NCBI GenBank assembly: GCA_913057175.1
Contig: CAJXNP010000024.1
Span: 1-64,000, forward strand
Direction of reading: 5' to 3'
Source: an uncultured Cytophagales bacterium
GTDB lineage: Bacteria > Bacteroidota > Bacteroidia > Cytophagales > Cyclobacteriaceae
Length of the DNA: 64,000 nt
The notes below the pieces were generated by a model. That model saw only the letters and a program-made list of their open reading frames with translations, had not been told where the DNA came from and searched no databases. Both the position numbers and the translations under genes were made by a program. This document shows positions 1 through 64,000 of the stretch, one piece after another; position 1 is the stretch's first letter, and the number at the start of each line of letters is the position of its first letter.

Positions 1-348
1 CGTATGCATAGAAGCTATGGCTTCTATATCTTTAATGGGTTGACTATTTAGTATCCTGATTTAAACGTTTGTAACCGGTTAATAACGGATAAGAAATAAT
101 ACACCACCATTTTCTTTTTCATCTTCTAATATATCCGTTTGTCGTTAATGTTTTCAAGTTTTCGTGGGTTTTTATAAGGCAAATATGGTCTTATGAAATT
201 CTATGCCCCAATAATTATGTTACACAACGCCTATTAAATGACGAATAATTAAACTTGCTTACTAAAAAACAGGTGATAAAAAAATGAACCGGAATTTGTT
301 GTGGAACGATGAAAATGGCGAAAATATGTGGCGAGGACATTGATAAAA
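1..348. other. Gene-poor window start, no gene supported
   Basis: No reading frame here looks like a protein: the available frames are short, low in complexity and unlike any family I know. The AT-rich stretch holds a small palindrome near 11-24 (GAAGC/GCTTC arms). It precedes a short 22-bp tandem array. A gene may lie beyond the left edge. Confidence 0.4.
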
Positions 349-414
349 CGTCATGAGGACAAGAAACGATCGTCATGGGCACAACGATCGATCGTAATGA
401 GGACAAGGATTGAA
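349..414. repeat. 22-bp tandem array, 3 units
   Basis: Three consecutive 22-bp units (349-370, 371-392, 393-414) share the core CGTCATGAGGACAA with a few substitutions. A weaker fourth unit may precede them at 327-348. The period is the same as in the unrelated array at 8734-8843. It is not in a recognisable gene and 22 is not a multiple of three. Confidence 0.6.
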
Positions 415-548
415 GGAAGACAAGACGAGGTTTTGGTGCGGTCTGGACCAGCAGACTATTTTTTGGACTTTATGAGAATGCGAAGGATGGGATAAAATAA
501 ATTACATGTTACAAACACAATATAAAAGATGATCTTTTTCGTACCGTC

Positions 549-660
549 AGAGTCTGCTAATGCGACCCCGAATTGTTCCTCAAAGAAACTTTAATCATGG
601 TGTATTGATATCCTCAAGTTAACGCAGGGTCTCTGACTAGGCCCCGCTAAGGCTGTAATG
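549..660. repeat. Interspersed repeat R2, divergent copy
   Basis: This stretch shares blocks with 8393-8522 and 10715-10859: a GGTCTGC-like block, CCCGA..TGTTCCTCAAAG, then ACGCAGGGTCTCTGACTA followed by CCGCTAAGGCTGTAA. The spacing between blocks is kept but the sequence between them has drifted. No coding sequence is seen. Confidence 0.55.
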
Positions 661-689
661 GGCAAATGAGTTATTGAATAATATTCAAT

Positions 690-838
690 TTTCATCCTTT
701 CAGCTTTGAGCTTCCAACTTCTGTCTTCTGACTTCCAGCTTCGGCCTTCCAGCTCTGCTCCCTGCACTCTGCCCTTTCCAACTTCCTTACCCCTTTCTCT
801 TTTCCCCTTTCTACTTTCCATCTTCTGACTTCTATCTC
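690..838. repeat. Degenerate heptamer (7-bp period) pyrimidine tract
   Basis: The plus strand is a run of loosely repeated 7-mers of the type CTTCCAG, CTTCTGA, CTTTCCA. It lies just 3' of the minus-strand membrane-protein gene ending at 876, so on that gene's strand it reads as purine-rich heptamers. A second, clearer tract of the same kind is at 14112-14403, also directly 3' of a minus-strand gene. Open frames through it are simple-sequence artefacts. Confidence 0.6.
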
Positions 839-875
839 ATATATAACAATACCGCCAACAATCCGCCTTATCGCC

Positions 876-1622
876 TTACCTGATGAGCCATTCTGCAAAT
901 TTGTGCCATGCATCGCTTGGCCCAATGACCAAAGCACGGAAGTTAGCCCAAACAAATAATGAAATGGCTACCCACAAGGAAATTGGGTGAATTCTCCCAC
1001 GGGAAAAACGTTCATAGATAGCCCTCGCAAATAGAAGTATGAAAAGAGGGATGACTATGATCGGGGCTGTAATCTCTCGTAATACCGGTGAATGGCCAAT
1101 TATATGTGCCAGCGCAGCAGGCATCAGGGAACCGATAGTTGCCAGGAGCATCAACCTCTTGTGAATAGCAGAGTTACTGCGAAACCAAATAGCAAGCCCA
1201 ACCAAAATACTGAAACTGAAAATATCTCCAAGTTGAAACACCAGTTGTCCAAGGGGATCACTATCGCACTGTATCAAATCGCCGCTTAGATCATAACCGC
1301 GCCGCGCCATGGCAATTGCCGATGTATACCCGGACAGGACCATCAAAGCAGCGAGCAATGCGGCCAAATATCCTAATCGTCGGTGCACGGCAATTTTCCC
1401 TTTTTTAATGAGGATTGTTTGCGTTAGAAATAACAGGAGCCACGCACCAAAAATAGCCCCGTGTGCGGCTACCGCCCAGGTCATTGGTGCCCTGCGACCA
1501 TCGGTGGATATAGCGGATGGCACGAAGCCGGCGACCGCAATCGCTAATACTACAAGGGCCATCACAATAAAGAACCAGCCTTCGGATTGGTGGTGTACGG
1601 GCTGTTCTACTTTGGTTTTCAT
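876..1622 (-). CDS. DUF2306-like integral membrane protein
   Basis: A 248-residue protein with about seven hydrophobic segments: residues ~18-38, 50-68, 85-103, 130-146, 156-176, 182-198 and 215-233. The HRRLGY motif after the second segment and scattered membrane histidines resemble the DUF2306/cytochrome b561-like predicted membrane proteins common in Bacteroidota; no function is firmly known for them. The start is an ATG preceded by no Shine-Dalgarno, as usual in this phylum. It stands alone: the response regulator upstream at 1876 points the same way but 250 bases separate them. A heptamer-repeat tract follows its stop codon. Family assignment is moderate, function unknown. Confidence 0.7.
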   Translation of the reverse strand: MKTKVEQPVHHQSEGWFFIVMALVVLAIAVAGFVPSAISTDGRRAPMTWAVAAHGAIFGAWLLLFLTQTILIKKGKIAVHRRLGYLAALLAALMVLSGYTSAIAMARRGYDLSGDLIQCDSDPLGQLVFQLGDIFSFSILVGLAIWFRSNSAIHKRLMLLATIGSLMPAALAHIIGHSPVLREITAPIIVIPLFILLFARAIYERFSRGRIHPISLWVAISLFVWANFRALVIGPSDAWHKFAEWLIR

Positions 1623-1875
1623 GGCTTGAAATTTTATAAATTAAATTCAGCTTTCTAATGGGCTGGACTATCGACTTGACTGGCAATGATGTTTTACCAG
1701 GGTGATAGAACCACAGAGGTTCGGTGGTTGCCTTTGATATAAAATTCCAAAAACGGATCTGAAAAAAGAGGAATATCTTGTGAAGTAACTTTATTATTGA
1801 GTGGATTGCCTAAAAAATGAGCGGGAAAGCTACACCGCTTAAAAATATTATCTCAGGGTTTCTGTTTTGGATTTA

Positions 1876-2619
1876 CTATAACCAGCCAAACTTCTGCACC
1901 AGCCGTTCTTTCTGATTTTTGGCAACCGGAATGGTGATGTCACCGGTCATGACCAGGTAGGAACCATCACCTTTGTGGTACATCTTAATGTGTTCCAGAT
2001 TGATCAGGTACTGGCGGTGTACCCGGAGAAAGCTTCTTTCCTCCAGTACTTCCTGCACTTCGCGCAATGTTTTGGATAGTAAATGGTGTTTTCCATTGAC
2101 CAGAAATAGTTTGGTATAATTGCTGTCCGCCTCGCAATAGACCAATTCGCTAAGCTCAACGAATACCACCCCGCTTTGAAATGGTACGGCAATTTTAGAA
2201 GGGTATTTTCCCTCTTTAAGCTGATACCGAAGGAGGTCAAGCTGTCCCTGATCGATCTGTCGCCGTTTTTCTGCCTTCCGAACAGCTTCGCACAAATGGC
2301 TGGAATTAAGTGGCTTAAGCAGATAATCCAAGGCGCTGAATCGAAAGGCTTTCAAGGCAAATTCATTGTAGGCCGTTACAAAAATAAGTCCGAAAGGAAT
2401 CCTTTCAAGTTGTTCCAATAACTGAAATCCATTCATTCGGGGCATTTCCACATCAAGAAAAACAACGTCCGGATCGAGTGTCCGTATGGCCTGCAAACCT
2501 TCTTCCGGGGAACACAGTCCGGCCAGCACCTCCACTCCCGGACAGTGTTGCTTAAGTTGCAAGGCAAGCAACTGCACACAGTCAGGCTCATCATCGATCA
2601 GGATTGCTTTTAGCATCAT
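1876..2619 (-). CDS. LytTR-family response regulator
   Basis: A 247-residue DNA-binding response regulator. The receiver domain (residues ~4-120) has the acidic pair in IDDEP at 9-10, the phosphoacceptor Asp56 in FLDVEMP, the Thr in VTAY and the Lys in LLKPL. A LytTR DNA-binding domain fills residues ~145-245, with the typical CEADSNYT and FLRVHRQYLIN motifs. The gene starts 14 bases after the stop of the sensor kinase on the same strand, so the two form a LytS/LytR-type pair and are surely co-transcribed. The input signal and target genes cannot be read from the sequence; LytTR regulators usually bind paired direct repeats. Confidence 0.92.
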   Translation of the reverse strand: MMLKAILIDDEPDCVQLLALQLKQHCPGVEVLAGLCSPEEGLQAIRTLDPDVVFLDVEMPRMNGFQLLEQLERIPFGLIFVTAYNEFALKAFRFSALDYLLKPLNSSHLCEAVRKAEKRRQIDQGQLDLLRYQLKEGKYPSKIAVPFQSGVVFVELSELVYCEADSNYTKLFLVNGKHHLLSKTLREVQEVLEERSFLRVHRQYLINLEHIKMYHKGDGSYLVMTGDITIPVAKNQKERLVQKFGWL

Positions 2620-2633
2620 TCACTCATTAATTC

Positions 2634-4673
2634 TTAAACAGGAATATTCAAAACTACTTCCGTTCCAGCGGGGGTACCATCCGGGTATATTAAGTCATTG
2701 ACCTGTACCTGGGTCTGGGCCTTGTACATACGATTGATCAGCATAATCCGCTCTCCAGTCATCTTCATACCAAAAGATTTCTGAAGTGTTGCAGATTTGC
2801 TTTTCAATCTGGCAGCCTGGGTACGGCCTATCCCATCATCGGTAATCGTCACCTTTATTCCATCAGTATTTGGCTGAGTTACATTCACCTGTAATTGGCC
2901 ACCTTCCGGTTTATGCATAAGCCCATGCCAAATGGCATTCTCCACATAAGGTTGAAGAAGCAAAGGAGGAATTTCAATTAGTTCCGAATCCAGCTCTGGC
3001 ACAATCTCGATCTGATAACGGAGCTTGTCCTTAAAACGCATCGACTCCATTTGCAAATAAAGCTCCAGTGCCTCCAATTCATTTTTCAGGGTAACACGCT
3101 CTGAGCGGGAGTTTTCCAATACCAAACGTATCAACTGACTGAACCGGTTCAGGTAATCCGTCGCTTTGACCGACTCATTGTTGGCAGTATAAAGTTGAAT
3201 GGAATTGAGACAATTGAAAATAAAATGAGGGTTCATCTGCGCTCTTAGAGCTTTCATTTGCACCTCAGCCAGTTGCTGCTCAAAATCCATCTCCAATTGA
3301 CGAATATGCTGCTTCTCCAGCTGAATACTCTGCTCCCTGACTTCAGCGATACGAGCTTTTAGTTCTGCTTCAAGTTTTTCTGTATAGTTTTGTTGAAGTT
3401 CATTTTTTTCCATTTCTACCAGTCTATTTCGATAAGCAAGCGCAAGGGTAAAACAAAATAGTTCGATCGTCAATCCAAGGGCCATATAAAAGGCAGGATA
3501 ATTAAACAAATTTGAAACCTCCTGCGATAAGTGTTTCAAATCGAAGAGGCCATGAAACGGAGAAATCACAATCAAATACAAACTGATTTGCCCCACTAGT
3601 AAAAATGGTTTTAGCCTGGTGTTACTTCTAATCGTGGCCAAAATCATCAGTATGCCCATCGCGAACGCCGGTAATGTATCAAGCATAAAGTACACATTAC
3701 TGCTTTCGATCCATGTCCCGGATCTTAATTGCAGTAGTTCCATGGCTTGCAGCAGGGCAAGAAACAGCATAAATGGTTTGACAACCTTCCAAAGAAAAGG
3801 CTGTCGTTCGGAAATTTGAAGGAGGTATGATAAAAACAATGCATACAATAATGCTAAAATATGGGTTGTCGAAAAACCAATAGGGTGGCTAAGCCTGGGA
3901 ATCGAATCGGGCATAAACCCAAAACCAAACCGTGCATTGGAGAGGATGAAAATATGACATGCCGCCATAGCCGTATACAATGAATAAAATAAAAAGGCCC
4001 GATCATGGTTGAGGTAATATTGAAATAGGGAATAGATGCTCATTAATACGATACATCCGAACATGATGGACATCAAGCCAAATAGTAATCTGTTGGATAA
4101 AATTTCCCGGGCAGTAAACCATTGAAAACTTTGCCGGGTGTGCAATTCTCCGGAGACATCCGCCAACTGCAACAAATAATCAACAACTCTCACAAAATAG
4201 TGATTGGTGGTATTGGGAGGCACTTGTATTTCAAAAAAACTGTAACCACTTGCTAACCTTACCGAAGGCACAAAAAAGCCTGCACTTCCAACCTTATAAA
4301 AAGAGTCACTTTCTTTTTGGTACAATGTGACCATGCCATGCACCAATCCGGAATATAGCAGCTTAAGGGTATCCTTAAGATGGTCGTTTTTTATTTTAAA
4401 TTGAAACCATACCACCTGATTGGTTCTCGATAACTTCTGGATCGTGCGATGATTAAGATGAGGAACCTGATCAGAAGCTACGAATTTTTGTCTGGCTATA
4501 TTCGAAGGGGTTTGGAAGGTATCCGCTGTTGGTACGATATAAAAAAGGGCAAGGGGTTCAACAGAAATACCTTTTTCAAGGGTCGGTTGGTTATTAAACT
4601 CAATCGGAGAGAGCGACTGAGTCAAAGCAAGCCGGTAAGTTACCAAAAGCACCGTAAATACAATACTTCTCAT
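2634..4673 (-). CDS. 7TMR-DISM sensor histidine kinase (LytS/YehU-type)
   Basis: A membrane sensor kinase of about 679 residues. A signal peptide is followed by a periplasmic 7TMR-DISM extracellular domain, a block of seven membrane helices (roughly residues 205-420), a Gln/Glu-rich coiled coil (~425-475), and a His_kinase/HATPase module. The phosphoacceptor histidine is His486 in the MNPHFIFN motif (numbered from an upstream GTG at 4682; 483 from the ATG); the N-box is YVENAIWHG and the G-box DDGIG. I chose the ATG at 4673 over that GTG because it gives a standard signal peptide. Its partner is the LytTR regulator 14 bases downstream. 7TMR-DISM proteins are thought to bind carbohydrate-like ligands, but the ligand here is unknown. 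Confidence 0.92.
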   Translation of the reverse strand: MRSIVFTVLLVTYRLALTQSLSPIEFNNQPTLEKGISVEPLALFYIVPTADTFQTPSNIARQKFVASDQVPHLNHRTIQKLSRTNQVVWFQFKIKNDHLKDTLKLLYSGLVHGMVTLYQKESDSFYKVGSAGFFVPSVRLASGYSFFEIQVPPNTTNHYFVRVVDYLLQLADVSGELHTRQSFQWFTAREILSNRLLFGLMSIMFGCIVLMSIYSLFQYYLNHDRAFLFYSLYTAMAACHIFILSNARFGFGFMPDSIPRLSHPIGFSTTHILALLYALFLSYLLQISERQPFLWKVVKPFMLFLALLQAMELLQLRSGTWIESSNVYFMLDTLPAFAMGILMILATIRSNTRLKPFLLVGQISLYLIVISPFHGLFDLKHLSQEVSNLFNYPAFYMALGLTIELFCFTLALAYRNRLVEMEKNELQQNYTEKLEAELKARIAEVREQSIQLEKQHIRQLEMDFEQQLAEVQMKALRAQMNPHFIFNCLNSIQLYTANNESVKATDYLNRFSQLIRLVLENSRSERVTLKNELEALELYLQMESMRFKDKLRYQIEIVPELDSELIEIPPLLLQPYVENAIWHGLMHKPEGGQLQVNVTQPNTDGIKVTITDDGIGRTQAARLKSKSATLQKSFGMKMTGERIMLINRMYKAQTQVQVNDLIYPDGTPAGTEVVLNIPV

Positions 4674-4768
4674 GATACACACATAAACTCACTACTTCAA
4701 TATCGGAAATACATTTCTCATTTCTTTTTATTTACACTTGAATATTTACTACCTCCAATTCTAAAATT

Positions 4769-4809
4769 TGTCCGGCACTGCCTGCATAACTTTTACAATG
4801 TGCCGGACA
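4769..4809 (-). terminator. Hairpin after the SnoaL-like gene
   Basis: A perfect 10-bp inverted repeat (TGTCCGGCAC / GTGCCGGACA) with a 21-base loop lies 5 bases past the stop codon at 4815 on the minus strand and is followed by an A/T-rich run. It looks like the intrinsic terminator of the now disrupted gene. Confidence 0.6.
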
Positions 4810-4814
4810 TTTCC

Positions 4815-5572
4815 TTATTTACCCGCCTGTCTTTTAGCTGGGTCAAAAGCGGTAGCATTGGGATCAATTGTTGTTACCTGTAAGGTGGCGATTTTCCATT
4901 GATCATTTTTCTTGGTAAGAACAACATTTAGCATGTGCTGATGCAGATCTCCCTTGTAAGCTTTTTGTCCTTCCGGAAAGGAATAATCATGCTCCACCCG
5001 ATGTTGACCTTTAACCCGCTTTATTCATGTGAAAAACATGAATAATGACGATAACTTCTTGAAAACTTCTATTTTTCAAGAAGTTATGTCAAGGTTAACC
5101 CCGACTTTAACAAAATCCTTACTCCCCAAATTTGAGGAATGTTTGTATTCTCAACTTACGATGAAACTAAACTTAACTCACTTGTGATCAGGATTTTGAT
5201 AAACGTCGGCCCATCGGGCGGAAAATTCATTGAATTTTCTGGGTTAACAGTAGCTAGTGCGACGGCAGGCGCCAGAAAGCGAATATCTACCTGCTGGTTT
5301 TGGCTGGAGGTATATTTGAACATGGTCTCGCCAAACACCTGATGAGCCTTGATTATTTCAGCCCGATTTTTCCAGTACATACCTACCGGATTGATCATAG
5401 TTGCATCTGGCGCATAAATATCAAATTGACCAGAATAGGTGTAGTCGTGTGCATTCCAGGCATCTTCCATTTTTTGAAGCACAGCCTGTACGGCCTTTTC
5501 ATTAGCTTTTGACTGGGTGTAACCAGAAACGCAAAGAAACAAGATAGTGATTGTCAGGATCATCGTTTTCAT
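4815..5572 (-). pseudogene. Exported SnoaL/SgcJ-EcaC-like protein, split by a TTAA mini-element
   Basis: The N-terminal part (5248-5572) begins with a signal peptide (MKTMILTITILFLC...) and carries the NTF2/SnoaL-like hallmarks MEDAWNAHD and YAPDATMINPVG. The C-terminal part (4815-5010) continues with GQHRVEHDY and KKNDQWKIATLQ, typical of the end of the fold. Between them lies the element at 5011-5247. Removing the element plus one TTAA joins the halves in frame as ALATV-KGQHRV, giving exactly 175 codons including the stop (174 aa), the normal family size. As it stands, translation runs into the element and stops after 30 foreign residues. The ATG at 5572 fits the signal peptide better than the upstream one. 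DUF4440/SnoaL-like proteins of this sort have no well-defined function. Confidence 0.85.
5011..5247. mobile_element. TTAA-flanked multi-hairpin mini-element, copy A
   Basis: A 229-bp core with ends CCCGC...TGGG, flanked by TTAA on both sides (5011-5014 and 5244-5247). It shares its whole length with copies at 23863-24180 and 47175-47412. Inside are a TTATTCATG/CATGAATAA hairpin, a second hairpin with ATAACTT/AAGTTAT arms, a long arm pair (CCGACTTT..CAAAATCCT / AGGATTTTG..AAACGTCGG) and a last hairpin with AAAATTC/GAATTTT arms. It encodes nothing. It interrupts a SnoaL-like gene, and TTAA is evidently the duplicated target. It must be moved in trans by a transposase not present in this window. 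Confidence 0.85.
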
Positions 5573-5724
5573 TGAATTAGAATTTAAGAGTTCATAAAAG
5601 AGTTTCAAATATTCAATTCAAATGTATCTCGATTTCCATTCTGTAAAGGCGGTTTGTTGCTGAGTGACCTCTCTTTATGTGTGAAAGGAAGGTATTTTGA
5701 TTAAGGTGATAGTTCACAGGCTAA

Positions 5725-5815
5725 GTGGGGTCACTGGCAAAGGCCTTGCTAAAGCTGAAATGTCTTCCCGACTGGCAAGATGCCCGTACCGGGAAAATTA
5801 AATATTTCTGTCTGA
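5725..5815. repeat. R2-related repeat fragment in a gene-free stretch
   Basis: The 412 bases from 5573 to 5984 hold no gene. This part resembles 8515-8600: a GGGGTCACTGGC..GCTAAAGCTG block, then CTTCCCG..TGGCAAGATGCCCGT and GGGAAAATT. Read on the plus strand it gives a short frame WQDARTGKIKYF, also seen in altered form in the coding remnant at 8546-8728, so it may derive from the end of a once-duplicated gene. The rest of the gap shows nothing. Confidence 0.5.
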
Positions 5816-5984
5816 TTCGAATATGATTTCAGAGGACGGCCGTTTTTAGCATTACTTTCAACGTTCCACAAACAAGGAAACAGACAGAATTAAGAAATTG
5901 AAAATGAATTATTTACAGAATTTTGCTAACTTCAAAAAGCCAGGAGGATTATTCATGGAGCAAATGTTGTGTGTTCGGCTTTTT

Positions 5985-6131
5985 TTATTTTTCCGCCCAC
6001 TTCTTATGCTTTGCTAGATATGCTTTAAATTCTTTGTAGGTCATTCCGTCGGTTTCTTTATATATTCTCTCTTTCTCTCTACGAAAGAATTTTACAGTAT
6101 CAAATTGTTTTTCCTTAATCCTTGGTCCCAT
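5985..6131 (-). CDS. Small charged protein downstream of PIN toxin (possible partner)
   Basis: A 48-residue reading frame rich in Lys/Arg/Glu (MGPRIKEKQFDTVKFFR..., ending KKWAEK). Its ATG at 6131 lies inside the last codons of the frameshifted PIN-domain gene, overlapping it by 17 bases, so the two were translationally coupled. From memory, a small protein with the same opening (M..R.KEK.FDTVKFFR) accompanies this group of PIN proteins in Bacteroidota and may be the antitoxin or an accessory; this is recollection rather than a search result. The short length and overlap with a toxin gene argue that it is real. Just after its stop lies a CCATG..GCAAATGTTG motif also found at the ends of the R1 repeats. 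Confidence 0.6.
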   Translation of the reverse strand: MGPRIKEKQFDTVKFFRREKERIYKETDGMTYKEFKAYLAKHKKWAEK

Positions 6132-6570
6132 AATTGACAATTTCTTTTGGTGATCGGATGTCTAATTGAACATGTCCGTTTTTAATATTTATCGAGTTAT
6201 ATCCTCTAATCCTAAATACGTTTACGATATGTTTAAAATTCCAGCTAATCAAATGGTCAACTTTGTTTATAGTGGCAGTAGCAATATGAAGACAATCATC
6301 ATGACTTGTTCTACCAACTACCTTTTCAGAAATGTATTGATCTGCCAGTGAAAAAGATTCTTCTACGATTTCAATTTTTTCCATATTGACAGTGGATAAA
6401 TTTTTGAAATGCTTCAGGCGCATTTTCCAGTTCTGTAAGGGTTAAATCGGAGTATACACAGATTATTTCACCATTCTCTACCATCTCAAACAACTTTTTG
6501 TTTCGAATTGAAATTCTACATCATTTATTCCACCGAAAACTGAAGTATCAAAATATAATCTGGGTTTCAT
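6115..6570 (-). pseudogene. PIN-domain toxin (VapC-like), two frameshifts
   Basis: Starting at the ATG at 6570 the frame reads MKPRLYFDTSVFGG, the usual PIN-domain start with its first catalytic Asp. One missing base near 6500, in an A-run, breaks the frame; the next segment reads KLFEMVENGEIICVYSDLTLTELENAPEAF in another frame, with the second acidic residue. A further one-base slip near 6385 leads into the final intact segment IEIVEESFSLADQYISEKVVG, then TSHDDCLHIATA with the third acidic site, and SWNFKHIVNVFRIRGYN. The whole would be about 150 residues, normal for this group. Ribonuclease toxin activity is a family inference; this copy is probably dead. It is followed by a small partner gene and preceded by repeat R1. 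Confidence 0.8.
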
Positions 6571-6635
6571 CAAATAAAGTTACTCTAATTTTTTTGAAAG
6601 TTAGTGTTGAAATGTTTTTAGCTGACACACAAAGA

Positions 6636-6910
6636 CCCTTGTAAAAAAGGGGGCTAAAGCTGTAAAGAGCAAGCAAATAAGTAATATTTGCGTTGCTGGT
6701 AGTCTGGACTAAACTTCGATTTCTTGTCCGCCGGATAGGAGGAGGCATCCGACGATAAAATAGGATCTGGCAAAAAAAGCTCCCCCGAAGGGATCCCTTT
6801 GGGATTAACTGCATTCCCGAAACGATGAGCAAATATTACGGCCAAGTTGCAGCGGACTTTTAGAACTCGATTTAGCTTCCTTTTCGACATGGTACAATTT
6901 GTTGAACCGG
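6636..6910. repeat. Cassette-flanking direct repeat R1, copy 1
   Basis: About 275 bases that match 7672-7925 in order, with identical blocks such as CTTCGATTTCTTGTCCGCCG and ACGATGAGCAAATATTACGG. It contains the inverted pair GTAATATTTGC / GCAAATATTAC and ends ACAATTTGTTGAACCGG. Frames through it are shared by both copies and are not genes. Together the two copies bracket the VapBC-like module, and each follows the 3' end of a minus-strand gene, as recombination sites of gene cassettes would. Confidence 0.8.
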
Positions 6911-6954
6911 AGCCCTACTTCGCATCATTGTAGCTTAATTGTTGGCAAGAGTTT

Positions 6955-7359
6955 TTATTTATTACGATCTACCCAATTTTCAAGCTTAATGCCAGAAATT
7001 CGCTCAAACTCACTTGCATTTTCTGTAACCATAATCAAATCATATTCAACGGCTGTACAACCAATTAACAAATCGAAATCACTTATCATTATTCCGGCAT
7101 TTCTTAATCTGGCTTTTTCCTTTCCATATTTCAGTATAGAATCAAAAATTGGAAGAATGGTAACAATCTCAATAAATTGTTCAATCAGTTGATGGTTTTT
7201 TGTAGGATTCATACTTTTCTCAGCTCCAAACACGAGTTCAGCCAAGGTAATCTCGGAAATAGCACAATTTTCTGCTTTTGCTACCTCAAACTTTTCTGTT
7301 ACTCCAAATTTTCCTCTAAAAAAATGTATACAGATATTTGTGTCAAGAAGGTAATCCAT
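6955..7359 (-). CDS. VapC-family PIN-domain ribonuclease toxin
   Basis: A 134-residue PIN-domain protein. The acidic catalytic set is visible: Asp6 in LLDTN, Glu41 in TLAELVFG, Asp94 and Asp96 in ISDFDLLIG, and the closing VTENASEF motif. Length and order match the tRNA(fMet)- or rRNA-cutting VapC toxins of type II systems; the target is not deducible. Its ATG overlaps the stop codon of the upstream gene by one base (TAATG), the classic toxin-antitoxin coupling. All key residues are present, so the toxin should be active. The module is bracketed by the direct repeats R1. Confidence 0.9.
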   Translation of the reverse strand: MDYLLDTNICIHFFRGKFGVTEKFEVAKAENCAISEITLAELVFGAEKSMNPTKNHQLIEQFIEIVTILPIFDSILKYGKEKARLRNAGIMISDFDLLIGCTAVEYDLIMVTENASEFERISGIKLENWVDRNK

Positions 7360-7598
7360 TAGAATTCAAAATTTCCTTCTTTGTCAATTCTTGAATTTTT
7401 AATTTCTTTGATAATCTCATCGGAATCACGTGTATCTTCCCATGCTCCTGATAAATCCTTTAGATTTACAGTCTTCCCCCCTTTTTCCTCAATAGATTCA
7501 GCCAATTTTTTAATTAACTTTTTCTTGGAACCGTTGTCAAGACGAGATAGAAATCCAAAGTATTTTTCAATTGTCCTATTTGTTAAAGCTATTCCCAT
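7359..7598 (-). CDS. Antitoxin of the VapBC-like pair
   Basis: A 79-residue hydrophilic protein immediately before the VapC gene, with its stop overlapping the toxin start (TAATG). The N-terminal half (residues ~8-37) is helical and basic with a LIKKLAESIEEK helix; the C-terminal half (WEDTRDSDEIIKEIKNSR) has the acidic/basic pattern that in such antitoxins wraps the toxin. I recognise no classical AbrB, RHH or Phd fold with certainty; the SRLDNGSKKKLIKKLAESI style resembles antitoxins of Bacteroidota PIN pairs. It would neutralise VapC and autoregulate the operon. Confidence 0.8.
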   Translation of the reverse strand: MGIALTNRTIEKYFGFLSRLDNGSKKKLIKKLAESIEEKGGKTVNLKDLSGAWEDTRDSDEIIKEIKNSRIDKEGNFEF

Positions 7599-7671
7599 AT
7601 TTCATTTTTCTTTAAAAATACGATTTTTTTAAGTATACTGATTTTCTGTTTGCTTGAATTCTTGCCAACGG

Positions 7672-7925
7672 CCCTTGTAAAAAACCTACCTGGAGCTGTA
7701 AAGGGCAAGCAAATGAGTAATATTTGCGTTGCAGGAAGTCTAGACAAAACTTCGATTTCTTGTCCGCCGGATAGGAGGACGCATCCATCGATAATATAGG
7801 ATTTTGCAAAAAAAGCTCTTAACTGCATCCCCGAAACGATGAGCAAATATTACGGCCAAACTGCGATGGATTTCCAGAAATTGATCAAGCAGGAAATTCG
7901 GCATGGAACAAATTGTTAGCACCGG
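7672..7925. repeat. Cassette-flanking direct repeat R1, copy 2
   Basis: About 254 bases matching copy 1 at 6636-6910, starting with CCCTTGTAAAAAA and ending ACAAATTGTTAGCACCGG. On the minus strand it opens GCTAACAATTTGTTCC and closes CCGTTGGC, so its termini are imperfect inverted repeats, as in integron attC sites. It lacks a 20-base block (CCCGAAGGGATCCCTTTGGG type palindrome) present in copy 1, another sign that the sequence is kept for its folding. Confidence 0.8.
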
Positions 7926-7933
7926 TTTATTTT

Positions 7934-8350
7934 TTATCTCTTAATTTTTTGATCTAACAACTGATAATTTTTTTCAATTAATGCATTTATTAGCTCAACA
8001 ACATTTTGCCTAGTCTGCCCAAGAACATCGGTTAAATAATTGGGGTTATCATGCTCAAATAATCCAAAAAACCTTTTTACCCTCTTTGGTCTTTTATAGA
8101 ACACATAAAATTCTTCAAGGTTTTTATCACCAACTCCGCTCATTGTTAATCCGTGTTTAGTGGATTTATCTTCAAATTCAATCGATGGTGAATAATGAAT
8201 TTCTGATTCACTCATTGTACTCATTTTCTGTATTATTCCGTCCCATGGTATTTTGTTAAACTTATCAATCAGTTCATTTTCCTCAATATCTCCTAACTCT
8301 TCAATTTCAGAACTAAATGGGCTACAAAAAGAGTGTCGAAATCTTGCCAT
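7934..8350 (-). CDS. Hypothetical protein in the cassette-like array
   Basis: A 138-residue soluble protein that I do not recognise. It has no signal peptide or membrane segment. The N-terminal 60 residues are polar and acidic, the middle has a basic patch (KRPKRVKRFF), and the end has a helix with LINALIEKNYQLL. It lies just upstream (on the minus strand) of R1 copy 2, so it occupies the cassette position next to the VapBC-like module. Repeat R2 begins 43 bases upstream of its ATG, in the place of its promoter. A role in defence or stress would be only guesswork from the neighbourhood. Confidence 0.6.
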   Translation of the reverse strand: MARFRHSFCSPFSSEIEELGDIEENELIDKFNKIPWDGIIQKMSTMSESEIHYSPSIEFEDKSTKHGLTMSGVGDKNLEEFYVFYKRPKRVKRFFGLFEHDNPNYLTDVLGQTRQNVVELINALIEKNYQLLDQKIKR

Positions 8351-8392
8351 GGTATTTTTTAAGTGTTAATAATTGGTGTCAACAATACTTGT

Positions 8393-8522
8393 ATCAGTAA
8401 TATTACCGATATTTTCCATTTATCAAAATTTCATCTAAGCGGGGTCTGCATTTGTGACCCCGATCTGTTCCTCAAAGCTTCCCAGCAATAAATGGTGAAT
8501 TATGACGCAGGATCCCTGACTA
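8393..8522. repeat. Interspersed repeat R2 upstream of the hypothetical gene
   Basis: Nearly identical to 10715-10859 over its first 57 bases (ATCAGTAATATTACCGATA, then TTTATCAAAATTTC and GGGTCTGC), then similar through CCGATCTGTTCCTCAAAG and ATAAATGGTGAATT. Both copies lie directly upstream of a minus-strand gene (43 and 62 bases from the start codons), so the repeat probably supplies or carries a promoter. Confidence 0.7.
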
Positions 8523-8545
8523 AGAAGCTGATAAGGCTGTGACAC

Positions 8546-8728
8546 CTTCCCGGAAGGCAAGATGCCCGTATTGGGAAAATTGGATATTTCCGTGTTAGCA
8601 TCAGCAGCAACGGATATGAAAACGAGGCAGATGTCAATGGAGCCAGCGTACGCAACAGCAAGATCCTGTTTACGCCCGGTCCAAGGCTAAAAAACATACT
8701 CAAAACGCTGGAATTCAAGAAAGCGTAG
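8546..8728 (+). pseudogene. 3' remnant of an unidentified gene
   Basis: An open frame of 60 codons without a start that reads like real protein (QDARIGKIGYF, NGASVRNSKILFTPGPRL, ending LKTLEFKKA and TAG). Upstream the frame is closed by a stop and by repeat R2. A relic of the same start (WQDARTGKIKYF) occurs near 5780. I do not recognise the family. A 22-bp tandem array starts five bases after the stop codon. Confidence 0.4.
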
Positions 8729-8733
8729 AGTCT

Positions 8734-8843
8734 GAAGAAAACGTGCTGATGTTTTGAAAAAAACGTCCGTATGTTTTCCGGAAAACGTAAGCACGTTTTA
8801 GAGAAAACTACCTCATGTTTTGACAAAGCCATGCCTGCGTTTT
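8734..8843. repeat. 22-bp tandem array, 5 units
   Basis: Five consecutive units of exactly 22 bases (8734, 8756, 8778, 8800, 8822) sharing a GAAAAC..........GTTTT frame; a sixth, decayed unit may follow. Each unit is self-complementary (AAAACGT/ACGTTTT is perfect in unit 3), so the array can form a row of small hairpins. It follows the stop codon of a coding remnant. Confidence 0.8.
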
Positions 8844-9006
8844 TTCCGAAGCATGCTTTTGCATTAGTATAGACCTGGTTTTACTAAGAAAAAGTCAATA
8901 GCAACACTTTACTGAAATTGTATTTTAAGCAGATTAAAAAATGTTTGGTCCAGGTGATACTGTTCCGTTACGGTATGTATCCCGGAGGGCATGCACAAGG
9001 CGGACA

Positions 9007-10653
9007 TTAGTTTATTCTTTCAAAGAATATTTCTTTTACTGTACCTTCGGAAGCAACTTCAAAGGAAATCACCTTGCCTTCGGCATCCCGGTGAAACAAG
9101 TATTTTGTTCTTCTGTTTGCTCCAAAAGTATCTTTAACCCCTTCCTTGATAACGATGCCTCCATTATTAGGATAGCTTAAAATCAGATCATTGTTTTCAA
9201 GGGAAATGGAATAGTTGACGTCCAGTTCATCTGAGTAATAATCCCCTATGTATTCATCTAAATTTTGGTTCGGGTTTGAATCGAGATGGATCCTTTCAAA
9301 ATAGAATATAGCGCCACCAAAATCTACATATAAATCAACATTGGAATTCTCATCAGATTGAAAGGTATATAAAACAGAAGGATTATCTATTCGGGCAAAA
9401 GAATTACCACCATGAGAAACCAAAGGATTTGCACTTCTGCCAAAACTGCTGATAGCTTTTAATGTGTCATTCTGAACGAAAATTTCCATCCTTAAATCGC
9501 TATTTAATTCCTGATAGATCCCCTGAAATTCTTTAAGTTGGCCATCTGAATCTTCAGATCGATTTTCTTTCTTTTCTTCATTTACTTTTTCCTCCAAAAA
9601 TAAATCGAGTATTTCATATGAAATGTCGATCGCATCAATGTGTTCTGAATTTGTAAAAACAATTACTGCCAGACTCTCATCAGGAACACAAATGAACTGA
9701 GAGCGCATCCCCAACTCACGTCCGCTGTGATTAAAAGTAGTATGTCCTTTATAGGGCGAAACAAACATACCCCGTGCATGTTTCATCAACTCCCCGTCAT
9801 TTAAGGTGTCGAGTTCGGTAATAAAATCTTTTAAATAGGAGAATGGATGATCCGGGCTTAAAAATACATCTGACCATTTGGCTAAATCCTTCACTGTACT
9901 TTCCATCCCTCCGGCTCCTACACAAAGGGTTAAGGTTTTTGGTTGTTGGTACTTTTCCTTGTTTTTGTAATAGGAATATGCCCGGTTTTCAATGATATCG
10001 TCAAGATTACTTATGTAAAAAGTTTTTGTCATTTGCAAAGGATTGAATATCTCCTGCCTGGCAAAATCATGAATTTTCATTTCTGATGCCCTTTCAATAA
10101 TTAATGCCAATAGCACATAATTTGTATTGGAGTAAAGCATTTTTTCACCGGGAAGGTTATTAATTCCTGCCTGCTTAAACATCAGCTCCTGGATCATTTC
10201 ATTTGTGTAACCCCGGTGTTCGTAATCAAAACCTTTTAAGTCTAGTAAGACGTTGTGATTTCTTATCCCACTTGTATGATTCAGTAAATGCCTGATCCTG
10301 ATGGTTTCATCATATTGTGTTAATTCTGGAATGTATTTTCTCACATCATCATCGATTGATAATTTTCCCTGTTTTTGCAACACACCAATACAAGCAGATG
10401 TAAATTGTTTTGTGACCGAAGCAAGCCCAAAAACGGTTGAGTCATTAAACGGAAGGTGGTATTCCAAATTCATATACCCTCTACTGCCATGAAATATGAT
10501 TTGACCATTTTGAATAATTCCCAGTGATAATCCAGGCTCGGATTCAGAATTAATATGAGTGTTCAGGATCTTGTCGATGGATTCGTCCAGGTTGCTTTGG
10601 GAATATCCTACGGAACAAAAGAGAATGAATAGAAATAGGAGATAGAGTTTCAT
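9007..10653 (-). CDS. Secreted serine hydrolase, class C beta-lactamase family
   Basis: A 548-residue protein with a cleavable signal peptide (residues 1-19). The beta-lactamase/penicillin-binding fold covers residues ~20-360: nucleophile Ser79 and Lys82 in SVTK, Tyr174-x-Asn176 in YSNTN, and the HSG triad motif replacing KTG. A C-terminal region (~380-548) without catalytic motifs is probably a lipocalin-like domain usual in this group. Such proteins are D-amino-acid peptidases, esterases or of unknown substrate rather than true beta-lactamases. It is monocistronic, with a copy of repeat R2 62 bases upstream of the ATG. Confidence 0.9.
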   Translation of the reverse strand: MKLYLLFLFILFCSVGYSQSNLDESIDKILNTHINSESEPGLSLGIIQNGQIIFHGSRGYMNLEYHLPFNDSTVFGLASVTKQFTSACIGVLQKQGKLSIDDDVRKYIPELTQYDETIRIRHLLNHTSGIRNHNVLLDLKGFDYEHRGYTNEMIQELMFKQAGINNLPGEKMLYSNTNYVLLALIIERASEMKIHDFARQEIFNPLQMTKTFYISNLDDIIENRAYSYYKNKEKYQQPKTLTLCVGAGGMESTVKDLAKWSDVFLSPDHPFSYLKDFITELDTLNDGELMKHARGMFVSPYKGHTTFNHSGRELGMRSQFICVPDESLAVIVFTNSEHIDAIDISYEILDLFLEEKVNEEKKENRSEDSDGQLKEFQGIYQELNSDLRMEIFVQNDTLKAISSFGRSANPLVSHGGNSFARIDNPSVLYTFQSDENSNVDLYVDFGGAIFYFERIHLDSNPNQNLDEYIGDYYSDELDVNYSISLENNDLILSYPNNGGIVIKEGVKDTFGANRRTKYLFHRDAEGKVISFEVASEGTVKEIFFERIN

Positions 10654-10714
10654 TTTTTAAAAGGTAATACCACTTTAATTGATAGGTAACATCTAATTGA
10701 TGCTACTTTCTTGG

Positions 10715-10859
10715 ATCAGTAATATTACCGATATTTTCTATTTATCAAAATTTCGGCTAAGCAGGGTCTGCTTCTGCAATCCCGATCTGTTCCTCAAAGT
10801 TACTTCAGCCATAAATGGTGAATTGTAACGCAGGGTCTCTGACGAAAACTCCGCTAAGA
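10715..10859. repeat. Interspersed repeat R2 upstream of the serine hydrolase
   Basis: Best-preserved copy of R2; see 8393-8522. It ends ACGCAGGGTCTCTGACG..CTCCGCTAAG, the same closing block as the copy at 549-660. It lies between the serine hydrolase start and the stop of the HdeD-like gene. Confidence 0.7.
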
Positions 10860-10899
10860 CAGCCATACGATTTTGATTCATCGATGGCTTTTTAAATAC

Positions 10900-11469
10900 T
10901 TATTTCAACTCTGCCGCTATCTTTTCTTTCACCATCTTCCCTGCTTTACGCAGCCTGAAGCTTCCGAATATCATGGCAATGCCAACGAAAAGTGAGCAAA
11001 ATCCAATGATCCAGATGAGGTAACTATATCCCAAAATGGGTCTGGCAAAGATCAAAAAGCCAAACAGTACGGAAATGATCCCTCCTAAAATAATCCACCC
11101 CTCTCCTTTTATTTCCTTTCGCAATTCGATCGCCATGGCGATTTTCAACACGCCCGTTATCAGAAACCAAAATGCAATGGTAAATGAAACTACAAGCAGG
11201 GTAAGATCAGGCATAATGGAAAGCAGAATTCCAATAATAACGCTTACAATTCCCTCCACCAGGACCAGCCACTTATCCTCTTCCGTTTTCCAGTTCCTTA
11301 TGGCTGCTACGATGGCAAAAAAGCCATGCACCATGATGAAAATGGCAAACCAAATGGCAAACGTAGCGGCGGTGAGCGTGGGGTTAACGATGGCAATGAT
11401 CCCAAATAAGATGAATAACAGGCCCTGAATAATGAGGAGCCACCAGTTTTTTGTGAGAATGTTAAACAT
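10900..11469 (-). CDS. HdeD-family (DUF308) membrane protein
   Basis: A 189-residue protein made of six hydrophobic helices in two similar halves, with the typical GLLFILFGIIAIVNP opening and repeated G.L.I..G motifs. This is the HdeD/DUF308 family; E. coli HdeD is an inner-membrane acid-resistance protein, but in other phyla the role is unproven. The C-terminus is basic (RLRKAGKMVKEKIAAELK). Start is the ATG at 11469. The 409-base stretch upstream contains a large foldback repeat, and no partner gene is evident. Confidence 0.9.
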   Translation of the reverse strand: MFNILTKNWWLLIIQGLLFILFGIIAIVNPTLTAATFAIWFAIFIMVHGFFAIVAAIRNWKTEEDKWLVLVEGIVSVIIGILLSIMPDLTLLVVSFTIAFWFLITGVLKIAMAIELRKEIKGEGWIILGGIISVLFGFLIFARPILGYSYLIWIIGFCSLFVGIAMIFGSFRLRKAGKMVKEKIAAELK

Positions 11470-11623
11470 GTTTGTGGTAGTTTGTTTGTTGAATGAAATT
11501 ACATAAAGTAGTTGTGAATCATAGGCCTGTTTTCATGGTTTGTTGTATTCGTTCTGTGTTAAGATACTAAGTTAACCGGTTGAGCTAATTAAAGGGATAT
11601 GTCTACTGAAAAAATCACCTTAA

Positions 11624-11805
11624 TATTGACTTGAAATAGATTTTTCTACCAACCCACCTATGAATCTCCTCCCAGATCTATTAAGTTAAGACAATATTAT
11701 GTCCCTCTCTCGGAGAGGGTTAGGGAGAGGTTGTAAATACCCCCTTAACTTAATAGCATTAAATCTCCTCCCAGGAGGAGACTAAAGGCTTATTTCAAGT
11801 CAATA
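11624..11805. repeat. 182-bp nested palindrome (foldback element)
   Basis: Four inverted pairs lie one inside another: a perfect 15-bp outer pair TATTGACTTGAAATA (11624-11638) / TATTTCAAGTCAATA (11791-11805), then TCTCCTCC (11665) / GGAGGAGA (11774), a 13-bp pair CTATTAAGTTAAG (11678) / CTTAACTTAATAG (11744), and a central CCCTCTC/GAGAGGG hairpin. It fills the gap between two minus-strand genes. It encodes nothing; it may be a MITE or a long stem RNA. Confidence 0.75.
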
Positions 11806-11878
11806 ATCTTAGAATTAATTAGCACAACAGGTTAAGTTATATTTTTTATTCACCCAACCTAGTACTTCATTTGTTACA

Positions 11879-13939
11879 TCAAGGCATCGAAACTGTCATT
11901 TGGTAATTTGAATAGTTGTATAGTGGATTTCGCTTTGGGTCATATAGATCTCCTTCTTTCGGATTGTCATCCTGCGTGTACACCCAGATCTCATATGGAT
12001 CCCAAACCACAATTTCATCTCGAAGATCACCGGTAATATCCAAAACGGCATTGCACATATCGGGATGCCCGTCATCAGGAAAAACCACTGCCCTTCTACC
12101 CCATCCATCGAATAAACCACCTTGTTCGACATTAGGTGAAAGAACAAAGAATTCTTCGGTTTTTCCTGTCCAATTGATAGGCAGACACATACTCCCGTGC
12201 TGGACCGGTTCGAAATCATGAATGATGTTTCCATCTGCATCGTAATAATGGATGATTCCCTGGTTGCCCCAGAAATTAATGGACAGCGTTTCCAGTCCGG
12301 GCAAGTCGTCACGAAGGTTAAGCACAGCCGGATTTTGCCCATGTCCGATGTAATGGTGTTTGAATATATTCCCTTGCATATCGGCAAAAAACATCCCTTC
12401 ATCACTGGCGGCATTGATAAAGGTAAATGGTTGGTCATCTCTTAGCTTCACCATCGACACACCATCCGAATGGTCATCCACCTGGTCGTCCAGGCTCCAG
12501 ATAACGGATCCGTCATCATCAAATAAGCTATATCCCATGGCCAATTCGTCTTTCCCATCCTGATCGATATCATGGGCATAGGGATAATGCCCGGTATTAC
12601 AGGTATCCTGCCACATGACTTCCAGTTTATCATTCAGCACCCAAAATGAAGTGTACCGATCCTTGATGATGATATCGCGATCATGTCCCGTGCCCCGAAA
12701 ATCTGCAAAATAAAGGCAGTCACCCAAAATGCGTTTAAACCGATTACGGCTTTTTCCCGCTTCGGTAACCCATGGTGTTGGCACTTTGTATTTCGTCTTT
12801 CCGGTTGCTCCATCAGCAACAATGATCTCAAAATCCATGGTGTAAATGACTTCATTCCTCCCATCTCCATCCAGGTCATGGATCTGGAATGCCACGTCGC
12901 TGGTCAGGTGATTTTTCCATCTGTCTGGTTCGCCGATCTGCCAAAGCTGCTCTCCATCGAAGGTCATAGCGGTAAGGCAGCTGAGTTCGCTATGCCTGTC
13001 GGTCGGGCCATGATGTACGACCTGCCCGATCAGCACATCCTTTTGACCGTCCCCATTGAGATCTCCGAATCGCAGGTTTCTGCCAACGCCAAATCCGAAA
13101 GTGGAGATCTTTTTCCATAATTTCATTTTTGGATTGGACGACTGTAATTGAGCTGCTTCATTTTTTCGTCGCTCCCGTTTATTTGTAAAAGCCTCGTAGT
13201 CTTTGTTAGTGGTGACGACCTTTATGGAATGGTAATAGGTCGGGGCATCGGCCATCAATCCCACTTTGCCTTTACGAAAAGTAGTATCCGTTGCGGACAA
13301 TCTTGTCGTTCCATTGAATTCCACATCAATCCGGTTTTCATTGACAGCTACTTTTAATCTGATGGAATCTCCATCGTTAATGTTAAATGGTTCTTCATCC
13401 AGGATGACTTCATTAGGCTGATGAAATCCGATACCATGATTGACCATTTTTATAATAGCCTTCCCATTTCTCACTCCACAGAAATAGTAACACCTGCTGT
13501 TTTTGTACCGAACCATTAAACCACTCTGTGCTGTGTCCAGCGGAGTAAATTCAAGTGTTGCAGTATAATTTTCCCAAAGGGAATCACCCGTCACCAGCAT
13601 GGGGTGGGTAAAATTCTTTTCGTAGTTTACCGTTTGAGCGATCACTTTTTTTCCTCCATGGCTCATTACTCGCCATGCCCTGTAGGAGGCAGGATCGTGA
13701 TAAAAAGATGCTATCTGCCAATTCCCCAAAGGATGCAATTCTTTTGTGAAGTGATATTCCGTATGGGCGCCTGCGTCACTGGAGATCATTCCCGACGGGA
13801 GTTCTGAAAAATCATCTTCAAGTAAAATTACCTCATTTTGAATATTACATGAAGATAAAAACAGTGCAGCCAGAAAGAATAGGGTGTATGGAATATAGAT
13901 TTTCAATGGTTTGGAATTTAAGCCAAGTAAATAAACCAC
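11879..13939 (-). CDS. Lipoprotein with FG-GAP/rhamnogalacturonan lyase-like propeller
   Basis: A 686-residue surface lipoprotein. A hydrophobic segment ends in a lipobox (FLSSC, Cys31). Residues ~40-245 look like a concanavalin/laminin-G-like domain (GLMVRYKNSRCYYF, KVGLMADAPTYYHSIKV). Residues ~275-686 form a propeller with calcium-type FG-GAP motifs (GDLNGDGQKDVLIG, HDLDGDGRNEVIY, HDIDQDGKDELAMG). The arrangement is seen in secreted proteins grouped with rhamnogalacturonan lyases, but catalytic residues cannot be assigned, so polysaccharide binding or cleavage is only a suggestion. No ATG precedes the signal segment: it must start at GTG 13939 or TTG 13906. Confidence 0.75.
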   Translation of the reverse strand: MVYLLGLNSKPLKIYIPYTLFFLAALFLSSCNIQNEVILLEDDFSELPSGMISSDAGAHTEYHFTKELHPLGNWQIASFYHDPASYRAWRVMSHGGKKVIAQTVNYEKNFTHPMLVTGDSLWENYTATLEFTPLDTAQSGLMVRYKNSRCYYFCGVRNGKAIIKMVNHGIGFHQPNEVILDEEPFNINDGDSIRLKVAVNENRIDVEFNGTTRLSATDTTFRKGKVGLMADAPTYYHSIKVVTTNKDYEAFTNKRERRKNEAAQLQSSNPKMKLWKKISTFGFGVGRNLRFGDLNGDGQKDVLIGQVVHHGPTDRHSELSCLTAMTFDGEQLWQIGEPDRWKNHLTSDVAFQIHDLDGDGRNEVIYTMDFEIIVADGATGKTKYKVPTPWVTEAGKSRNRFKRILGDCLYFADFRGTGHDRDIIIKDRYTSFWVLNDKLEVMWQDTCNTGHYPYAHDIDQDGKDELAMGYSLFDDDGSVIWSLDDQVDDHSDGVSMVKLRDDQPFTFINAASDEGMFFADMQGNIFKHHYIGHGQNPAVLNLRDDLPGLETLSINFWGNQGIIHYYDADGNIIHDFEPVQHGSMCLPINWTGKTEEFFVLSPNVEQGGLFDGWGRRAVVFPDDGHPDMCNAVLDITGDLRDEIVVWDPYEIWVYTQDDNPKEGDLYDPKRNPLYNYSNYQMTVSMP

Positions 13940-14111
13940 ACGTTAAAAACCAATTTTAACCTTATTTAGATGTTACGAAGAGTTTTTACGGAACAAGAGG
14001 GCTATACCACGGAGATTCACAGAGGTTTTTCACGAAGTTTCACAAAGGTTTTCACTTGTTAGTATTTATGCTCCGGACTCCGGACTTCGGACTTCAGACC
14101 CCTTTCAGCTT

Positions 14112-14403
14112 TCACCTTTGAGATTTTAGTTTGCTCCTTTTTCCTTTCACCTTTGAGCTTTCACCTTTGAGCTTCCTTGTCCCTTGCTCCTTGCTCCCTG
14201 CCCCAGCTGATCTATTACTCGCATCAATTCGTCAGACCAGCTCACACCTTCCTACGCTCATCTCAGTGGTCAGACGAAGTCCTAAGATGCTCTCTGCTCC
14301 TTGCCCCTTTCTCCTTGCGCCTTGTTCCTTGCTCCTTGCCCTTTGCCCTTTGCCCTCTGCCCTTTGCCCTCTGCTCTTTACCCCTTGCTCCTTGCTCTTT
14401 GCC
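14112..14403. repeat. Heptamer (7-bp) tandem repeat tract
   Basis: From 14292 to 14403 there are 16 uninterrupted 7-mers of the type CCTTGCT, CTTTGCC, CTCTGCC; shorter runs of the same kind cover 14112-14215. The last unit overlaps the stop codon of the Omp85-like gene by one base. Between the two runs lies an imperfect hairpin (TTCGTCAGACCA / TGGTCAGACGAA, 11 of 12 paired). The 463-base gap has no gene; long open frames through it are due to the repeat. Confidence 0.85.
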
Positions 14404-15476
14404 TAAAACGCTTCCCCAATCCTAAAATAAAATCCCCAATCGTCTTTGCCGACTGCTGCATCCAAACCGATATTGAACTTTACATTTTTAAAAGCTTTAT
14501 ATCTGTACCCCACGCCAATGCCAGGATAGATGCCCCAGTTAAAATCTTCGGTATCAGAGCCATAAAGCGTAGCCAGGCCAAAAAACCCTACCAGCCCCAT
14601 TCTTTTGTTAAAATTGTAGCGGTACTCACCCTGCACAGCCATCAATCCGTCACCCCTGTATTTTCCTTCCGAATAGCCCCGGATATCTTTGCCTCCGATG
14701 GTCACTTGTTGTTCAAAAGCTATGGTTCCCAATCCAAAACTACCGGCAAACCGGGCAGCTATCACATCGATACCGCTGCGCATGGGGAAGTATTGGTTAT
14801 ACTCTGATTTGATCCTGTTTGATTTAAAATCGTTTGCAAACCATTCCGGATTGGATATCCACCGGATTTTAGCTTTTTTTCCTATTGTCGGGTAATAAAC
14901 ATCATCCCTGATGTCGTATTGGATATTGAATTCTATGCCATTAGTGATTGTAGTGGACGGAGGTTGGACCTCATCTTCGTACTCAGTATAGTAGTTAGAA
15001 TAAGAATAAGTAACACCTCCAAAAACCCCGGGAACCAATCGCCTTTGAATTCCCACACCAATTACGGTCATTTCCGTACCATAGTCGTAGAACCCGGGAA
15101 TATCGGCATCATCCATATAAAACTGTGAGTTTTGATTTCCGGTTACTCCATATAAAATGGCCCTCCATCTGTCTTCGGCAAAATAGATCCTGTTGAAGAT
15201 AGCAATGAAATAAGATTTATTGGTTGTATAGGTGGCAGCAACCCCTGACAGGGATTTTGGCGAAATGGTGTCTGCCTTGTTTGCCCTGTACATCACCATT
15301 GGGATCACACCAAACATAAATTTAAGGTTTCGATTGTAGTTGAAGAATGGCATAATCGTAAGATCATATCCTTTTTCGGATTTTCCATTTTGAGTCTGAA
15401 TACTGTCTTTTGTCAGGGATTGGGCGATTGCCAAATACGAGCTAATAACAAAGGATAAAATCAGAAGAAACTTCAA
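14403..15476 (-). CDS. Omp85/BamA-TamA-like outer membrane barrel protein
   Basis: An outer membrane beta-barrel of about 357 residues. A signal peptide (KFLLILSFVISS..AIAQS) is followed by amphipathic strands without POTRA domains; the FEQQVTIGGKDIRGYSEGKYRGD stretch corresponds to the conserved RGY loop region of Omp85-type barrels, and the chain ends in Phe as such barrels do. Short barrels of this type (surface antigen D15-like) occur widely in Bacteroidota without a known substrate. No ATG lies in a suitable position; I chose the TTG at 15476 directly before the signal peptide, though another TTG at 15575 is possible. Confidence 0.75.
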   Translation of the reverse strand: MKFLLILSFVISSYLAIAQSLTKDSIQTQNGKSEKGYDLTIMPFFNYNRNLKFMFGVIPMVMYRANKADTISPKSLSGVAATYTTNKSYFIAIFNRIYFAEDRWRAILYGVTGNQNSQFYMDDADIPGFYDYGTEMTVIGVGIQRRLVPGVFGGVTYSYSNYYTEYEDEVQPPSTTITNGIEFNIQYDIRDDVYYPTIGKKAKIRWISNPEWFANDFKSNRIKSEYNQYFPMRSGIDVIAARFAGSFGLGTIAFEQQVTIGGKDIRGYSEGKYRGDGLMAVQGEYRYNFNKRMGLVGFFGLATLYGSDTEDFNWGIYPGIGVGYRYKAFKNVKFNIGLDAAVGKDDWGFYFRIGEAF

Positions 15477-15622
15477 TGTAAAATTCTCTTTGGTGTTGAC
15501 GGATCTGTTCGGTAAGATAAAATAAAAATTTTTAACCAGGTATTGACAATTCGTTGAAAGGCCACATTTTGGCAATCCATTCCGAGCCCATTAACTTGTA
15601 TATTAAAAGCCCTTCATTGATC

Positions 15623-17872
15623 CTAATTGTTCTTCTTATCAATATAATTCTCTTCGATGAATTCGTCTTTCATTCCCAATTTCACTTCAAAATGTGGCTT
15701 AACATCCTCATTTTTAGGGGCAGTTTCTCTGGATTGGTAAAGTCTTATATCTGTTGTATCCCGCTGACTTATCAAATAGCCTCGCAGGCTTCTGAAACGG
15801 GCACTATCGTACAACGCTGACAAGGAATCCACCAGGTGATGATCTGCCAGTAGCAGGCATGCTTCTTCCAAACTAAGAGTATCTGAATGAACCCTGCTTT
15901 CAACGTAATCTCTGAATCTGGCATTCCGTTTATATTTACCATTTCCACCTTTATCCGCACCAAATTCTTTTTCTATCATGTCCATGGCTAATTGCTCTCT
16001 TTCTAAAAGTGAGTCTTTATAGTATACCAGGTCAATTTTTACCTCTTCATCGTGGTCTTCGATTTTAAGGAGTGCATTTAGTTGTCTTTGTTCTTTATTC
16101 GTAAAAGCCGTATCGAGATAATCAAAATTTATCCTTTTGATATCGGTATCCAATATATTAAAAGTTGCCCCTAGAAATTTAAAAGGTGTTGACACTACTT
16201 TAAATATTAAGCTTGAAAAGGTATTCCAAATGAGTTTCCCAATATCCGCGGCCGATTCACCCATAGATCCTGCCATCGGCATATCAAAATGAATCACCTT
16301 GTCTTTATCCTTTAAAAGGAACATCGCCATTTTAAGGGGAGGCCCGATAACTTTTTCTCTTCTCCCTAACTTCATGTTGTGAATGATGATATTGTTTTCG
16401 CCTTTGAGTGAATCTCCGTGTACATTGGTATGCGATTTCAAATACATATCACCATACATCAATGGATAGCCGGTAGCTTCCCTGCAATAAACATCGAAAT
16501 CATCCAGCATCAGACTCGAAACAGTCATATCAAGGGAACTCACCTCCGGATTGGAAAGATCGATGGCATAATCAGCGACCATTTTGCCATGATCACCGAG
16601 TGTCATGCTCATATTCAAATTCACCCATGTTGCTTCACTGGTTATGGAGTCAGTAGTCACAAGCAATTCTGATATTTGATATTCAAATTTGCGCTCATGA
16701 GAATAATCTGCCACATCCACTTTTCCGCTATCTAAGAGAATGGAATTAATGCTCAGGTAAAATTGTCTTGTGGTATCCTTTTGCAATATTTCCGTATCTT
16801 CCTCTGAATCTTGCTGAGCGGTATCTTGTGAGACTACCTCATCCGGAACCTGTCCCCCTTGTACGGAATCTTCAGGTGGTAAGATGTGTTTCATGAATTC
16901 AGCAATATTGCTTGTTGAATCATATGCTTCGAAGTAAACAGTGGGCTTAAATACATGAATGGAGTCAATCAAAATCGTTTTATTCGCTAGATCAGCTTCG
17001 TCTACCTTCAGGTCTATACGCCTGGTTCCGACCATGACACTGTCTTTTTCGTCATAAATGGCAAAGTCACTCATGACAAACTTACTCTCCATCTTGGTTT
17101 GTAATGGGCTTGCCATATTTCCTTTTAATCCTACATTCAGATCCACAATACCTTCAAATTTCCCAATATCCACATACTTATCGACAAATTCCTGGTACCC
17201 GGAAATATCATAATCATTAAGTTTTAGGTCTACCATAAAACTTCCATTATCGGGATTATAATCAATTATCGAATTTAGATATCCGCCATCTTTAAATGTA
17301 AATTCAAGGTCTGCTTCACTTAGTTCGGACTGGTCCCAGGCAATATGTGGAAGGAAAACATCAAATTGATCTATCTCAATGCTGTCGTTGATTTCGGCAT
17401 CCTGCAGAATAAAAACAGCATCTTTGACTTCCAGGTTTGAAAGGTCAAACTTAATCGGGTTTTTATTTGACATAGATTCCTCATCATCTGTTGTATCGTT
17501 TCCTAATTCAAGCAGATCATCAAAATTGAAAGCAGAATCGTACATGATCACATCTGCAAATAACCCCTTCAGAAAAAATTGTTCGACGACGAAGGTTTTG
17601 TTGAACAATCGATAGGGTTCCGTATCAACAAGGAGGGTATCAAATTTAACAAACACCGTTTCATCATCCTTCTCAAATAATTTGAAATCGTACAACCTGA
17701 GTGTTCCGGTAAAATAATTCAACCTCATCTTATCAAGTGCAACACTTCTACCGATCCAATCCTTGCTGTTGTTTTCGACAATCGGTGGTACGACAAACGG
17801 AAGTAATATCAACGACAGAACAACTAAGGCAAAGATCCCTGTCAGGGTGTAAAGGATAATTTTTTTTACCAT
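15623..17872 (-). CDS. AsmA-like DUF748 family envelope protein
   Basis: A protein of about 749 residues with one N-terminal membrane helix (MVKKIILYTLTGIFALVVLS) and a long periplasmic region. The early DKMRLNYFTGTLRLYDFKLFE segment and the later repeated beta-rich units are typical of DUF748 proteins, members of the AsmA/TamB-like group that are thought to bridge inner and outer membranes for lipid transfer. An acidic linker (residues ~340-370) divides two halves. The ATG at 17899 would add nine residues; I prefer 17872 because the Lys pair then precedes the membrane helix. It lies in a minus-strand group with other envelope genes but 146 bases from the next one. Confidence 0.8.
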   Translation of the reverse strand: MVKKIILYTLTGIFALVVLSLILLPFVVPPIVENNSKDWIGRSVALDKMRLNYFTGTLRLYDFKLFEKDDETVFVKFDTLLVDTEPYRLFNKTFVVEQFFLKGLFADVIMYDSAFNFDDLLELGNDTTDDEESMSNKNPIKFDLSNLEVKDAVFILQDAEINDSIEIDQFDVFLPHIAWDQSELSEADLEFTFKDGGYLNSIIDYNPDNGSFMVDLKLNDYDISGYQEFVDKYVDIGKFEGIVDLNVGLKGNMASPLQTKMESKFVMSDFAIYDEKDSVMVGTRRIDLKVDEADLANKTILIDSIHVFKPTVYFEAYDSTSNIAEFMKHILPPEDSVQGGQVPDEVVSQDTAQQDSEEDTEILQKDTTRQFYLSINSILLDSGKVDVADYSHERKFEYQISELLVTTDSITSEATWVNLNMSMTLGDHGKMVADYAIDLSNPEVSSLDMTVSSLMLDDFDVYCREATGYPLMYGDMYLKSHTNVHGDSLKGENNIIIHNMKLGRREKVIGPPLKMAMFLLKDKDKVIHFDMPMAGSMGESAADIGKLIWNTFSSLIFKVVSTPFKFLGATFNILDTDIKRINFDYLDTAFTNKEQRQLNALLKIEDHDEEVKIDLVYYKDSLLEREQLAMDMIEKEFGADKGGNGKYKRNARFRDYVESRVHSDTLSLEEACLLLADHHLVDSLSALYDSARFRSLRGYLISQRDTTDIRLYQSRETAPKNEDVKPHFEVKLGMKDEFIEENYIDKKNN

Positions 17873-18031
17873 CGAAAGGACAAGAATAATTATTGACATT
17901 GAAGTTTGGCTGATTGTTTACAAAAGACAATTGCCGATGGTTTTACTTAACAATTTGAAACTTGTGAAATACTCTTCATACCTATCAATTCTTTGTATTG
18001 GCAGGATCTTGCTTTTGAATAAAACAAATTA

Positions 18032-18589
18032 TTATAATTTCCTCCCTAACACCTTACTCACCCCCAGCCCAAATATCCAGGAATTGTACGTATCGATTTT
18101 AAAGTCATTCATCAGACTGATTCCTATTTCCCAGTCGTCAGGAAGTTCCCAACCGTATTCCAATCCACCACGGATCAGGAATAAGTTTTCTTCTTTGCTA
18201 AACTCTCCCCCAAACCCAACCAAAATGGAAAAGTGTTCCCCTGGCTTGAAAATACCTGCAACAGTAGAGGCAAATGGACGTGTTCTTTCAAGCACTCCTT
18301 CTGTGCCGTCTTCCCCGGTTCTCTCCACTGCATAGTTTTGAACCGTCCAGTCAGAGTGGAGCCCAATTGCCCATTTCGAATGGAACCAATAGTCATAATC
18401 AATTCCCCAGGATCCAAGAAATAACCATTGCTTTTTTGTAGTTCCTTCAATTCCCTGAGGGATATAAGCATGTCCTATTACAACAGAAATGCGATGATAC
18501 CCGGCTTCTTCTTTCTCTTCTTCGGAAGTTTGAGCGTATGTAAATTGAAAAGCACTTAGAAATATTATCAAGAGATGAATTTGTTTCAT
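18032..18589 (-). CDS. Putative outer membrane beta-barrel protein
   Basis: A protein of 185 residues with a signal peptide (MKQIHLLIIFLSAFQFTYAQ) and an acidic stretch (EEEKEEAG), followed by alternating hydrophobic strands ending with GLGVSKVLGRKL. The pattern fits a small eight-stranded porin-like barrel; no specific family is recognised. The ATG at 18589 is preferred because it begins the signal peptide directly. Confidence 0.7.
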   Translation of the reverse strand: MKQIHLLIIFLSAFQFTYAQTSEEEKEEAGYHRISVVIGHAYIPQGIEGTTKKQWLFLGSWGIDYDYWFHSKWAIGLHSDWTVQNYAVERTGEDGTEGVLERTRPFASTVAGIFKPGEHFSILVGFGGEFSKEENLFLIRGGLEYGWELPDDWEIGISLMNDFKIDTYNSWIFGLGVSKVLGRKL

Positions 18590-18706
18590 ATCAAAGACCG
18601 AATTGTAATTTAATTTTTTATGAGTGTAGAATAAAAGATTATTCTTTAGCATAATAAATTGTCATCCGACGATTTTGATTGGTCGAATGACTAATCTCAG
18701 AAAAAT

Positions 18707-19798
18707 TCAGGAATCCTCCTCCTTCACCTCTACGATTTCGTACATGTCTTTTCCATCTACCTGAATGGGTTGATAGTATGTATCACCGAATTTCACATAG
18801 GTCACATCACCCATTCTAACCTCTTCCCCACCTTCAGGCAAATTTGGCACAATGGTGCCTGCAGTAGCTGGCACAACAGTATATCCTTCTTCCGATTTTT
18901 CATAAAAAGCTCCACCATAGTAATAGTTATTGGTTGTTTCATTAACCTGGACTTCCTGAGACTCCTTGGGAATTTCCTTTACTGTTGCCCCAACAGGTGC
19001 CTGCACAACTGTATACCCGCCATCGCTTTGGATGTAATAGACTCCCTGGTCGTAATGGTATTGTTGATTTTCAACACTTACGATGATGGCTGTTGCTGCA
19101 AGGGTAGCCACAAAGAATCCCCAGGGATGCCACGCAGGTCCCCAATAAAACGGACGGTAAGGGTGGTAATAGTAAGGACGATGGCAATAAAAATTAAAAC
19201 CTCCATATCGATAAGGTGGCCGTGCATATGGCCGGTAGGGAGGTCTCACATAGGTGTTCCTGTTGTTATGTACATTGACATTTCTACTATTGTCGACATT
19301 AATATTTACATTTTTCCGGCTGTTATCAACATCTATCTTATTCCCTCCTTTAATGTTGGTTGTTTTATTATTGGAGTTTCTGTTGTTTGTTACCCTATTG
19401 TTTGAATTTGTTGATCGATTTGTTACTCTGTTGTCTGAATTCGTAGATCGGTTCGTCACCCTTTCCCTTGAAGTATTGTTAGTGGGTACATTTCGATTCA
19501 CCGTACCTGGATTCCTGGAACCTGATGAAGATTGTCTGGGGGTATAGCTCCTGTTGGATGATCTTTGAGCCCCTCCGTTGATGGATCGATTGGAACTTCC
19601 CATTTGACGTGTGGTCCCAGCCGATCTGGCTCCTCCTCCACCACCTCCGGCAAATCTTCCACCTCCTCCGCCTCCTCTGCCCATCCTCTGTGCCTCACTT
19701 ATGGATGTAAAGAAAACAAGAACAACTGTCAGGAAAGCAACCTGAAGAAGATATATTTTGTGATTTCTGCTTTTCATAATTCCGGTTAAATTTTTCAT
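18707..19798 (-). CDS. DUF6515-family exported protein with Asn-rich repeats
   Basis: A 363-residue exported protein. After the signal peptide come a Gly-rich segment (residues ~40-60), a Ser/Asn/Arg-rich segment with tandem VTNRSTN units (~113-140), an Asn/Val-rich stretch (DNSRKNVNINVDNSRNVNV), a Tyr/Pro-rich turn (PPYRPYARPPYRYGG) and a membrane-like helix (~232-245). The C-terminus holds two similar units, GVYYIQSDGGYTVVQAPVGA and AFYEKSEEGYTVVPATAG, characteristic of DUF6515. Function unknown; probably a cell-surface or matrix protein. The ATG overlaps the stop of the DUF2092 gene (ATGA), so the two are coupled. Confidence 0.85.
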   Translation of the reverse strand: MKNLTGIMKSRNHKIYLLQVAFLTVVLVFFTSISEAQRMGRGGGGGGRFAGGGGGGARSAGTTRQMGSSNRSINGGAQRSSNRSYTPRQSSSGSRNPGTVNRNVPTNNTSRERVTNRSTNSDNRVTNRSTNSNNRVTNNRNSNNKTTNIKGGNKIDVDNSRKNVNINVDNSRNVNVHNNRNTYVRPPYRPYARPPYRYGGFNFYCHRPYYYHPYRPFYWGPAWHPWGFFVATLAATAIIVSVENQQYHYDQGVYYIQSDGGYTVVQAPVGATVKEIPKESQEVQVNETTNNYYYGGAFYEKSEEGYTVVPATAGTIVPNLPEGGEEVRMGDVTYVKFGDTYYQPIQVDGKDMYEIVEVKEEDS

Positions 19799-20535
19799 TG
19801 TTCGCTATAAAAGTTTTTAGGGGCATAAAAGATCTGGTGAGCATGGTCCGGAGGAACAAATTCGAAAATGGCCAGTGGGACATTCGGGTTAACCTGCCAG
19901 TTAGAAAAGGTTGCATCGTAAATCGGTGTACCTTCTTCCTTTTTATATTTGATGATAAACCTGGATGGAAGATTCATTGCGTCGTTATCGATCCAAATCT
20001 GTACATTCATATCCTCTCGGTCTGCCATGATATGAAAACATTCCTTTCCATCAACCTTCTTTTTTCCCAGGTACAACACCTCATCAAAGTTGTTCAACAG
20101 ATCGTCCGTAAATGTCGGATAAAAGAAATCAGCGGCTGGAAAATCCAAATCGTAAGCATAATGTAAGCTGTCAATGGTCTTGACAATATTGTCTGGCGCA
20201 ATCAATACGGAGTAATTGTTTTCATCATAGTCGTAATAAGTGACCGTTTCTCCATTGTACCAATACCCACGATGGCCCTTGTGATTCCGCGTATGGACAA
20301 GCATCTTATTGGGACCAACCATGTAAACTTCATGCTCTCCAAATTCCCTTACCAGGCCATATTCGTATTGATATTCATCAAAGGTTGTCGTGAGGTCGAA
20401 GCTTACTGAGTTCAGTTCTCCAATTACCTCACTCATGTGATCGAGAATGAGCACCGCCACCTGATCAGCCTCTGTAGATTGGGAAGAGGCATTGAAGGGC
20501 ATAGCAAGTATAAAACAGATTATTATTTTTTTCAT
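19795..20535 (-). CDS. DUF2092 (LolA-like) periplasmic protein
   Basis: A 246-residue protein with a signal peptide (residues 1-19). The SFDLTTTFDEYQYEYGLVREFGEHEVYMVGPNKM and NHKGHRGYWYNGETVTYYDYDENNYSV regions, beta strands of a half-barrel, are typical of DUF2092, a family with a LolA/LolB-like lipoprotein-carrier fold. Its stop codon overlaps the start of the DUF6515 gene by four bases (ATGA). In many Bacteroidota and Proteobacteria these two families are neighbours, so they probably act together on the envelope. Confidence 0.85.
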   Translation of the reverse strand: MKKIIICFILAMPFNASSQSTEADQVAVLILDHMSEVIGELNSVSFDLTTTFDEYQYEYGLVREFGEHEVYMVGPNKMLVHTRNHKGHRGYWYNGETVTYYDYDENNYSVLIAPDNIVKTIDSLHYAYDLDFPAADFFYPTFTDDLLNNFDEVLYLGKKKVDGKECFHIMADREDMNVQIWIDNDAMNLPSRFIIKYKKEEGTPIYDATFSNWQVNPNVPLAIFEFVPPDHAHQIFYAPKNFYSEQ

Positions 20536-20849
20536 AGTGGTCAGATCATTGAGTTAGTTTAATTCCGGTTTTAAGTTAAACAATTTAGTTTTTTAATACA
20601 GGATGCCAGACAAAAGCCTTCATAATAATTCAAAGGCTGCTGAAGATTAGATGATATCATAACAGTGGAAGTAGTCCTCATATAGAGTAAATCATCCAAC
20701 TGAATAGTATCTCCAGTAATATGAATATCGATAATGGAGAACCTGGAAGTGAAAAAATATTTGATGATACCAGATGTTTGATGCACAGTTTAGTTTGATG
20801 GTTTAATCGTGCAGGCCCTTGCAAATTGTCAGCTCCACCAAATTTAAAA
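20536..20849. other. Intergenic, no feature seen
   Basis: About 310 bases between the DUF2092 gene start and the terminator at 20850. No convincing coding frame or repeat is seen; it should contain the promoter of the DUF2092-DUF6515 pair. Confidence 0.4.
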
Positions 20850-20892
20850 CTACCAATAAACATTGAAAAATATTCTCAATGCTTATTGGTAG
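20850..20892 (-). terminator. Strong intrinsic terminator of the tandem paralogs
   Basis: 17-base arms (CTACCAATAAACATTGA / TCAATGCTTATTGGTAG) pair with a single G-T mismatch around a 9-base loop. On the minus strand the hairpin lies 23 bases after the stop at 20915 and is followed by TTTTAAATTT. Confidence 0.75.
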
Positions 20893-20914
20893 CGAGCCAA
20901 TGATTACAGCCCTT

Positions 20915-21466
20915 TTATTTAACAAATTTACCTATCATTTTGGCCCCTGATTCATCGAGAGCCGATATCGTATTATTTACTACATCACTTACATAAACAT
21001 CTTTCCCTCCCAGTGGATTTTCGAAACCAATTATTTCTTCTGAATTTTCAATCACATCAAAAGCTCCGGTCTTTTCAAGCTGATCCCTGACCATGCCTTC
21101 CAATTCATCTCGTGAAGTTTCTCCCTTTATGTCCATTAAAGTTGAAAAGGGTTTATCAGTCGATGTTAATTGACTAATTTGATCTGCATTCAAATCTTCC
21201 AGGGAAAAAATAGGCATGTCCTTCGAAGTTTTTAACACTTCACTTACTGTATTCTCAACATCCGCATACAGTTTATGTGCATCCCCACTTAAATTGGGTT
21301 GATTGAGGTTCTTTCCAAATCCCGGAATATCGATCCCCGATTTAGAAACTGAATTAATAGCTTTTTGAAATGCCTTGTTCAGGGCTTTAACATCCTGTCC
21401 ATAACCTAGTAATGGAGCGATCAGAATCATCACACTTATAAGTACGATTGTGCTTTTAGTTTTCAT
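20915..21466 (-). CDS. Secreted paralog B of unknown family
   Basis: A 183-residue exported protein, signal peptide MKTKSTIVLISVMILIAPLL. It is a paralog of the gene 22 bases upstream: both have (V/A)..SG.DIPGF near residue 46, a helix ..ADVENTVSEVLK, a F.L..LN.DQ motif, P.S.LM..KG, a (R/S)DQL.KTGA motif and the ending NTISALD.SGAKMI.KFVK. No catalytic motif is apparent; I do not recognise a named family. The pair is a tandem duplication and one transcript, closed by the terminator at 20850. Confidence 0.75.
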   Translation of the reverse strand: MKTKSTIVLISVMILIAPLLGYGQDVKALNKAFQKAINSVSKSGIDIPGFGKNLNQPNLSGDAHKLYADVENTVSEVLKTSKDMPIFSLEDLNADQISQLTSTDKPFSTLMDIKGETSRDELEGMVRDQLEKTGAFDVIENSEEIIGFENPLGGKDVYVSDVVNNTISALDESGAKMIGKFVK

Positions 21467-21487
21467 GGTATTTGCTTGATGGTTTAG

Positions 21488-22036
21488 TTATTTAACAAAT
21501 TTCTCTATCATTTTAGCTCCCGACTTATCGAGCGCTGAGATAGTATTATCTGATATCTGCTTGACAAACATGTCTTTTCCTTCACCCAAACTGAAACCGG
21601 GTATATTCGAGGCATTGTCCAACAGGTTCATCGCACCTGTTTTATCCAACTGATCGCTGATGATGTTCTCAAAATCTGCTCTGGCATTTGGTCCTTTCAT
21701 TTCCATTAATGATGAAAAGGGGCTTTCAGAAGAAGCAAGTTTTGTCAATTGATCAGGATTCAAATTGTCGAGAGAGAACAAGGGAGACTTTTTACCGGCT
21801 TTCATTGCTCCTCCTACAGCTGACTCCACAGCATCAGATAACTCACCGGCGCTTCCGGTTAAAGTACTTGGATTAATACCAAAAGAAAATCCCGGAATAT
21901 CCACACCGGCTTTGCCAACTGATCCCATCGATTTAGTTAAAGCTTTGCTTATTGCCTTCATATCCTGCCCATAACCTAGTAATGGAGCAATCAGGATCAT
22001 CGCAACGATTAGTACAATTGTGTTTTTAGTTTTCAT
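21488..22036 (-). CDS. Secreted paralog A of unknown family
   Basis: A 182-residue exported protein that resembles its downstream neighbour at 20915-21466 over the full length, with nearly identical signal peptides and C-termini. It has more Gly/Ser/Ala in the middle (SAGELSDAVESAVGGAMKAG). The ATG at 22036 is used; an upstream TTG adds two residues. Function unknown. It is preceded 120 bases upstream by a structured element with terminator-like hairpin (22156-22256) that could act as an attenuator of the pair. Confidence 0.75.
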   Translation of the reverse strand: MKTKNTIVLIVAMILIAPLLGYGQDMKAISKALTKSMGSVGKAGVDIPGFSFGINPSTLTGSAGELSDAVESAVGGAMKAGKKSPLFSLDNLNPDQLTKLASSESPFSSLMEMKGPNARADFENIISDQLDKTGAMNLLDNASNIPGFSLGEGKDMFVKQISDNTISALDKSGAKMIEKFVK

Positions 22037-22155
22037 GGTCAATGTAGTTTAGTTATGCCATTTATTTAATCATTTTGTCAAGACTTGTATAAATTTAGTG
22101 GGCAATTTTGTAAATTGTGTGTTCGTCATTTATCATTTAACTACCAATCACTAAC

Positions 22156-22256
22156 AAAAAACCAGGGGTTCTAAGCCGATGACCGGAGTTACTTATAAAA
22201 GTCTCCCTACTGACCACCATCGTCATCGTCAAAGCGCCTCCTGGTTTATTTTTTGT
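22156..22256. ncRNA. Candidate structured RNA or attenuator
   Basis: A nested fold is visible: outer AAAAAACCAGG / CCTGGTTTATTTTTT, middle GATGAC (22178) / GTCATC (22222), inner GGAG..ACTT / AAGT..CTCC (22185-22206). A U-run follows the outer stem on either strand, so it could terminate both ways. On the minus strand it is the leader of the tandem paralogs; it may instead be a small RNA or the terminator of the AraC gene. No known riboswitch class is recognised. Confidence 0.4.
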
Positions 22257-22575
22257 TTTGATTGTTTGTTGGATCTTAAAACATCCGCATATAATAAGTT
22301 GAAATATTTTCACAAGCGAAGCAATCGCTTTCTCCATGTTAATCTTCTGATAAGAATTAATTCTTTGTGTATAAGAAAACAGATGTAACCTATGCATGGT
22401 GGTTTGCAATTAGTTAGCGGTCTTTCGGATTAAATAAAAGGTGGTATCAGGCAAGAAATAATTGTCAAATCTATAGATCAGACAATTTGATCAGGATTGG
22501 AAATTAAACCAATGAATCTACTTTTCGCCTAATCCATGTTATGTGGTTGCCAAAATTTACTAAATATTTGCAAAC
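22257..22575. other. Intergenic, no feature seen
   Basis: About 320 AT-rich bases between the structured element and the end of the AraC-family gene. Possible frames here are short and not protein-like. Confidence 0.4.
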
Positions 22576-23811
22576 TTATTTAGAATTTCTGATAAATTCT
22601 GAGGGCGTAATGCCAATAGTTTTTTTAAAGGCTGATGTAAATGAATTTCGGTTGTTAAATCCACATTCCCGGGCTAACGCTTCGAGTGTAAGATTTTTGC
22701 TGTCTCCATTTTTAATACGCTCAACAGAATGTGCTATGCGCTGCTGATTTAAATATTCAACAAATGAAACGCCTAGTTCCTGATTGATGAACAATGACAG
22801 CTGATGAGGGTGAATGTTGAGATCGTTTGCCAGATCGGGAAGTGAATAACCTCCCTTCAAAAAGGGGGTTTTCTCCATCATAAAATTTGTCAAAACTTCT
22901 TTAAACTGAAGTTTGCCCGGAGCCAATCTTAATCCATTGCTTTCATCATTCTCACTTTCATTATGAATATTTGTTTGAGATTTGTCAGCAAGACGAGATT
23001 CATTTGAAAACGAAAGAATTGATTCATTTTTACCTTTTATGAATTGGGAAAGGTCTTTGACATATAATCCATAAAGGATTAAAGGTCTATACAAAAGGAA
23101 CACAACTGTAAGTATTAGCGCAGCAGAAGCTGAAAGATGAATGATATTAAACGATGTTATATTCAAATTCATACCTGAACTAATAAAATAGGGAATGAAA
23201 TTAAATGATTGCAGGCAAATGAATATTAGTATCCAGTTTCTCCATGGTACGATTTCCTTATCGCTGGAAAGCTTATTTTTTCTAATAAACCCGATCAATT
23301 CAAGAAAAGCCGCTATCCAATAGACCATAATGAGAATACTCCTGGCCGGAGTATGAAAATTATCAGGTAACAACCACCCCTGATTAAAAGAATTGACACG
23401 GGAAATATCTGCCAGATCAAAGGAGATAATATCCAATTTTTCGGAATTGGGGAGTAAAATAAATGGCAAAAAGTCCACAATATAAATTAATGCCGGAATC
23501 AAATGCAAAAGGTCCAATGCTTTGAATTTCCTATAGTGAATGGCATTTCTAACATATAAATAGATAAATGGTGTATATATCAAAGCAAAAATATTACCTG
23601 TTCTGTAGAGGAAAGGTATTTTCAGGATGATGCGCGAATCGATCAGAGTAGCAATGCATAGAGCTGCTGAAAGGCATAAAACAGCTACACTAAGGATCCT
23701 GTTATTGTTCGTATTTTCTCCCCGGTATGTCAATAAGATCATTCCGACCATTATTCCCAGAACAATGGAAACGATACTAAAAAAAATCCACCCTGTGAAT
23801 ATAGGTTCCAT
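22576..23811 (-). CDS. Membrane-anchored AraC-family regulator
   Basis: A 411-residue protein with about seven to eight membrane helices (residues ~5-250), a charged linker, and a C-terminal AraC/XylS DNA-binding domain (~310-411). Both helix-turn-helix motifs are visible: LANDLNIHPHQLSLFINQEL and LARECGFNNRNSFTSAFKKT, ending with the usual GITPSEFIR. Such 7TM-AraC regulators are typical of Bacteroidota and sense an unknown signal at the membrane. Mini-element copy B ends (at 23863) only 51 bases upstream of its start codon, so the promoter must lie in that gap or in the element. Confidence 0.9.
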   Translation of the reverse strand: MEPIFTGWIFFSIVSIVLGIMVGMILLTYRGENTNNNRILSVAVLCLSAALCIATLIDSRIILKIPFLYRTGNIFALIYTPFIYLYVRNAIHYRKFKALDLLHLIPALIYIVDFLPFILLPNSEKLDIISFDLADISRVNSFNQGWLLPDNFHTPARSILIMVYWIAAFLELIGFIRKNKLSSDKEIVPWRNWILIFICLQSFNFIPYFISSGMNLNITSFNIIHLSASAALILTVVFLLYRPLILYGLYVKDLSQFIKGKNESILSFSNESRLADKSQTNIHNESENDESNGLRLAPGKLQFKEVLTNFMMEKTPFLKGGYSLPDLANDLNIHPHQLSLFINQELGVSFVEYLNQQRIAHSVERIKNGDSKNLTLEALARECGFNNRNSFTSAFKKTIGITPSEFIRNSK

Positions 23812-23862
23812 GGTTTATTATTGGCAGATGAATCACATCTGCATTCCGCAGTTAAATCCTTT

Positions 23863-24180
23863 TTAACCCGGTTTATTCATGTGAAAAACATGAATAATGA
23901 CGATAACTTATTAAAAACATCTGTTATTCAATAAGTTATTTCAGGCCTGATGACTCCGACAGTCGTATCAGACTCGTAGGAGTTTAACCCCGACTTTATC
24001 AAAATCCTTATTACCCAAATTTGAGGAATGATTGTATTCTATACTAATGGTGAAAACTAACTTATTTCACTTCAAATCAGGATTTTGCTAAACGTCGGCT
24101 CGTGACGATTTTGTCAGAGTCAGACATCCGATGTATCGTCTGACCCATCGGGCGGAAAATTCAATGATTTTCCGGGTTAA
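23863..24180. mobile_element. TTAA-flanked multi-hairpin mini-element, copy B (long form)
   Basis: Same ends (CCCG / CGGG) and flanking TTAA (23863-23866, 24177-24180) and the same internal arms as copies A and C, but 318 bases long. Two extra blocks of about 38 and 44 bases are inserted at single points; the second contains its own hairpin GTCAGAC..GTCTGAC, and the first an ACTCC/GGAGT stem. The extra blocks suggest growth of stems rather than insertion of genes. It lies between the AraC gene start and the end of the TonB receptor gene. Confidence 0.85.
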
Positions 24181-24287
24181 ATGTAGCATTTATTTGAGAT
24201 AAAATCAGGGAAATATCAAACGAGTAGACAAACATGATTCAGTCATAAACAATTGACATGGAATCGAAAAGGAAGGCCTTTAACACA

Positions 24288-26729
24288 TTAGAATTTACCC
24301 GTTAAAGTCAGATAGAATGTTCGACCATCGGAGGGGATAATGCCAGGACCGGGATAGCCGGTTGCCCTCCTGGTGAAATACATGGAGTCGGTAAAGTTAT
24401 TGACACTTCCCTCAATCCGAAGCCATTTGTTAAGCTGATACTGAGCTGAAATATCCGCAACGTAATAAGCTGGTACCGTGCCCTCGACAGCTCCGGGAAC
24501 AGGTGGGTCATTGGAAGCATTTGTCGCATCAGTATACTGATCTGTCATATATGAGATCTGTGTGGATATACCAAGCTTTTTCCATTTGAAGGCTAAACCA
24601 CTTCTGAGGTTGACAATTGGTGAAAATTCAACACGATTGCCCAAAATCTGTGGTTCTGCTTTTATGTATTTAGTGTTTAGCAAAGTCAAATTCAGGAACC
24701 ATGTCAATGAAGATTCTTTTTTGTTTCTCAGAATATCTGTTTCAAAAAAACTTTCCAGGCCAATGTTCCTGGCATCACCTACATTGCTTTGATATCGATA
24801 AACCCTAAAAAAATTATCACGCATGAGGATCGAGCCAATTCGATCCCTGTACATCAACATGAATGCAGTAACTTCATAATTCAAAACATCAGAGATGCTT
24901 CCTCTTGCTCCCAGATCCAGGCTATATCCACTTTCATCCGTAATACTTTGATCCACGACCAATGTTGGCGTCGTAACACGGATATCGCTGTAGCTGATGG
25001 ATTTGTAGTTTTGGGAAAAATTAGCATACACTTCAAAGAGCTCACTTGGTTTATAGCTTACCCCCACCCCAAGCAATATAAAATCCCGTGGGTTTTCGAT
25101 GCTGCTGTATTCCCGAAGATCTGTTCCCTCCGGCAATAATGGATTCCCTGCCAGGTCGGTCGGCATCGTCCTCTGATAATATCCATCTGAAGTAGTTACA
25201 ATATTTTCATAACGAAAGCCGGGGGTAACACTCCAGTGATCGTTTAGCGTGAAAATGTTTTCAGCAAAGATTGCCAGGTTTTTGCCTCCGTTGTCGTAAT
25301 CATAATAAAGCGAATCAAGGTTATTGTAATAAAAATCAGGATCACTTCCTTTGGGAGCTGGCCCGTAAGTCTGCCGGGAATTCCCTGAATACAACCTGAT
25401 CCCGCCCAGAAATGACGACATTTGGTTAAACAAGGTATAACGATGGAGGATCCTTGTTTCATTTCCAATGTTTTTAAAGTCTCCATCCAATAATGTTCTG
25501 TCCATTAACGGGTCATCCGGTCGATCTATGCGATCCAAATTGCCCAGTGCCTCCCGAGTAGCAACCAATCCAAAAAAACGTGTATCGATCTTCGTCCGTG
25601 AGTTAAATGAATATTCAGCTTGTACAGCGGGCAGGTTCCATCTCACTTTAAACCAATTTCGATCCCGATACGATAGCTGAGGATTTTCGTCGAATTGCTG
25701 ATCTGTCAAGCCACCCGGCTGCCTGGCCATGTAGTACATGAATGAGTACTCAGCCGTGACCTTTAATCTGTCACTGATCTGAAAACCGGTCTTAGTGTAG
25801 GCATTGTGTGCATCAAATTCTGAATTTTCACGCCATCCATCACCTCTTCTAAACTGATAGTAGGAAATGTAGTCAAACTTACCAATGGTTCCACCAACCT
25901 GGTTATAACTATTGAAAAACCCATAGGAACCACCTGATTGAGAGGTTTCAAGACTAAACTTTTTATCCGTTGGAGCTTCTTTCAACTTGAAATTGATCAA
26001 TCCCCCAAACTGGGTGCCGTATTGGAGGGAAGCAGCTCCCCGAACAATCTGGATTTTCTCTACTGCCTGAATGGGAGGCGAATAATAACTTTCCGGATAT
26101 CCCAAGGCATCAGCACTCATGTCCACCCCGTTTTGCCTGGTATTGAAATTGGACGACCGGTTTGGACTGAGGCCCCTTCCGCCTACTCCCAACTGGATCC
26201 CGGCGCCATCGCTTTCCCAGATATTCAGCCCCGATATTCGGCCGTAAACCTGCCGGGCATTATTAGTGGCTTTATTGGCGATAATATCTTCCATGTTCAG
26301 CACCTCGCTTTTCTTACCCTCATAAATGCCCATACCCTCCACAGCACTCAAACGGGTCATGCCGAAATGATTTTCTCTTTTAGCCTGTACGGTTACATTC
26401 TTCAACTGCTCTTCAGGTTCGTGTAAATGAAAATTGGCCTGAACATCTTTGTCGCGAACAATGATTTCCTTTTTCTCAGTTGTATGTTCGTAAGCAAAAG
26501 CTACCAATGTATAAGTACCCGGAGTTACATTATCAATTGCATAATAGCCTTCGTTATCAATAACCGCACTGATAGATGTGTTCTCAATAAAAACCTGTGC
26601 CACACCCGCCACATCTCCGTCATCACAAATAACTCTTCCCTTTATTTTGTATGTAGGATTTGCCTGAGCGGTCATCTGCATACCGATCAACAAAATCAAA
26701 CCAATCACTATGTTACTGAGCTTTTTCAA
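24288..26729 (-). CDS. TonB-dependent receptor (FecA-like, iron/metal type)
   Basis: An 813-residue outer membrane receptor: signal peptide, CarboxypepD_reg-like domain (~27-115), plug domain (~125-245, with GVGGRGLSPNRSSNFNTRQNG and IQIVRGAASLQYGTQFGG) and a 22-stranded barrel to the C-terminal Phe (FYLTLTGKF). The plug matches FecA/iron-type receptors rather than SusC. It is the last gene of a four-gene minus-strand operon with DUF4856, imelysin and HTTM proteins; a substrate such as an iron chelate is inferred. Its start is a TTG that overlaps the 3' end of the HTTM gene by 17 bases. Confidence 0.9.
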   Translation of the reverse strand: MKKLSNIVIGLILLIGMQMTAQANPTYKIKGRVICDDGDVAGVAQVFIENTSISAVIDNEGYYAIDNVTPGTYTLVAFAYEHTTEKKEIIVRDKDVQANFHLHEPEEQLKNVTVQAKRENHFGMTRLSAVEGMGIYEGKKSEVLNMEDIIANKATNNARQVYGRISGLNIWESDGAGIQLGVGGRGLSPNRSSNFNTRQNGVDMSADALGYPESYYSPPIQAVEKIQIVRGAASLQYGTQFGGLINFKLKEAPTDKKFSLETSQSGGSYGFFNSYNQVGGTIGKFDYISYYQFRRGDGWRENSEFDAHNAYTKTGFQISDRLKVTAEYSFMYYMARQPGGLTDQQFDENPQLSYRDRNWFKVRWNLPAVQAEYSFNSRTKIDTRFFGLVATREALGNLDRIDRPDDPLMDRTLLDGDFKNIGNETRILHRYTLFNQMSSFLGGIRLYSGNSRQTYGPAPKGSDPDFYYNNLDSLYYDYDNGGKNLAIFAENIFTLNDHWSVTPGFRYENIVTTSDGYYQRTMPTDLAGNPLLPEGTDLREYSSIENPRDFILLGVGVSYKPSELFEVYANFSQNYKSISYSDIRVTTPTLVVDQSITDESGYSLDLGARGSISDVLNYEVTAFMLMYRDRIGSILMRDNFFRVYRYQSNVGDARNIGLESFFETDILRNKKESSLTWFLNLTLLNTKYIKAEPQILGNRVEFSPIVNLRSGLAFKWKKLGISTQISYMTDQYTDATNASNDPPVPGAVEGTVPAYYVADISAQYQLNKWLRIEGSVNNFTDSMYFTRRATGYPGPGIIPSDGRTFYLTLTGKF

Positions 26730-28062
26730 AAGGCAATATCCAATTTTTGTGTTTTAGACTTCTATCAACCTGCGCAAGGTTTATTTCAGGATCGATGAAA
26801 GGTTTACTGCGGTTTCCCTGCAGTGTGACGAGGCTTTCCGTATAAACTTCATTAGCCTGATATCTTTCTTTCAGATAATGGGCAAATTGTAAGATCATAT
26901 CCGGCTGAGTCGCCATCATGCGTTCTTGCAATTCAGTCAGATGATCGAGATTATTTACCTGAACCAATTCATTGGTATTTTCAGGTCTAATATAAAAATC
27001 ACATGATCCGGCTTTTTCCATCAGCATCACCCTCCATGAGAACCGGTAGCCTTGTTCCGTCCAGAATAATTCACCGGGATACAAGGCATGTCGGAAGGGC
27101 AAAAGGATCTGTACAGCAAAATGGATAATCAGGAAATAGGTGACCCAATGATAATTAGCATTTTTTCTTACTTCTGCAACCTCTGAAACAACGTTTAGAC
27201 CTAACCATTTTTGAATGTGATCCAAAACCTTCTCATGATTTTTTTCAGAAAAGAAGATCAATGTCAGACCAATCATAATTAATGGAAACATCCCAATCGG
27301 AAATAACAGCCACGTCATGATATGGAAAAAGACAACTGCCTGGTAAGCAGGAACTCTGGTCTTTCTTTTAAGTAGCAAAAATGGAATGGAAAGATCATAG
27401 AGCATCCCCAACCAGCTAAATGCATAAGCGACCCAAAGGTCTTTAAACATCTCACCAATGATCGGAAAATAAGCTTTCGCCGGCAACCAGATCTTAAGTG
27501 GCATGGCCTCCAACAACCAGTCAGGATTGATTTTTGCCAGACCAGCGTAAAAGTAGACAATGCCCAATTGCAGTTTGAAAATATTGATCGTCCAAGCAGG
27601 AACTCTTTTTGTTGAAATCGCCGGATTCAAGCGGCTGTCAACTGAGAAATACGCATTTGCAGGAACCCATATCAGCAAAAAGCTGATGATGCTGATAAAA
27701 TAATAGTGATTAAGATAATATGTCTTGTCAATCAACTCCACATAAGTGAAAAGCATGAAAAACGAAACAGTGGCTATCCGATAAAATAATCCGATTGTGA
27801 TAAAAAGCGCTGTCAATCCCATCAGGAAAAACAGGAAATACATCCATGGTCCGGGAAGTGGCTGAATCCAGTCAAATCCGAAAAAAGTGAAATGATATTC
27901 AGGTTGTATATAAAAATCATGGATCCATCCCTTTAAAGCAAACCGGACAATACTAATGAGCATAATCATGCCAAACAGTATCCGGAAGGTGACCAACGGA
28001 GCAATGGATACATCTTTGTGAATCAGCCGACGGGCAATATCTTTTCCAAATGGATTAGTCAC
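26713..28062 (-). CDS. HTTM-domain membrane protein (gamma-carboxylase-like)
   Basis: A 449-residue membrane protein with an N-terminal HTTM domain: about eight to nine helices (residues ~25-275 plus one at ~300-315), including the IFKLQLGIVYFYAGLAKINPDWL and FVWSYAFSWLGM..-type motifs common to the vitamin K-dependent gamma-carboxylase-like family. The soluble C-terminus (~330-449) has the FSWRVMLMEKAG motif. In bacteria HTTM proteins often accompany imelysin and TonB receptors; their chemistry is unproven. It starts at a GTG overlapping the imelysin stop by 8 bases and itself overlaps the receptor start. Confidence 0.85.
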   Translation of the reverse strand: MTNPFGKDIARRLIHKDVSIAPLVTFRILFGMIMLISIVRFALKGWIHDFYIQPEYHFTFFGFDWIQPLPGPWMYFLFFLMGLTALFITIGLFYRIATVSFFMLFTYVELIDKTYYLNHYYFISIISFLLIWVPANAYFSVDSRLNPAISTKRVPAWTINIFKLQLGIVYFYAGLAKINPDWLLEAMPLKIWLPAKAYFPIIGEMFKDLWVAYAFSWLGMLYDLSIPFLLLKRKTRVPAYQAVVFFHIMTWLLFPIGMFPLIMIGLTLIFFSEKNHEKVLDHIQKWLGLNVVSEVAEVRKNANYHWVTYFLIIHFAVQILLPFRHALYPGELFWTEQGYRFSWRVMLMEKAGSCDFYIRPENTNELVQVNNLDHLTELQERMMATQPDMILQFAHYLKERYQANEVYTESLVTLQGNRSKPFIDPEINLAQVDRSLKHKNWILPFEKAQ

Positions 28063-29164
28063 CGTCGTTATCCGCGTAAGTTATGGAAATGCTGAGAGAA
28101 GAAACTATATCTACCTTCAACAATGCGACAATCGCCTTGTAATTATCAAAAATTGCTGTCACATCCTCTCCCTGTTCTTCGATGGCTTGTTCGAGAGGAA
28201 CATTGATCGCATTGAGTTGGGAGGTCACCTCATCCAACAGATCTTTGTAATCGCCAGCAAGTGTGCCTTCCTGAGCGTTCAATTCAACCAGTAAATCATA
28301 AATCCCGACGCCATCCGTTCCGTTGTCTGATCGCCCCATGTAAAAGTTGGTGATTGCACTGTGCGCTTCTTTCAATAACTCCAGAGAATACGGACTGTAA
28401 AAGGCTTCTGCTTTTTCAGGAAATGGACCCAATCGCTCTGAAGATACCACGCTGTTCCCGTTTGGCGTACCGATCTTGGCATTCCGGACATGCACTTCCA
28501 TGTATTGGCTCCAGGCGTTGACCAGCAAGCTCAAACTCGATCCTGAGCTTGTTCCCTTGTTGTTTTTAAAAGTTTCTACATAACTCGACCAATTGTTTGA
28601 AACACCATCAGCCAGTGAAAGAATATTGGCTGTAAGGTCTGTCAGGTAGGTTAAAGCATTTTCATTATTTATAAATTTATCAACAATCTCCTGGTCGGAC
28701 GAAGCGTATCCATAAAGCAGGTAATCCAACGCCGGAAAGCCTTTGGAAAAAGTTGCTCCTGCTGTGTTAAGATCGTAGGATCCACTTGAAATATTAGAGT
28801 GGATCAGGCTGGTGTCTGTAGGATAATAATTAATGGATAGAATGGCATTTGATTCTGCAGGTCCAAAATTGTAAAACGCTACACGTTGCCAGGAAAGATA
28901 AGCTGACAACCATGATGCTCTTAGCTGATCAAGATTTGAAATATTTGGGGATTCTTCGAAAGCTAAAGCGGAAGTGTTAAGGTCACTTGCCTGACTTAAA
29001 AAATCTTCATATCCATCGACGATTAGATTCTCACCGATGTTTTCGAGGAATTCAGTCTGATCCAGGGTAGTATCATCACCTTCCGATGAACCATTATTCT
29101 GGCAGGAATAAAGTAAAACAGAAAAAGAAGAGATTATGGACAAACAAAAAATCAGGTGCTTCAT
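28055..29164 (-). CDS. Imelysin-family (M75-like) lipoprotein lacking the GxHxxE motif
   Basis: A 369-residue lipoprotein (lipobox ending at Cys21) of the imelysin/IrpA group, two helical bundles. The usual GxHxxE metal motif of insulin-cleaving ICMP and EfeO-like proteins appears here as GFPALDY (residues 142-148): His is Pro and Glu is Asp. The second conserved region is GxSxS..NAW.QYMEVHVRNAKIG. The protein should therefore bind rather than cleave, or bind a different metal. The ATG at 29164 is chosen because it starts the lipoprotein signal; an upstream in-frame extension is unlikely. It sits 116 bases after the DUF4856 gene and overlaps the HTTM gene. Confidence 0.88.
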   Translation of the reverse strand: MKHLIFCLSIISSFSVLLYSCQNNGSSEGDDTTLDQTEFLENIGENLIVDGYEDFLSQASDLNTSALAFEESPNISNLDQLRASWLSAYLSWQRVAFYNFGPAESNAILSINYYPTDTSLIHSNISSGSYDLNTAGATFSKGFPALDYLLYGYASSDQEIVDKFINNENALTYLTDLTANILSLADGVSNNWSSYVETFKNNKGTSSGSSLSLLVNAWSQYMEVHVRNAKIGTPNGNSVVSSERLGPFPEKAEAFYSPYSLELLKEAHSAITNFYMGRSDNGTDGVGIYDLLVELNAQEGTLAGDYKDLLDEVTSQLNAINVPLEQAIEEQGEDVTAIFDNYKAIVALLKVDIVSSLSISITYADNDGD

Positions 29165-29280
29165 ATTAACTATTTTAAAATAGACGGCAAATTTAGATGC
29201 TAGGTAATCCAAGTGATATCGTTTTTTGAGTTGAAAAGAAAAAGATGAAGATCGCTCAACCTTCATCTTTTTACAGCATT

Positions 29281-30444
29281 CTACAATTCACTTTTTATAT
29301 CATCCATTCCGATGTAACCGGCAAGCATATCCCTTGCACTTGTCAGGTCGCCAACGGTCACTTCATAGAAGTTGTAATCTCCATCACCATCCTTCAAAAA
29401 CTCCAAAATCTCCTCTACCTCTGCCCCACTAATTACAGCAGTTTCAGAAGAAGTAAAGTACAAGGCTTCGATGAATGCTGCCGCTTCGGATAACTCATGA
29501 GATCGTACAGCATCATCAGCAAAATTACTGATTGCTCCATTCAAATAATGAATTCCAACCGCTGCAGCAACCTTTTCAAGCTCTGTTCTGATGATGACAA
29601 TCTGCTCATCTCTTATATTAAGATCATTAATTGCGATGGCAGCGCGTCCGGTCAGATAGGCATCCATGATCTTTTCATCAGTTCCCAAAGCCTCATCTAC
29701 GGTATGGCTGTATTTTCCCCAAAACCGGTCTGTTCCATTTGTTGGGAAATCGGTAGCAGATGTAAAGTATCCATAAGCTTCGTCCCAATGATGCTCCATG
29801 GTTGTGTAGTATTTTCCATTCGCCGGGTCAACAGGTTCCGAATTGTCCACATTCATTTTCTCATCTCCCAGGTAGCCGTTTTGGATCTGATCATAAAACA
29901 CAGCTCCCATTAAACCCTTTTCGATAAGTTGAGCATATTCACCACCTTTCGCATTTACCAGATAAGCCTTTTCTCCACTCTGAATAACGCCTGCAGTACC
30001 GTTAGATGCATCGTATTCATCGGCTATCGTTAATGCGCTGACTTCAGCCAAATCGCTAAACAAATTCTCAAATTTCTCCTGATATGCAGCATTTCCACCA
30101 GCTGTCTTATCTCTTAATTGCTTACCGGCAGCATTGGCATCATCGCTAAAAAAGCTGCTACCTTCACCATTATTATTGCTGTACATTTCCAGTAGTTGAC
30201 TTTCACTCAGTTCAACTCCGGGGGTATTAGCTGTTTTCATGTAAGTAACGATCTCCGCTAATTGATTGAGTCTTGCGGTTTGACCGCTAAAATCTACTGT
30301 ACTGTTTCCTTCAGAATCGGTAAACGAGTAGGTAGAAGGGACATTTAAATCCGGATCTGTTTCATCATCATCCTGACAGGAATAAAAATTTACAGATAAC
30401 AAAGTAATGGCAATAATCTGGGTTGTATATTTGAAGATTCTCAT
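29281..30444 (-). CDS. DUF4856 lipoprotein (imelysin operon)
   Basis: A 387-residue lipoprotein; the signal ends SVNFYSCQDD (Cys23). The repeated features are a TYSF opening after the acidic linker, SGQTARLNQLAEIVTYMKTAN, the KGLMGAVFYDQIQNGYLGDEK motif and the HHWDEAYGYF motif, all characteristic of DUF4856. Members occur with imelysin proteins and TonB receptors and are thought to serve in iron or haem handling on the cell surface. It is the first gene of the operon; the 200-base divergent region to the VOC gene should contain the promoter. Confidence 0.88.
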   Translation of the reverse strand: MRIFKYTTQIIAITLLSVNFYSCQDDDETDPDLNVPSTYSFTDSEGNSTVDFSGQTARLNQLAEIVTYMKTANTPGVELSESQLLEMYSNNNGEGSSFFSDDANAAGKQLRDKTAGGNAAYQEKFENLFSDLAEVSALTIADEYDASNGTAGVIQSGEKAYLVNAKGGEYAQLIEKGLMGAVFYDQIQNGYLGDEKMNVDNSEPVDPANGKYYTTMEHHWDEAYGYFTSATDFPTNGTDRFWGKYSHTVDEALGTDEKIMDAYLTGRAAIAINDLNIRDEQIVIIRTELEKVAAAVGIHYLNGAISNFADDAVRSHELSEAAAFIEALYFTSSETAVISGAEVEEILEFLKDGDGDYNFYEVTVGDLTSARDMLAGYIGMDDIKSEL

Positions 30445-30646
30445 AAGTAAAACTTATTTAGACTTAATTTAAATTGATTGCAAAAAAACAGGTTATTTAG
30501 ATTAAATACAAATAGAGAAAAGAAAAAGTGTGACGATTGGACTATTTTTTTGTTACCCTATATTTTTCTCTCAAATACACCAGCGGTCTGGATAAATGAT
30601 TCTCTTCCGCTATCTTTAATTTTCAAACAAATGTAATTCAAGAAAC

Positions 30647-31096
30647 ATGAGATCATCTATCTTATTTTTAATTGCTTTATTCATTTCCTGTGCTGCTTTT
30701 GCACAAGACAATCCATTCAAAATAACCTTCGATCACCAGGCGATCATGGTCAGCAATTTGGGTCAAAGCGCAGATTTTTATCATGAAATCTTAGGACTGG
30801 AAGAAATCGACAACAAAACCGGTAAATCGCATATTCGCTGGTTTTCTCTGGGAGAAGATAAATCTATCCACCTGATCGAAGGGGATGATAAAAATATCCG
30901 GATCAACAAGACTATCCACCTGGCACTTTCATTACCGGATTTAGATGCTTTTGTTAAACACCTGGAAAGCAAAAACATTGAATACTGGGACTGGCCGGGA
31001 GAAAAAGGGGTGATCAGTACCAGGGCAGACGGGGCTCTCCAGGTTTACATTCAGGATCCCGATGGGTATTGGATTGAGATCAATAATGATTTGTGA
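30647..31096 (+). CDS. Exported VOC-family (glyoxalase-like) protein
   Basis: A 149-residue protein with a clear signal peptide (MRSSILFLIALFISCAAFAQ), followed by a single vicinal-oxygen-chelate domain. Putative metal ligands are His in FDHQAIMV, Glu in IHLIEGD, His in TIHLALSL and Glu in YWIEI. VOC proteins include glyoxalases, dioxygenases and resistance proteins; the substrate here is unknown. A signal peptide is unusual, since most are cytoplasmic. It is divergent from the DUF4856 operon and followed by a 195-base gap with heptamer-like GGTTGCT repeats. Confidence 0.85.
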   Translation: MRSSILFLIALFISCAAFAQDNPFKITFDHQAIMVSNLGQSADFYHEILGLEEIDNKTGKSHIRWFSLGEDKSIHLIEGDDKNIRINKTIHLALSLPDLDAFVKHLESKNIEYWDWPGEKGVISTRADGALQVYIQDPDGYWIEINNDL

Positions 31097-31290
31097 GTTG
31101 GGCTGTCAGTTGCTAGCTCTTTGGTTGCTGGTTTCTGGTTGCTTGTAGAAAATAAGTCTGTGTTTGAATAGCATTGGCTTTTTTACTAAAATAAATATCT
31201 TAAAAAATTAGCTAGCAGTTTGTTAAAAATTAGATACTGTTTCGTGAAATGATTTGCTAGTTTTCGCGAATAAAATTTATATCACCTTTC

Positions 31291-32040
31291 ATGAAATTCA
31301 CTAAATCCCTCTTATTCCTTTCAGTTTGTGTTTTCTTTTCTTTTACTCTATTAGAAAAGGACAAAATCGTCATCTATCTGGTGGGTGACTCCACAATGGC
31401 CGACAAAGAAGTCAAGGCATATCCGGAAACCGGTTGGGGAACACCATTCAAGATCTTTTTTGATTCGTCGGTTGTTGTGGAAAACCATGCAAAAAATGGT
31501 AGAAGCACCCGCACATTTATGACCGAAGGTCGCTGGCAAACTATTGTGGATAAACTGGAAGAGGGAGATTATGTATTCATTCAATTTGGCCATAATGATG
31601 AAGTCCAAACCAAAAAAAGCTCCACCACACCGGATGAATATCAGGCTAACCTGGAAAAGTACATCACAGATACGCGGTCCAAAAATGCCACTCCTATTCT
31701 GCTCACGCCCATTACCCGTCGGCAATTTGATGAAAATAACCATGTAAAGGAAACACATCCCGAATACTCAGACCTCCTGACAGAAATCGGGAAGAAAATG
31801 AATGTCCCTGTTATTGATATGGACACAAAAAGCCGTAAACTGGTAGAGGGATATGGTCCGGATTTCTCAAAAGAGTTGTACCTGCACCTCAAACCGGAAG
31901 AGCACCCTAATTATCCGGATGGTGTAGAGGATAATACGCACTTTTCTGAATTGGGGGCCAGAAAAATGGCTCAAATGGTCCTGGCGGAGATCAGGGAGAT
32001 CCAGCCGGGATTAGCCGAGCGAATTGTTAAAAAGGATTAA
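31291..32040 (+). CDS. Rhamnogalacturonan acetylesterase-like SGNH hydrolase (CE12)
   Basis: A 249-residue exported esterase. Signal peptide at residues 1-20; block I VGDSTMAD with nucleophile Ser34, block II KNGRSTRTF with Gly/Asn for the oxyanion hole, block III FGHND, and block V with Asp214 and His217 (DNTHFSELGA). This motif set is that of CE12 rhamnogalacturonan acetylesterases, which remove acetyl groups from pectin. It fits a pectin theme with the FG-GAP lipoprotein at 11879 and the SusCD locus at 34290, although neither adjacency is proof. It is probably monocistronic, with a hairpin 30 bases beyond the stop. Confidence 0.9.
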   Translation: MKFTKSLLFLSVCVFFSFTLLEKDKIVIYLVGDSTMADKEVKAYPETGWGTPFKIFFDSSVVVENHAKNGRSTRTFMTEGRWQTIVDKLEEGDYVFIQFGHNDEVQTKKSSTTPDEYQANLEKYITDTRSKNATPILLTPITRRQFDENNHVKETHPEYSDLLTEIGKKMNVPVIDMDTKSRKLVEGYGPDFSKELYLHLKPEEHPNYPDGVEDNTHFSELGARKMAQMVLAEIREIQPGLAERIVKKD

Positions 32041-32070
32041 TCCTACTTTGCCAAGTTCAAAAAGCAACTC

Positions 32071-32095
32071 CCTGTTGGGTGCTTTCACCAACAGG
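32071..32095 (+). terminator. Hairpin after the CE12 gene
   Basis: CCTGTTGG..TG / CACCAACAGG arms around a CTTT loop, 30 bases after the stop at 32040. No U-run follows, so its termination role is uncertain. Confidence 0.4.
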
Positions 32096-32268
32096 AATAC
32101 CATCAGGAATTGCTGGTGAAAACACACAGCAACGAACATAAATGGTTGGTTGACAAGGTAGGATTAGTATTGCAGTCTTATCATTTCTTTAATATAAACT
32201 GAAAATTGTCAGGTTTTATCGGAGGTAATTCAGTAAATGGTTAACTTCCAATAACCATTCAACTGAAT

Positions 32269-33162
32269 ATGAAAATTCTATCCAGCGATCCCTCCCATTT
32301 TGCATTTATCAAAGACTTCCCATTTGCAGAGCATTTCACATCTTACAATGGAATAAAAATGCATTACATTGACGAAGGAGATGGGGAAACCATTCTCGCC
32401 CTGCATGGTGAACCGAGTTGGTGTTACCTCTATCGAAAATTTGTCCCCATATTATCAAAAAACTATCGGTTCATCGCTCCTGATTTCATTGGCTTTGGGA
32501 AATCAGATAAAATGATTGGTCGTGAGCATTATACATTTGAATTCCATTTTGATTCAATTGTTAAATTCATTCACCACCTTGATCTCCATGACATTACTTT
32601 GGTCGTGCAGGATTGGGGTGGTCTGATCGGCCTAAGTGTCTTGGGGGAATTCCCGGAACGATTCAAAAGGGTTGTGATCATGAATACCTTTCTTCCTATT
32701 GGAAAAAAGCTCCCACTCGTATTTAAGACCTGGCAATTCTTCTCAAAACATCATCCTGACCTTCCTGTTGGCTGGATTATGCAGACTGGAACGTACAACA
32801 AGCTTTCAAAGGAAGTTCTCAGAGCATATAAAGCGCCGTTTCCAAATAAGAAATATAAGGATGGCGCCAAAGCGTTTCCTTCACTGGTTCCTTCTCACCC
32901 CGGTGACCCGGGAGTAGATCGAATGAAAAAGGCCAGGGAAACGCTTTCAAAATGGGATAAACCGGCATTGGTTTTATTTTCTGATAAAGACCCCTTGATG
33001 AGCAGATTGGCAGGTTTTTTCTATCATCTCATTCCTACCTCCAATCAGCAAAAGAAAATCACCATTCGTGATGCAGGACACTTTTTGCAGGAAGAGAAAG
33101 GGGAAGAGATTGCTGAATACATTCTTATATTTATGAATGACGGCCTAATGGCTCCACATTAA
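32269..33162 (+). CDS. Haloalkane dehalogenase-like alpha/beta hydrolase
   Basis: A 297-residue alpha/beta hydrolase. The HGEPSW oxyanion/halide motif is at 46-51, the nucleophile elbow VVQDWGG puts Asp115 followed by the halide-binding Trp116, the acid is probably the Asp of FSDKDPL, and the base is His271 in DAGHFLQ. This is the layout of subfamily I haloalkane dehalogenases (DhlA type), which hydrolyse carbon-halogen bonds in the cytoplasm. No halide specificity can be read. It is 52 bases upstream of an SDR gene on the same strand; together they may turn a haloalkane into an alcohol and then oxidise it, an inference from order only. Confidence 0.85.
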   Translation: MKILSSDPSHFAFIKDFPFAEHFTSYNGIKMHYIDEGDGETILALHGEPSWCYLYRKFVPILSKNYRFIAPDFIGFGKSDKMIGREHYTFEFHFDSIVKFIHHLDLHDITLVVQDWGGLIGLSVLGEFPERFKRVVIMNTFLPIGKKLPLVFKTWQFFSKHHPDLPVGWIMQTGTYNKLSKEVLRAYKAPFPNKKYKDGAKAFPSLVPSHPGDPGVDRMKKARETLSKWDKPALVLFSDKDPLMSRLAGFFYHLIPTSNQQKKITIRDAGHFLQEEKGEEIAEYILIFMNDGLMAPH

Positions 33163-33214
33163 AACAACGGAGATCCGATAAATTTTATAAATTCAGAAAA
33201 CCATCCGGAGTATT

Positions 33215-34024
33215 ATGGATCTAAAGAATAAACTTGTTCTGATTACAGGGGCGTCGAGTGGCATTGGTGAAGCTGCTGCCAAATTGTTGGCACAACATGA
33301 CGCAGAAGTTATTCTTCTGGCTAGAAGTAAAGACAAACTCGAAAGAGTTGCCAGTGAAATCGAAAGTAAGGGAGGCAAAGCTCATGTTTTACCGGTTGAC
33401 CTCTCAATTGCTGAGGAGGTTCGGCACACTGCTTCCCTTATCATTCAGCAGGTTGGGATACCAGACATTCTGATTAACAATGCAGGAGCCGGGCAGTGGC
33501 TTTCAATTGAAGAAAGCAAAGAAGAAGATTTTCGAAAAATGATCGAGGCTCCTTACCTCGCTGCTGCCTATGTGACCCAGGCATTCATTAAGTATATGAT
33601 CGATAGAAATTCCGGACAGATCATTACAATCAATTCCGCTGCTTGTTATTTTACCTTTGCTGGAGCCTTGGGTTATATATCATCGAGATGGGCATTAAGA
33701 GGATTTACGGATGCACTCAGAGATGACCTTTTCCAGACGAATATTAAAGTTTCCATGATCGTTGCCGCGAAAGTCGATTCACCCTATTTTACGAACAACC
33801 CTGGTAGTGAAGATCGCATCCCCAAAATTGCTGTTGCACTGGCAGGAACATTAACGGTTGATGAAGTGGCTCGTGCAATTCTTAAAACTATCCGAACAGG
33901 TAAAAAAACAACTATTATTCCATGGGTGATGGCACTTTCAGTTTGGCTCAACAGGTTCTTTCCGGGAATCTTTCGAATACTCATGCGGAAAACGGGGTAC
34001 AAAGTTAAAAATCAAGGAAACTAA
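33215..34024 (+). CDS. SDR-family oxidoreductase with YxxxR active site
   Basis: A 269-residue short-chain dehydrogenase/reductase. The Rossmann motif TGASSGIG is at 11-18, NNAGAG at 88-93 and the catalytic Ser141 in INSAA. The catalytic Tyr is Tyr154, but the position that is normally Lys (YxxxK) is Arg158 (YISSR). The C-terminal ~40 residues are hydrophobic and basic (VWLNRFFPGIFRILMRKTG), as in membrane-associated SDRs. The substrate is unknown. It is co-directional with the dehalogenase-like gene and probably shares a transcript. Confidence 0.88.
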   Translation: MDLKNKLVLITGASSGIGEAAAKLLAQHDAEVILLARSKDKLERVASEIESKGGKAHVLPVDLSIAEEVRHTASLIIQQVGIPDILINNAGAGQWLSIEESKEEDFRKMIEAPYLAAAYVTQAFIKYMIDRNSGQIITINSAACYFTFAGALGYISSRWALRGFTDALRDDLFQTNIKVSMIVAAKVDSPYFTNNPGSEDRIPKIAVALAGTLTVDEVARAILKTIRTGKKTTIIPWVMALSVWLNRFFPGIFRILMRKTGYKVKNQGN

Positions 34025-34289
34025 GTTGTGCTCGTAACTCCACAAACCTTGCAAAGACTTTCTCAACAAAAGTTGGCTCGTCAAAAAAACAGGCAAATTT
34101 TCTAAAGACATATTTCATATTCGGTAGGTTCATCAGAAAAGTTTAATTTTTAAGCTTTATTCCTGTTTTCATCGCAATATGGAAATATAGCCGTTGCCCT
34201 TTGCAAAATCTACCATGCCTGAAATCTAGGATATTTCCTCACCTTTATAGTTATGATCCTAAAAATTTAATTTATTAAACGCATTATGT

Positions 34290-37200
34290 ATGAAAAGAAA
34301 ATTACTCTTCCTATGTAAAATGAAGGGGTGGACGAGACTTATTGCTCTCGTCTTTTCCTTTCTGTTGGTAAGCCCTGGTCTTTTGGCACAATCTAAGGAA
34401 GTATCTGGAACGATAACTTCTTCGGACGACAATACAGCCATACCGGGAGTAAACATTCTTGTCAAAGGTACTTCCAATGGAACGACTTCTGATCTTGATG
34501 GGAAATTCACTCTACGAGTGGATGACAATACGGCGGTGCTTGTCATAAGCAGTGTTGGTTATACAACAGAGGAAATTGAAGTTGGAACGCAATCTGTGAT
34601 TGATGTCGTTTTGACTCCTGATATCCAAACCCTTTCAGAGATTGTCGTCATTGGGTATGGAACGCAAAAACGTGAAGACGTAACGGGCGCAATCAGTTCG
34701 GTAAGCGCCTCAACCATCGAAAAGGTGCCGGTAACAACAATAGACCAGGCTTTGCAGGGTCGGGCTGCCGGTGTGCAGATAGTCAATAACGACGCACGCC
34801 CAGGGGCTGCAGTGAGTGTGCTGATAAGAGGTATTGGTAGTTTAGCCAGCGGCGGAAATGAGCCGTTGTATGTCATAGACGGCTATCCAACTTCCGGAGG
34901 GATTAATAACATTAATCCAAATGATATTGCTTCCATAGACGTGCTGAAAGATGCATCAGCTGCCTCTGTTTATGGCATCAGGGCAGCGAACGGTGTGGTG
35001 ATCATTACGACCAAAAAGGGGCATCAAAACAAAATAGAAGTATCGCTGGATGCCTTTGCTTCCATCCAAAGCAAGCCCAGGCCATACGACCTGTTAAATG
35101 CCTTTGACTTTGCTACCCTTTCCAATTATGTGGAGGAAAATGACGTGACGAATACCTACACTGGGCTACCTATTTGGCAAACGCCTGATGCGCTACACGA
35201 TGTCGATTGGCAGGATGCTATGTACGACAACGCCTTCACGCAAAACTATACCCTTGGAATACGAGGTGGCAACGATAAAGTCCAAACAGCTGTCTCGTTT
35301 GGTTATTACGATCAGGATGGGATCGTGCTGGGCTCGTATTTTAAGCGATACACCACAGGCCTGAACTTGGATTACCAGCCAGTAAAATGGCTTAAGTCTT
35401 CCACCAGTGTTAAATATACCTATCAGGATGCCACTACACCTTATGGTACCGGACAGCTTTTTAACCTGGTAACCAATCCACCTACTCTTGATGACGGAAA
35501 TATGCTTACCCACGAGATAAAAGATGACAATGGCAACTATGGTTTTTACAATCCCATTAATCCCAACGTTTTCAAATTCAACAATCCGGTTTATACGGTT
35601 GAGACCAACGAGTACGAAAACATAACCAACTATGTTTTGGCAACTTCCTTTCTGGAAGTCACCATTGTCGATGGCTTGAAATTGAAAACCAATGCAGGGA
35701 TAAATACGAGTAGCTACACCGGTTCATTTTTCCAGCCAGAAGATGCGAGGGCTAATGAACAATATCCGGCTGCTATTGTTGCAAACGCATTTTACAGCCA
35801 AAACATGAGGAATAATTTTGAATGGTTATGGGAGAATACAATCGCTTACGATAAAACCTTTGGTAATCATACCATCAACTTTGTAGGTGGTATTTCCGCA
35901 CAGGAAAACACCAATACGTTGATGGGAGCAAACGGTATTCCGCCTAATAATATCATCAGGGATTTAGGCCAGCTAAGCAACCTTCAATTTGACCAATATG
36001 GTAACGGGTCGGAAACTTCCAGCCTGGCGTCTGAATTTGCAAGGCTTACCTACAACTATGGTGATAGGTATATGATTACCGGAACCATCCGAAGGGATGG
36101 TTCATCCAAGTTTGACAAAGGAAATAAGTACGGTACATTCCCTTCTGGTGCTGTTGCATGGCGAATAAAAAATGAAAAATTTCTGAAGAATGTGGATTTT
36201 ATCGATGACCTGAAGCTGAGGGCAAGCTGGGGTAAAGTAGGAAACCAAACACCCATTGGGTTATTCCAATATCAGGCGCTGTATGCCGGAAATTTCCCTG
36301 CCAGCCTTAATGGCGGCGGTCAGGACAATATGGGCTACCCGTTTAACAAAATATATCAGAATGGCTTAGGCCAAACCCAGCCTGCTAATCCCGACTTGCA
36401 ATGGGAAACGAATGAACAAACTGATATCGGGTTAGATGTTTCATTTCTGCAGGGGGCATTTACGGTAACAGCCGACTGGTTCAACAGGGATTCTGAGGAT
36501 TTTCTATTGACGCTGGCAGCACCTGCACAAACAGGGTACAACTTTATCACCCGCAACGTGGGAAGCATGAACAATAAAGGGTTTGAGATTGCTTTGAATT
36601 ACAGGAGCGAGATTGGTGGAGACTTTCAGTTTGGAACCGGTCTAAACATTACCAGAGTCAAAAACACTCTTACGAGCATCACATCAGGGACTGACTTTGT
36701 TGGCAATTTTGGTGGAGGTGTAACCTTACCCGGCCAGGGATGGGATGAATTTTCACGTTCGTATGTAGGCGGCCCTGTTGGTGAATTCTTTGGTTATAAA
36801 TCCTTAGGTATATTTCAAACACAAGAACAGATCGACGAGCTGAACCAGAATGCTCCGGACGGAATATATTATCGAGCTGCAACGAGACCCGGCGACCGTT
36901 ATTTTGCTGATATAAGTGGTCCCGATGGAGTGCCTGATGGCAAAGTAGATGCAGACGACAGAACAAGTATAGGAAGCCCCCAACCTAAATTCTTCGGAGG
37001 TCTTACCTTTGACGGAACTTACAAAGCATTTGATTTCAACCTGTTTTTTTACGGCAGCTTTGGCAACAAAATACTTAACTATGTAGAATCCAATCTGCAG
37101 AGCTTCCAGAAAAGGGGGTCCGAAGGTGTTCAGAATGTGAGCCAGGAATACTATGAAAATTTCTGGAGGCCTGACCGCCCTTCTGATACCTATGCCCGCG

Positions 37201-37511
37201 CCTTGCATAGTGATGACAATACGCTCAACAATGTTCCATCAGATGTATGGGTTGAAGATGGTACCTTCGTGAAACTGAAAAATATCTCTCTTGGCTATAC
37301 CTTCCCAAACACTTTGTTTAATAATTCAATTTCAAGACTAAGAGTGTACGTTTCATGTCAAAACCTGTTCTTCATTACAAGTTACAGCGGACTAGATCCT
37401 GAAATTGGCATGCAGGGAGACAATGGTGTGAACCCAACTCAAAACGGGGTTGACAACGGAACATATCCTTCCTCAAGGACCTACACCTTTGGGTTAAACG
37501 TTACATTCTAA
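34290..37511 (+). CDS. SusC-family TonB-linked outer membrane transporter
   Basis: A 1073-residue SusC/RagA protein: long signal peptide, CarboxypepD_reg-like domain (SGTITSSDDNTAIPGVN..., ~35-120), plug domain (~130-240, with GYGTQKREDVTGAISSV and LYVIDGYPT), and a beta-barrel ending TFGLNVTF. It imports oligosaccharides or other large ligands together with the SusD gene 23 bases on. The ligand is not known; no glycoside hydrolase is adjacent, but a CE12 esterase is 2.2 kb upstream. A convergent HTCS at 42972 is the likely regulator. Confidence 0.95.
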   Translation: MKRKLLFLCKMKGWTRLIALVFSFLLVSPGLLAQSKEVSGTITSSDDNTAIPGVNILVKGTSNGTTSDLDGKFTLRVDDNTAVLVISSVGYTTEEIEVGTQSVIDVVLTPDIQTLSEIVVIGYGTQKREDVTGAISSVSASTIEKVPVTTIDQALQGRAAGVQIVNNDARPGAAVSVLIRGIGSLASGGNEPLYVIDGYPTSGGINNINPNDIASIDVLKDASAASVYGIRAANGVVIITTKKGHQNKIEVSLDAFASIQSKPRPYDLLNAFDFATLSNYVEENDVTNTYTGLPIWQTPDALHDVDWQDAMYDNAFTQNYTLGIRGGNDKVQTAVSFGYYDQDGIVLGSYFKRYTTGLNLDYQPVKWLKSSTSVKYTYQDATTPYGTGQLFNLVTNPPTLDDGNMLTHEIKDDNGNYGFYNPINPNVFKFNNPVYTVETNEYENITNYVLATSFLEVTIVDGLKLKTNAGINTSSYTGSFFQPEDARANEQYPAAIVANAFYSQNMRNNFEWLWENTIAYDKTFGNHTINFVGGISAQENTNTLMGANGIPPNNIIRDLGQLSNLQFDQYGNGSETSSLASEFARLTYNYGDRYMITGTIRRDGSSKFDKGNKYGTFPSGAVAWRIKNEKFLKNVDFIDDLKLRASWGKVGNQTPIGLFQYQALYAGNFPASLNGGGQDNMGYPFNKIYQNGLGQTQPANPDLQWETNEQTDIGLDVSFLQGAFTVTADWFNRDSEDFLLTLAAPAQTGYNFITRNVGSMNNKGFEIALNYRSEIGGDFQFGTGLNITRVKNTLTSITSGTDFVGNFGGGVTLPGQGWDEFSRSYVGGPVGEFFGYKSLGIFQTQEQIDELNQNAPDGIYYRAATRPGDRYFADISGPDGVPDGKVDADDRTSIGSPQPKFFGGLTFDGTYKAFDFNLFFYGSFGNKILNYVESNLQSFQKRGSEGVQNVSQEYYENFWRPDRPSDTYARALHSDDNTLNNVPSDVWVEDGTFVKLKNISLGYTFPNTLFNNSISRLRVYVSCQNLFFITSYSGLDPEIGMQGDNGVNPTQNGVDNGTYPSSRTYTFGLNVTF

Positions 37512-37534
37512 ATCAGTATTCAAATTTGACAATT

Positions 37535-39265
37535 ATGAGAAGAACCAATATTATCATATGTACAATCGTCCTCGTCTCATTCGCTTTGTTTTGGGCATGT
37601 AGTGAAAGCTTTCTGGAGCAAACCAATACCTTTCAGACTACAGTCGATGCCTCTTTCAATAAGCCCGAGGATGTTATCGGTTTGATAAATGGTATTTACG
37701 ACACATACCAGAATAGTGACCTGCTTAAAAAATGTATTTGGTACAGAGCCAATTTCGGAACACATGACTTTTTTAATTGGGGAGCAGATGTATTCTGGAA
37801 TAACTACGAGATACCTGCCACTTTTGGCGGAATTACTGTTTTCTGGAACCAATCCTATATTGGCATAGCCCGGGCAAATTCCGCCTTTCCTGTGATCGAT
37901 AATGCACTGGAAAAGGGAATCCTTTCTCAAGAGCTAGCTGATCGTCTAAAGGGTGAAGCGTATTTTTTACGCGGCATGACCTATTATTATCTCGCTGCTT
38001 CTTTTGGAGGAGTGCCACTTGAATTAAGCCCTTATACAGATGGCTTAACCCCGAGAGCTTCAAGGGATTCGGTGTTCATGCAGGTAGTGGAAGACATGCG
38101 AATGGCTGAAACATTATTGTTGTCGAAAGTTGATCTTCCGGATGCAGACCTGGGCAGGGCTACCAAAGGAGCTGCTTATGCCTATGAAGGCGCCGCTCTC
38201 ATGTGGTTGAAAGATTATGCAGGCGCTTTAGCAGTTTTTAATAATCCGGAGTTTAACAATTATAGCTTGCTTTCAAACTTTGCCGATGTGCATGAGTACG
38301 ATAACCAAAACAATGATGAATCGTTGTTTGAAATCCAATTTGCTGTGCCAGACGGTGGAACGCAGGACTGGGGAGGAAGCTGGAACCCACCAGGTGGTGA
38401 AATCGCCTGGATAGATAGCTTCAGCTGGCCTGAGGAAATAACCCAACAAGGCTATGATTATGGCAACCCTGCTCTTTGGCTTTCATATCAGGATGGAGAC
38501 TTGCGTAAACTGCTTACCATAGTCGGACCTGGCGACAGCCTGGTCAGCCCGGGTATTGTCAGTGAGTTGGGAGGAATCCAGGGGTACATTCCTGTAGCAG
38601 AAGGATATGCTGCCGGTGATCCAAAATATACTTCTGATGAAGGCAATATTTTGAACACGGTAGGTACGGTTACAAGGCCATGGTATGGCAACGATGGTGG
38701 TCGCACAGGATATTTCTGTGCAAAGAAATGGAGGGATTACAACCTTACCGGAAATTATGGTCCACAAAAAATCTTCGGTGACCAGAACCAGATATTCATG
38801 CGCTATGCAGAAGTACTGTTAAGCAGGGCCGAATGCAAAGTACGCACCGGTGACATACCTGGCGCTATGGCCGATCTGAAATTAGTCAGAGACAGGGCAT
38901 GGGGAGGAACAGCGCCTGATGAAATGCAAGATGGAGCTAATTATGATGGCACTCCGGCTGACCCAATTACCGATCCTCTGCAAATGGTGTTGAGCGAGTA
39001 CAGGCATGAATTGACAGGTGAATATTCTACTTTCTATCTTCTATGCAGAGCAGGCACAGATGAAGCCATTGAATTCATAAATACTGCCAATGGCACAGTA
39101 GATGGAAGTTATGAACCCGTTCCAAACCCGGCGCCGGGCCCATCTAACGATGGTGAATTACATGGGTTATACAATACCTCACTTACACCAAATAAAACAC
39201 TCTTACCGATACCACAGGTAGCCATTTCCCTTAACCCGAATTTAACACAGAATCCTGGATATTGA
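37535..39265 (+). CDS. SusD/RagB-family nutrient-binding lipoprotein
   Basis: A 576-residue surface lipoprotein with a lipobox (LFWACSE) and the N-terminal FLEQTN..T motif typical of SusD. The TPR-like helices (residues ~80-250) include GLINGIYD, KGEAYFLRGMTYYYLAASFGGVPL and RATKGAAYAYEGAALMWLKDY; the C-terminal part has ERCKVR-like MRYAEVLLSRAECKVRTGD and the closing TLLPIPQVAISLNPNLTQNPGY. It caps the SusC barrel. The ATG at 37535 is preferred over a TTG three codons upstream. A terminator-like hairpin follows the stop. Confidence 0.95.
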   Translation: MRRTNIIICTIVLVSFALFWACSESFLEQTNTFQTTVDASFNKPEDVIGLINGIYDTYQNSDLLKKCIWYRANFGTHDFFNWGADVFWNNYEIPATFGGITVFWNQSYIGIARANSAFPVIDNALEKGILSQELADRLKGEAYFLRGMTYYYLAASFGGVPLELSPYTDGLTPRASRDSVFMQVVEDMRMAETLLLSKVDLPDADLGRATKGAAYAYEGAALMWLKDYAGALAVFNNPEFNNYSLLSNFADVHEYDNQNNDESLFEIQFAVPDGGTQDWGGSWNPPGGEIAWIDSFSWPEEITQQGYDYGNPALWLSYQDGDLRKLLTIVGPGDSLVSPGIVSELGGIQGYIPVAEGYAAGDPKYTSDEGNILNTVGTVTRPWYGNDGGRTGYFCAKKWRDYNLTGNYGPQKIFGDQNQIFMRYAEVLLSRAECKVRTGDIPGAMADLKLVRDRAWGGTAPDEMQDGANYDGTPADPITDPLQMVLSEYRHELTGEYSTFYLLCRAGTDEAIEFINTANGTVDGSYEPVPNPAPGPSNDGELHGLYNTSLTPNKTLLPIPQVAISLNPNLTQNPGY

Positions 39266-39280
39266 TATTTGTGGATCACA

Positions 39281-39320
39281 GAAAAAAAGGCTTTCTCCAA
39301 AAGAGAAGCCTTTTTTTTAT
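39281..39320 (+). terminator. Intrinsic terminator after SusD
   Basis: AAGGCTTTCTC / GAGAAGCCTT with a one-base bulge and a short loop, followed by a run of eight T. It lies ~15 bases after the SusD stop and 28 bases before the CRTAC lipoprotein gene, so it may reduce rather than abolish read-through into that gene. Confidence 0.75.
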
Positions 39321-39347
39321 TTTTACGATACAGTTGTTTACAGAATC

Positions 39348-42300
39348 ATGAATACAAAGCAGTTTTTATTTTTTTGGACATTTCTTTTTTGCTTAGCGGC
39401 CTGTCAATCAAAGCACACTTTATTTGAGAAAATTTCATCGTCGCACTCCGGTATAACATTCAATAACCACATCGTCGAAAACGATTCCATCAACTCATTG
39501 AATGTGGTCAATACCTACAATGGTGGAGGGGTTGGTATTGGTGATTTTAATAATGATAACCTACAGGATATTTATTTTACCGGCAATATGACATCTTCCA
39601 AGCTATATCTAAATAAAGGAGATTTTAAATTTGAAGATGTAACTGTCGAAGCAGGTGTGGAAGGAATGGGCAGATGGGCAAGAGGTGCGGCCATAGTTGA
39701 TATCAACAACGATGGTTTAATGGACATCTATATCTGTAACACGATCTATAAAGACTCACTGAGAAGGAGGAATATTTTATACGTAAACCAGGGAACGGAC
39801 AAAACAGGTATCCCACACTTTCAGGACATGGCTGCTGAATATGGGTTGGATATTCATGTTCAGTCTACAATGGCTGCTTTTTTTGATTATGACAATGATG
39901 GAGACCTCGATATGTACCTGACGGTTAATGAGGCATCCAATGGATACAATGTTTTTGTTTTTCTCGAACGAAATAAAAGCAACACAGGTCCTAACCGTGG
40001 CAGGTTGTTTCGAAACGAGATGGATTCGGTGTCAAAGCATCCCGTTTTCAGTGATGTGTCTGATGAAGCAGGTATAATTGAGCATGGCTATGGGCACGCA
40101 GCGACCATTTGCGATCTTAATAATGACGGTTATAAAGACATTTATGTGGCCAATGACTTCTTATCAGACGATATTTTGTATATCAATAATCAGGATGGCA
40201 CTTTTTCAAACCGCATCAAAGACTATTTCAAACACACTTCTTTCAATGGAATGGGCAATGATATCATTGATATCAATAATGACGGACTGGCTGATGTAAT
40301 AGAGCTGGACATGAGTCCGCCCGACAACTACCGTAAAAAGACGATGGCAACCACTACTAACTATGCCACCTACCGGAATATGGAACAGTTTGGATACCAC
40401 TACCAGTATGTGCGAAATAGCCTGTCATTGAATATGGGGCCAAGGATCGGGGACAATGACTCATTAGGGGCGCCGGTTTTCAGTGACATTGGTTTTATGA
40501 GTGGTATTTCTCAGACAGATTGGAGCTGGGCCCCACTTGTAGCTGACTTTGACAATGATAGTTACCGGGATATTATTGTCACCAATGGCTTTCCCAAAGA
40601 CGTAAGCGATAATGACTTTATAAATTATCGTCAAAATGCTGTCAGGCCATTGCCTCTGTTGGAACAAATTAAACTGATACCTGAGGCTAAACTTGACAAT
40701 TTTGGTTTTCGGAATAATGGCAATTGCACATTTACTGATGTAACTGATAGTTGGGGATTGAAGCAACTGACTTATAGTAACGGGGCCGCTTATGCCGATC
40801 TTGACAATGATGGCGACATGGATATCGTGATCAACAACATTAACGATGAGGCCTTATTGTACCGGAACACGGTACGTGATAAGGAAACCGATTCCAGTCA
40901 TTTCCTACAGGTCAGGTTTAAAGGCGGTTCTCAAAATATAAATGGCCTTGGTGCCATGATAACCATCTACTACGATAGTGGCAAAGTACAAGCCTATGAA
41001 AACACCCCCTACCGGGGTTACATTTCCACGATGCAGGGAGCAGCCCATTTCGGCTTAGGAAACACAACAATGGTTGACTCAGCGGTCATACAGTGGCCTG
41101 CTGGTAAAAAGCAGGTTTTAAAAAATATAGAAGCCGATCAGGTCTTATCAGTAAGCCTGGACAATGCTGATCAAATCCAGGCACCTGAACAGCAGGAAAT
41201 GCCTTCGATGGCCCTGTTTAACAATGTAACCCGGCAGTTGGGCATTGACTATGCACACAAGGAATTTGATTTTGTTGATTTTAATGTTCAATCCATTCTG
41301 CCCCATAAATTCTCGGAATACTGTCCTGCGTTGGCTGCTGCTGACATTGATGGAAACGGTTTGGATGATATGGTAATCGGTGGAAATTCTGCCAACCCGG
41401 CACAACTCTTCATACAACAACCCGATGGTTCCTTTATTCAAAAGGACCTATATAAAACGAGACCAGGTTCCGGTAGGTACAAAGACGAGGGCATTTTGGT
41501 TTTTGACGCCAATGGTGATGATAAACCAGATGTGTATGTGGTCAGTGGCGGTTTTCGCGATGCTTCTGGTAATCCGGGCTATCAGGATAGATTTTACATC
41601 AACGATGGCAAAGGAAATTTTATCCCAGACAGTGCTGCTTTACCTCGAAATTATACCAGTAAACTTTGTGTAAGGGCATTTGATTATAATAAAGATGGGA
41701 AGTTTGATTTATTCGTAGGTGGCCGTGTGGATCCAGGTTACTACCCAAAGCCGGTAAGCAGTTTTATTTTCAGGAACGATTCGGAAAACGGCCAGGCAAA
41801 ATTCACGGATGTTACGGATGAAGTGGCACCCGAATTAAAAAATATAGGGCTGATTTCCGATGCCCTGTTCACGGACTTTAATGATGATGGTGAAACTGAT
41901 CTGATATTAACAGGCGAATGGATGCCCGTCACTTTTTTAAAGAACCAAAACGGAAAGTTTAAGGACATTACGGATAGCACGGGTATCCGTAATAAGTTGG
42001 GATGGTGGAACTCAATTGTCGCAGGGGACTTTCGTCATACAGGACGTACTGATTATATTGTTGGCAATGTGGGGCTGAACACCTTATACCAGGCCAGCGA
42101 CCAGTATCCGGTTTACGTAACAGCGGCTGATTTTGTCAACAATGGAAACTATTTAGCCATTCCATCCCTATACCTCCCTGATGTGAATGGTGATTTGAAG
42201 GAATTTCCCGTCAACGGGCGGGATGATATTATAGAGCGAATGCCTGCATTAAAAAATAAGTTTGAGCAATATAAAACCTTTGCAGTTGCTACAATGGACG

Positions 42301-42920
42301 ATATTATTCCGCAAAATTCAAAGGCAAATGCATTGCGACTACAAGCTAATATGCTGCAAAGTTGTTTTATCCGGAATGATGGTAAGGGTAAATTCACAAT
42401 GGTTCCACTACCATTGGCAGCGCAAGTTTCAGTTATCAATGCGATGATTGCTGATGATTTTGATGGAGATGGCAACCTGGATGTGTTGATAAATGGAAAT
42501 GATTATGGCACCAATATTTCCATTGGGCGATACGATGCGTTGAATGGCCTGTTGTTAAAGGGAGATGGTAACGGAGGGTTTGCGCCGCTGACCATTCAAT
42601 ATAGTGGGATATACATTCCGGGCAATGGAAAAGGCTTGATAAAATTGGCAGGAAGCAAAGGCAACTATCTGGTTGCTGCAAGCCAGAATAATGATGATCT
42701 TAAGCTATTTGAACTAAAACAACAAAGACGGCTCATCAAAACCAACCCGGAAGATCGCATGGCTATCATTCATTTTAAAAACGGAAGTATTCGGAAGGAA
42801 GAATTTTACTATGGGTCTTCCTTCTTGTCCCAATCGGCCCGGTTTATTTCGGTTACTGAAAATGTTTCTGCTATTGACATCATCGACCATGCAGGAACGT
42901 CAAGAAACATTTCATTTTGA
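39348..42920 (+). CDS. CRTAC1-like VCBS/ASPIC-UnbV lipoprotein
   Basis: A 1190-residue surface lipoprotein (lipobox LAAC, Cys19). It contains two propeller-like sets of VCBS/FG-GAP motifs: GIGDFNNDNLQDIYFTG, DINNDGLMDIYICN, DYDNDGDLDMYLTV and others in residues ~60-500, then DIDGNGLDDMVIGG and others in ~660-1110. Between them (~515-600) is an ASPIC/UnbV domain (GLGAMITIYYDSGKV, HFGLGNTT, IQWPAGKKQ). Such proteins commonly follow SusCD pairs in Bacteroidota and may bind the polymer at the surface; the role is unproven. It faces the convergent HTCS gene with a 51-base gap. Confidence 0.9.
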   Translation: MNTKQFLFFWTFLFCLAACQSKHTLFEKISSSHSGITFNNHIVENDSINSLNVVNTYNGGGVGIGDFNNDNLQDIYFTGNMTSSKLYLNKGDFKFEDVTVEAGVEGMGRWARGAAIVDINNDGLMDIYICNTIYKDSLRRRNILYVNQGTDKTGIPHFQDMAAEYGLDIHVQSTMAAFFDYDNDGDLDMYLTVNEASNGYNVFVFLERNKSNTGPNRGRLFRNEMDSVSKHPVFSDVSDEAGIIEHGYGHAATICDLNNDGYKDIYVANDFLSDDILYINNQDGTFSNRIKDYFKHTSFNGMGNDIIDINNDGLADVIELDMSPPDNYRKKTMATTTNYATYRNMEQFGYHYQYVRNSLSLNMGPRIGDNDSLGAPVFSDIGFMSGISQTDWSWAPLVADFDNDSYRDIIVTNGFPKDVSDNDFINYRQNAVRPLPLLEQIKLIPEAKLDNFGFRNNGNCTFTDVTDSWGLKQLTYSNGAAYADLDNDGDMDIVINNINDEALLYRNTVRDKETDSSHFLQVRFKGGSQNINGLGAMITIYYDSGKVQAYENTPYRGYISTMQGAAHFGLGNTTMVDSAVIQWPAGKKQVLKNIEADQVLSVSLDNADQIQAPEQQEMPSMALFNNVTRQLGIDYAHKEFDFVDFNVQSILPHKFSEYCPALAAADIDGNGLDDMVIGGNSANPAQLFIQQPDGSFIQKDLYKTRPGSGRYKDEGILVFDANGDDKPDVYVVSGGFRDASGNPGYQDRFYINDGKGNFIPDSAALPRNYTSKLCVRAFDYNKDGKFDLFVGGRVDPGYYPKPVSSFIFRNDSENGQAKFTDVTDEVAPELKNIGLISDALFTDFNDDGETDLILTGEWMPVTFLKNQNGKFKDITDSTGIRNKLGWWNSIVAGDFRHTGRTDYIVGNVGLNTLYQASDQYPVYVTAADFVNNGNYLAIPSLYLPDVNGDLKEFPVNGRDDIIERMPALKNKFEQYKTFAVATMDDIIPQNSKANALRLQANMLQSCFIRNDGKGKFTMVPLPLAAQVSVINAMIADDFDGDGNLDVLINGNDYGTNISIGRYDALNGLLLKGDGNGGFAPLTIQYSGIYIPGNGKGLIKLAGSKGNYLVAASQNNDDLKLFELKQQRRLIKTNPEDRMAIIHFKNGSIRKEEFYYGSSFLSQSARFISVTENVSAIDIIDHAGTSRNISF

Positions 42921-42941
42921 AGTGAGTCGATAATACATTGA

Positions 42942-42973
42942 AACTTTACCTGAATTTAAAATTCGATAAAGTT
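42942..42973. terminator. Shared hairpin between convergent genes
   Basis: AACTTTA..GAATTT / AAATTC..TAAAGTT arms form a hairpin just after the CRTAC lipoprotein stop; its right edge overlaps the HTCS stop codon at 42972. It is a plausible bidirectional terminator. Confidence 0.5.
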
Positions 42974-45900
42974 ATGCTGACTCGTCGTACCTGTGTGCAT
43001 ATTGAGAGGGGGTCACCCCATACATCTTCTTGAAACACTCTCTAAAATGCTGTAAGTCGATAAAACCTACCCGGTAGGTAATCTCAGAAACGGTTAGCTG
43101 GTTTTGTTCAAGCAATTGTGCGGCTCGTTTCAGCCGGATGACCCTGATAAACTCATTTATTGTTTGGCCCGTAAGCGCCTTGATCTTACGATAAACCTGG
43201 GTGTGGCTCATACCAATATCCCGGCTCATTCCTTCTACAGTATAGGAAGCATTGCTCATATTCAACTCCACAAGTTCAAGAGCTGTTTTTATGAATTGGT
43301 CGTCAGCAGATGAAAGAATGACACGCTTTGGTTCGATGTTGAGAACTCCTTGTCCCTTAAAGTACGCGTGAAGTGCGTTTCTCCTGGATATCAAATTCTT
43401 CACTTTAAGTTGAAGGACCATTGGACTAAATGGCTTGGTTACATACTCATCAGCACCACTTTCCAATCCTTCAAGCTTAAAATCGAGGGATCCCCGTGCG
43501 GTAAGCATCACTACCGGGATATGACTGGTTTTAAGGTCATGCTTCAAATTCTTGCACATTTCGATCCCATTTAACTTCGGCATCATGACGTCTGTGATAA
43601 TAACATCAGGTACTAGATCTTTAGCTAAAGTGAGACCTTCATTCCCATCAACTGCGCCAATAACCTGAAATGTAGAATCGAAGACTGAACTGATATAGGC
43701 ACGCATCTCATCATTATCGTCAATAACCAGTAGTTTCGCCTGATTAGCCCCTTCGCAAACTTCAGAATGCTCCAACCTTTCTTGTGCAACGGTTGACTGC
43801 TCATATCGAAGAGTAGACAATTTCGATATCTCTACCAGCTCATCATTACGAAAGTGTGCCTTGCCTTTTTTAAACGACACTGAAAATTTGCTGAATGAAT
43901 TTTCTTCACTCTCCACGTGAATCGATCCACGATGCAGCTCAACAAGTCCCTTCACCAATGCAAGGCCGATTCCCGTACTGGAATGACATCGATCTTCATC
44001 GAAAGAAAAGAATGATTGAAAAATGTTTTCCATATGTGCACTCTTGATACCATGACCGTTGTCCCATACAGAAATAGCAACATCTTCATCAAACTCATTG
44101 ATGGAAATGGTGATTTTCCCTCCCTCAGGTGTGTGCTTAAAAGCGTTGGAAATCAAATTGAAAAAAATCTTTTCACACTTATCCCTGTCGAACCACAGTG
44201 GTATATTATTCCTGGTTTCCACTGCAAGGGAAATCCGGCAATTTTCTGCCATCGGTTCAAAGGACTGTGCAATCTCATGAATCAGCTTCGCGATGTTCCC
44301 CTCAGAAACAGAGAGTTTCATGTTTTCCGTCTCTACCTTTCTGAAATCCAGTAACTGATTGACAAGACGAAGAAGACGCTGTGCATTTTCATTCGCAAGA
44401 TGGGCCTGATGGTAAATCTTTGAATCAACGGCCAGTTTGGATAACATAGATTGCAAAGGGCCAATGATCAAGGTCAATGGGGTACGGAATTCGTGAGAAA
44501 TATTGGTAAAAAACTGAAGCTTTGCCCGGTTGAGCTTTTCCATGTTTTCCCACTGAACCCGTTCCAGCTTAAGCTCGTGCAATACATTGGCCCGAAACAG
44601 CACTAATTTTCTTGCTAAATAGAGGATAAATCCAATCAGGACAGTGTAGAAAATTTTTGCCCAAATTGTTCCCCACCAGGGATTTAATATTTCGATATCA
44701 ACCGAGCTGATGGTTTCAGTCCATCGACCATCAACGCTAGATGCTTTAACCTTAAAAGTATAAAAGCCCGGATTAAGATTTGAATAGGTTGCCAATCGAT
44801 AGCTTGAGGGTGTGAAATTCCAATCTTTCTCCAGACCTTCCAGAATGTATGCATAGCGCATTTTGTCTGGCGCGGCGAAGTCCAGGGCAGCAAATTCGAA
44901 AGAAATGGAATTTTGTGAATGGTTTAGCACAACCTCGCCAACATCACTTATCGGCTCGGATAATATCATTTTCCTGTTGTATACATGACCAGGCTTTATT
45001 TCCTGATGGTCAATCGAGAACTTTTCAATGTAAACTTCCGGGGTAGTCGGACTTTGAATGAGCGTGGAGGGCCTGATTAAATTAAAACCTTCGGTTCCCC
45101 CAAAAAGTAAATTACCTTCAAAATCTTTCAAACAAACATTGTTGTAAAAAAATCCACCCTTGATTTCGTCATGACAATCGTAATGTCTTACTTCATTGGG
45201 AACGGCTGGGTCTACAACATGGAGTCCCTCCCAGTTTGCAATCCAGAAACGCCTCTGTTCATCCTGTAGAAAACTTACTACTACATTATTGTCGACTCCG
45301 GCGATAGGAATATGCCCAAAGGTCGAGGACTGTCTTTCAAAAAACTTCAGGCCATTTTCAGTTCCGATCCATAACCTTCCCATTTCATCTTCATACAGAG
45401 AATTAATAAAATTGTCAGTAAAACTCTGTTGCTGCTTTCCATTTTGAAAATGTCGTAATGAGCTTTTGGATGCATCATTGGGGTCAATGCTAAAGAGTCC
45501 GTTTCCACGTGTACCAATCCATAAAATACCGAGATGATCAACGAACATCACAACAATGGGTTTTCCTGTCAGATCAGCATCAATCCATTCCGATTCATTT
45601 TCAGGAGAGATTTTGTTAAGTCCATATCCCCAGGTGCCAATCCATATATTTCCCATATTATCTTCCGCAAAAGACATCACATAATTATCTGAGATCTTTT
45701 GTTTGGCTTGTTCATGAAAATGAAGGAATTCACGAATGACACCACCTCTGGGAACAGCATCCTTAAAGCAATAAACTCCGGAACCGGAAGTTCCAATCCA
45801 GATTCGTCCGTGTGAATCGCGAAACATCGCCTGAATGTTGGCAACAAATTCATCATCTGTGCCGGAAGCAAATTTAAAGCGTTCAAATTTTGCATTCCTG

Positions 45901-47090
45901 TATCGAAACAACTCTCCCCCCGATGTGGAGATCCAATATCCCCCATCGGTGCATTGTTGGATCCCTGTAATAATACTACCCGTTGGATCGAATGTACGGG
46001 TAGGGACACCATTGAAATCATTTAGATACGTATTAAACTTATTCAATCCTTTTTTTGTTCCAACCCAGAGAACCCCACCACGATCCTGGTATAATGCTGT
46101 TATGCTATTGTTGCTTAAATTGAGATCCCGATCCTCACTACTTAAAAAACGTTTGAATTTAAGGTTGATCGGATCGAAAAAAAACAACCCGTTGTCGGAT
46201 CCAACCAGTAGATAAGGGTTTTCGTATTCACCGGGCAATATTGTTAAAAAAAGACTTTTACCTTGCTCTTTCGTTTTGGGTAAGTAATTCTCGATCTTGC
46301 CATTATCAAGCTTTTTCAATCCCTTACTTGTAGCAAACCAGATGTTTGATGTACCCTGATATCGGAATTCACTGATTTGAATCACCCAATTTTGAGCTGC
46401 GTAGTCTTGAGGGTCATCACCATATGTGTACGTCTTAAACTTGCTCTTTTCAATAGGAATTTCAGGTAAAAGCTCGCAAAGCCCGGCTCCGGTTCCCACC
46501 CATAACTTTCCTGAAGAAGACATGAACAGATCCGTGATATAGTTGTGAGGTAAGCCATAGTTTGATCCCGCCGAAAATTCAAAATTGTAAAACACACTAT
46601 CCCCTTTCGGCAATACACTCAGGCCACCTTCAGTACCCACCCATAAGTTCCCCTCATTGTCTTCTTGTATAGCACGGACGTTGTCATTTAGCAAGGTGTT
46701 TGGTTTATCAGTAGAAGCAAATGGAATAAAGCGTTTCTGATCCTGTTTATAGAGAAAAAGCCCACCTCTTATTGTGCCAATCCAAAGATTATTATAGGCA
46801 TCTTCATAAAGGGTAGAAATCTGGTTGCTTTTCAAATCCCCCAGTTCACTCCCGGCATGAAAAACTGTTGTTGTGTAACCGTTGTATCGAATCAATCCGG
46901 ACCATGTACCAATCCATAAAAAACCATTGTGATCCTGAAGAACACAATTGATTGAGTTTTGGGATAAATTAAGGTCATTTGAAAATTGTTCGAACCGAAT
47001 TCGCTTTGTTGTCAGATCAGCAGGCTGCCCATAGCTTAATGAAATTGCTATCAGGAGAAAGCATAGAAAGAAGTACCTGTTCGGCACCAT
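42972..47090 (-). CDS. Hybrid two-component system (HTCS) sensor-regulator
   Basis: A 1372-residue one-protein phosphorelay. Signal peptide; two seven-bladed Reg_prop propellers (residues ~25-690, repeated WIGT..GL motifs); Y_Y_Y domain (~720-795); membrane helix (~805-825); HisKA with His866 in NISHEFRTPL; HATPase with N- and G-box (NLISNAFKH, WDNGHGI, TGIGLAL); receiver domain with Asp1167 in IITDVMMP; AraC-type HTH (~1276-1372, ending CFKKMYGVTPSQYAHRY). HTCS proteins sense glycan fragments in the periplasm and switch on adjacent SusCD loci, so the target is most likely the convergent 34290-42920 cluster. Mini-element copy C lies 85 bases upstream of the start. Confidence 0.95.
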   Translation of the reverse strand: MVPNRYFFLCFLLIAISLSYGQPADLTTKRIRFEQFSNDLNLSQNSINCVLQDHNGFLWIGTWSGLIRYNGYTTTVFHAGSELGDLKSNQISTLYEDAYNNLWIGTIRGGLFLYKQDQKRFIPFASTDKPNTLLNDNVRAIQEDNEGNLWVGTEGGLSVLPKGDSVFYNFEFSAGSNYGLPHNYITDLFMSSSGKLWVGTGAGLCELLPEIPIEKSKFKTYTYGDDPQDYAAQNWVIQISEFRYQGTSNIWFATSKGLKKLDNGKIENYLPKTKEQGKSLFLTILPGEYENPYLLVGSDNGLFFFDPINLKFKRFLSSEDRDLNLSNNSITALYQDRGGVLWVGTKKGLNKFNTYLNDFNGVPTRTFDPTGSIITGIQQCTDGGYWISTSGGELFRYRNAKFERFKFASGTDDEFVANIQAMFRDSHGRIWIGTSGSGVYCFKDAVPRGGVIREFLHFHEQAKQKISDNYVMSFAEDNMGNIWIGTWGYGLNKISPENESEWIDADLTGKPIVVMFVDHLGILWIGTRGNGLFSIDPNDASKSSLRHFQNGKQQQSFTDNFINSLYEDEMGRLWIGTENGLKFFERQSSTFGHIPIAGVDNNVVVSFLQDEQRRFWIANWEGLHVVDPAVPNEVRHYDCHDEIKGGFFYNNVCLKDFEGNLLFGGTEGFNLIRPSTLIQSPTTPEVYIEKFSIDHQEIKPGHVYNRKMILSEPISDVGEVVLNHSQNSISFEFAALDFAAPDKMRYAYILEGLEKDWNFTPSSYRLATYSNLNPGFYTFKVKASSVDGRWTETISSVDIEILNPWWGTIWAKIFYTVLIGFILYLARKLVLFRANVLHELKLERVQWENMEKLNRAKLQFFTNISHEFRTPLTLIIGPLQSMLSKLAVDSKIYHQAHLANENAQRLLRLVNQLLDFRKVETENMKLSVSEGNIAKLIHEIAQSFEPMAENCRISLAVETRNNIPLWFDRDKCEKIFFNLISNAFKHTPEGGKITISINEFDEDVAISVWDNGHGIKSAHMENIFQSFFSFDEDRCHSSTGIGLALVKGLVELHRGSIHVESEENSFSKFSVSFKKGKAHFRNDELVEISKLSTLRYEQSTVAQERLEHSEVCEGANQAKLLVIDDNDEMRAYISSVFDSTFQVIGAVDGNEGLTLAKDLVPDVIITDVMMPKLNGIEMCKNLKHDLKTSHIPVVMLTARGSLDFKLEGLESGADEYVTKPFSPMVLQLKVKNLISRRNALHAYFKGQGVLNIEPKRVILSSADDQFIKTALELVELNMSNASYTVEGMSRDIGMSHTQVYRKIKALTGQTINEFIRVIRLKRAAQLLEQNQLTVSEITYRVGFIDLQHFRECFKKMYGVTPSQYAHRYDESA

Positions 47091-47113
47091 AGTTTTGGGT
47101 TTTCGGTAGTATA

Positions 47114-47121
47114 CAAATATA
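47114..47121 (-). promoter_or_regulatory. Possible Bacteroidota -7 box of the HTCS gene
   Basis: TATATTTG on the minus strand matches the TAnnTTTG -7 consensus of the Bacteroidota housekeeping sigma factor, 24 bases upstream of the ATG at 47090. No clear -33 TTTG was found, so the call is tentative. Confidence 0.35.
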
Positions 47122-47174
47122 TAAAATTACATAAATTATTTTCTTCATTAAGGAGCCACCATAGGCGAAAGATT

Positions 47175-47412
47175 TTAACCCGCATTATTCATGTGAAAAA
47201 CATGAATAATGACGATAACTTATTGAAAAACTTCTGTTATTCAATAAGTTATGTCAGGGTTGACCCCGACTTTATCAAAATCCTTATTACCTAAATTTGA
47301 GGAATGGTTGTATTCTATACTAATGGTGAAAACAAACTTATTTCACTTCTAATCAGGATTTTGCTAAACGTCGGCCCATCGGGCGGAAAATTCAACGAAT
47401 TTTCCGGGTTAA
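47175..47412. mobile_element. TTAA-flanked multi-hairpin mini-element, copy C
   Basis: 238 bases including flanking TTAA (47175-47178, 47409-47412), with CCCGC..CCGGG ends. Arms: TTATTCATG 47185 / CATGAATAA 47201; ATAACTTATTGAA 47215 / TTCAATAAGTTAT 47240; the long pair 47266-47284 / 47355-47374; GGAAAATTC 47385 / GAATTTTCC 47397. All are perfect or nearly so, the best-preserved copy. It lies in the divergent gap between the HTCS and AKR-fusion genes. Confidence 0.88.
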
Positions 47413-47532
47413 GCCTCATATTTTACCGTGGCACATGATTGCAGTAAAATCAGAAAGGTCTCCTTCCCTGTTATTTGAATTTCGTAAGCTTTTGTTTCAA
47501 TTGCGTTATTTCCCACCGACCCGCACTAGTAA

Positions 47533-48915
<1,383 letters not shown>

Positions 48916-49034
48916 TTTTTGCTTTTATCCTATGAGTTCGGCTTAATGGCTCTTATCTGAAAATTAATGTGCCCCTATGGAAATTCAATAAGAGTTCATG
49001 CAAAAACGAATGTGTTGATCTTTGAGATGTTTGG

Positions 49035-52000
49035 TTATTCTCGTTTCAAGAAAACGTCAAACGTGGTACCTTTTCCCATTTCACTTTTGACCTCTATGTA
49101 GCCATCCAAAGTAACAACTTGTGTTTTAACCAGATACAAGCCCATTCCCTTCCCTTTGGTGTGTTCGTGAAATTGGGAGTACAAGGTAAATAATTTGTCC
49201 CTGACAACGGAAAGATCCATGCCAACTCCATTATCAGAAACTGATACAAGAATATGTTCTCCTGAATTGGCAGCGCTAACTTTGATAACAGGGGTTCTAT
49301 TCGGATGCCTGTACTTTATGGCATTGCTAATGAGGTTCATCAGTATGCTTTCAAAATAGGTTTTTACTGAATTTACATGTGTGCATGCTGAAAATTGTTC
49401 TTCAATTTGAGTATTTGTCTCTCTAATTTCCTTCTCCAGGTGTTTTTTTATCCATTTCATCACATCACGGATGTCGAGCCTGGTAATTACCGAAGTATGG
49501 TCTCTTTGAATGTCAAGAATGAGGGAGAGATCTTTTACCACCTGATCGCACTCTTCTGTGGCATCAACCAAGCGGTCGGCTATTTCTTTAGTTTCATTGA
49601 TATTATTGTTATTTATCAGACCCATCAATCTCCCAAGTCCGAGGACCCTGGCGATGGGAGCCCTGAGGTTGTGTGCAGCGATAAATGTGAATCTCTCCAA
49701 TTGTTGACTACGTTCCACCAGAGACTTTGTCCTCTTGTTCACTTCCTTCTCTAACCATTCGTTTTTCTTCCTGATTTCATCATTTTGTTCTTTGATGGTT
49801 TGTTGACTTTCCTGAAGTGCCATAGTTCTATCTCCAACAAGCTTCTCAAGCCGTTTATTCTGCTTTTTGATAGTGCTTATTCTTACTTTATAAAATGTAA
49901 CCGCAAAGCTTATTAATAATAAGATACCTATGAGCTGCGCCCACCATGTCTGCCACCACGAAGGAAGTATGTGAATGGTCAATATTGCTCCGTGTTCGTT
50001 CCATAAATCATCATTGTTACTTGCCTTTACTCTGAAAATGTAGGTGCCGGCATCAAGATTTGTAAATGTTGCTGTTCGCTGATCGTTTACGTAATTCCAA
50101 TCCTGATCAAAACTCTCCAGCATATAGGCGTACTGATTCTTGTTGGTCGAAGTATAATTTAATGCCACATAGTTGATTGAAAAAAAGTTATATTGATTGT
50201 GCAGCGTAATCTCGTTCGTTTCAGTAATATGTTTATTCAGAATTTCAGAGCCATCCCCTATTTCTACAGACTTATTAAAAACCTTTAGATCGGTGATGTA
50301 TACCTCCGGAATGTGTGTGTTTTCCGTTATGCTATCGGGATGGAAAACATTTACCCCTTCACTTCCAAAAAAGAACCATCCTTCTTTATTTTTAAAAAAG
50401 GCATTGGGCCTGAAATTATTGCTCAAAAGGCCATCACTGACATCATATATTTTATAAGAATTGGCATCCGGGTTTAACTTCACAATGCCTTCATTTGTGC
50501 TTAACCAAAGGTTTCCCTTTTCATCTTCCAAAATTCCATTCACAGTGTTGTTTGGAAGCCCATGTTTGGTAGTATACCTTTTTACCAATTTTTTATTTAT
50601 GATCATGTGCAATCCCTCGGTAGTCCCCACCCAGATCCTGTTTTTTTTATCTTCTACAATACAATATACCAAACCATTTACACGTGAGGAACCTATGTTA
50701 ATTCCCTCGTTAAACCGGGTTATCTTCCCGCCATCCGGATCAAACCAGATTAGCTCTTGAATTGTCCCCATCCATATATTTCCCTGGCTATCTTCAAAAA
50801 TGGTACGAATGTAATTGTTAAATTCAAACTCATCCGATGAGGTATAGGTCCTGAATGGATTATCGCTTCTCTCGTCATATACATTTATTCCACCGTAAGT
50901 ACCGAATAGCATCCGATGATTCTGAGATTCTTCAAGGATGGAAAAGACATTAGGATTAGAAAGGCTATTGACACCATTTTCAACAGGCAAAAAATTAGTA
51001 AAACTCCGATCATCCTCTTCGTAACGACTTACTCCGTTTGCCCAGGTACCAAACCACATTTGCTGACGACTGTCTTCGTAAATGCTTAGTACAGGATCAC
51101 TATTAAATTTAACCTGAGGTCCAAAATGCCTGAAGTATTTTACCTCATCCTTATCTTTCATTGCAACTCCCCCTTCCGTGCCAATCCAAAGACGGTTTTT
51201 AGAATCCTGCCAAATGGCATTTACAATGTTATTTTCCAGCGGAACGTTGAGCTCGGAAAATTTATACTTCATCTTATCATATACGCACAGTCCCTTTGAA
51301 AATGTGCCCACCCAAATACGTTCCTGTTGATCCTTGTATATAGCCTTCACAGAATTATCTACCAATGAGGTAGGGTCTTCCCTGCTATGCAGAAAAGTCT
51401 TAAGAGTGTTTGTCCTGGTATTCAATTGGCTAAGCCCACCATTTTCAGTACCTATCCAAATGTAATTTTCGTCCAAACAGAGGTCAAGAATGTTATTCAC
51501 AAGCAAAAATGATTTATCACTACCATGATGTGCACTGTAGTTGATAAAATTGCCGGTGGCAATTTCAAATTTACTGAGTCCATCCTGAGTAGCTATCCAG
51601 ATATTGCCAAAAGCGTCTTTGATGGCTTTGCGAAACACGTTACTAACGATGCTGTTGGGATTGGACTTGTCAGCCAAATAGCGATGGAGAGAGTTGTCCT
51701 TTACATTCCATTTAAAAAACCCTGTATTATTTATTCCCAACCAAAAAGTATTATCAGATGCCGGTAAAATTGAAATGACCGGGTTTTTCGAAGGGATAAT
51801 TTCGAAGTATTCCCATTCGTGGCTTTCTCTGTCCAATCTGGCGGTAAAGGCGTGAGGCCATTTTATTCCACCAATCCAGAGGTTTTTGTTGTCGTCTTCG
51901 ATGATCTGACCAACTTCACAATCATAAGAATAAGCTTCTATTCTGATAAAATTGTCATGATCCCGATTGTATGTATGCAGGCCACCGTTATTTGAACTAA

Positions 52001-52322
52001 TCCATAGAATGCCCTCGCTATCCTCATAGATTCTTAGAATGGAATTTTTATGGAGAGTAGTAGAGTCATTCGGATCATTCCGGTATACCTTGTATTCGTA
52101 TCCATCAAATCGATAAACACCATCTGACGTGCCAATCCACATAAATCCTCGTGAATCTTGTAAAATACTGGTGATGGAAGAATTGTGTAGATCTGGAGTT
52201 GCCAGGGGTCTGGAAAATTTAATCTTTTCAAGAGAAGTTTGTGCAGTTGAAAAAGTTGCCTGAAAGCAAATGATAACAAATAAATATATTCTACAATAAA
52301 GGCTGGTTTTGAGAATATTCAT
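49035..52322 (-). CDS. Propeller sensor histidine kinase (non-hybrid)
   Basis: A 1095-residue membrane kinase: signal peptide, Reg_prop propellers (residues ~30-680, WIGT..G repeats), Y_Y_Y domain (~715-780), membrane helix (~785-805), a coiled coil (~815-870), HisKA with His884 in AAHNLRAPIAR, and HATPase with NLISNAIKY, SDNGVGM and KGMGLYL. Unlike the HTCS at 42972 there is no receiver or AraC domain, so it must use a separate response regulator, none of which is adjacent. The NLRAP H-box is typical of the light/redox-like group of Bacteroidota kinases. It lies between two direct copies of a DUF885 tail. Confidence 0.92.
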   Translation of the reverse strand: MNILKTSLYCRIYLFVIICFQATFSTAQTSLEKIKFSRPLATPDLHNSSITSILQDSRGFMWIGTSDGVYRFDGYEYKVYRNDPNDSTTLHKNSILRIYEDSEGILWISSNNGGLHTYNRDHDNFIRIEAYSYDCEVGQIIEDDNKNLWIGGIKWPHAFTARLDRESHEWEYFEIIPSKNPVISILPASDNTFWLGINNTGFFKWNVKDNSLHRYLADKSNPNSIVSNVFRKAIKDAFGNIWIATQDGLSKFEIATGNFINYSAHHGSDKSFLLVNNILDLCLDENYIWIGTENGGLSQLNTRTNTLKTFLHSREDPTSLVDNSVKAIYKDQQERIWVGTFSKGLCVYDKMKYKFSELNVPLENNIVNAIWQDSKNRLWIGTEGGVAMKDKDEVKYFRHFGPQVKFNSDPVLSIYEDSRQQMWFGTWANGVSRYEEDDRSFTNFLPVENGVNSLSNPNVFSILEESQNHRMLFGTYGGINVYDERSDNPFRTYTSSDEFEFNNYIRTIFEDSQGNIWMGTIQELIWFDPDGGKITRFNEGINIGSSRVNGLVYCIVEDKKNRIWVGTTEGLHMIINKKLVKRYTTKHGLPNNTVNGILEDEKGNLWLSTNEGIVKLNPDANSYKIYDVSDGLLSNNFRPNAFFKNKEGWFFFGSEGVNVFHPDSITENTHIPEVYITDLKVFNKSVEIGDGSEILNKHITETNEITLHNQYNFFSINYVALNYTSTNKNQYAYMLESFDQDWNYVNDQRTATFTNLDAGTYIFRVKASNNDDLWNEHGAILTIHILPSWWQTWWAQLIGILLLISFAVTFYKVRISTIKKQNKRLEKLVGDRTMALQESQQTIKEQNDEIRKKNEWLEKEVNKRTKSLVERSQQLERFTFIAAHNLRAPIARVLGLGRLMGLINNNNINETKEIADRLVDATEECDQVVKDLSLILDIQRDHTSVITRLDIRDVMKWIKKHLEKEIRETNTQIEEQFSACTHVNSVKTYFESILMNLISNAIKYRHPNRTPVIKVSAANSGEHILVSVSDNGVGMDLSVVRDKLFTLYSQFHEHTKGKGMGLYLVKTQVVTLDGYIEVKSEMGKGTTFDVFLKRE

Positions 52323-52416
52323 CTGAATAGTCTGTCATTCACTATATAATTTAATTGTTTTTAATCTGATCATAAAATCGGTGACACCTTTTATCTGATT
52401 GTTTGTGAAAAATTAG

Positions 52417-52607
52417 CTGATATAAAATGGGCGAAAAAAGATCCTTCAGCTCAGAGCCAAAGAAAAGGAAGCCCTGGGTGACCAATTTGACATCCGGGAG
52501 TTTCACCGGATTAGGCTGGAGGATGGCTGTCCTCCGCTGGATATTTTTGAGCTAAAATTGATCGCTGGATAGAGAGTGTAAAAGAAGAAGAACCACAGGA
52601 GATGTAG
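52417..52607 (+). pseudogene. DUF885 C-terminal remnant
   Basis: The plus strand matches the end of the AKR fusion gene: a long block (GCCCTGGGTGACCAATTTGA, on through the FDIREFHRI codons) is identical with 48789-48830. Read with two slips, one in the A-run near 52436 and one near 52556, it gives [40 protein letters not shown] and IDRWIESVKEEEPQEM. No start exists. It is a leftover of a second DUF885 gene, showing that DUF885 was duplicated or moved here. Confidence 0.75.
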
Positions 52608-52683
52608 GGCTCCTGCGCTAAAGTGGAGTCTCTTTGGAAGACCTCACTTATACCTAATTGACAGTCAGACACTAATAAAATCT

Positions 52684-53073
52684 TTATTCAATCTTAAGGT
52701 TATAAATCAGGTGACCCCCGTTATTTGTTCCTTCATATTCCCAGTCACTATTTTCAATGCACGAATAGATAATCGTACTATCACTTATATACCCTGAATA
52801 AATATAAAAATCGGTCCAGGCATTTGACGGCATAACATGCCCTCCAGTTCCTTCGGTAAAGGTAAAAATATGGACTTTACTCCCAGGATTAATTTCATTG
52901 ACCAACAAATCTTCTTCTTCATTGAAATCATAAAATGCACGAACATGCAGTTTGTCAGTAGTATTATTGGTGATATAATAATCTCCATGGGTGATGGGTT
53001 CTACAACTTTTTCGCAATTGATGCACACCAATGCGACAAGCAATAAACCACATGATGTTATTACATTTCTCAT
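52684..53073 (-). CDS. Small hypothetical lipoprotein
   Basis: A 129-residue lipoprotein; the signal ends LVCINCEK (Cys20). The remainder is beta-rich (YYITNNTTDKLHVRAFYDF, WTDFYIYSGYISDSTIIYSC) with no family that I recognise. It is monocistronic, between the DUF885 remnant and the divergent ABM gene. Confidence 0.65.
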   Translation of the reverse strand: MRNVITSCGLLLVALVCINCEKVVEPITHGDYYITNNTTDKLHVRAFYDFNEEEDLLVNEINPGSKVHIFTFTEGTGGHVMPSNAWTDFYIYSGYISDSTIIYSCIENSDWEYEGTNNGGHLIYNLKIE

Positions 53074-53334
53074 ACATTTAACAGTTTGACTATAGTTAGT
53101 GTATTTTTCGATGTAGATATCACCTCCATCGATATAATATTTTTAAAACCACTACATCTTAGCGGGGTCTGTTGTGACGATCCTTCGATGGACGTAAGTG
53201 CTAATCACTTGGAGCCACTGTCAAAGATCTCACTAAAACCAGATGGAATGACAAGTAAGATTTTGTATCGTCAAAATTTGTTTGATAGATTGACTCATTA
53301 ATTCCCATTGAACATTGCTCTTAAAACACAAATC

Positions 53335-53763
53335 ATGAAGACCCTCAAATGCATTATCACTTTTCTATTTATGACAATCGTTTTCCTGAATAACAGCCGG
53401 GCCCAATCAAATTCCCTAACCATTGACCCGGATAAAATGATGGTTCGAATCGCAGAATTGGAAATAAAAGCAGAGCACATCGATGAATACATCTCAATCC
53501 TCAAAGAAGAAGCGGAAGCCTCCATCAGGTTAGAGCCGGGTGTTGTTTGCATCTTCCCAATATATGAAAAGGAAAGACCGACCGAAATCAGGATCCTGGA
53601 AATATATGCCACCAAAGAGGCCTACGAATCCCACCTTCAAACCCCGCATTTCAAACACTACAAGTCGGCTACATTTGACATGGTCAAATCACTCAAACTG
53701 GTTGATATGAGTGAATTGGATTTTGATACGATGAAGGATATTTTTAAAAAGGTGGTTGAATAA
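53335..53763 (+). CDS. Exported antibiotic-biosynthesis-monooxygenase (ABM) protein
   Basis: A 142-residue protein: signal peptide (MKTLKCIITFLFMTIVFLNNSRAQ) followed by an ABM ferredoxin-like fold (MVRIAELEIKAEHIDEYISILKEEAEASIRLEPGV, ILEIYATKEAYESHLQTPHFKHY). The Glu-x-Gly-V and HLQTPHF motifs are those of YgiN/LsrG-like quinol monooxygenases. A signal peptide is unusual for this family. The ATG at 53335 begins the signal peptide; an upstream in-frame start adds nine residues. A pair of inverted repeats follows the stop. Confidence 0.85.
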   Translation: MKTLKCIITFLFMTIVFLNNSRAQSNSLTIDPDKMMVRIAELEIKAEHIDEYISILKEEAEASIRLEPGVVCIFPIYEKERPTEIRILEIYATKEAYESHLQTPHFKHYKSATFDMVKSLKLVDMSELDFDTMKDIFKKVVE

Positions 53764-53778
53764 ACACAACAGGTATTA

Positions 53779-53850
53779 AAGGTTGGTGAGACACCAACCT
53801 TGGGAATGGATATAATTTGGTAAATCCTTGGTTGGTGTCTCACCGACCAA
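53779..53850. repeat. Double palindrome after the ABM gene
   Basis: Two hairpins, AAGGTTGGTG..CACCAACCTT (53779-53801) and TTGGTTGGTG..CACCGACCAA (53828-53850), are also complementary to each other. They lie just after the ABM stop and could end transcription; the sequence is of the type found as dispersed intergenic repeats. Confidence 0.55.
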
Positions 53851-54007
53851 ACTCTCCATGTGAAAACAACCTTGGAAATGTACAATTCATTAATTATTTG
53901 AATTTCGTAATGATTTGTTTGAATAGCATAAGCAAAACGGAAAGCGTTTTTATAAATTGACAAATAAACAGGATATCCTTAACTTAAATTGAAATAATCT
54001 CATTCCT

Positions 54008-54472
54008 ATGGCTTCTCTCAGTTTAAACATCAATTCAAAGAATTACACGGTGGATATTGACCCTCAGATGCCGCTTTTATGGGCGCTACGGGACATTATC
54101 GGATTAAAAGGAACCAAATATGGGTGTGGCATCGCGCAATGCGGGGCATGTACGGTCCTGCTGGAAGATAATGCCGTCAGGTCATGCAGCTTGCCGGTTT
54201 CCGCAGTTGCTGATAAAAAGATTGTCACCATCGAAGGGTTGTCGGAAGATGGCGATCATCCACTTCAGCAAGCCTGGATTGAGCATGACGTTCCACAGTG
54301 TGGCTACTGCCAGGCTGGTCAGATCATGAATGCCGCGGGTTTGTTGAATAAAAATCCAAATCCGACGGATGAAGAAATTGAAACGGCCATGAATGGAAAC
54401 ATTTGCCGTTGTGGTACCTATCTGCGAATCAAGGCGGCCATTAAAACCGCTGCCAAATCTGAAAAAGTTTAA
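54008..54472 (+). CDS. [2Fe-2S] subunit of isoquinoline 1-oxidoreductase-type enzyme
   Basis: A 154-residue electron-transfer subunit with two 2Fe-2S clusters: a plant-type N-terminal one ([15 protein letters not shown] plus RSC) and a helical C-terminal one ([10 protein letters not shown] and [11 protein letters not shown]). This is the small (alpha, IorA-like) subunit of xanthine-oxidase-family molybdenum enzymes, passing electrons from the molybdenum centre of the large subunit 12 bases downstream. No cytochrome subunit or MoCo chaperone gene is next to it. Confidence 0.93.
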
Positions 54473-54484
54473 ACACTCCCGAAC

Positions 54485-56746
54485 ATGACTGTTGTAAAAA
54501 CATCCATCAATAGAAGATCATTTTTGAAAGCGTCCGCACTGGCCGGAGGTGGCATGATGCTCACTTTTAACTGGCTGGCGGGTTGCAAACCTACCACCAC
54601 CAAGGAAGTGCTGACCCTTCCGAAAGAATGGTTTGAAATGAACAGCTACATCAAAATCGGTGAAAACGGTGTCGTTTCCCTTATGTCTCCCAATCCGGAA
54701 TTCGGGTCTAACGTCAAAACCTCCATGCCGATGATCCTGGCAGATGAGCTGAATGTCGACTGGAAGAACGTCCTGGTTGAGCAGGCCGATTTCTTCCCTG
54801 AACGATTTGAAAGGCAATTTACCGGTGGCAGCCAGGGTATCCGTCTCGGCTGGCAACCACTCCGAACCGCAGGAGCAACCGCCCGGCAAATGCTGACCGA
54901 TGCTGCGGCCCAAACATGGAACGTGCCTGCGAGTGAGATCACGACCGAAAATGGGATGCTGATCCATAAAGCATCTGACAATAAAGCTTCATACGGCGAG
55001 ATGGCTTCCCTTGCAGCAACGCTTCCCGTACCAGAGGAAGTTGCTTTGAAAGAAATAAAAGAGTTCCACATTATTGGCACCTCCCGGAAAAATGTAGAAG
55101 GTAAAAACATCGTAACCGGCAAGCCCATGTTTTCGCTGGACCACACAAAAGAGGGAATGCTGATTAGCATGATCGTCCACCCTCCTGCATTTGGCATGAA
55201 AGTAAAATCAATCGATGAGTCTTCTGTAAAGAGCATGCCGGGTATCAGGGATGTGTTCGTTTTCCAAAACCTTCGCGATGATTACGAAAGGAATGGGTTT
55301 GACACCACTTCTTTTGCGGATATGGTGGCCATTGTTGGTAACACAACCTGGGAAGTGATGAATGCCAAAAAAGCACTGAAAGTTGAGTGGGAAAATGCAC
55401 CGGAAAAAACATTTGATGTACAAGGTTGGCGGGGAAAAGAAACGGTTGTGATGCCTGCCGGCCTGGAAAGCAGCGACGGACACACCTACCAAATGGAACA
55501 AATGTCGAGGAAAGCCGCACAGGAACTTCGAAAAGATGGCGATCCTGAAACAGCATTTAAAAAAGCTGACAAAGTTCTCGAACGCACCTATACCGCACCC
55601 TACCTGGCACACAACTGCATGGAACCGGTCAATTGTTTTGCGGATGTGACGGCTGATAAAGCCGAATTATATGGCCCCATCCAGGCCCCTGAATTTATTA
55701 TGAATGCGCTTTCCACCAGCCTGGGCATGCCAAAGGAGAAAATTAAGATCAACCTCGCGCGAATGGGCGGAGGTTTTGGTCAGCGGGCGTATGGCCATCA
55801 CATGGTAGAAGCCGCATTGATTTCACAAAAAGTAAATGCTCCCGTCCTCACGATTTACAGCCGTGAAGACGATATGACGTATGGCATTTACCGACCAACG
55901 TATACAGCAACTTACAAAGCCGCACTTGACAAGGATAATAATTTGATTGCTTTTCATGTAAAAGGTGGGGGCATCCCCGAACACGCGGTAGCTGCCAACC
56001 GGTTTCCGGCAGGCGCTGTTGACAACTACCTGGCAGAGGGCTGGTCACTGAATTCCAATATTACCATTGGAGCATTTCGGGCGCCCAGGTCTAATTTTAT
56101 TGCTGGTGCAGAGCAATCCTTTATGGATGAATTAGCGGAGCTGGCGGGAAAAGACCCCATTGATTTTCGTTTGGAATTACTGGATCGGGCTAAAAACAAC
56201 CCGGTCGGTGAAAACAATGACTATGATGCGGAGCGCCTTTCCGGTGTGTTGAGATTGGTCAGGGAAAAGTCAAACTGGACCGAAACAAGGAAAAACATCC
56301 ACAGAGGTGTATCGGCTTATTTTTGCCATAATACTTACGTTGCCGAAGTGCTCGATTTGGAGATGAAAGACAACAAACCTGTTGTTCATAACGTGTATGC
56401 CGCGGTTGATTGTGGTATTGTCATTAACCCTGACGCAGCCACCAACATGGGTGAAGGCGGCATTGTAGATGGCATTGGTAATGCGCTGTTTGGTGAAATG
56501 ACATTTAAGGATGGCAAGCCGGAGAAAAACAATTTCCATCAGTACCAGATGATCCGGCAGAAAGAAGCTCCGAAATCGATAGAGATCCATTTTGTTGAAA
56601 ATGAGCATGATCCGACCGGACTCGGCGAACCATTGTTTCCTCCGACATTTGCCGCTGTCGCAAATGCATTGTACAAAGCAACCGGCAAACGATTTTACAA
56701 TCAGCCATTTGTTCATGATTTAGAAACGACAAGAATGGAAATGTGA
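54485..56746 (+). CDS. Molybdopterin subunit of isoquinoline 1-oxidoreductase-type enzyme
   Basis: A 753-residue large (beta, IorB-like) subunit. It begins with a twin-arginine signal (RRSFLKASALAGGG), so the folded complex is exported with its cofactors and the FeS subunit. The Mo-cofactor-binding segments are present: SQGIRLGWQPLRTAGATARQML, GGGFGQRAYGHHMVEAALIS, FRAPRSNFIAGAEQSFMDELA and the glutamate in GLGEPLFPPTFAAVANAL. These match aldehyde/isoquinoline oxidoreductases that hydroxylate N-heterocycles or aldehydes in the periplasm. The real substrate is unknown. Ends a two-gene operon. Confidence 0.92.
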   Translation: MTVVKTSINRRSFLKASALAGGGMMLTFNWLAGCKPTTTKEVLTLPKEWFEMNSYIKIGENGVVSLMSPNPEFGSNVKTSMPMILADELNVDWKNVLVEQADFFPERFERQFTGGSQGIRLGWQPLRTAGATARQMLTDAAAQTWNVPASEITTENGMLIHKASDNKASYGEMASLAATLPVPEEVALKEIKEFHIIGTSRKNVEGKNIVTGKPMFSLDHTKEGMLISMIVHPPAFGMKVKSIDESSVKSMPGIRDVFVFQNLRDDYERNGFDTTSFADMVAIVGNTTWEVMNAKKALKVEWENAPEKTFDVQGWRGKETVVMPAGLESSDGHTYQMEQMSRKAAQELRKDGDPETAFKKADKVLERTYTAPYLAHNCMEPVNCFADVTADKAELYGPIQAPEFIMNALSTSLGMPKEKIKINLARMGGGFGQRAYGHHMVEAALISQKVNAPVLTIYSREDDMTYGIYRPTYTATYKAALDKDNNLIAFHVKGGGIPEHAVAANRFPAGAVDNYLAEGWSLNSNITIGAFRAPRSNFIAGAEQSFMDELAELAGKDPIDFRLELLDRAKNNPVGENNDYDAERLSGVLRLVREKSNWTETRKNIHRGVSAYFCHNTYVAEVLDLEMKDNKPVVHNVYAAVDCGIVINPDAATNMGEGGIVDGIGNALFGEMTFKDGKPEKNNFHQYQMIRQKEAPKSIEIHFVENEHDPTGLGEPLFPPTFAAVANALYKATGKRFYNQPFVHDLETTRMEM

Positions 56747-56868
56747 GAGTTTATAAAACAAGTCCATTTCCGGCATCAGCTACAACAGCAATGGTTTTTA
56801 TTGAAGCATTGTCTGCAGCAAATCCAAAACACAACGTGGAGCTAATTAGAAATTGTGCGGGCTAAGAA

Positions 56869-57330
56869 TCAGCTTTCAAATGCTGAAAGAAGGACCTTGT
56901 GATTTTCGGAGAAGTAGAAAAATAAAACAAATGATCCAGGTTGACCGATAAACTGATCCAACAGCAATACCGGACGTCGGTTCCTTTTTTGAACCTCAAT
57001 TTCATCCCTTGAAAAAATAAAAGTCGTGAACTCTGGCAAATCAAAATTTTTAAAAACTATCATGTCAAATGCTTTAATCGGAAAAGCTATTAGGTAGTGC
57101 CAGGGATAACTGCTACATTTTCATTGACATTGAAAAAGATCTGATCTGATTCAAGATCTTCCAACATGCTGTCGGGACCAGACCATTTAAAATCGTGGAT
57201 CTTTTCGTAAACATTTCATTACAATAGAATTGCCACGCGGCTTCTCCCCAAGGGATGTCTTTGGCAAGCTCGTGGCTAATAAGAACTGTCTAAACCGGCT
57301 TTAGCCATAAACTTTTTAAATCGATTTCAT
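56869..57330 (-). pseudogene. Decayed unidentified gene
   Basis: On the minus strand, frames with convincing protein texture follow one another: LISHELAKDIPWGEAAWQFYC, then EKIHDFKWSGPDSMLEDLES and IFFNVNENVAV in a second frame, then WHYLIAFPIKAFDMIVFKNF to the stop near 56869 in a third. At least two frameshifts and no start are apparent. The family is not recognised. It fills the 600-base gap after the molybdenum enzyme genes. Confidence 0.4.
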
Positions 57331-57355
57331 CAATGAATTAGCTATTATTTCTCAA

Positions 57356-60103
57356 TCACTCCTGGCTGTGCAGCTTTTCGTAATCTTCCATCGTGGTACC
57401 TTTGCTGAAATGACGGAAGTTATAGGTGAATGTCAGCATAAAATATCGTTGTAGCACATTCGACTGGATATCCTCCACATAAACTTCAGTAACATTTCTT
57501 CGAATATTGCTGTTTTGAGCCAACAGATCATAAACATTCATGCTGATCTCACCGCGCTGATTGTTGAATATTCTTTTTCCTATGCTGGCATTGAGCAAAA
57601 GGAAATTAGTGTCATAGCCCTCTGACAATCCGGCATTCACCTGGTGGTTCAGGTCCATTCTATAGGTCAATCCCCTCCAAATAATCCAATCATAACTGAA
57701 TTGTGTGGATTGGTTAAAGTAATTGGTGCTGAGGGAAGGTTGTAAAGTATTTTCCACGTCGTTAAAGCTAGACCTGGTTCGGAAGTAAAAATCTACATTC
57801 TCGCTGATGTTGCTACTGAAGGAAAACCCGGCCCTGATATTACCTGACTTAACAAAATTAACTTCGTTATTAACCATGGCTGGATTATTCGTGTAATTGA
57901 TCGAACCAAACACACTCATGTTGGACTTAATTCGCTCAATTGGTCTTCCAAAATTCACATACGACCGGAAATCCCAATACCCATCCACATTTACAGGCCG
58001 TGAAAGCTGTGAACCTGGCTGCAACACAACTCCCTCACTGACTTCTATCTCGCTTTCCGCAACAAGGGTGTTATTGGTAATGTTGTCCTGGATGAAGCTG
58101 GATGCCAGGTAAACAAAAAAAGATTTTTCCTTTTCAGGATCATGTCCCCGGTAGCGAATCCTGAACCGGTTGTTCATTGACTGATCCAGATCGGGGTTAC
58201 CGGTACGAAGGTGTAACGGATTGGAATTATCAATCACTTCCTGCAATTGACCAATGTAAGGCTCTCTTGTCCACGTGTCGTAGTCAAATTCGATCCTGTT
58301 TGTTTTTGAAAACTCATAATCTACACGAACCGTAGGAAGTATACTTTGAAAGATGGGTTGCATTTCATAAGGCTTCGGAAAGAATTGTTCATTCTGTAGT
58401 TGAGCCTGTTGATATTCAGCCTCTACCACAAACCTTAATTTGTCATGTCTGTACTGATAGCCGATTTCCGCCTCATGCTTCATGTAGTCACTCTTAAACG
58501 TATTACTGAGTGCAGAGTCCAATACGTAAGTCGGTTCGGGTTGATTCAACTCCTCTGTCACATCATAGGTCCTCATATCAGAATCATTTAGCTTATTGCC
58601 AATTTCATATTCCAATTCCATCTGACCCTTCTCTCCAATTGGTTCTGTATAGGAAAACTGACCTTCCCATGAAATGCCCGCTCTGTCACGATGACTTTTT
58701 TGAACCAGGGTCTGATTCTTTTCCTCCTCACCGTAGTACACGTTTTCTCCCAGACGATCGGCATCATCCTTATTGGTATGGTATCCGGTGTGCAAACCGA
58801 ATGTAAAAGCTCTTCCCTTCTTTCTGAACTTGTGACTGTAATAGGCCCAATTATTAAAATCATAATCGGAATTGGAGGAAGTCAATAAGTTTTCTGTCTG
58901 ATTAAGTGGTCCGCTATCCACCTGTGTATTTCCCAGAAAGTGAGAATTATTATTATCGTGTTTAAGCGAAACGTTTGGTCTTACAATAATTCTATTCATG
59001 GAATCTATGTCATAATCAAACCGAAGATTGAATACATGATCCATATTCTTCTTATTATCCTTACTTTCCTGCCTGTATACCTGATTATTATCAGTAAGAA
59101 CATAACCTCTTGTAAGCGATGAATATCCTTCATTCTCCTTATGACTGAACAGGTAGCTACCAGTCAATTCAATTTTCTCTCCAAGGTCATCGCTGAAGTT
59201 AACCCCGATAATATTGGTAGTAATGATACCATCTTGTGTCCTGCTCTCTCCCTGACTATTTGGATCGGCTGAATACTCGATCGCATTGACATTATTGCTA
59301 AGGCCGGTAATGGTGATTCTTCTGTCTTCATTAAACAGGTTAACACTCGTGCCAAGTAGGTAGCGCTGATTTGATCCATAACCTCCGGTTGATTTTCCAA
59401 ACTGGCCTTTCCTTCTGTTCGGCTTGGTAACGATATTGATTGTCTTTTGTCTCTCACCATCATCAAATCCACTCAACTCAGCCTTATCGCTCTTTTTATC
59501 AAATACCTGTATGCTTTGGATTACTTCTGCAGGGAGGTTTTGAAGAGCGGCCTGCACATCCGTGCCAAAGAATGGTTTTCCGTCGACCAGTATCTGTGTC
59601 ACCTGTTCTCCCTGTGCCTGAATGGTTCCGTCCTGTACGGTGATCCCCGGCATTTTCTGAACCAGGTCTTTTCCACTTGCATCATTGAGGGTTTTAAAAG
59701 CATCAGCATTGAACTGAGTCGTGTCTCCCTTTTGCTGACTGGACATTCTTTTGGCTGTTACAACGATCTCTTCTAACTCAGTTGTCTCTTCGTCCAACTT
59801 TACTACTCCAACATTCAGATCCTGGGTAATGTTAACGGGAATTCGATGTGTTTTAAAACCTACAAATTGAAAGCGCAACAAATAGTTGCCCGGCTGAACT
59901 TTTGTAAGATCAAAATGGCCGTTAAAATCCGTTACCACACCATTGATCATACTCGAGTCTTTCAGGTGTTCCAGAACTACCGTGGCGCCGGGAATCGTAC
60001 TTTGATCCGTCGCACTCTGTACCTCACCCGATATGACGTGACTTTGTGAATTAGATGCTGATAAACCTGAAAAAAAAGCAAAAAACAAGATGACATATTT
60101 CAT
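57356..60103 (-). CDS. TonB-receptor-like outer membrane barrel (OMP_b-brl_3 family)
   Basis: A 915-residue outer membrane protein: signal peptide, CarboxypepD_reg domain (~22-105, SGEVQSATDQSTIPGATVV), plug-like domain (~130-210, with LVQKMPGITVQDGTIQAQG and ILVDGKPFFGTDVQAALQNLP) and a long barrel of the outer-membrane-beta-barrel-3 type. This group resembles TonB receptors but usually lacks SusD partners; ligands are unknown, with peptide or metal uptake suggested. It stands alone, with ~500 bases of gene-free DNA upstream. Confidence 0.88.
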   Translation of the reverse strand: MKYVILFFAFFSGLSASNSQSHVISGEVQSATDQSTIPGATVVLEHLKDSSMINGVVTDFNGHFDLTKVQPGNYLLRFQFVGFKTHRIPVNITQDLNVGVVKLDEETTELEEIVVTAKRMSSQQKGDTTQFNADAFKTLNDASGKDLVQKMPGITVQDGTIQAQGEQVTQILVDGKPFFGTDVQAALQNLPAEVIQSIQVFDKKSDKAELSGFDDGERQKTINIVTKPNRRKGQFGKSTGGYGSNQRYLLGTSVNLFNEDRRITITGLSNNVNAIEYSADPNSQGESRTQDGIITTNIIGVNFSDDLGEKIELTGSYLFSHKENEGYSSLTRGYVLTDNNQVYRQESKDNKKNMDHVFNLRFDYDIDSMNRIIVRPNVSLKHDNNNSHFLGNTQVDSGPLNQTENLLTSSNSDYDFNNWAYYSHKFRKKGRAFTFGLHTGYHTNKDDADRLGENVYYGEEEKNQTLVQKSHRDRAGISWEGQFSYTEPIGEKGQMELEYEIGNKLNDSDMRTYDVTEELNQPEPTYVLDSALSNTFKSDYMKHEAEIGYQYRHDKLRFVVEAEYQQAQLQNEQFFPKPYEMQPIFQSILPTVRVDYEFSKTNRIEFDYDTWTREPYIGQLQEVIDNSNPLHLRTGNPDLDQSMNNRFRIRYRGHDPEKEKSFFVYLASSFIQDNITNNTLVAESEIEVSEGVVLQPGSQLSRPVNVDGYWDFRSYVNFGRPIERIKSNMSVFGSINYTNNPAMVNNEVNFVKSGNIRAGFSFSSNISENVDFYFRTRSSFNDVENTLQPSLSTNYFNQSTQFSYDWIIWRGLTYRMDLNHQVNAGLSEGYDTNFLLLNASIGKRIFNNQRGEISMNVYDLLAQNSNIRRNVTEVYVEDIQSNVLQRYFMLTFTYNFRHFSKGTTMEDYEKLHSQE

Positions 60104-60538
60104 CAGAAATATTTTGAATTTTAAAAGTTGTAAGAAATAATTTAAACTATTAATAAGCCGGAAGGTCTTTCAGAAAACCTATGTTTAAAAAACATTCATT
60201 GAAAGTCCCGTTACCTTCCCTTATGGCTAGCAATATTCATTGCTGGTTTTAATACTGCAAATAAATGGAAGTATACCCCTCTTTTCCAGCAAGAACATGA
60301 CAAAATATTACATAGACGGAATAAATACCGGATATTGTACCAAGTTGAATAACGGTTGAATTTATCGAGCATTTAGACAATGCTAAAATTCACTCACAAT
60401 CGAATTGGCATTTAAACCGACAAAAATTCCCATTATTGACAAATCCTATAATTCCCGTTAATTGATTTGCCTTATTAATTGATACTGATAAATGACCTTT
60501 TGGTTTATTATTATTCAAACCAATTTCAAAAAATTAAA
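60104..60538. other. Intergenic, little seen
   Basis: About 435 AT-rich bases with no convincing gene. It holds a small hairpin near 60231-60246 (AGCAAT/ATTGCT) and should carry the promoter of the barrel-protein gene. Confidence 0.4.
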
Positions 60539-60563
60539 GCAGGGTCTCGATCGAAGACCCTGC
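60539..60563 (-). terminator. Intrinsic terminator of the hypothetical gene
   Basis: Perfect 9-bp arms GCAGGGTCT / AGACCCTGC around CGATCGA. On the minus strand it lies 38 bases past the stop at 60602 and is followed by TTTAATTTTTT. Confidence 0.7.
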
Positions 60564-60601
60564 AAAAACGATGGTTCACCCTACCGGGATATCGAAACAT
60601 C

Positions 60602-61048
60602 TTAATATACTCTCTCTACACGAACTGATTTTCCTTTGATACTTAGCATGTGTGTATTACCAACTTTTATAATTGCCGCCCTGGGACGAAAATCAGGAAA
60701 ATATTCATTTGATTTGCTTTTCTGCTTCCACACTTGTCCATTTTGCAGTTTAAAAATTGCATGATGTGACCAACCATTAAATTCATTGATGATCCGGCTT
60801 TCATATCCGGTCGTTTCCTCGACTTCTACAAAATCGTCCATCCCATCAACTTTTATAATCAGATCAGAATCGTTTTTATATATGTTCACAGATGGTCTGT
60901 ACAGGTAACAACTTGAATATTTGTAAAACTTTTGATAATAATAAGTCCCATCTATTAATTCAAAAGTCATTTCTTCATCAAACCCTTCAAAATCTTCCCT
61001 TATATGGGTTGATTTAATCAACTTCCAATTTTTGTGATCTATGGTCAT
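60602..61048 (-). CDS. Hypothetical soluble protein
   Basis: A 148-residue protein without signal peptide or membrane segment. It is rich in Tyr, Asp and Lys, with a run of beta strands (MTFELIDGTYYYQKFYKYSSCYLYR, LIIKVDGMDDFVEVEETTGYE, AIFKLQNGQVWKQ). No family recognised. The ATG at 61048 is preferred over a TTG five codons upstream. It ends with a clear terminator at 60539, supporting it as a real single gene. Confidence 0.65.
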   Translation of the reverse strand: MTIDHKNWKLIKSTHIREDFEGFDEEMTFELIDGTYYYQKFYKYSSCYLYRPSVNIYKNDSDLIIKVDGMDDFVEVEETTGYESRIINEFNGWSHHAIFKLQNGQVWKQKSKSNEYFPDFRPRAAIIKVGNTHMLSIKGKSVRVERVY

Positions 61049-61372
61049 ATGGTGGTAATTCAATAATCAGACGATTTCATCCAAGCTCAAAACATTATCG
61101 GACTCTCTAATTATTTAAATAAAGTAACTATTATGGTAGTGAAGCTAAATTTGTAAGCAACTAAAGCTTTCAATTTTTTTGTTTTGTTGAATTTTATTTA
61201 CGAATTAATTGCCCGATACAAGCTTTGCTAAATCAATTCTTTCAATTTCAAACAAATTTATAATATGAATAGCCTATATGATTGTCGTTTTTGTTTCGAT
61301 TTTTAATGATTTTGTTTCATGGGTTCTTTATATTCCATTTCTTAAATATTTCTGTTAGCTGAACGGTATCTC
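61049..61372. other. Divergent intergenic region, no feature fixed
   Basis: 324 very AT-rich bases between the hypothetical gene and the third sensor gene. It must carry both promoters; several TAnnTTTG-like boxes occur (for example TAAATTTG at 61147), but none can be chosen with confidence. Confidence 0.35.
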
Positions 61373-64000
61373 ATGAAGATTACCACAATATTCTATCTGG
61401 CTTTATACTTTGTCGTACGGTTTGAATTGGCAATTGCAAGCGATCCTTATGAAAACCTGTTTTTCAAACATTTGACAATCAATGATGGGTTATCCCAGAA
61501 CCTTGTAGAAAAGATAGCACAAGATCACCAGGGATTTATCTGGCTGGGCACTAATGATGGTTTAAATCGATATGATGGAAAAGAATTGAGGGTTTACAGA
61601 AATGACCCCACCCTTCCCGGTTCGATATCTGGCAACGATATCCATAATATTTTTCAATCTAAAAAAGGTGACTTATGGGTACTCGCCAATGGAATCAATG
61701 TATATAATAGACATAGAGATACTTTTAATCAAGTGTCCGGTCCTTCCATCTTAAAATCTCATTTAAATGACATTACACACATTAGTGAAGATCGGAACGG
61801 AGACATTTGGATAGTTGTAAATGGTGTAGGACTTTTTAGAATCCATGAAAAAGGTACAGCTAATCATGCATCAGACAACAATGTTGATAATCAGCCTTCA
61901 ACATCCTACGTATTTACCGGCCCCTATTTGGTTGATATGAAAAAACAGAAATCTGATGACACCAACCTCTTTCTGGACATTTTAGTGGATCAAGAAAATA
62001 CAATGTGGGTTGCAACAAAATCGGGAATACATAATTTGTATGCAAAATCCTCAGGTGAATTCCCAAATCCCAAAGAAGCTGTCTTCAATAATATAGATAT
62101 CGGTCTTCAACTAGAGAAAGAACCTCAAATAAGCATCCTGGAGGATAAAAATGAGACTCTGTGGTTCGGAACTCATTTTGGAATGGTTAAGCATAGCTTA
62201 AACAAGAATGATGAGGATAGCTTTTATGTGTATAGCTATCCTGACGGTCTCTTTGAACAATCGTGGAAAGGGGCTGTGAGTGATATTGAAGAAGATGAAA
62301 ACGGTGTACTCTGGATGGGGACATATGCTGGCTTGTTGCTATTTGAACCAAAGACAGGCTTATATAAGAAAATTGTAAACATTCCAGGGAACGATGCATC
62401 AATAGGCGTTAATAATATCCGATGTATTTATAGAGACAAAGGAAACCTTATGTGGGTCGGAACAGCAGGAATGGGAGCTGATAAAACCAAGATCAATTAC
62501 AAATCTTTTAGTCATCACCTGGATAAAAGTTTCAACGGCAACATTCATAGTACTTATTCCATTGCTTTGGATAATTCGAATAAAATTTGGTTTATCGATA
62601 GCGATGGAATTGTATTCCAATATGACCAAATGCTTAAATCACTGGATCGGTATGATTTTGCCCCAAGCGCTCCTACCATAGCCTGCGATATATTGATTGA
62701 CAAGCAAAATGATATGTATTTTGGTGCAGGTAAGTATTTGTATCATCAAACCTCATCAACAGGGAAATTGACAAAACATACTTTGTGGAAAAGTGAACAT
62801 ATCTATGATCCGGCAGATTCTGTACCACTGATCCACATCGATCAGCAGGATCAGATATGGTTATGTAATACTGGCAATCTCTTCCATTTTAATCCAATCA
62901 ACGGAAAAATCAAGAGGCACAAAATATTATTTGGTAACCTGGAAAAAGTCAATTCATTGTATCGTGATAAGAATGGTGTTTTTTGGATAGGCACTATGAA
63001 AGGTTTAATCAGGTACAATATCCTTACAAATAGGCAAGACCTTTTTGATCAGACTACCAACTCAAAAGCTACTTTACCTTTTAATCAGATATTCGATATC
63101 GAACCTCATCCTGACTCCAGTCTTTTGTGGATTGCCACAGGTGGTGGAGGGTTTTTCTCTTTTGATCGGGAAACATTGGAAATAAAGCATTTTACTGTCA
63201 GGAATGGATTAGCCAATAACTTTGTGTACTGTATTCTTATTGATGATGCAGGTCATTTATGGCTAAGCACCAATCTTGGAATATCAAGGTTTGACCCTTC
63301 AGATAATTCATTTACAAACTATACAGTTGAAGATGGCTTGCAGAGCAATGAATTTAACAGATATTCAAAGTATAAAAGCAAATCTGGTGAATTTTTCTTT
63401 GGTGGGATCAATGGCATAACTGCTTTCTTTCCGAATCAAATTAAATCCAATCCACATGTACCTCAAATAATTATTACTGATTTTTATTTATCCAATAAAC
63501 CCATCAATCAATTCCAAAAGGAAAGCCCTCTGTATGCTGCCATCAATGTTACCGAAAAGATTGAACTAAATCACAATCAGAACAATGTATCTTTTCGGTT
63601 TACAGCTCTTGACTTTCTTGAACCCAAAAACAATAAATACTCCTACTTCCTTAAGAACTTTGATAAGAATTGGGTAGATGCCGGCACCAATGGATATGCA
63701 TCTTATACTAATTTGCCACCTGGAGATTATGTATTTCAAGCAAAAGGATCGAACAATGATGAAATCTGGAATGAACAACCTAAGCAAATTTATATAACGA
63801 TTCATCCTCCATTTTGGCAAACATGGTGGGCATACATGATCTATATTCTACTGGCGATTTTGGTCATTTATTTTATCCACAAAAGCCAAAAAGCCCGAAT
63901 TGTGTTACATGAACAGTTAAAATATGAAAAACGTGAAAGTCAAAAACTCACAGAATTAGATGAATTCAAATCCCAGTTCTTCACTGGTATATCGCATGAA
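61373..64000 (+). CDS. Propeller sensor kinase or HTCS, truncated by the window end
   Basis: 876 codons are visible, open to the window edge. Signal peptide (MKITTIFYLALYFVVRFELA); two propellers with Reg_prop motifs (GLSQNLVEKIAQDHQGFIWLGTNDGLNRYDG, DIWIVVNGVGLF, LWIGTM-like repeats) in residues ~30-690; Y_Y_Y domain (~720-790); membrane helix (~800-820, YMIYILLAILVIYFIHK); then the kinase linker and the first part of HisKA with the phosphoacceptor His875 in TGISHE. Whether a receiver and AraC domain follow, making it an HTCS, lies beyond the window. It is the third propeller sensor here. Confidence 0.9.
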   Translation, partial: MKITTIFYLALYFVVRFELAIASDPYENLFFKHLTINDGLSQNLVEKIAQDHQGFIWLGTNDGLNRYDGKELRVYRNDPTLPGSISGNDIHNIFQSKKGDLWVLANGINVYNRHRDTFNQVSGPSILKSHLNDITHISEDRNGDIWIVVNGVGLFRIHEKGTANHASDNNVDNQPSTSYVFTGPYLVDMKKQKSDDTNLFLDILVDQENTMWVATKSGIHNLYAKSSGEFPNPKEAVFNNIDIGLQLEKEPQISILEDKNETLWFGTHFGMVKHSLNKNDEDSFYVYSYPDGLFEQSWKGAVSDIEEDENGVLWMGTYAGLLLFEPKTGLYKKIVNIPGNDASIGVNNIRCIYRDKGNLMWVGTAGMGADKTKINYKSFSHHLDKSFNGNIHSTYSIALDNSNKIWFIDSDGIVFQYDQMLKSLDRYDFAPSAPTIACDILIDKQNDMYFGAGKYLYHQTSSTGKLTKHTLWKSEHIYDPADSVPLIHIDQQDQIWLCNTGNLFHFNPINGKIKRHKILFGNLEKVNSLYRDKNGVFWIGTMKGLIRYNILTNRQDLFDQTTNSKATLPFNQIFDIEPHPDSSLLWIATGGGGFFSFDRETLEIKHFTVRNGLANNFVYCILIDDAGHLWLSTNLGISRFDPSDNSFTNYTVEDGLQSNEFNRYSKYKSKSGEFFFGGINGITAFFPNQIKSNPHVPQIIITDFYLSNKPINQFQKESPLYAAINVTEKIELNHNQNNVSFRFTALDFLEPKNNKYSYFLKNFDKNWVDAGTNGYASYTNLPPGDYVFQAKGSNNDEIWNEQPKQIYITIHPPFWQTWWAYMIYILLAILVIYFIHKSQKARIVLHEQLKYEKRESQKLTELDEFKSQFFTGISHE

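Follow-up and report, generated by a model that had tools for sequence, protein, structure and literature searches.

Three short elements within a 64,000-nucleotide stretch of an uncultured Cytophagales bacterium (the window; Cyclobacteriaceae, contig CAJXNP010000024.1) are, to judge from their sequences, probably non-autonomous MITEs that would be moved in trans by IS1380-family DDE transposases with CCCG[C/G/A]-[A/T]3-ATTCAT ends; we put the probability of this reading at about 0.87. The hallmarks of a MITE are present: the elements are short, repeated and devoid of a transposase gene, they have a target-site duplication of fixed length, and their terminal inverted repeats (about 14-18 bp) are common to autonomous elements, with both ends found in L254 and L257. 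The initial annotation had proposed a transposase-less TTAA family related to IS1380/piggyBac-type transposons, a relationship that the ends and the flanking TTAA support.

Copies, insertion sites and modules

Copy A occupies positions 5011-5247 on the plus strand (237 bp from TTAA to TTAA, target copies at 5011-5014 and 5244-5247) and has an internal TTAA junction at 5095-5098; its left terminal repeat, CCCGCTTTATTCAT (5015-5028, plus strand), and its right one, read as CCCAGAAAATTCAA on the minus strand (5230-5243), were compared with IS ends. Copy B (23863-24180, plus strand, TTAA to TTAA; internal TTAA at 23984-23987) is longer, 318 bp versus 237 and 238 bp in copies A and C, because of two extra hairpins at about 23944-23981 and about 24099-24143; both of these optional inserts are found again at equivalent positions in other copies of the same genome. 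Copy C (47175-47412, plus strand, TTAA to TTAA, 238 bp) has TTGA as its internal tetramer (47260-47263), and its left terminal repeat, CCCGCATTATTCAT (47179-47192, plus strand), is identical to the end 3' of the transposase gene in the IS of L254; its right terminal repeat reads CCCGGAAAATTCGT on the minus strand (47395-47408). The common layout starts with the left end CCCG[C/G][A/T]TTATTCAT, followed by hairpins 1 and 2 and a GGGTTAACCC-like junction (the TTGA in copy C); beyond it come the long stem 3 and a small CCCATCGGG hairpin, and the layout closes with hairpin 5, the outer arm of which is the right end. In copy C, hairpin 1 lies at 47183-47211 (12-bp stem), hairpin 2 at 47215-47252 (17-nt arms, covariation between genera), stem 3 at 47271-47368 (19-nt arms, 60 nt between them) and hairpin 5, spanning the right terminal repeat, at 47384-47406. 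Copies A, B and C contain no ORF that reaches 80 aa; a 150-aa ORF (5156-5608) enters copy A from the neighbouring gene.

With 5 nt of flank, copy C has a folding energy of -85.3 kcal/mol; its shuffled versions average -45.3, none of 200 being as low (z -8.9). Across 24 elements, drawn from the window's genome and others, z ranges from -2.6 to -15.8, and for upstream flanks of equal length from -3.2 to +2.3. Sequence and folding thus bear out the earlier description of three TTAA-flanked, gene-free and strongly folded copies at these coordinates, and an alignment holding from end to end across all three confirms their shared full-length sequence, copy B having its two additional inserts.

As judged from the reading frame, copy A is inserted into a formerly intact gene, i.e. 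it has presumably moved: it splits a DUF4440/SnoaL-like gene (4815-5572, minus strand), and once the copy and one TTAA are taken out (233 bp in all), an open frame of 174 aa is regained, whose residues 28-150, spanning the junction, match DUF4440 at E 1.7e-6. The restored frame is 35% identical over residues 1-170 to an intact 173-aa frame in genome G080 and has matches, mostly distant, in 14 of 98 family genomes (own genome included). The TTAA is a 4-bp target duplication, separate from the repeat. Among 66 elements found by pattern (120-345 bp long; copy B was missed), most of them at loci fetched by a pattern demanding the right TTAA, 54 have TTAA on both sides, three have concordant other tetramers in direct orientation (TTAG in an own-genome copy on contig C21 and in G116, TTAT in L162) and nine are discordant, four of these resembling wrongly assigned left ends. 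The 14 elements from BLAST-fetched loci comprise 12 TTAA/TTAA, two TTAG/TTAG and no discordant pairs; one own-genome copy on C37, outside the 66, reads TTAA and ATAA. Since copies with TTAG/TTAG and TTAT/TTAT exist and since the frame is restored without one TTAA, the tetramer is duplicated target and not part of the repeat. The earlier proposal had been staked on TTAA flanks and empty sites, and neither check refutes it: most copies have the flanks, and the empty site of copy A restores a frame.

A BLAST search of the 6.6-Mb draft assembly of the window's own genome with copy C gave 48 rows, far more than chance would give, representing the three window copies and at least 26 further places (a lower bound, 40 of 62 candidates having been scored), some of them full elements, some single modules and several mere end fragments of 26-38 bp. 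Contigs end within or beside a copy at C17:1, C39:6, C23:94331-94451, C21:108123-108216 and C1:68, so that on this account, too, the count is a minimum. When the window was searched with a model of module 1, made from 16 elements (copies A and C included, B left out), the three copies came out with E-values between 4.8e-16 and 5.9e-14; the remaining matches up to E 1 are weak, on the minus strand and all within those copies. Solo module 1 occurs bounded by TTAA at L016 in the own genome and at L044 in G003, and with a worn end at L015 and L026 in the own genome; a solo module 2 lies on own-genome contig C5 (L051), directly followed by another left-end-like stretch. The junction reads GCGGGTTAACCCC in the Bacteroidales MAG JAFGPL and GCGGGAAACCCC in Flavobacteriaceae copies, e.g. 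WFXA. Given the solo modules, these TTAA-to-TTAA units seem to have been joined by insertion into a TTAA already present in an earlier copy.

For the 50 of the 66 pattern-found elements with enough flank, simple ORF calls give 19 with convergent neighbours, 20 with tandem ones (14 same-sense, 6 opposite) and five with divergent ones, four elements inside an ORF and two unclear cases. At 15 of the 50 empty sites the insertion point lies no more than 4 nt from the edge of an ORF, in keeping with the TAA stop contained in TTAA.

IS1380-family partner transposons

A search with PF13701 found matches in four of 11 genomes, and its leads, followed in 395 Bacteroidota genomes, gave matches in 26; relatives of the matching transposase were present in eight of 390 genomes of the window's family, at 13 places. 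The full-length DDE relatives with the same ends and TTAA that the initial annotation led one to expect occur in the same family (L254, L255, L257 and L258), none of them in the own assembly. These IS are about 1.6 kb long and have both mini-element ends and TTAA; the proteins of three of them belong to PF13701 (L254, E 8.9e-114; L257, E 9.6e-110; L258, E 1.1e-122). In L254 (TTAA to TTAA 88-1704, transposase gene 187-1485) and L257 (1342-2957, gene 1441-2739), TTAACCCGAAAAATTCAT stands on the 5' side of the gene and TTAACCCGCATTATTCA[T/C] on its 3' side, the same asymmetry as in the mini-elements, with their right end 5' and their left end 3' of the transposase gene. The right-end type CCCG[A/G]AAAATTCAT is on the 5' side also in L253, L255, L259 and L260. 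Ends of the type TTAACCCG lie on both sides in L255 and L258 and ATTATTCAT on both sides in L258 and L231; L231 (G529) has CCCGGATTATTCAT on either side and TTAA on one side only. The identity between IS and mini-elements is limited to about 14-18 bp, and the IS ends were located by motif search once the link was suspected.

Both ends with TTAA are thus present at four of the 13 places (the four loci named above), one TTAA end at L253, L260 and G676:C184 (L263/L265), and one end without TTAA at L259; L262, the same place as L214, has CCTG ends with TTAA/TTAC, and at three of the 13 (L256, L261, L264) no end is recognisable. The IS in L223 has CTAG on both sides, so the duplication is usually, not always, TTAA. 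Among the longer end pairs considered as autonomous elements, the first candidate, an inverted TTAACCCGG pair 2.7 kb apart on own-genome contig C27, proved to be a chance pair around ordinary genes; the same contig has, by eye, a cobalamin-riboswitch-like sequence upstream of a TonB-receptor-like gene (L049, about 4040-4390). The pairs at L088, L095, L157, L162 and L180 were also set aside, no transposase being recognised in the ORFs of L095 and L162, the two that were read.

The sole PF13701 gene found in the own genome (L216; C33, about 25790-27178) has CCCAAATTAAGC as its ends, flanked on either side by TTAAT, possibly a 5-bp duplication; the IS1380-family IS1247 is listed with a five-base duplication (PMC3281130). 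As this gene has other ends, and as the search of the own assembly for relatives of the matching transposase found none, the partner of the window copies is not in the assembly, and the copies may now be immobile. Co-occurrence is weak across the family: the transposase relative is found in 8/390 genomes and a match to the module-1 model in 14/390 (own included; under strict filters and with 11 candidates from each genome scored), and the two lists share only G079, with G180 having both by BLAST. The element-rich genome G056, in which all 11 scored candidates match module 1, has no PF13701 match.

Transposition could then proceed in the following manner: an IS1380-family enzyme would recognise the ~14-bp ends, cut at TTAA and insert the element into a TTAA, which would be duplicated in the process. 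Modules bounded by TTAA may be removed by precise excision, as in piggyBac, and the inner palindromes would be kept at the DNA level, as cruciforms, as single-strand hairpins or by palindrome-correcting mutation, to which the strand symmetry of their mismatches points.

Inner palindromes and rival explanations

The stems covary. In the Flavobacteriaceae/Bacteroidales type (23 elements) 98.0% of stem cells are paired and 11 of 46 pairs show two-sided changes (61 cells), values that 0/500 shuffles reach (seven reach the pair-type count) and that fall to at most one such pair when the partner is slid; in the window-type module 1 (16 elements) 93.8% are paired, with two-sided changes at 8 of 24 pairs (30 cells), where 3/500 shuffles reach the pair count, 49/500 the type count and slid partners at most three pairs. 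Relatedness of the elements inflates all these figures, and a MAFFT alignment of the window type gave a poor consensus fold. Such covariation would suit a mobile structured RNA, cis-regulatory or small, that is selected at the RNA level and carried by transposon ends, as would the excess of same-sense over opposite tandem insertions and, with the plus strand alone folded, the excess of G-U over A-C mismatches in three sets (15:7, 12:6 and 12:6; pooled 39:19). This last excess, however, arises because one strand alone was folded: at stem pairs predicted on both strands the counts are 11:7, 5:6 and 7:6 (pooled 23:19, p 0.64), the equality expected of symmetric palindromes under DNA structure or palindrome correction. 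Neither a known family nor a strand-specific tolerance of G-U was found: Rfam gave no match at the gathering cut-off and 11 weak hits, far below the cut-offs, up to E 10. With 19/50 elements lying between convergent genes as well, the RNA role suggested by the initial annotation is very unlikely; DNA structure or palindrome-correcting mutation fits the stems better, and the foldback-DNA role that it had offered alongside is possible.

An account of the interior only, compatible with a MITE, is that template-switching during replication copies one palindrome arm onto the other, so that paired changes are neutral and the stems unselected. The strand symmetry of the mismatches favours it, as do the counts between genera in the Flavobacteriaceae/Bacteroidales type (Watson-Crick swaps in 61 cells, G-U in 12, no pairing in 21) and at least two solo palindromes of G056 that resemble deletion products inside older composites. 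Yet swaps within a genome are a minority of departures (10/46 in the own genome, 12/38 in G056), and template-switching alone leaves the same stems and module order across genera unexplained; we give it somewhat less than even odds. Exact solo palindromes number five, all in G056 and none in 14 other genomes given, with near-exact ones in other fetched loci, e.g. L100 and L181; as two or more of the five lie within what is left of larger composites, mobile 28-bp palindromes were rejected and deletion products are likelier. A rather doubtful extension of the MITE reading would make these elements a phylum-wide, piggyBac-like group of bacterial MITEs whose palindromic modules, bounded by TTAA, are gained and precisely lost each on its own, the inner hairpins being selected because they aid seamless excision and re-insertion by the IS1380-family transposase or the host.

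Alternatively, a single-strand transposase of Y1/RAYT (IS200-like) type that acts on hairpins could have spread the elements as REP-like palindromes, a reading in line with their strong hairpins and with the short palindromic derivatives in G056. Y1 genes are indeed common (10 in the own genome, present in 8/9 other tested genomes), and a mini-element is found some 3.3 kb away from one of the own genes, C37:9551. However, no recognisable mini-element lies within about 1.5 kb of any of the 10 own Y1 genes, and 30 other fetched Y1 loci show a clear left end at one place only, G201:C38 (overlapping rows L191/L197), about 340-450 nt before the Y1 match, with isolated TTAACCCG strings at a few others; G003 has elements and no Y1 match. 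CCCG ends and a true 4-bp duplication (TTAG/TTAG, TTAT/TTAT) misfit Y1 chemistry, and the match to IS1380 ends speaks against it as well. In the own genome and nine others no convincing copies flank Y1 genes, and such a driver is extremely improbable. The Y1 gene of G056 (L189) is flanked by unrelated 162-nt repeats, 94% identical, with GC-rich palindromes (L189:1094-1255 and 1946-2107).

Spread and comparison with known systems

The distribution of the MITEs across genomes is patchy. The right-end pattern occurs in at least 115 stretches of named genomes; those listed are mostly from MAGs labelled Flavobacteriaceae, Cyclobacteriaceae, Saprospiraceae, Bacteroidales and other Bacteroidota, with some Chlorobiota and a few elsewhere, e.g. 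an Oscillospiraceae MAG (L079) in which no left end was seen. By BLAST, 14/196 genomes of the window's family match (own included), three of them (G016, G115, G136) with a single short match each and no visible ends. Exact scans of genome and viral collections with a single 21-mer gave no match, and the right-end pattern was absent from the viral contigs. Homology between the interiors of the window type and the Flavobacteriaceae/Bacteroidales type was not established: a core model of the latter recovers copies in a Bacteroidales MAG that did not enter the model (E 3e-15 and 4e-15) and, on the window-type loci given, just two correctly placed matches, both weak (L035, E 0.26; L094, E 0.95). 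Two other Bacteroidota MAGs have a further repeat, some 170 bp long and distinct from the MITEs, that shares the GAATTTTCCGGGTTAA right end (L086, about 1990-2163; L095, ending near 3673 on the minus strand).

The closest likeness is to IS1380-family IS (PF13701) of a Bacteroidota subgroup, which share the CCCG..ATTCAT ends, their left/right difference (L254, L257) and the TTAA duplication; in contrast, the mini-elements lack the transposase gene, measure 120-345 bp (66 pattern-found) and show, by eye, no IS likeness inward of the terminal 14-18 bp. With piggyBac and its MITEs, which are eukaryotic whereas ours are bacterial, they have the TTAA duplication and CCC ends in common, the target not being strict (TTAG, TTAT and CTAG pairs occur); IS1380 transposases serve as piggyBac outgroup (PMC10813416), and piggyBac excision at TTAA is described as seamless (PMC7351741). 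Among MITEs of Bacteroidota, MITECca01 of Cardinium is of similar length (about 240 bp), with ends reported as very similar to those of ISCca4 of the IS982 family (PMC9769881), and BrickBuilt of Porphyromonas gingivalis likewise has predicted stem-loops but, as described, other ends, internal tandem repeats and duplications varying in length, its repeat table listing IS5-family elements (PMC4596501). Searches of the open-access literature yielded no IS1380/TTAA MITE in Bacteroidota.

Structured, partly modular mini-elements are familiar from other bacteria (BOX, ERIC, RUP and Correia repeats), with hosts, transposases and targets that differ from those of the window elements. A repeat of many Bacteroidota genomes can now be tied to a named transposase family, and two questions that are usually merged are separated, as covarying stems need not mean RNA. 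Elements of this kind are relevant to assembly and annotation: they lie at the ends of draft contigs, interrupt a gene and often sit at reading-frame edges. Together with their putative transposases they would constitute a TTAA/CCC system in bacteria that can be set beside piggyBac, a transposon used in genome engineering for its traceless excision.
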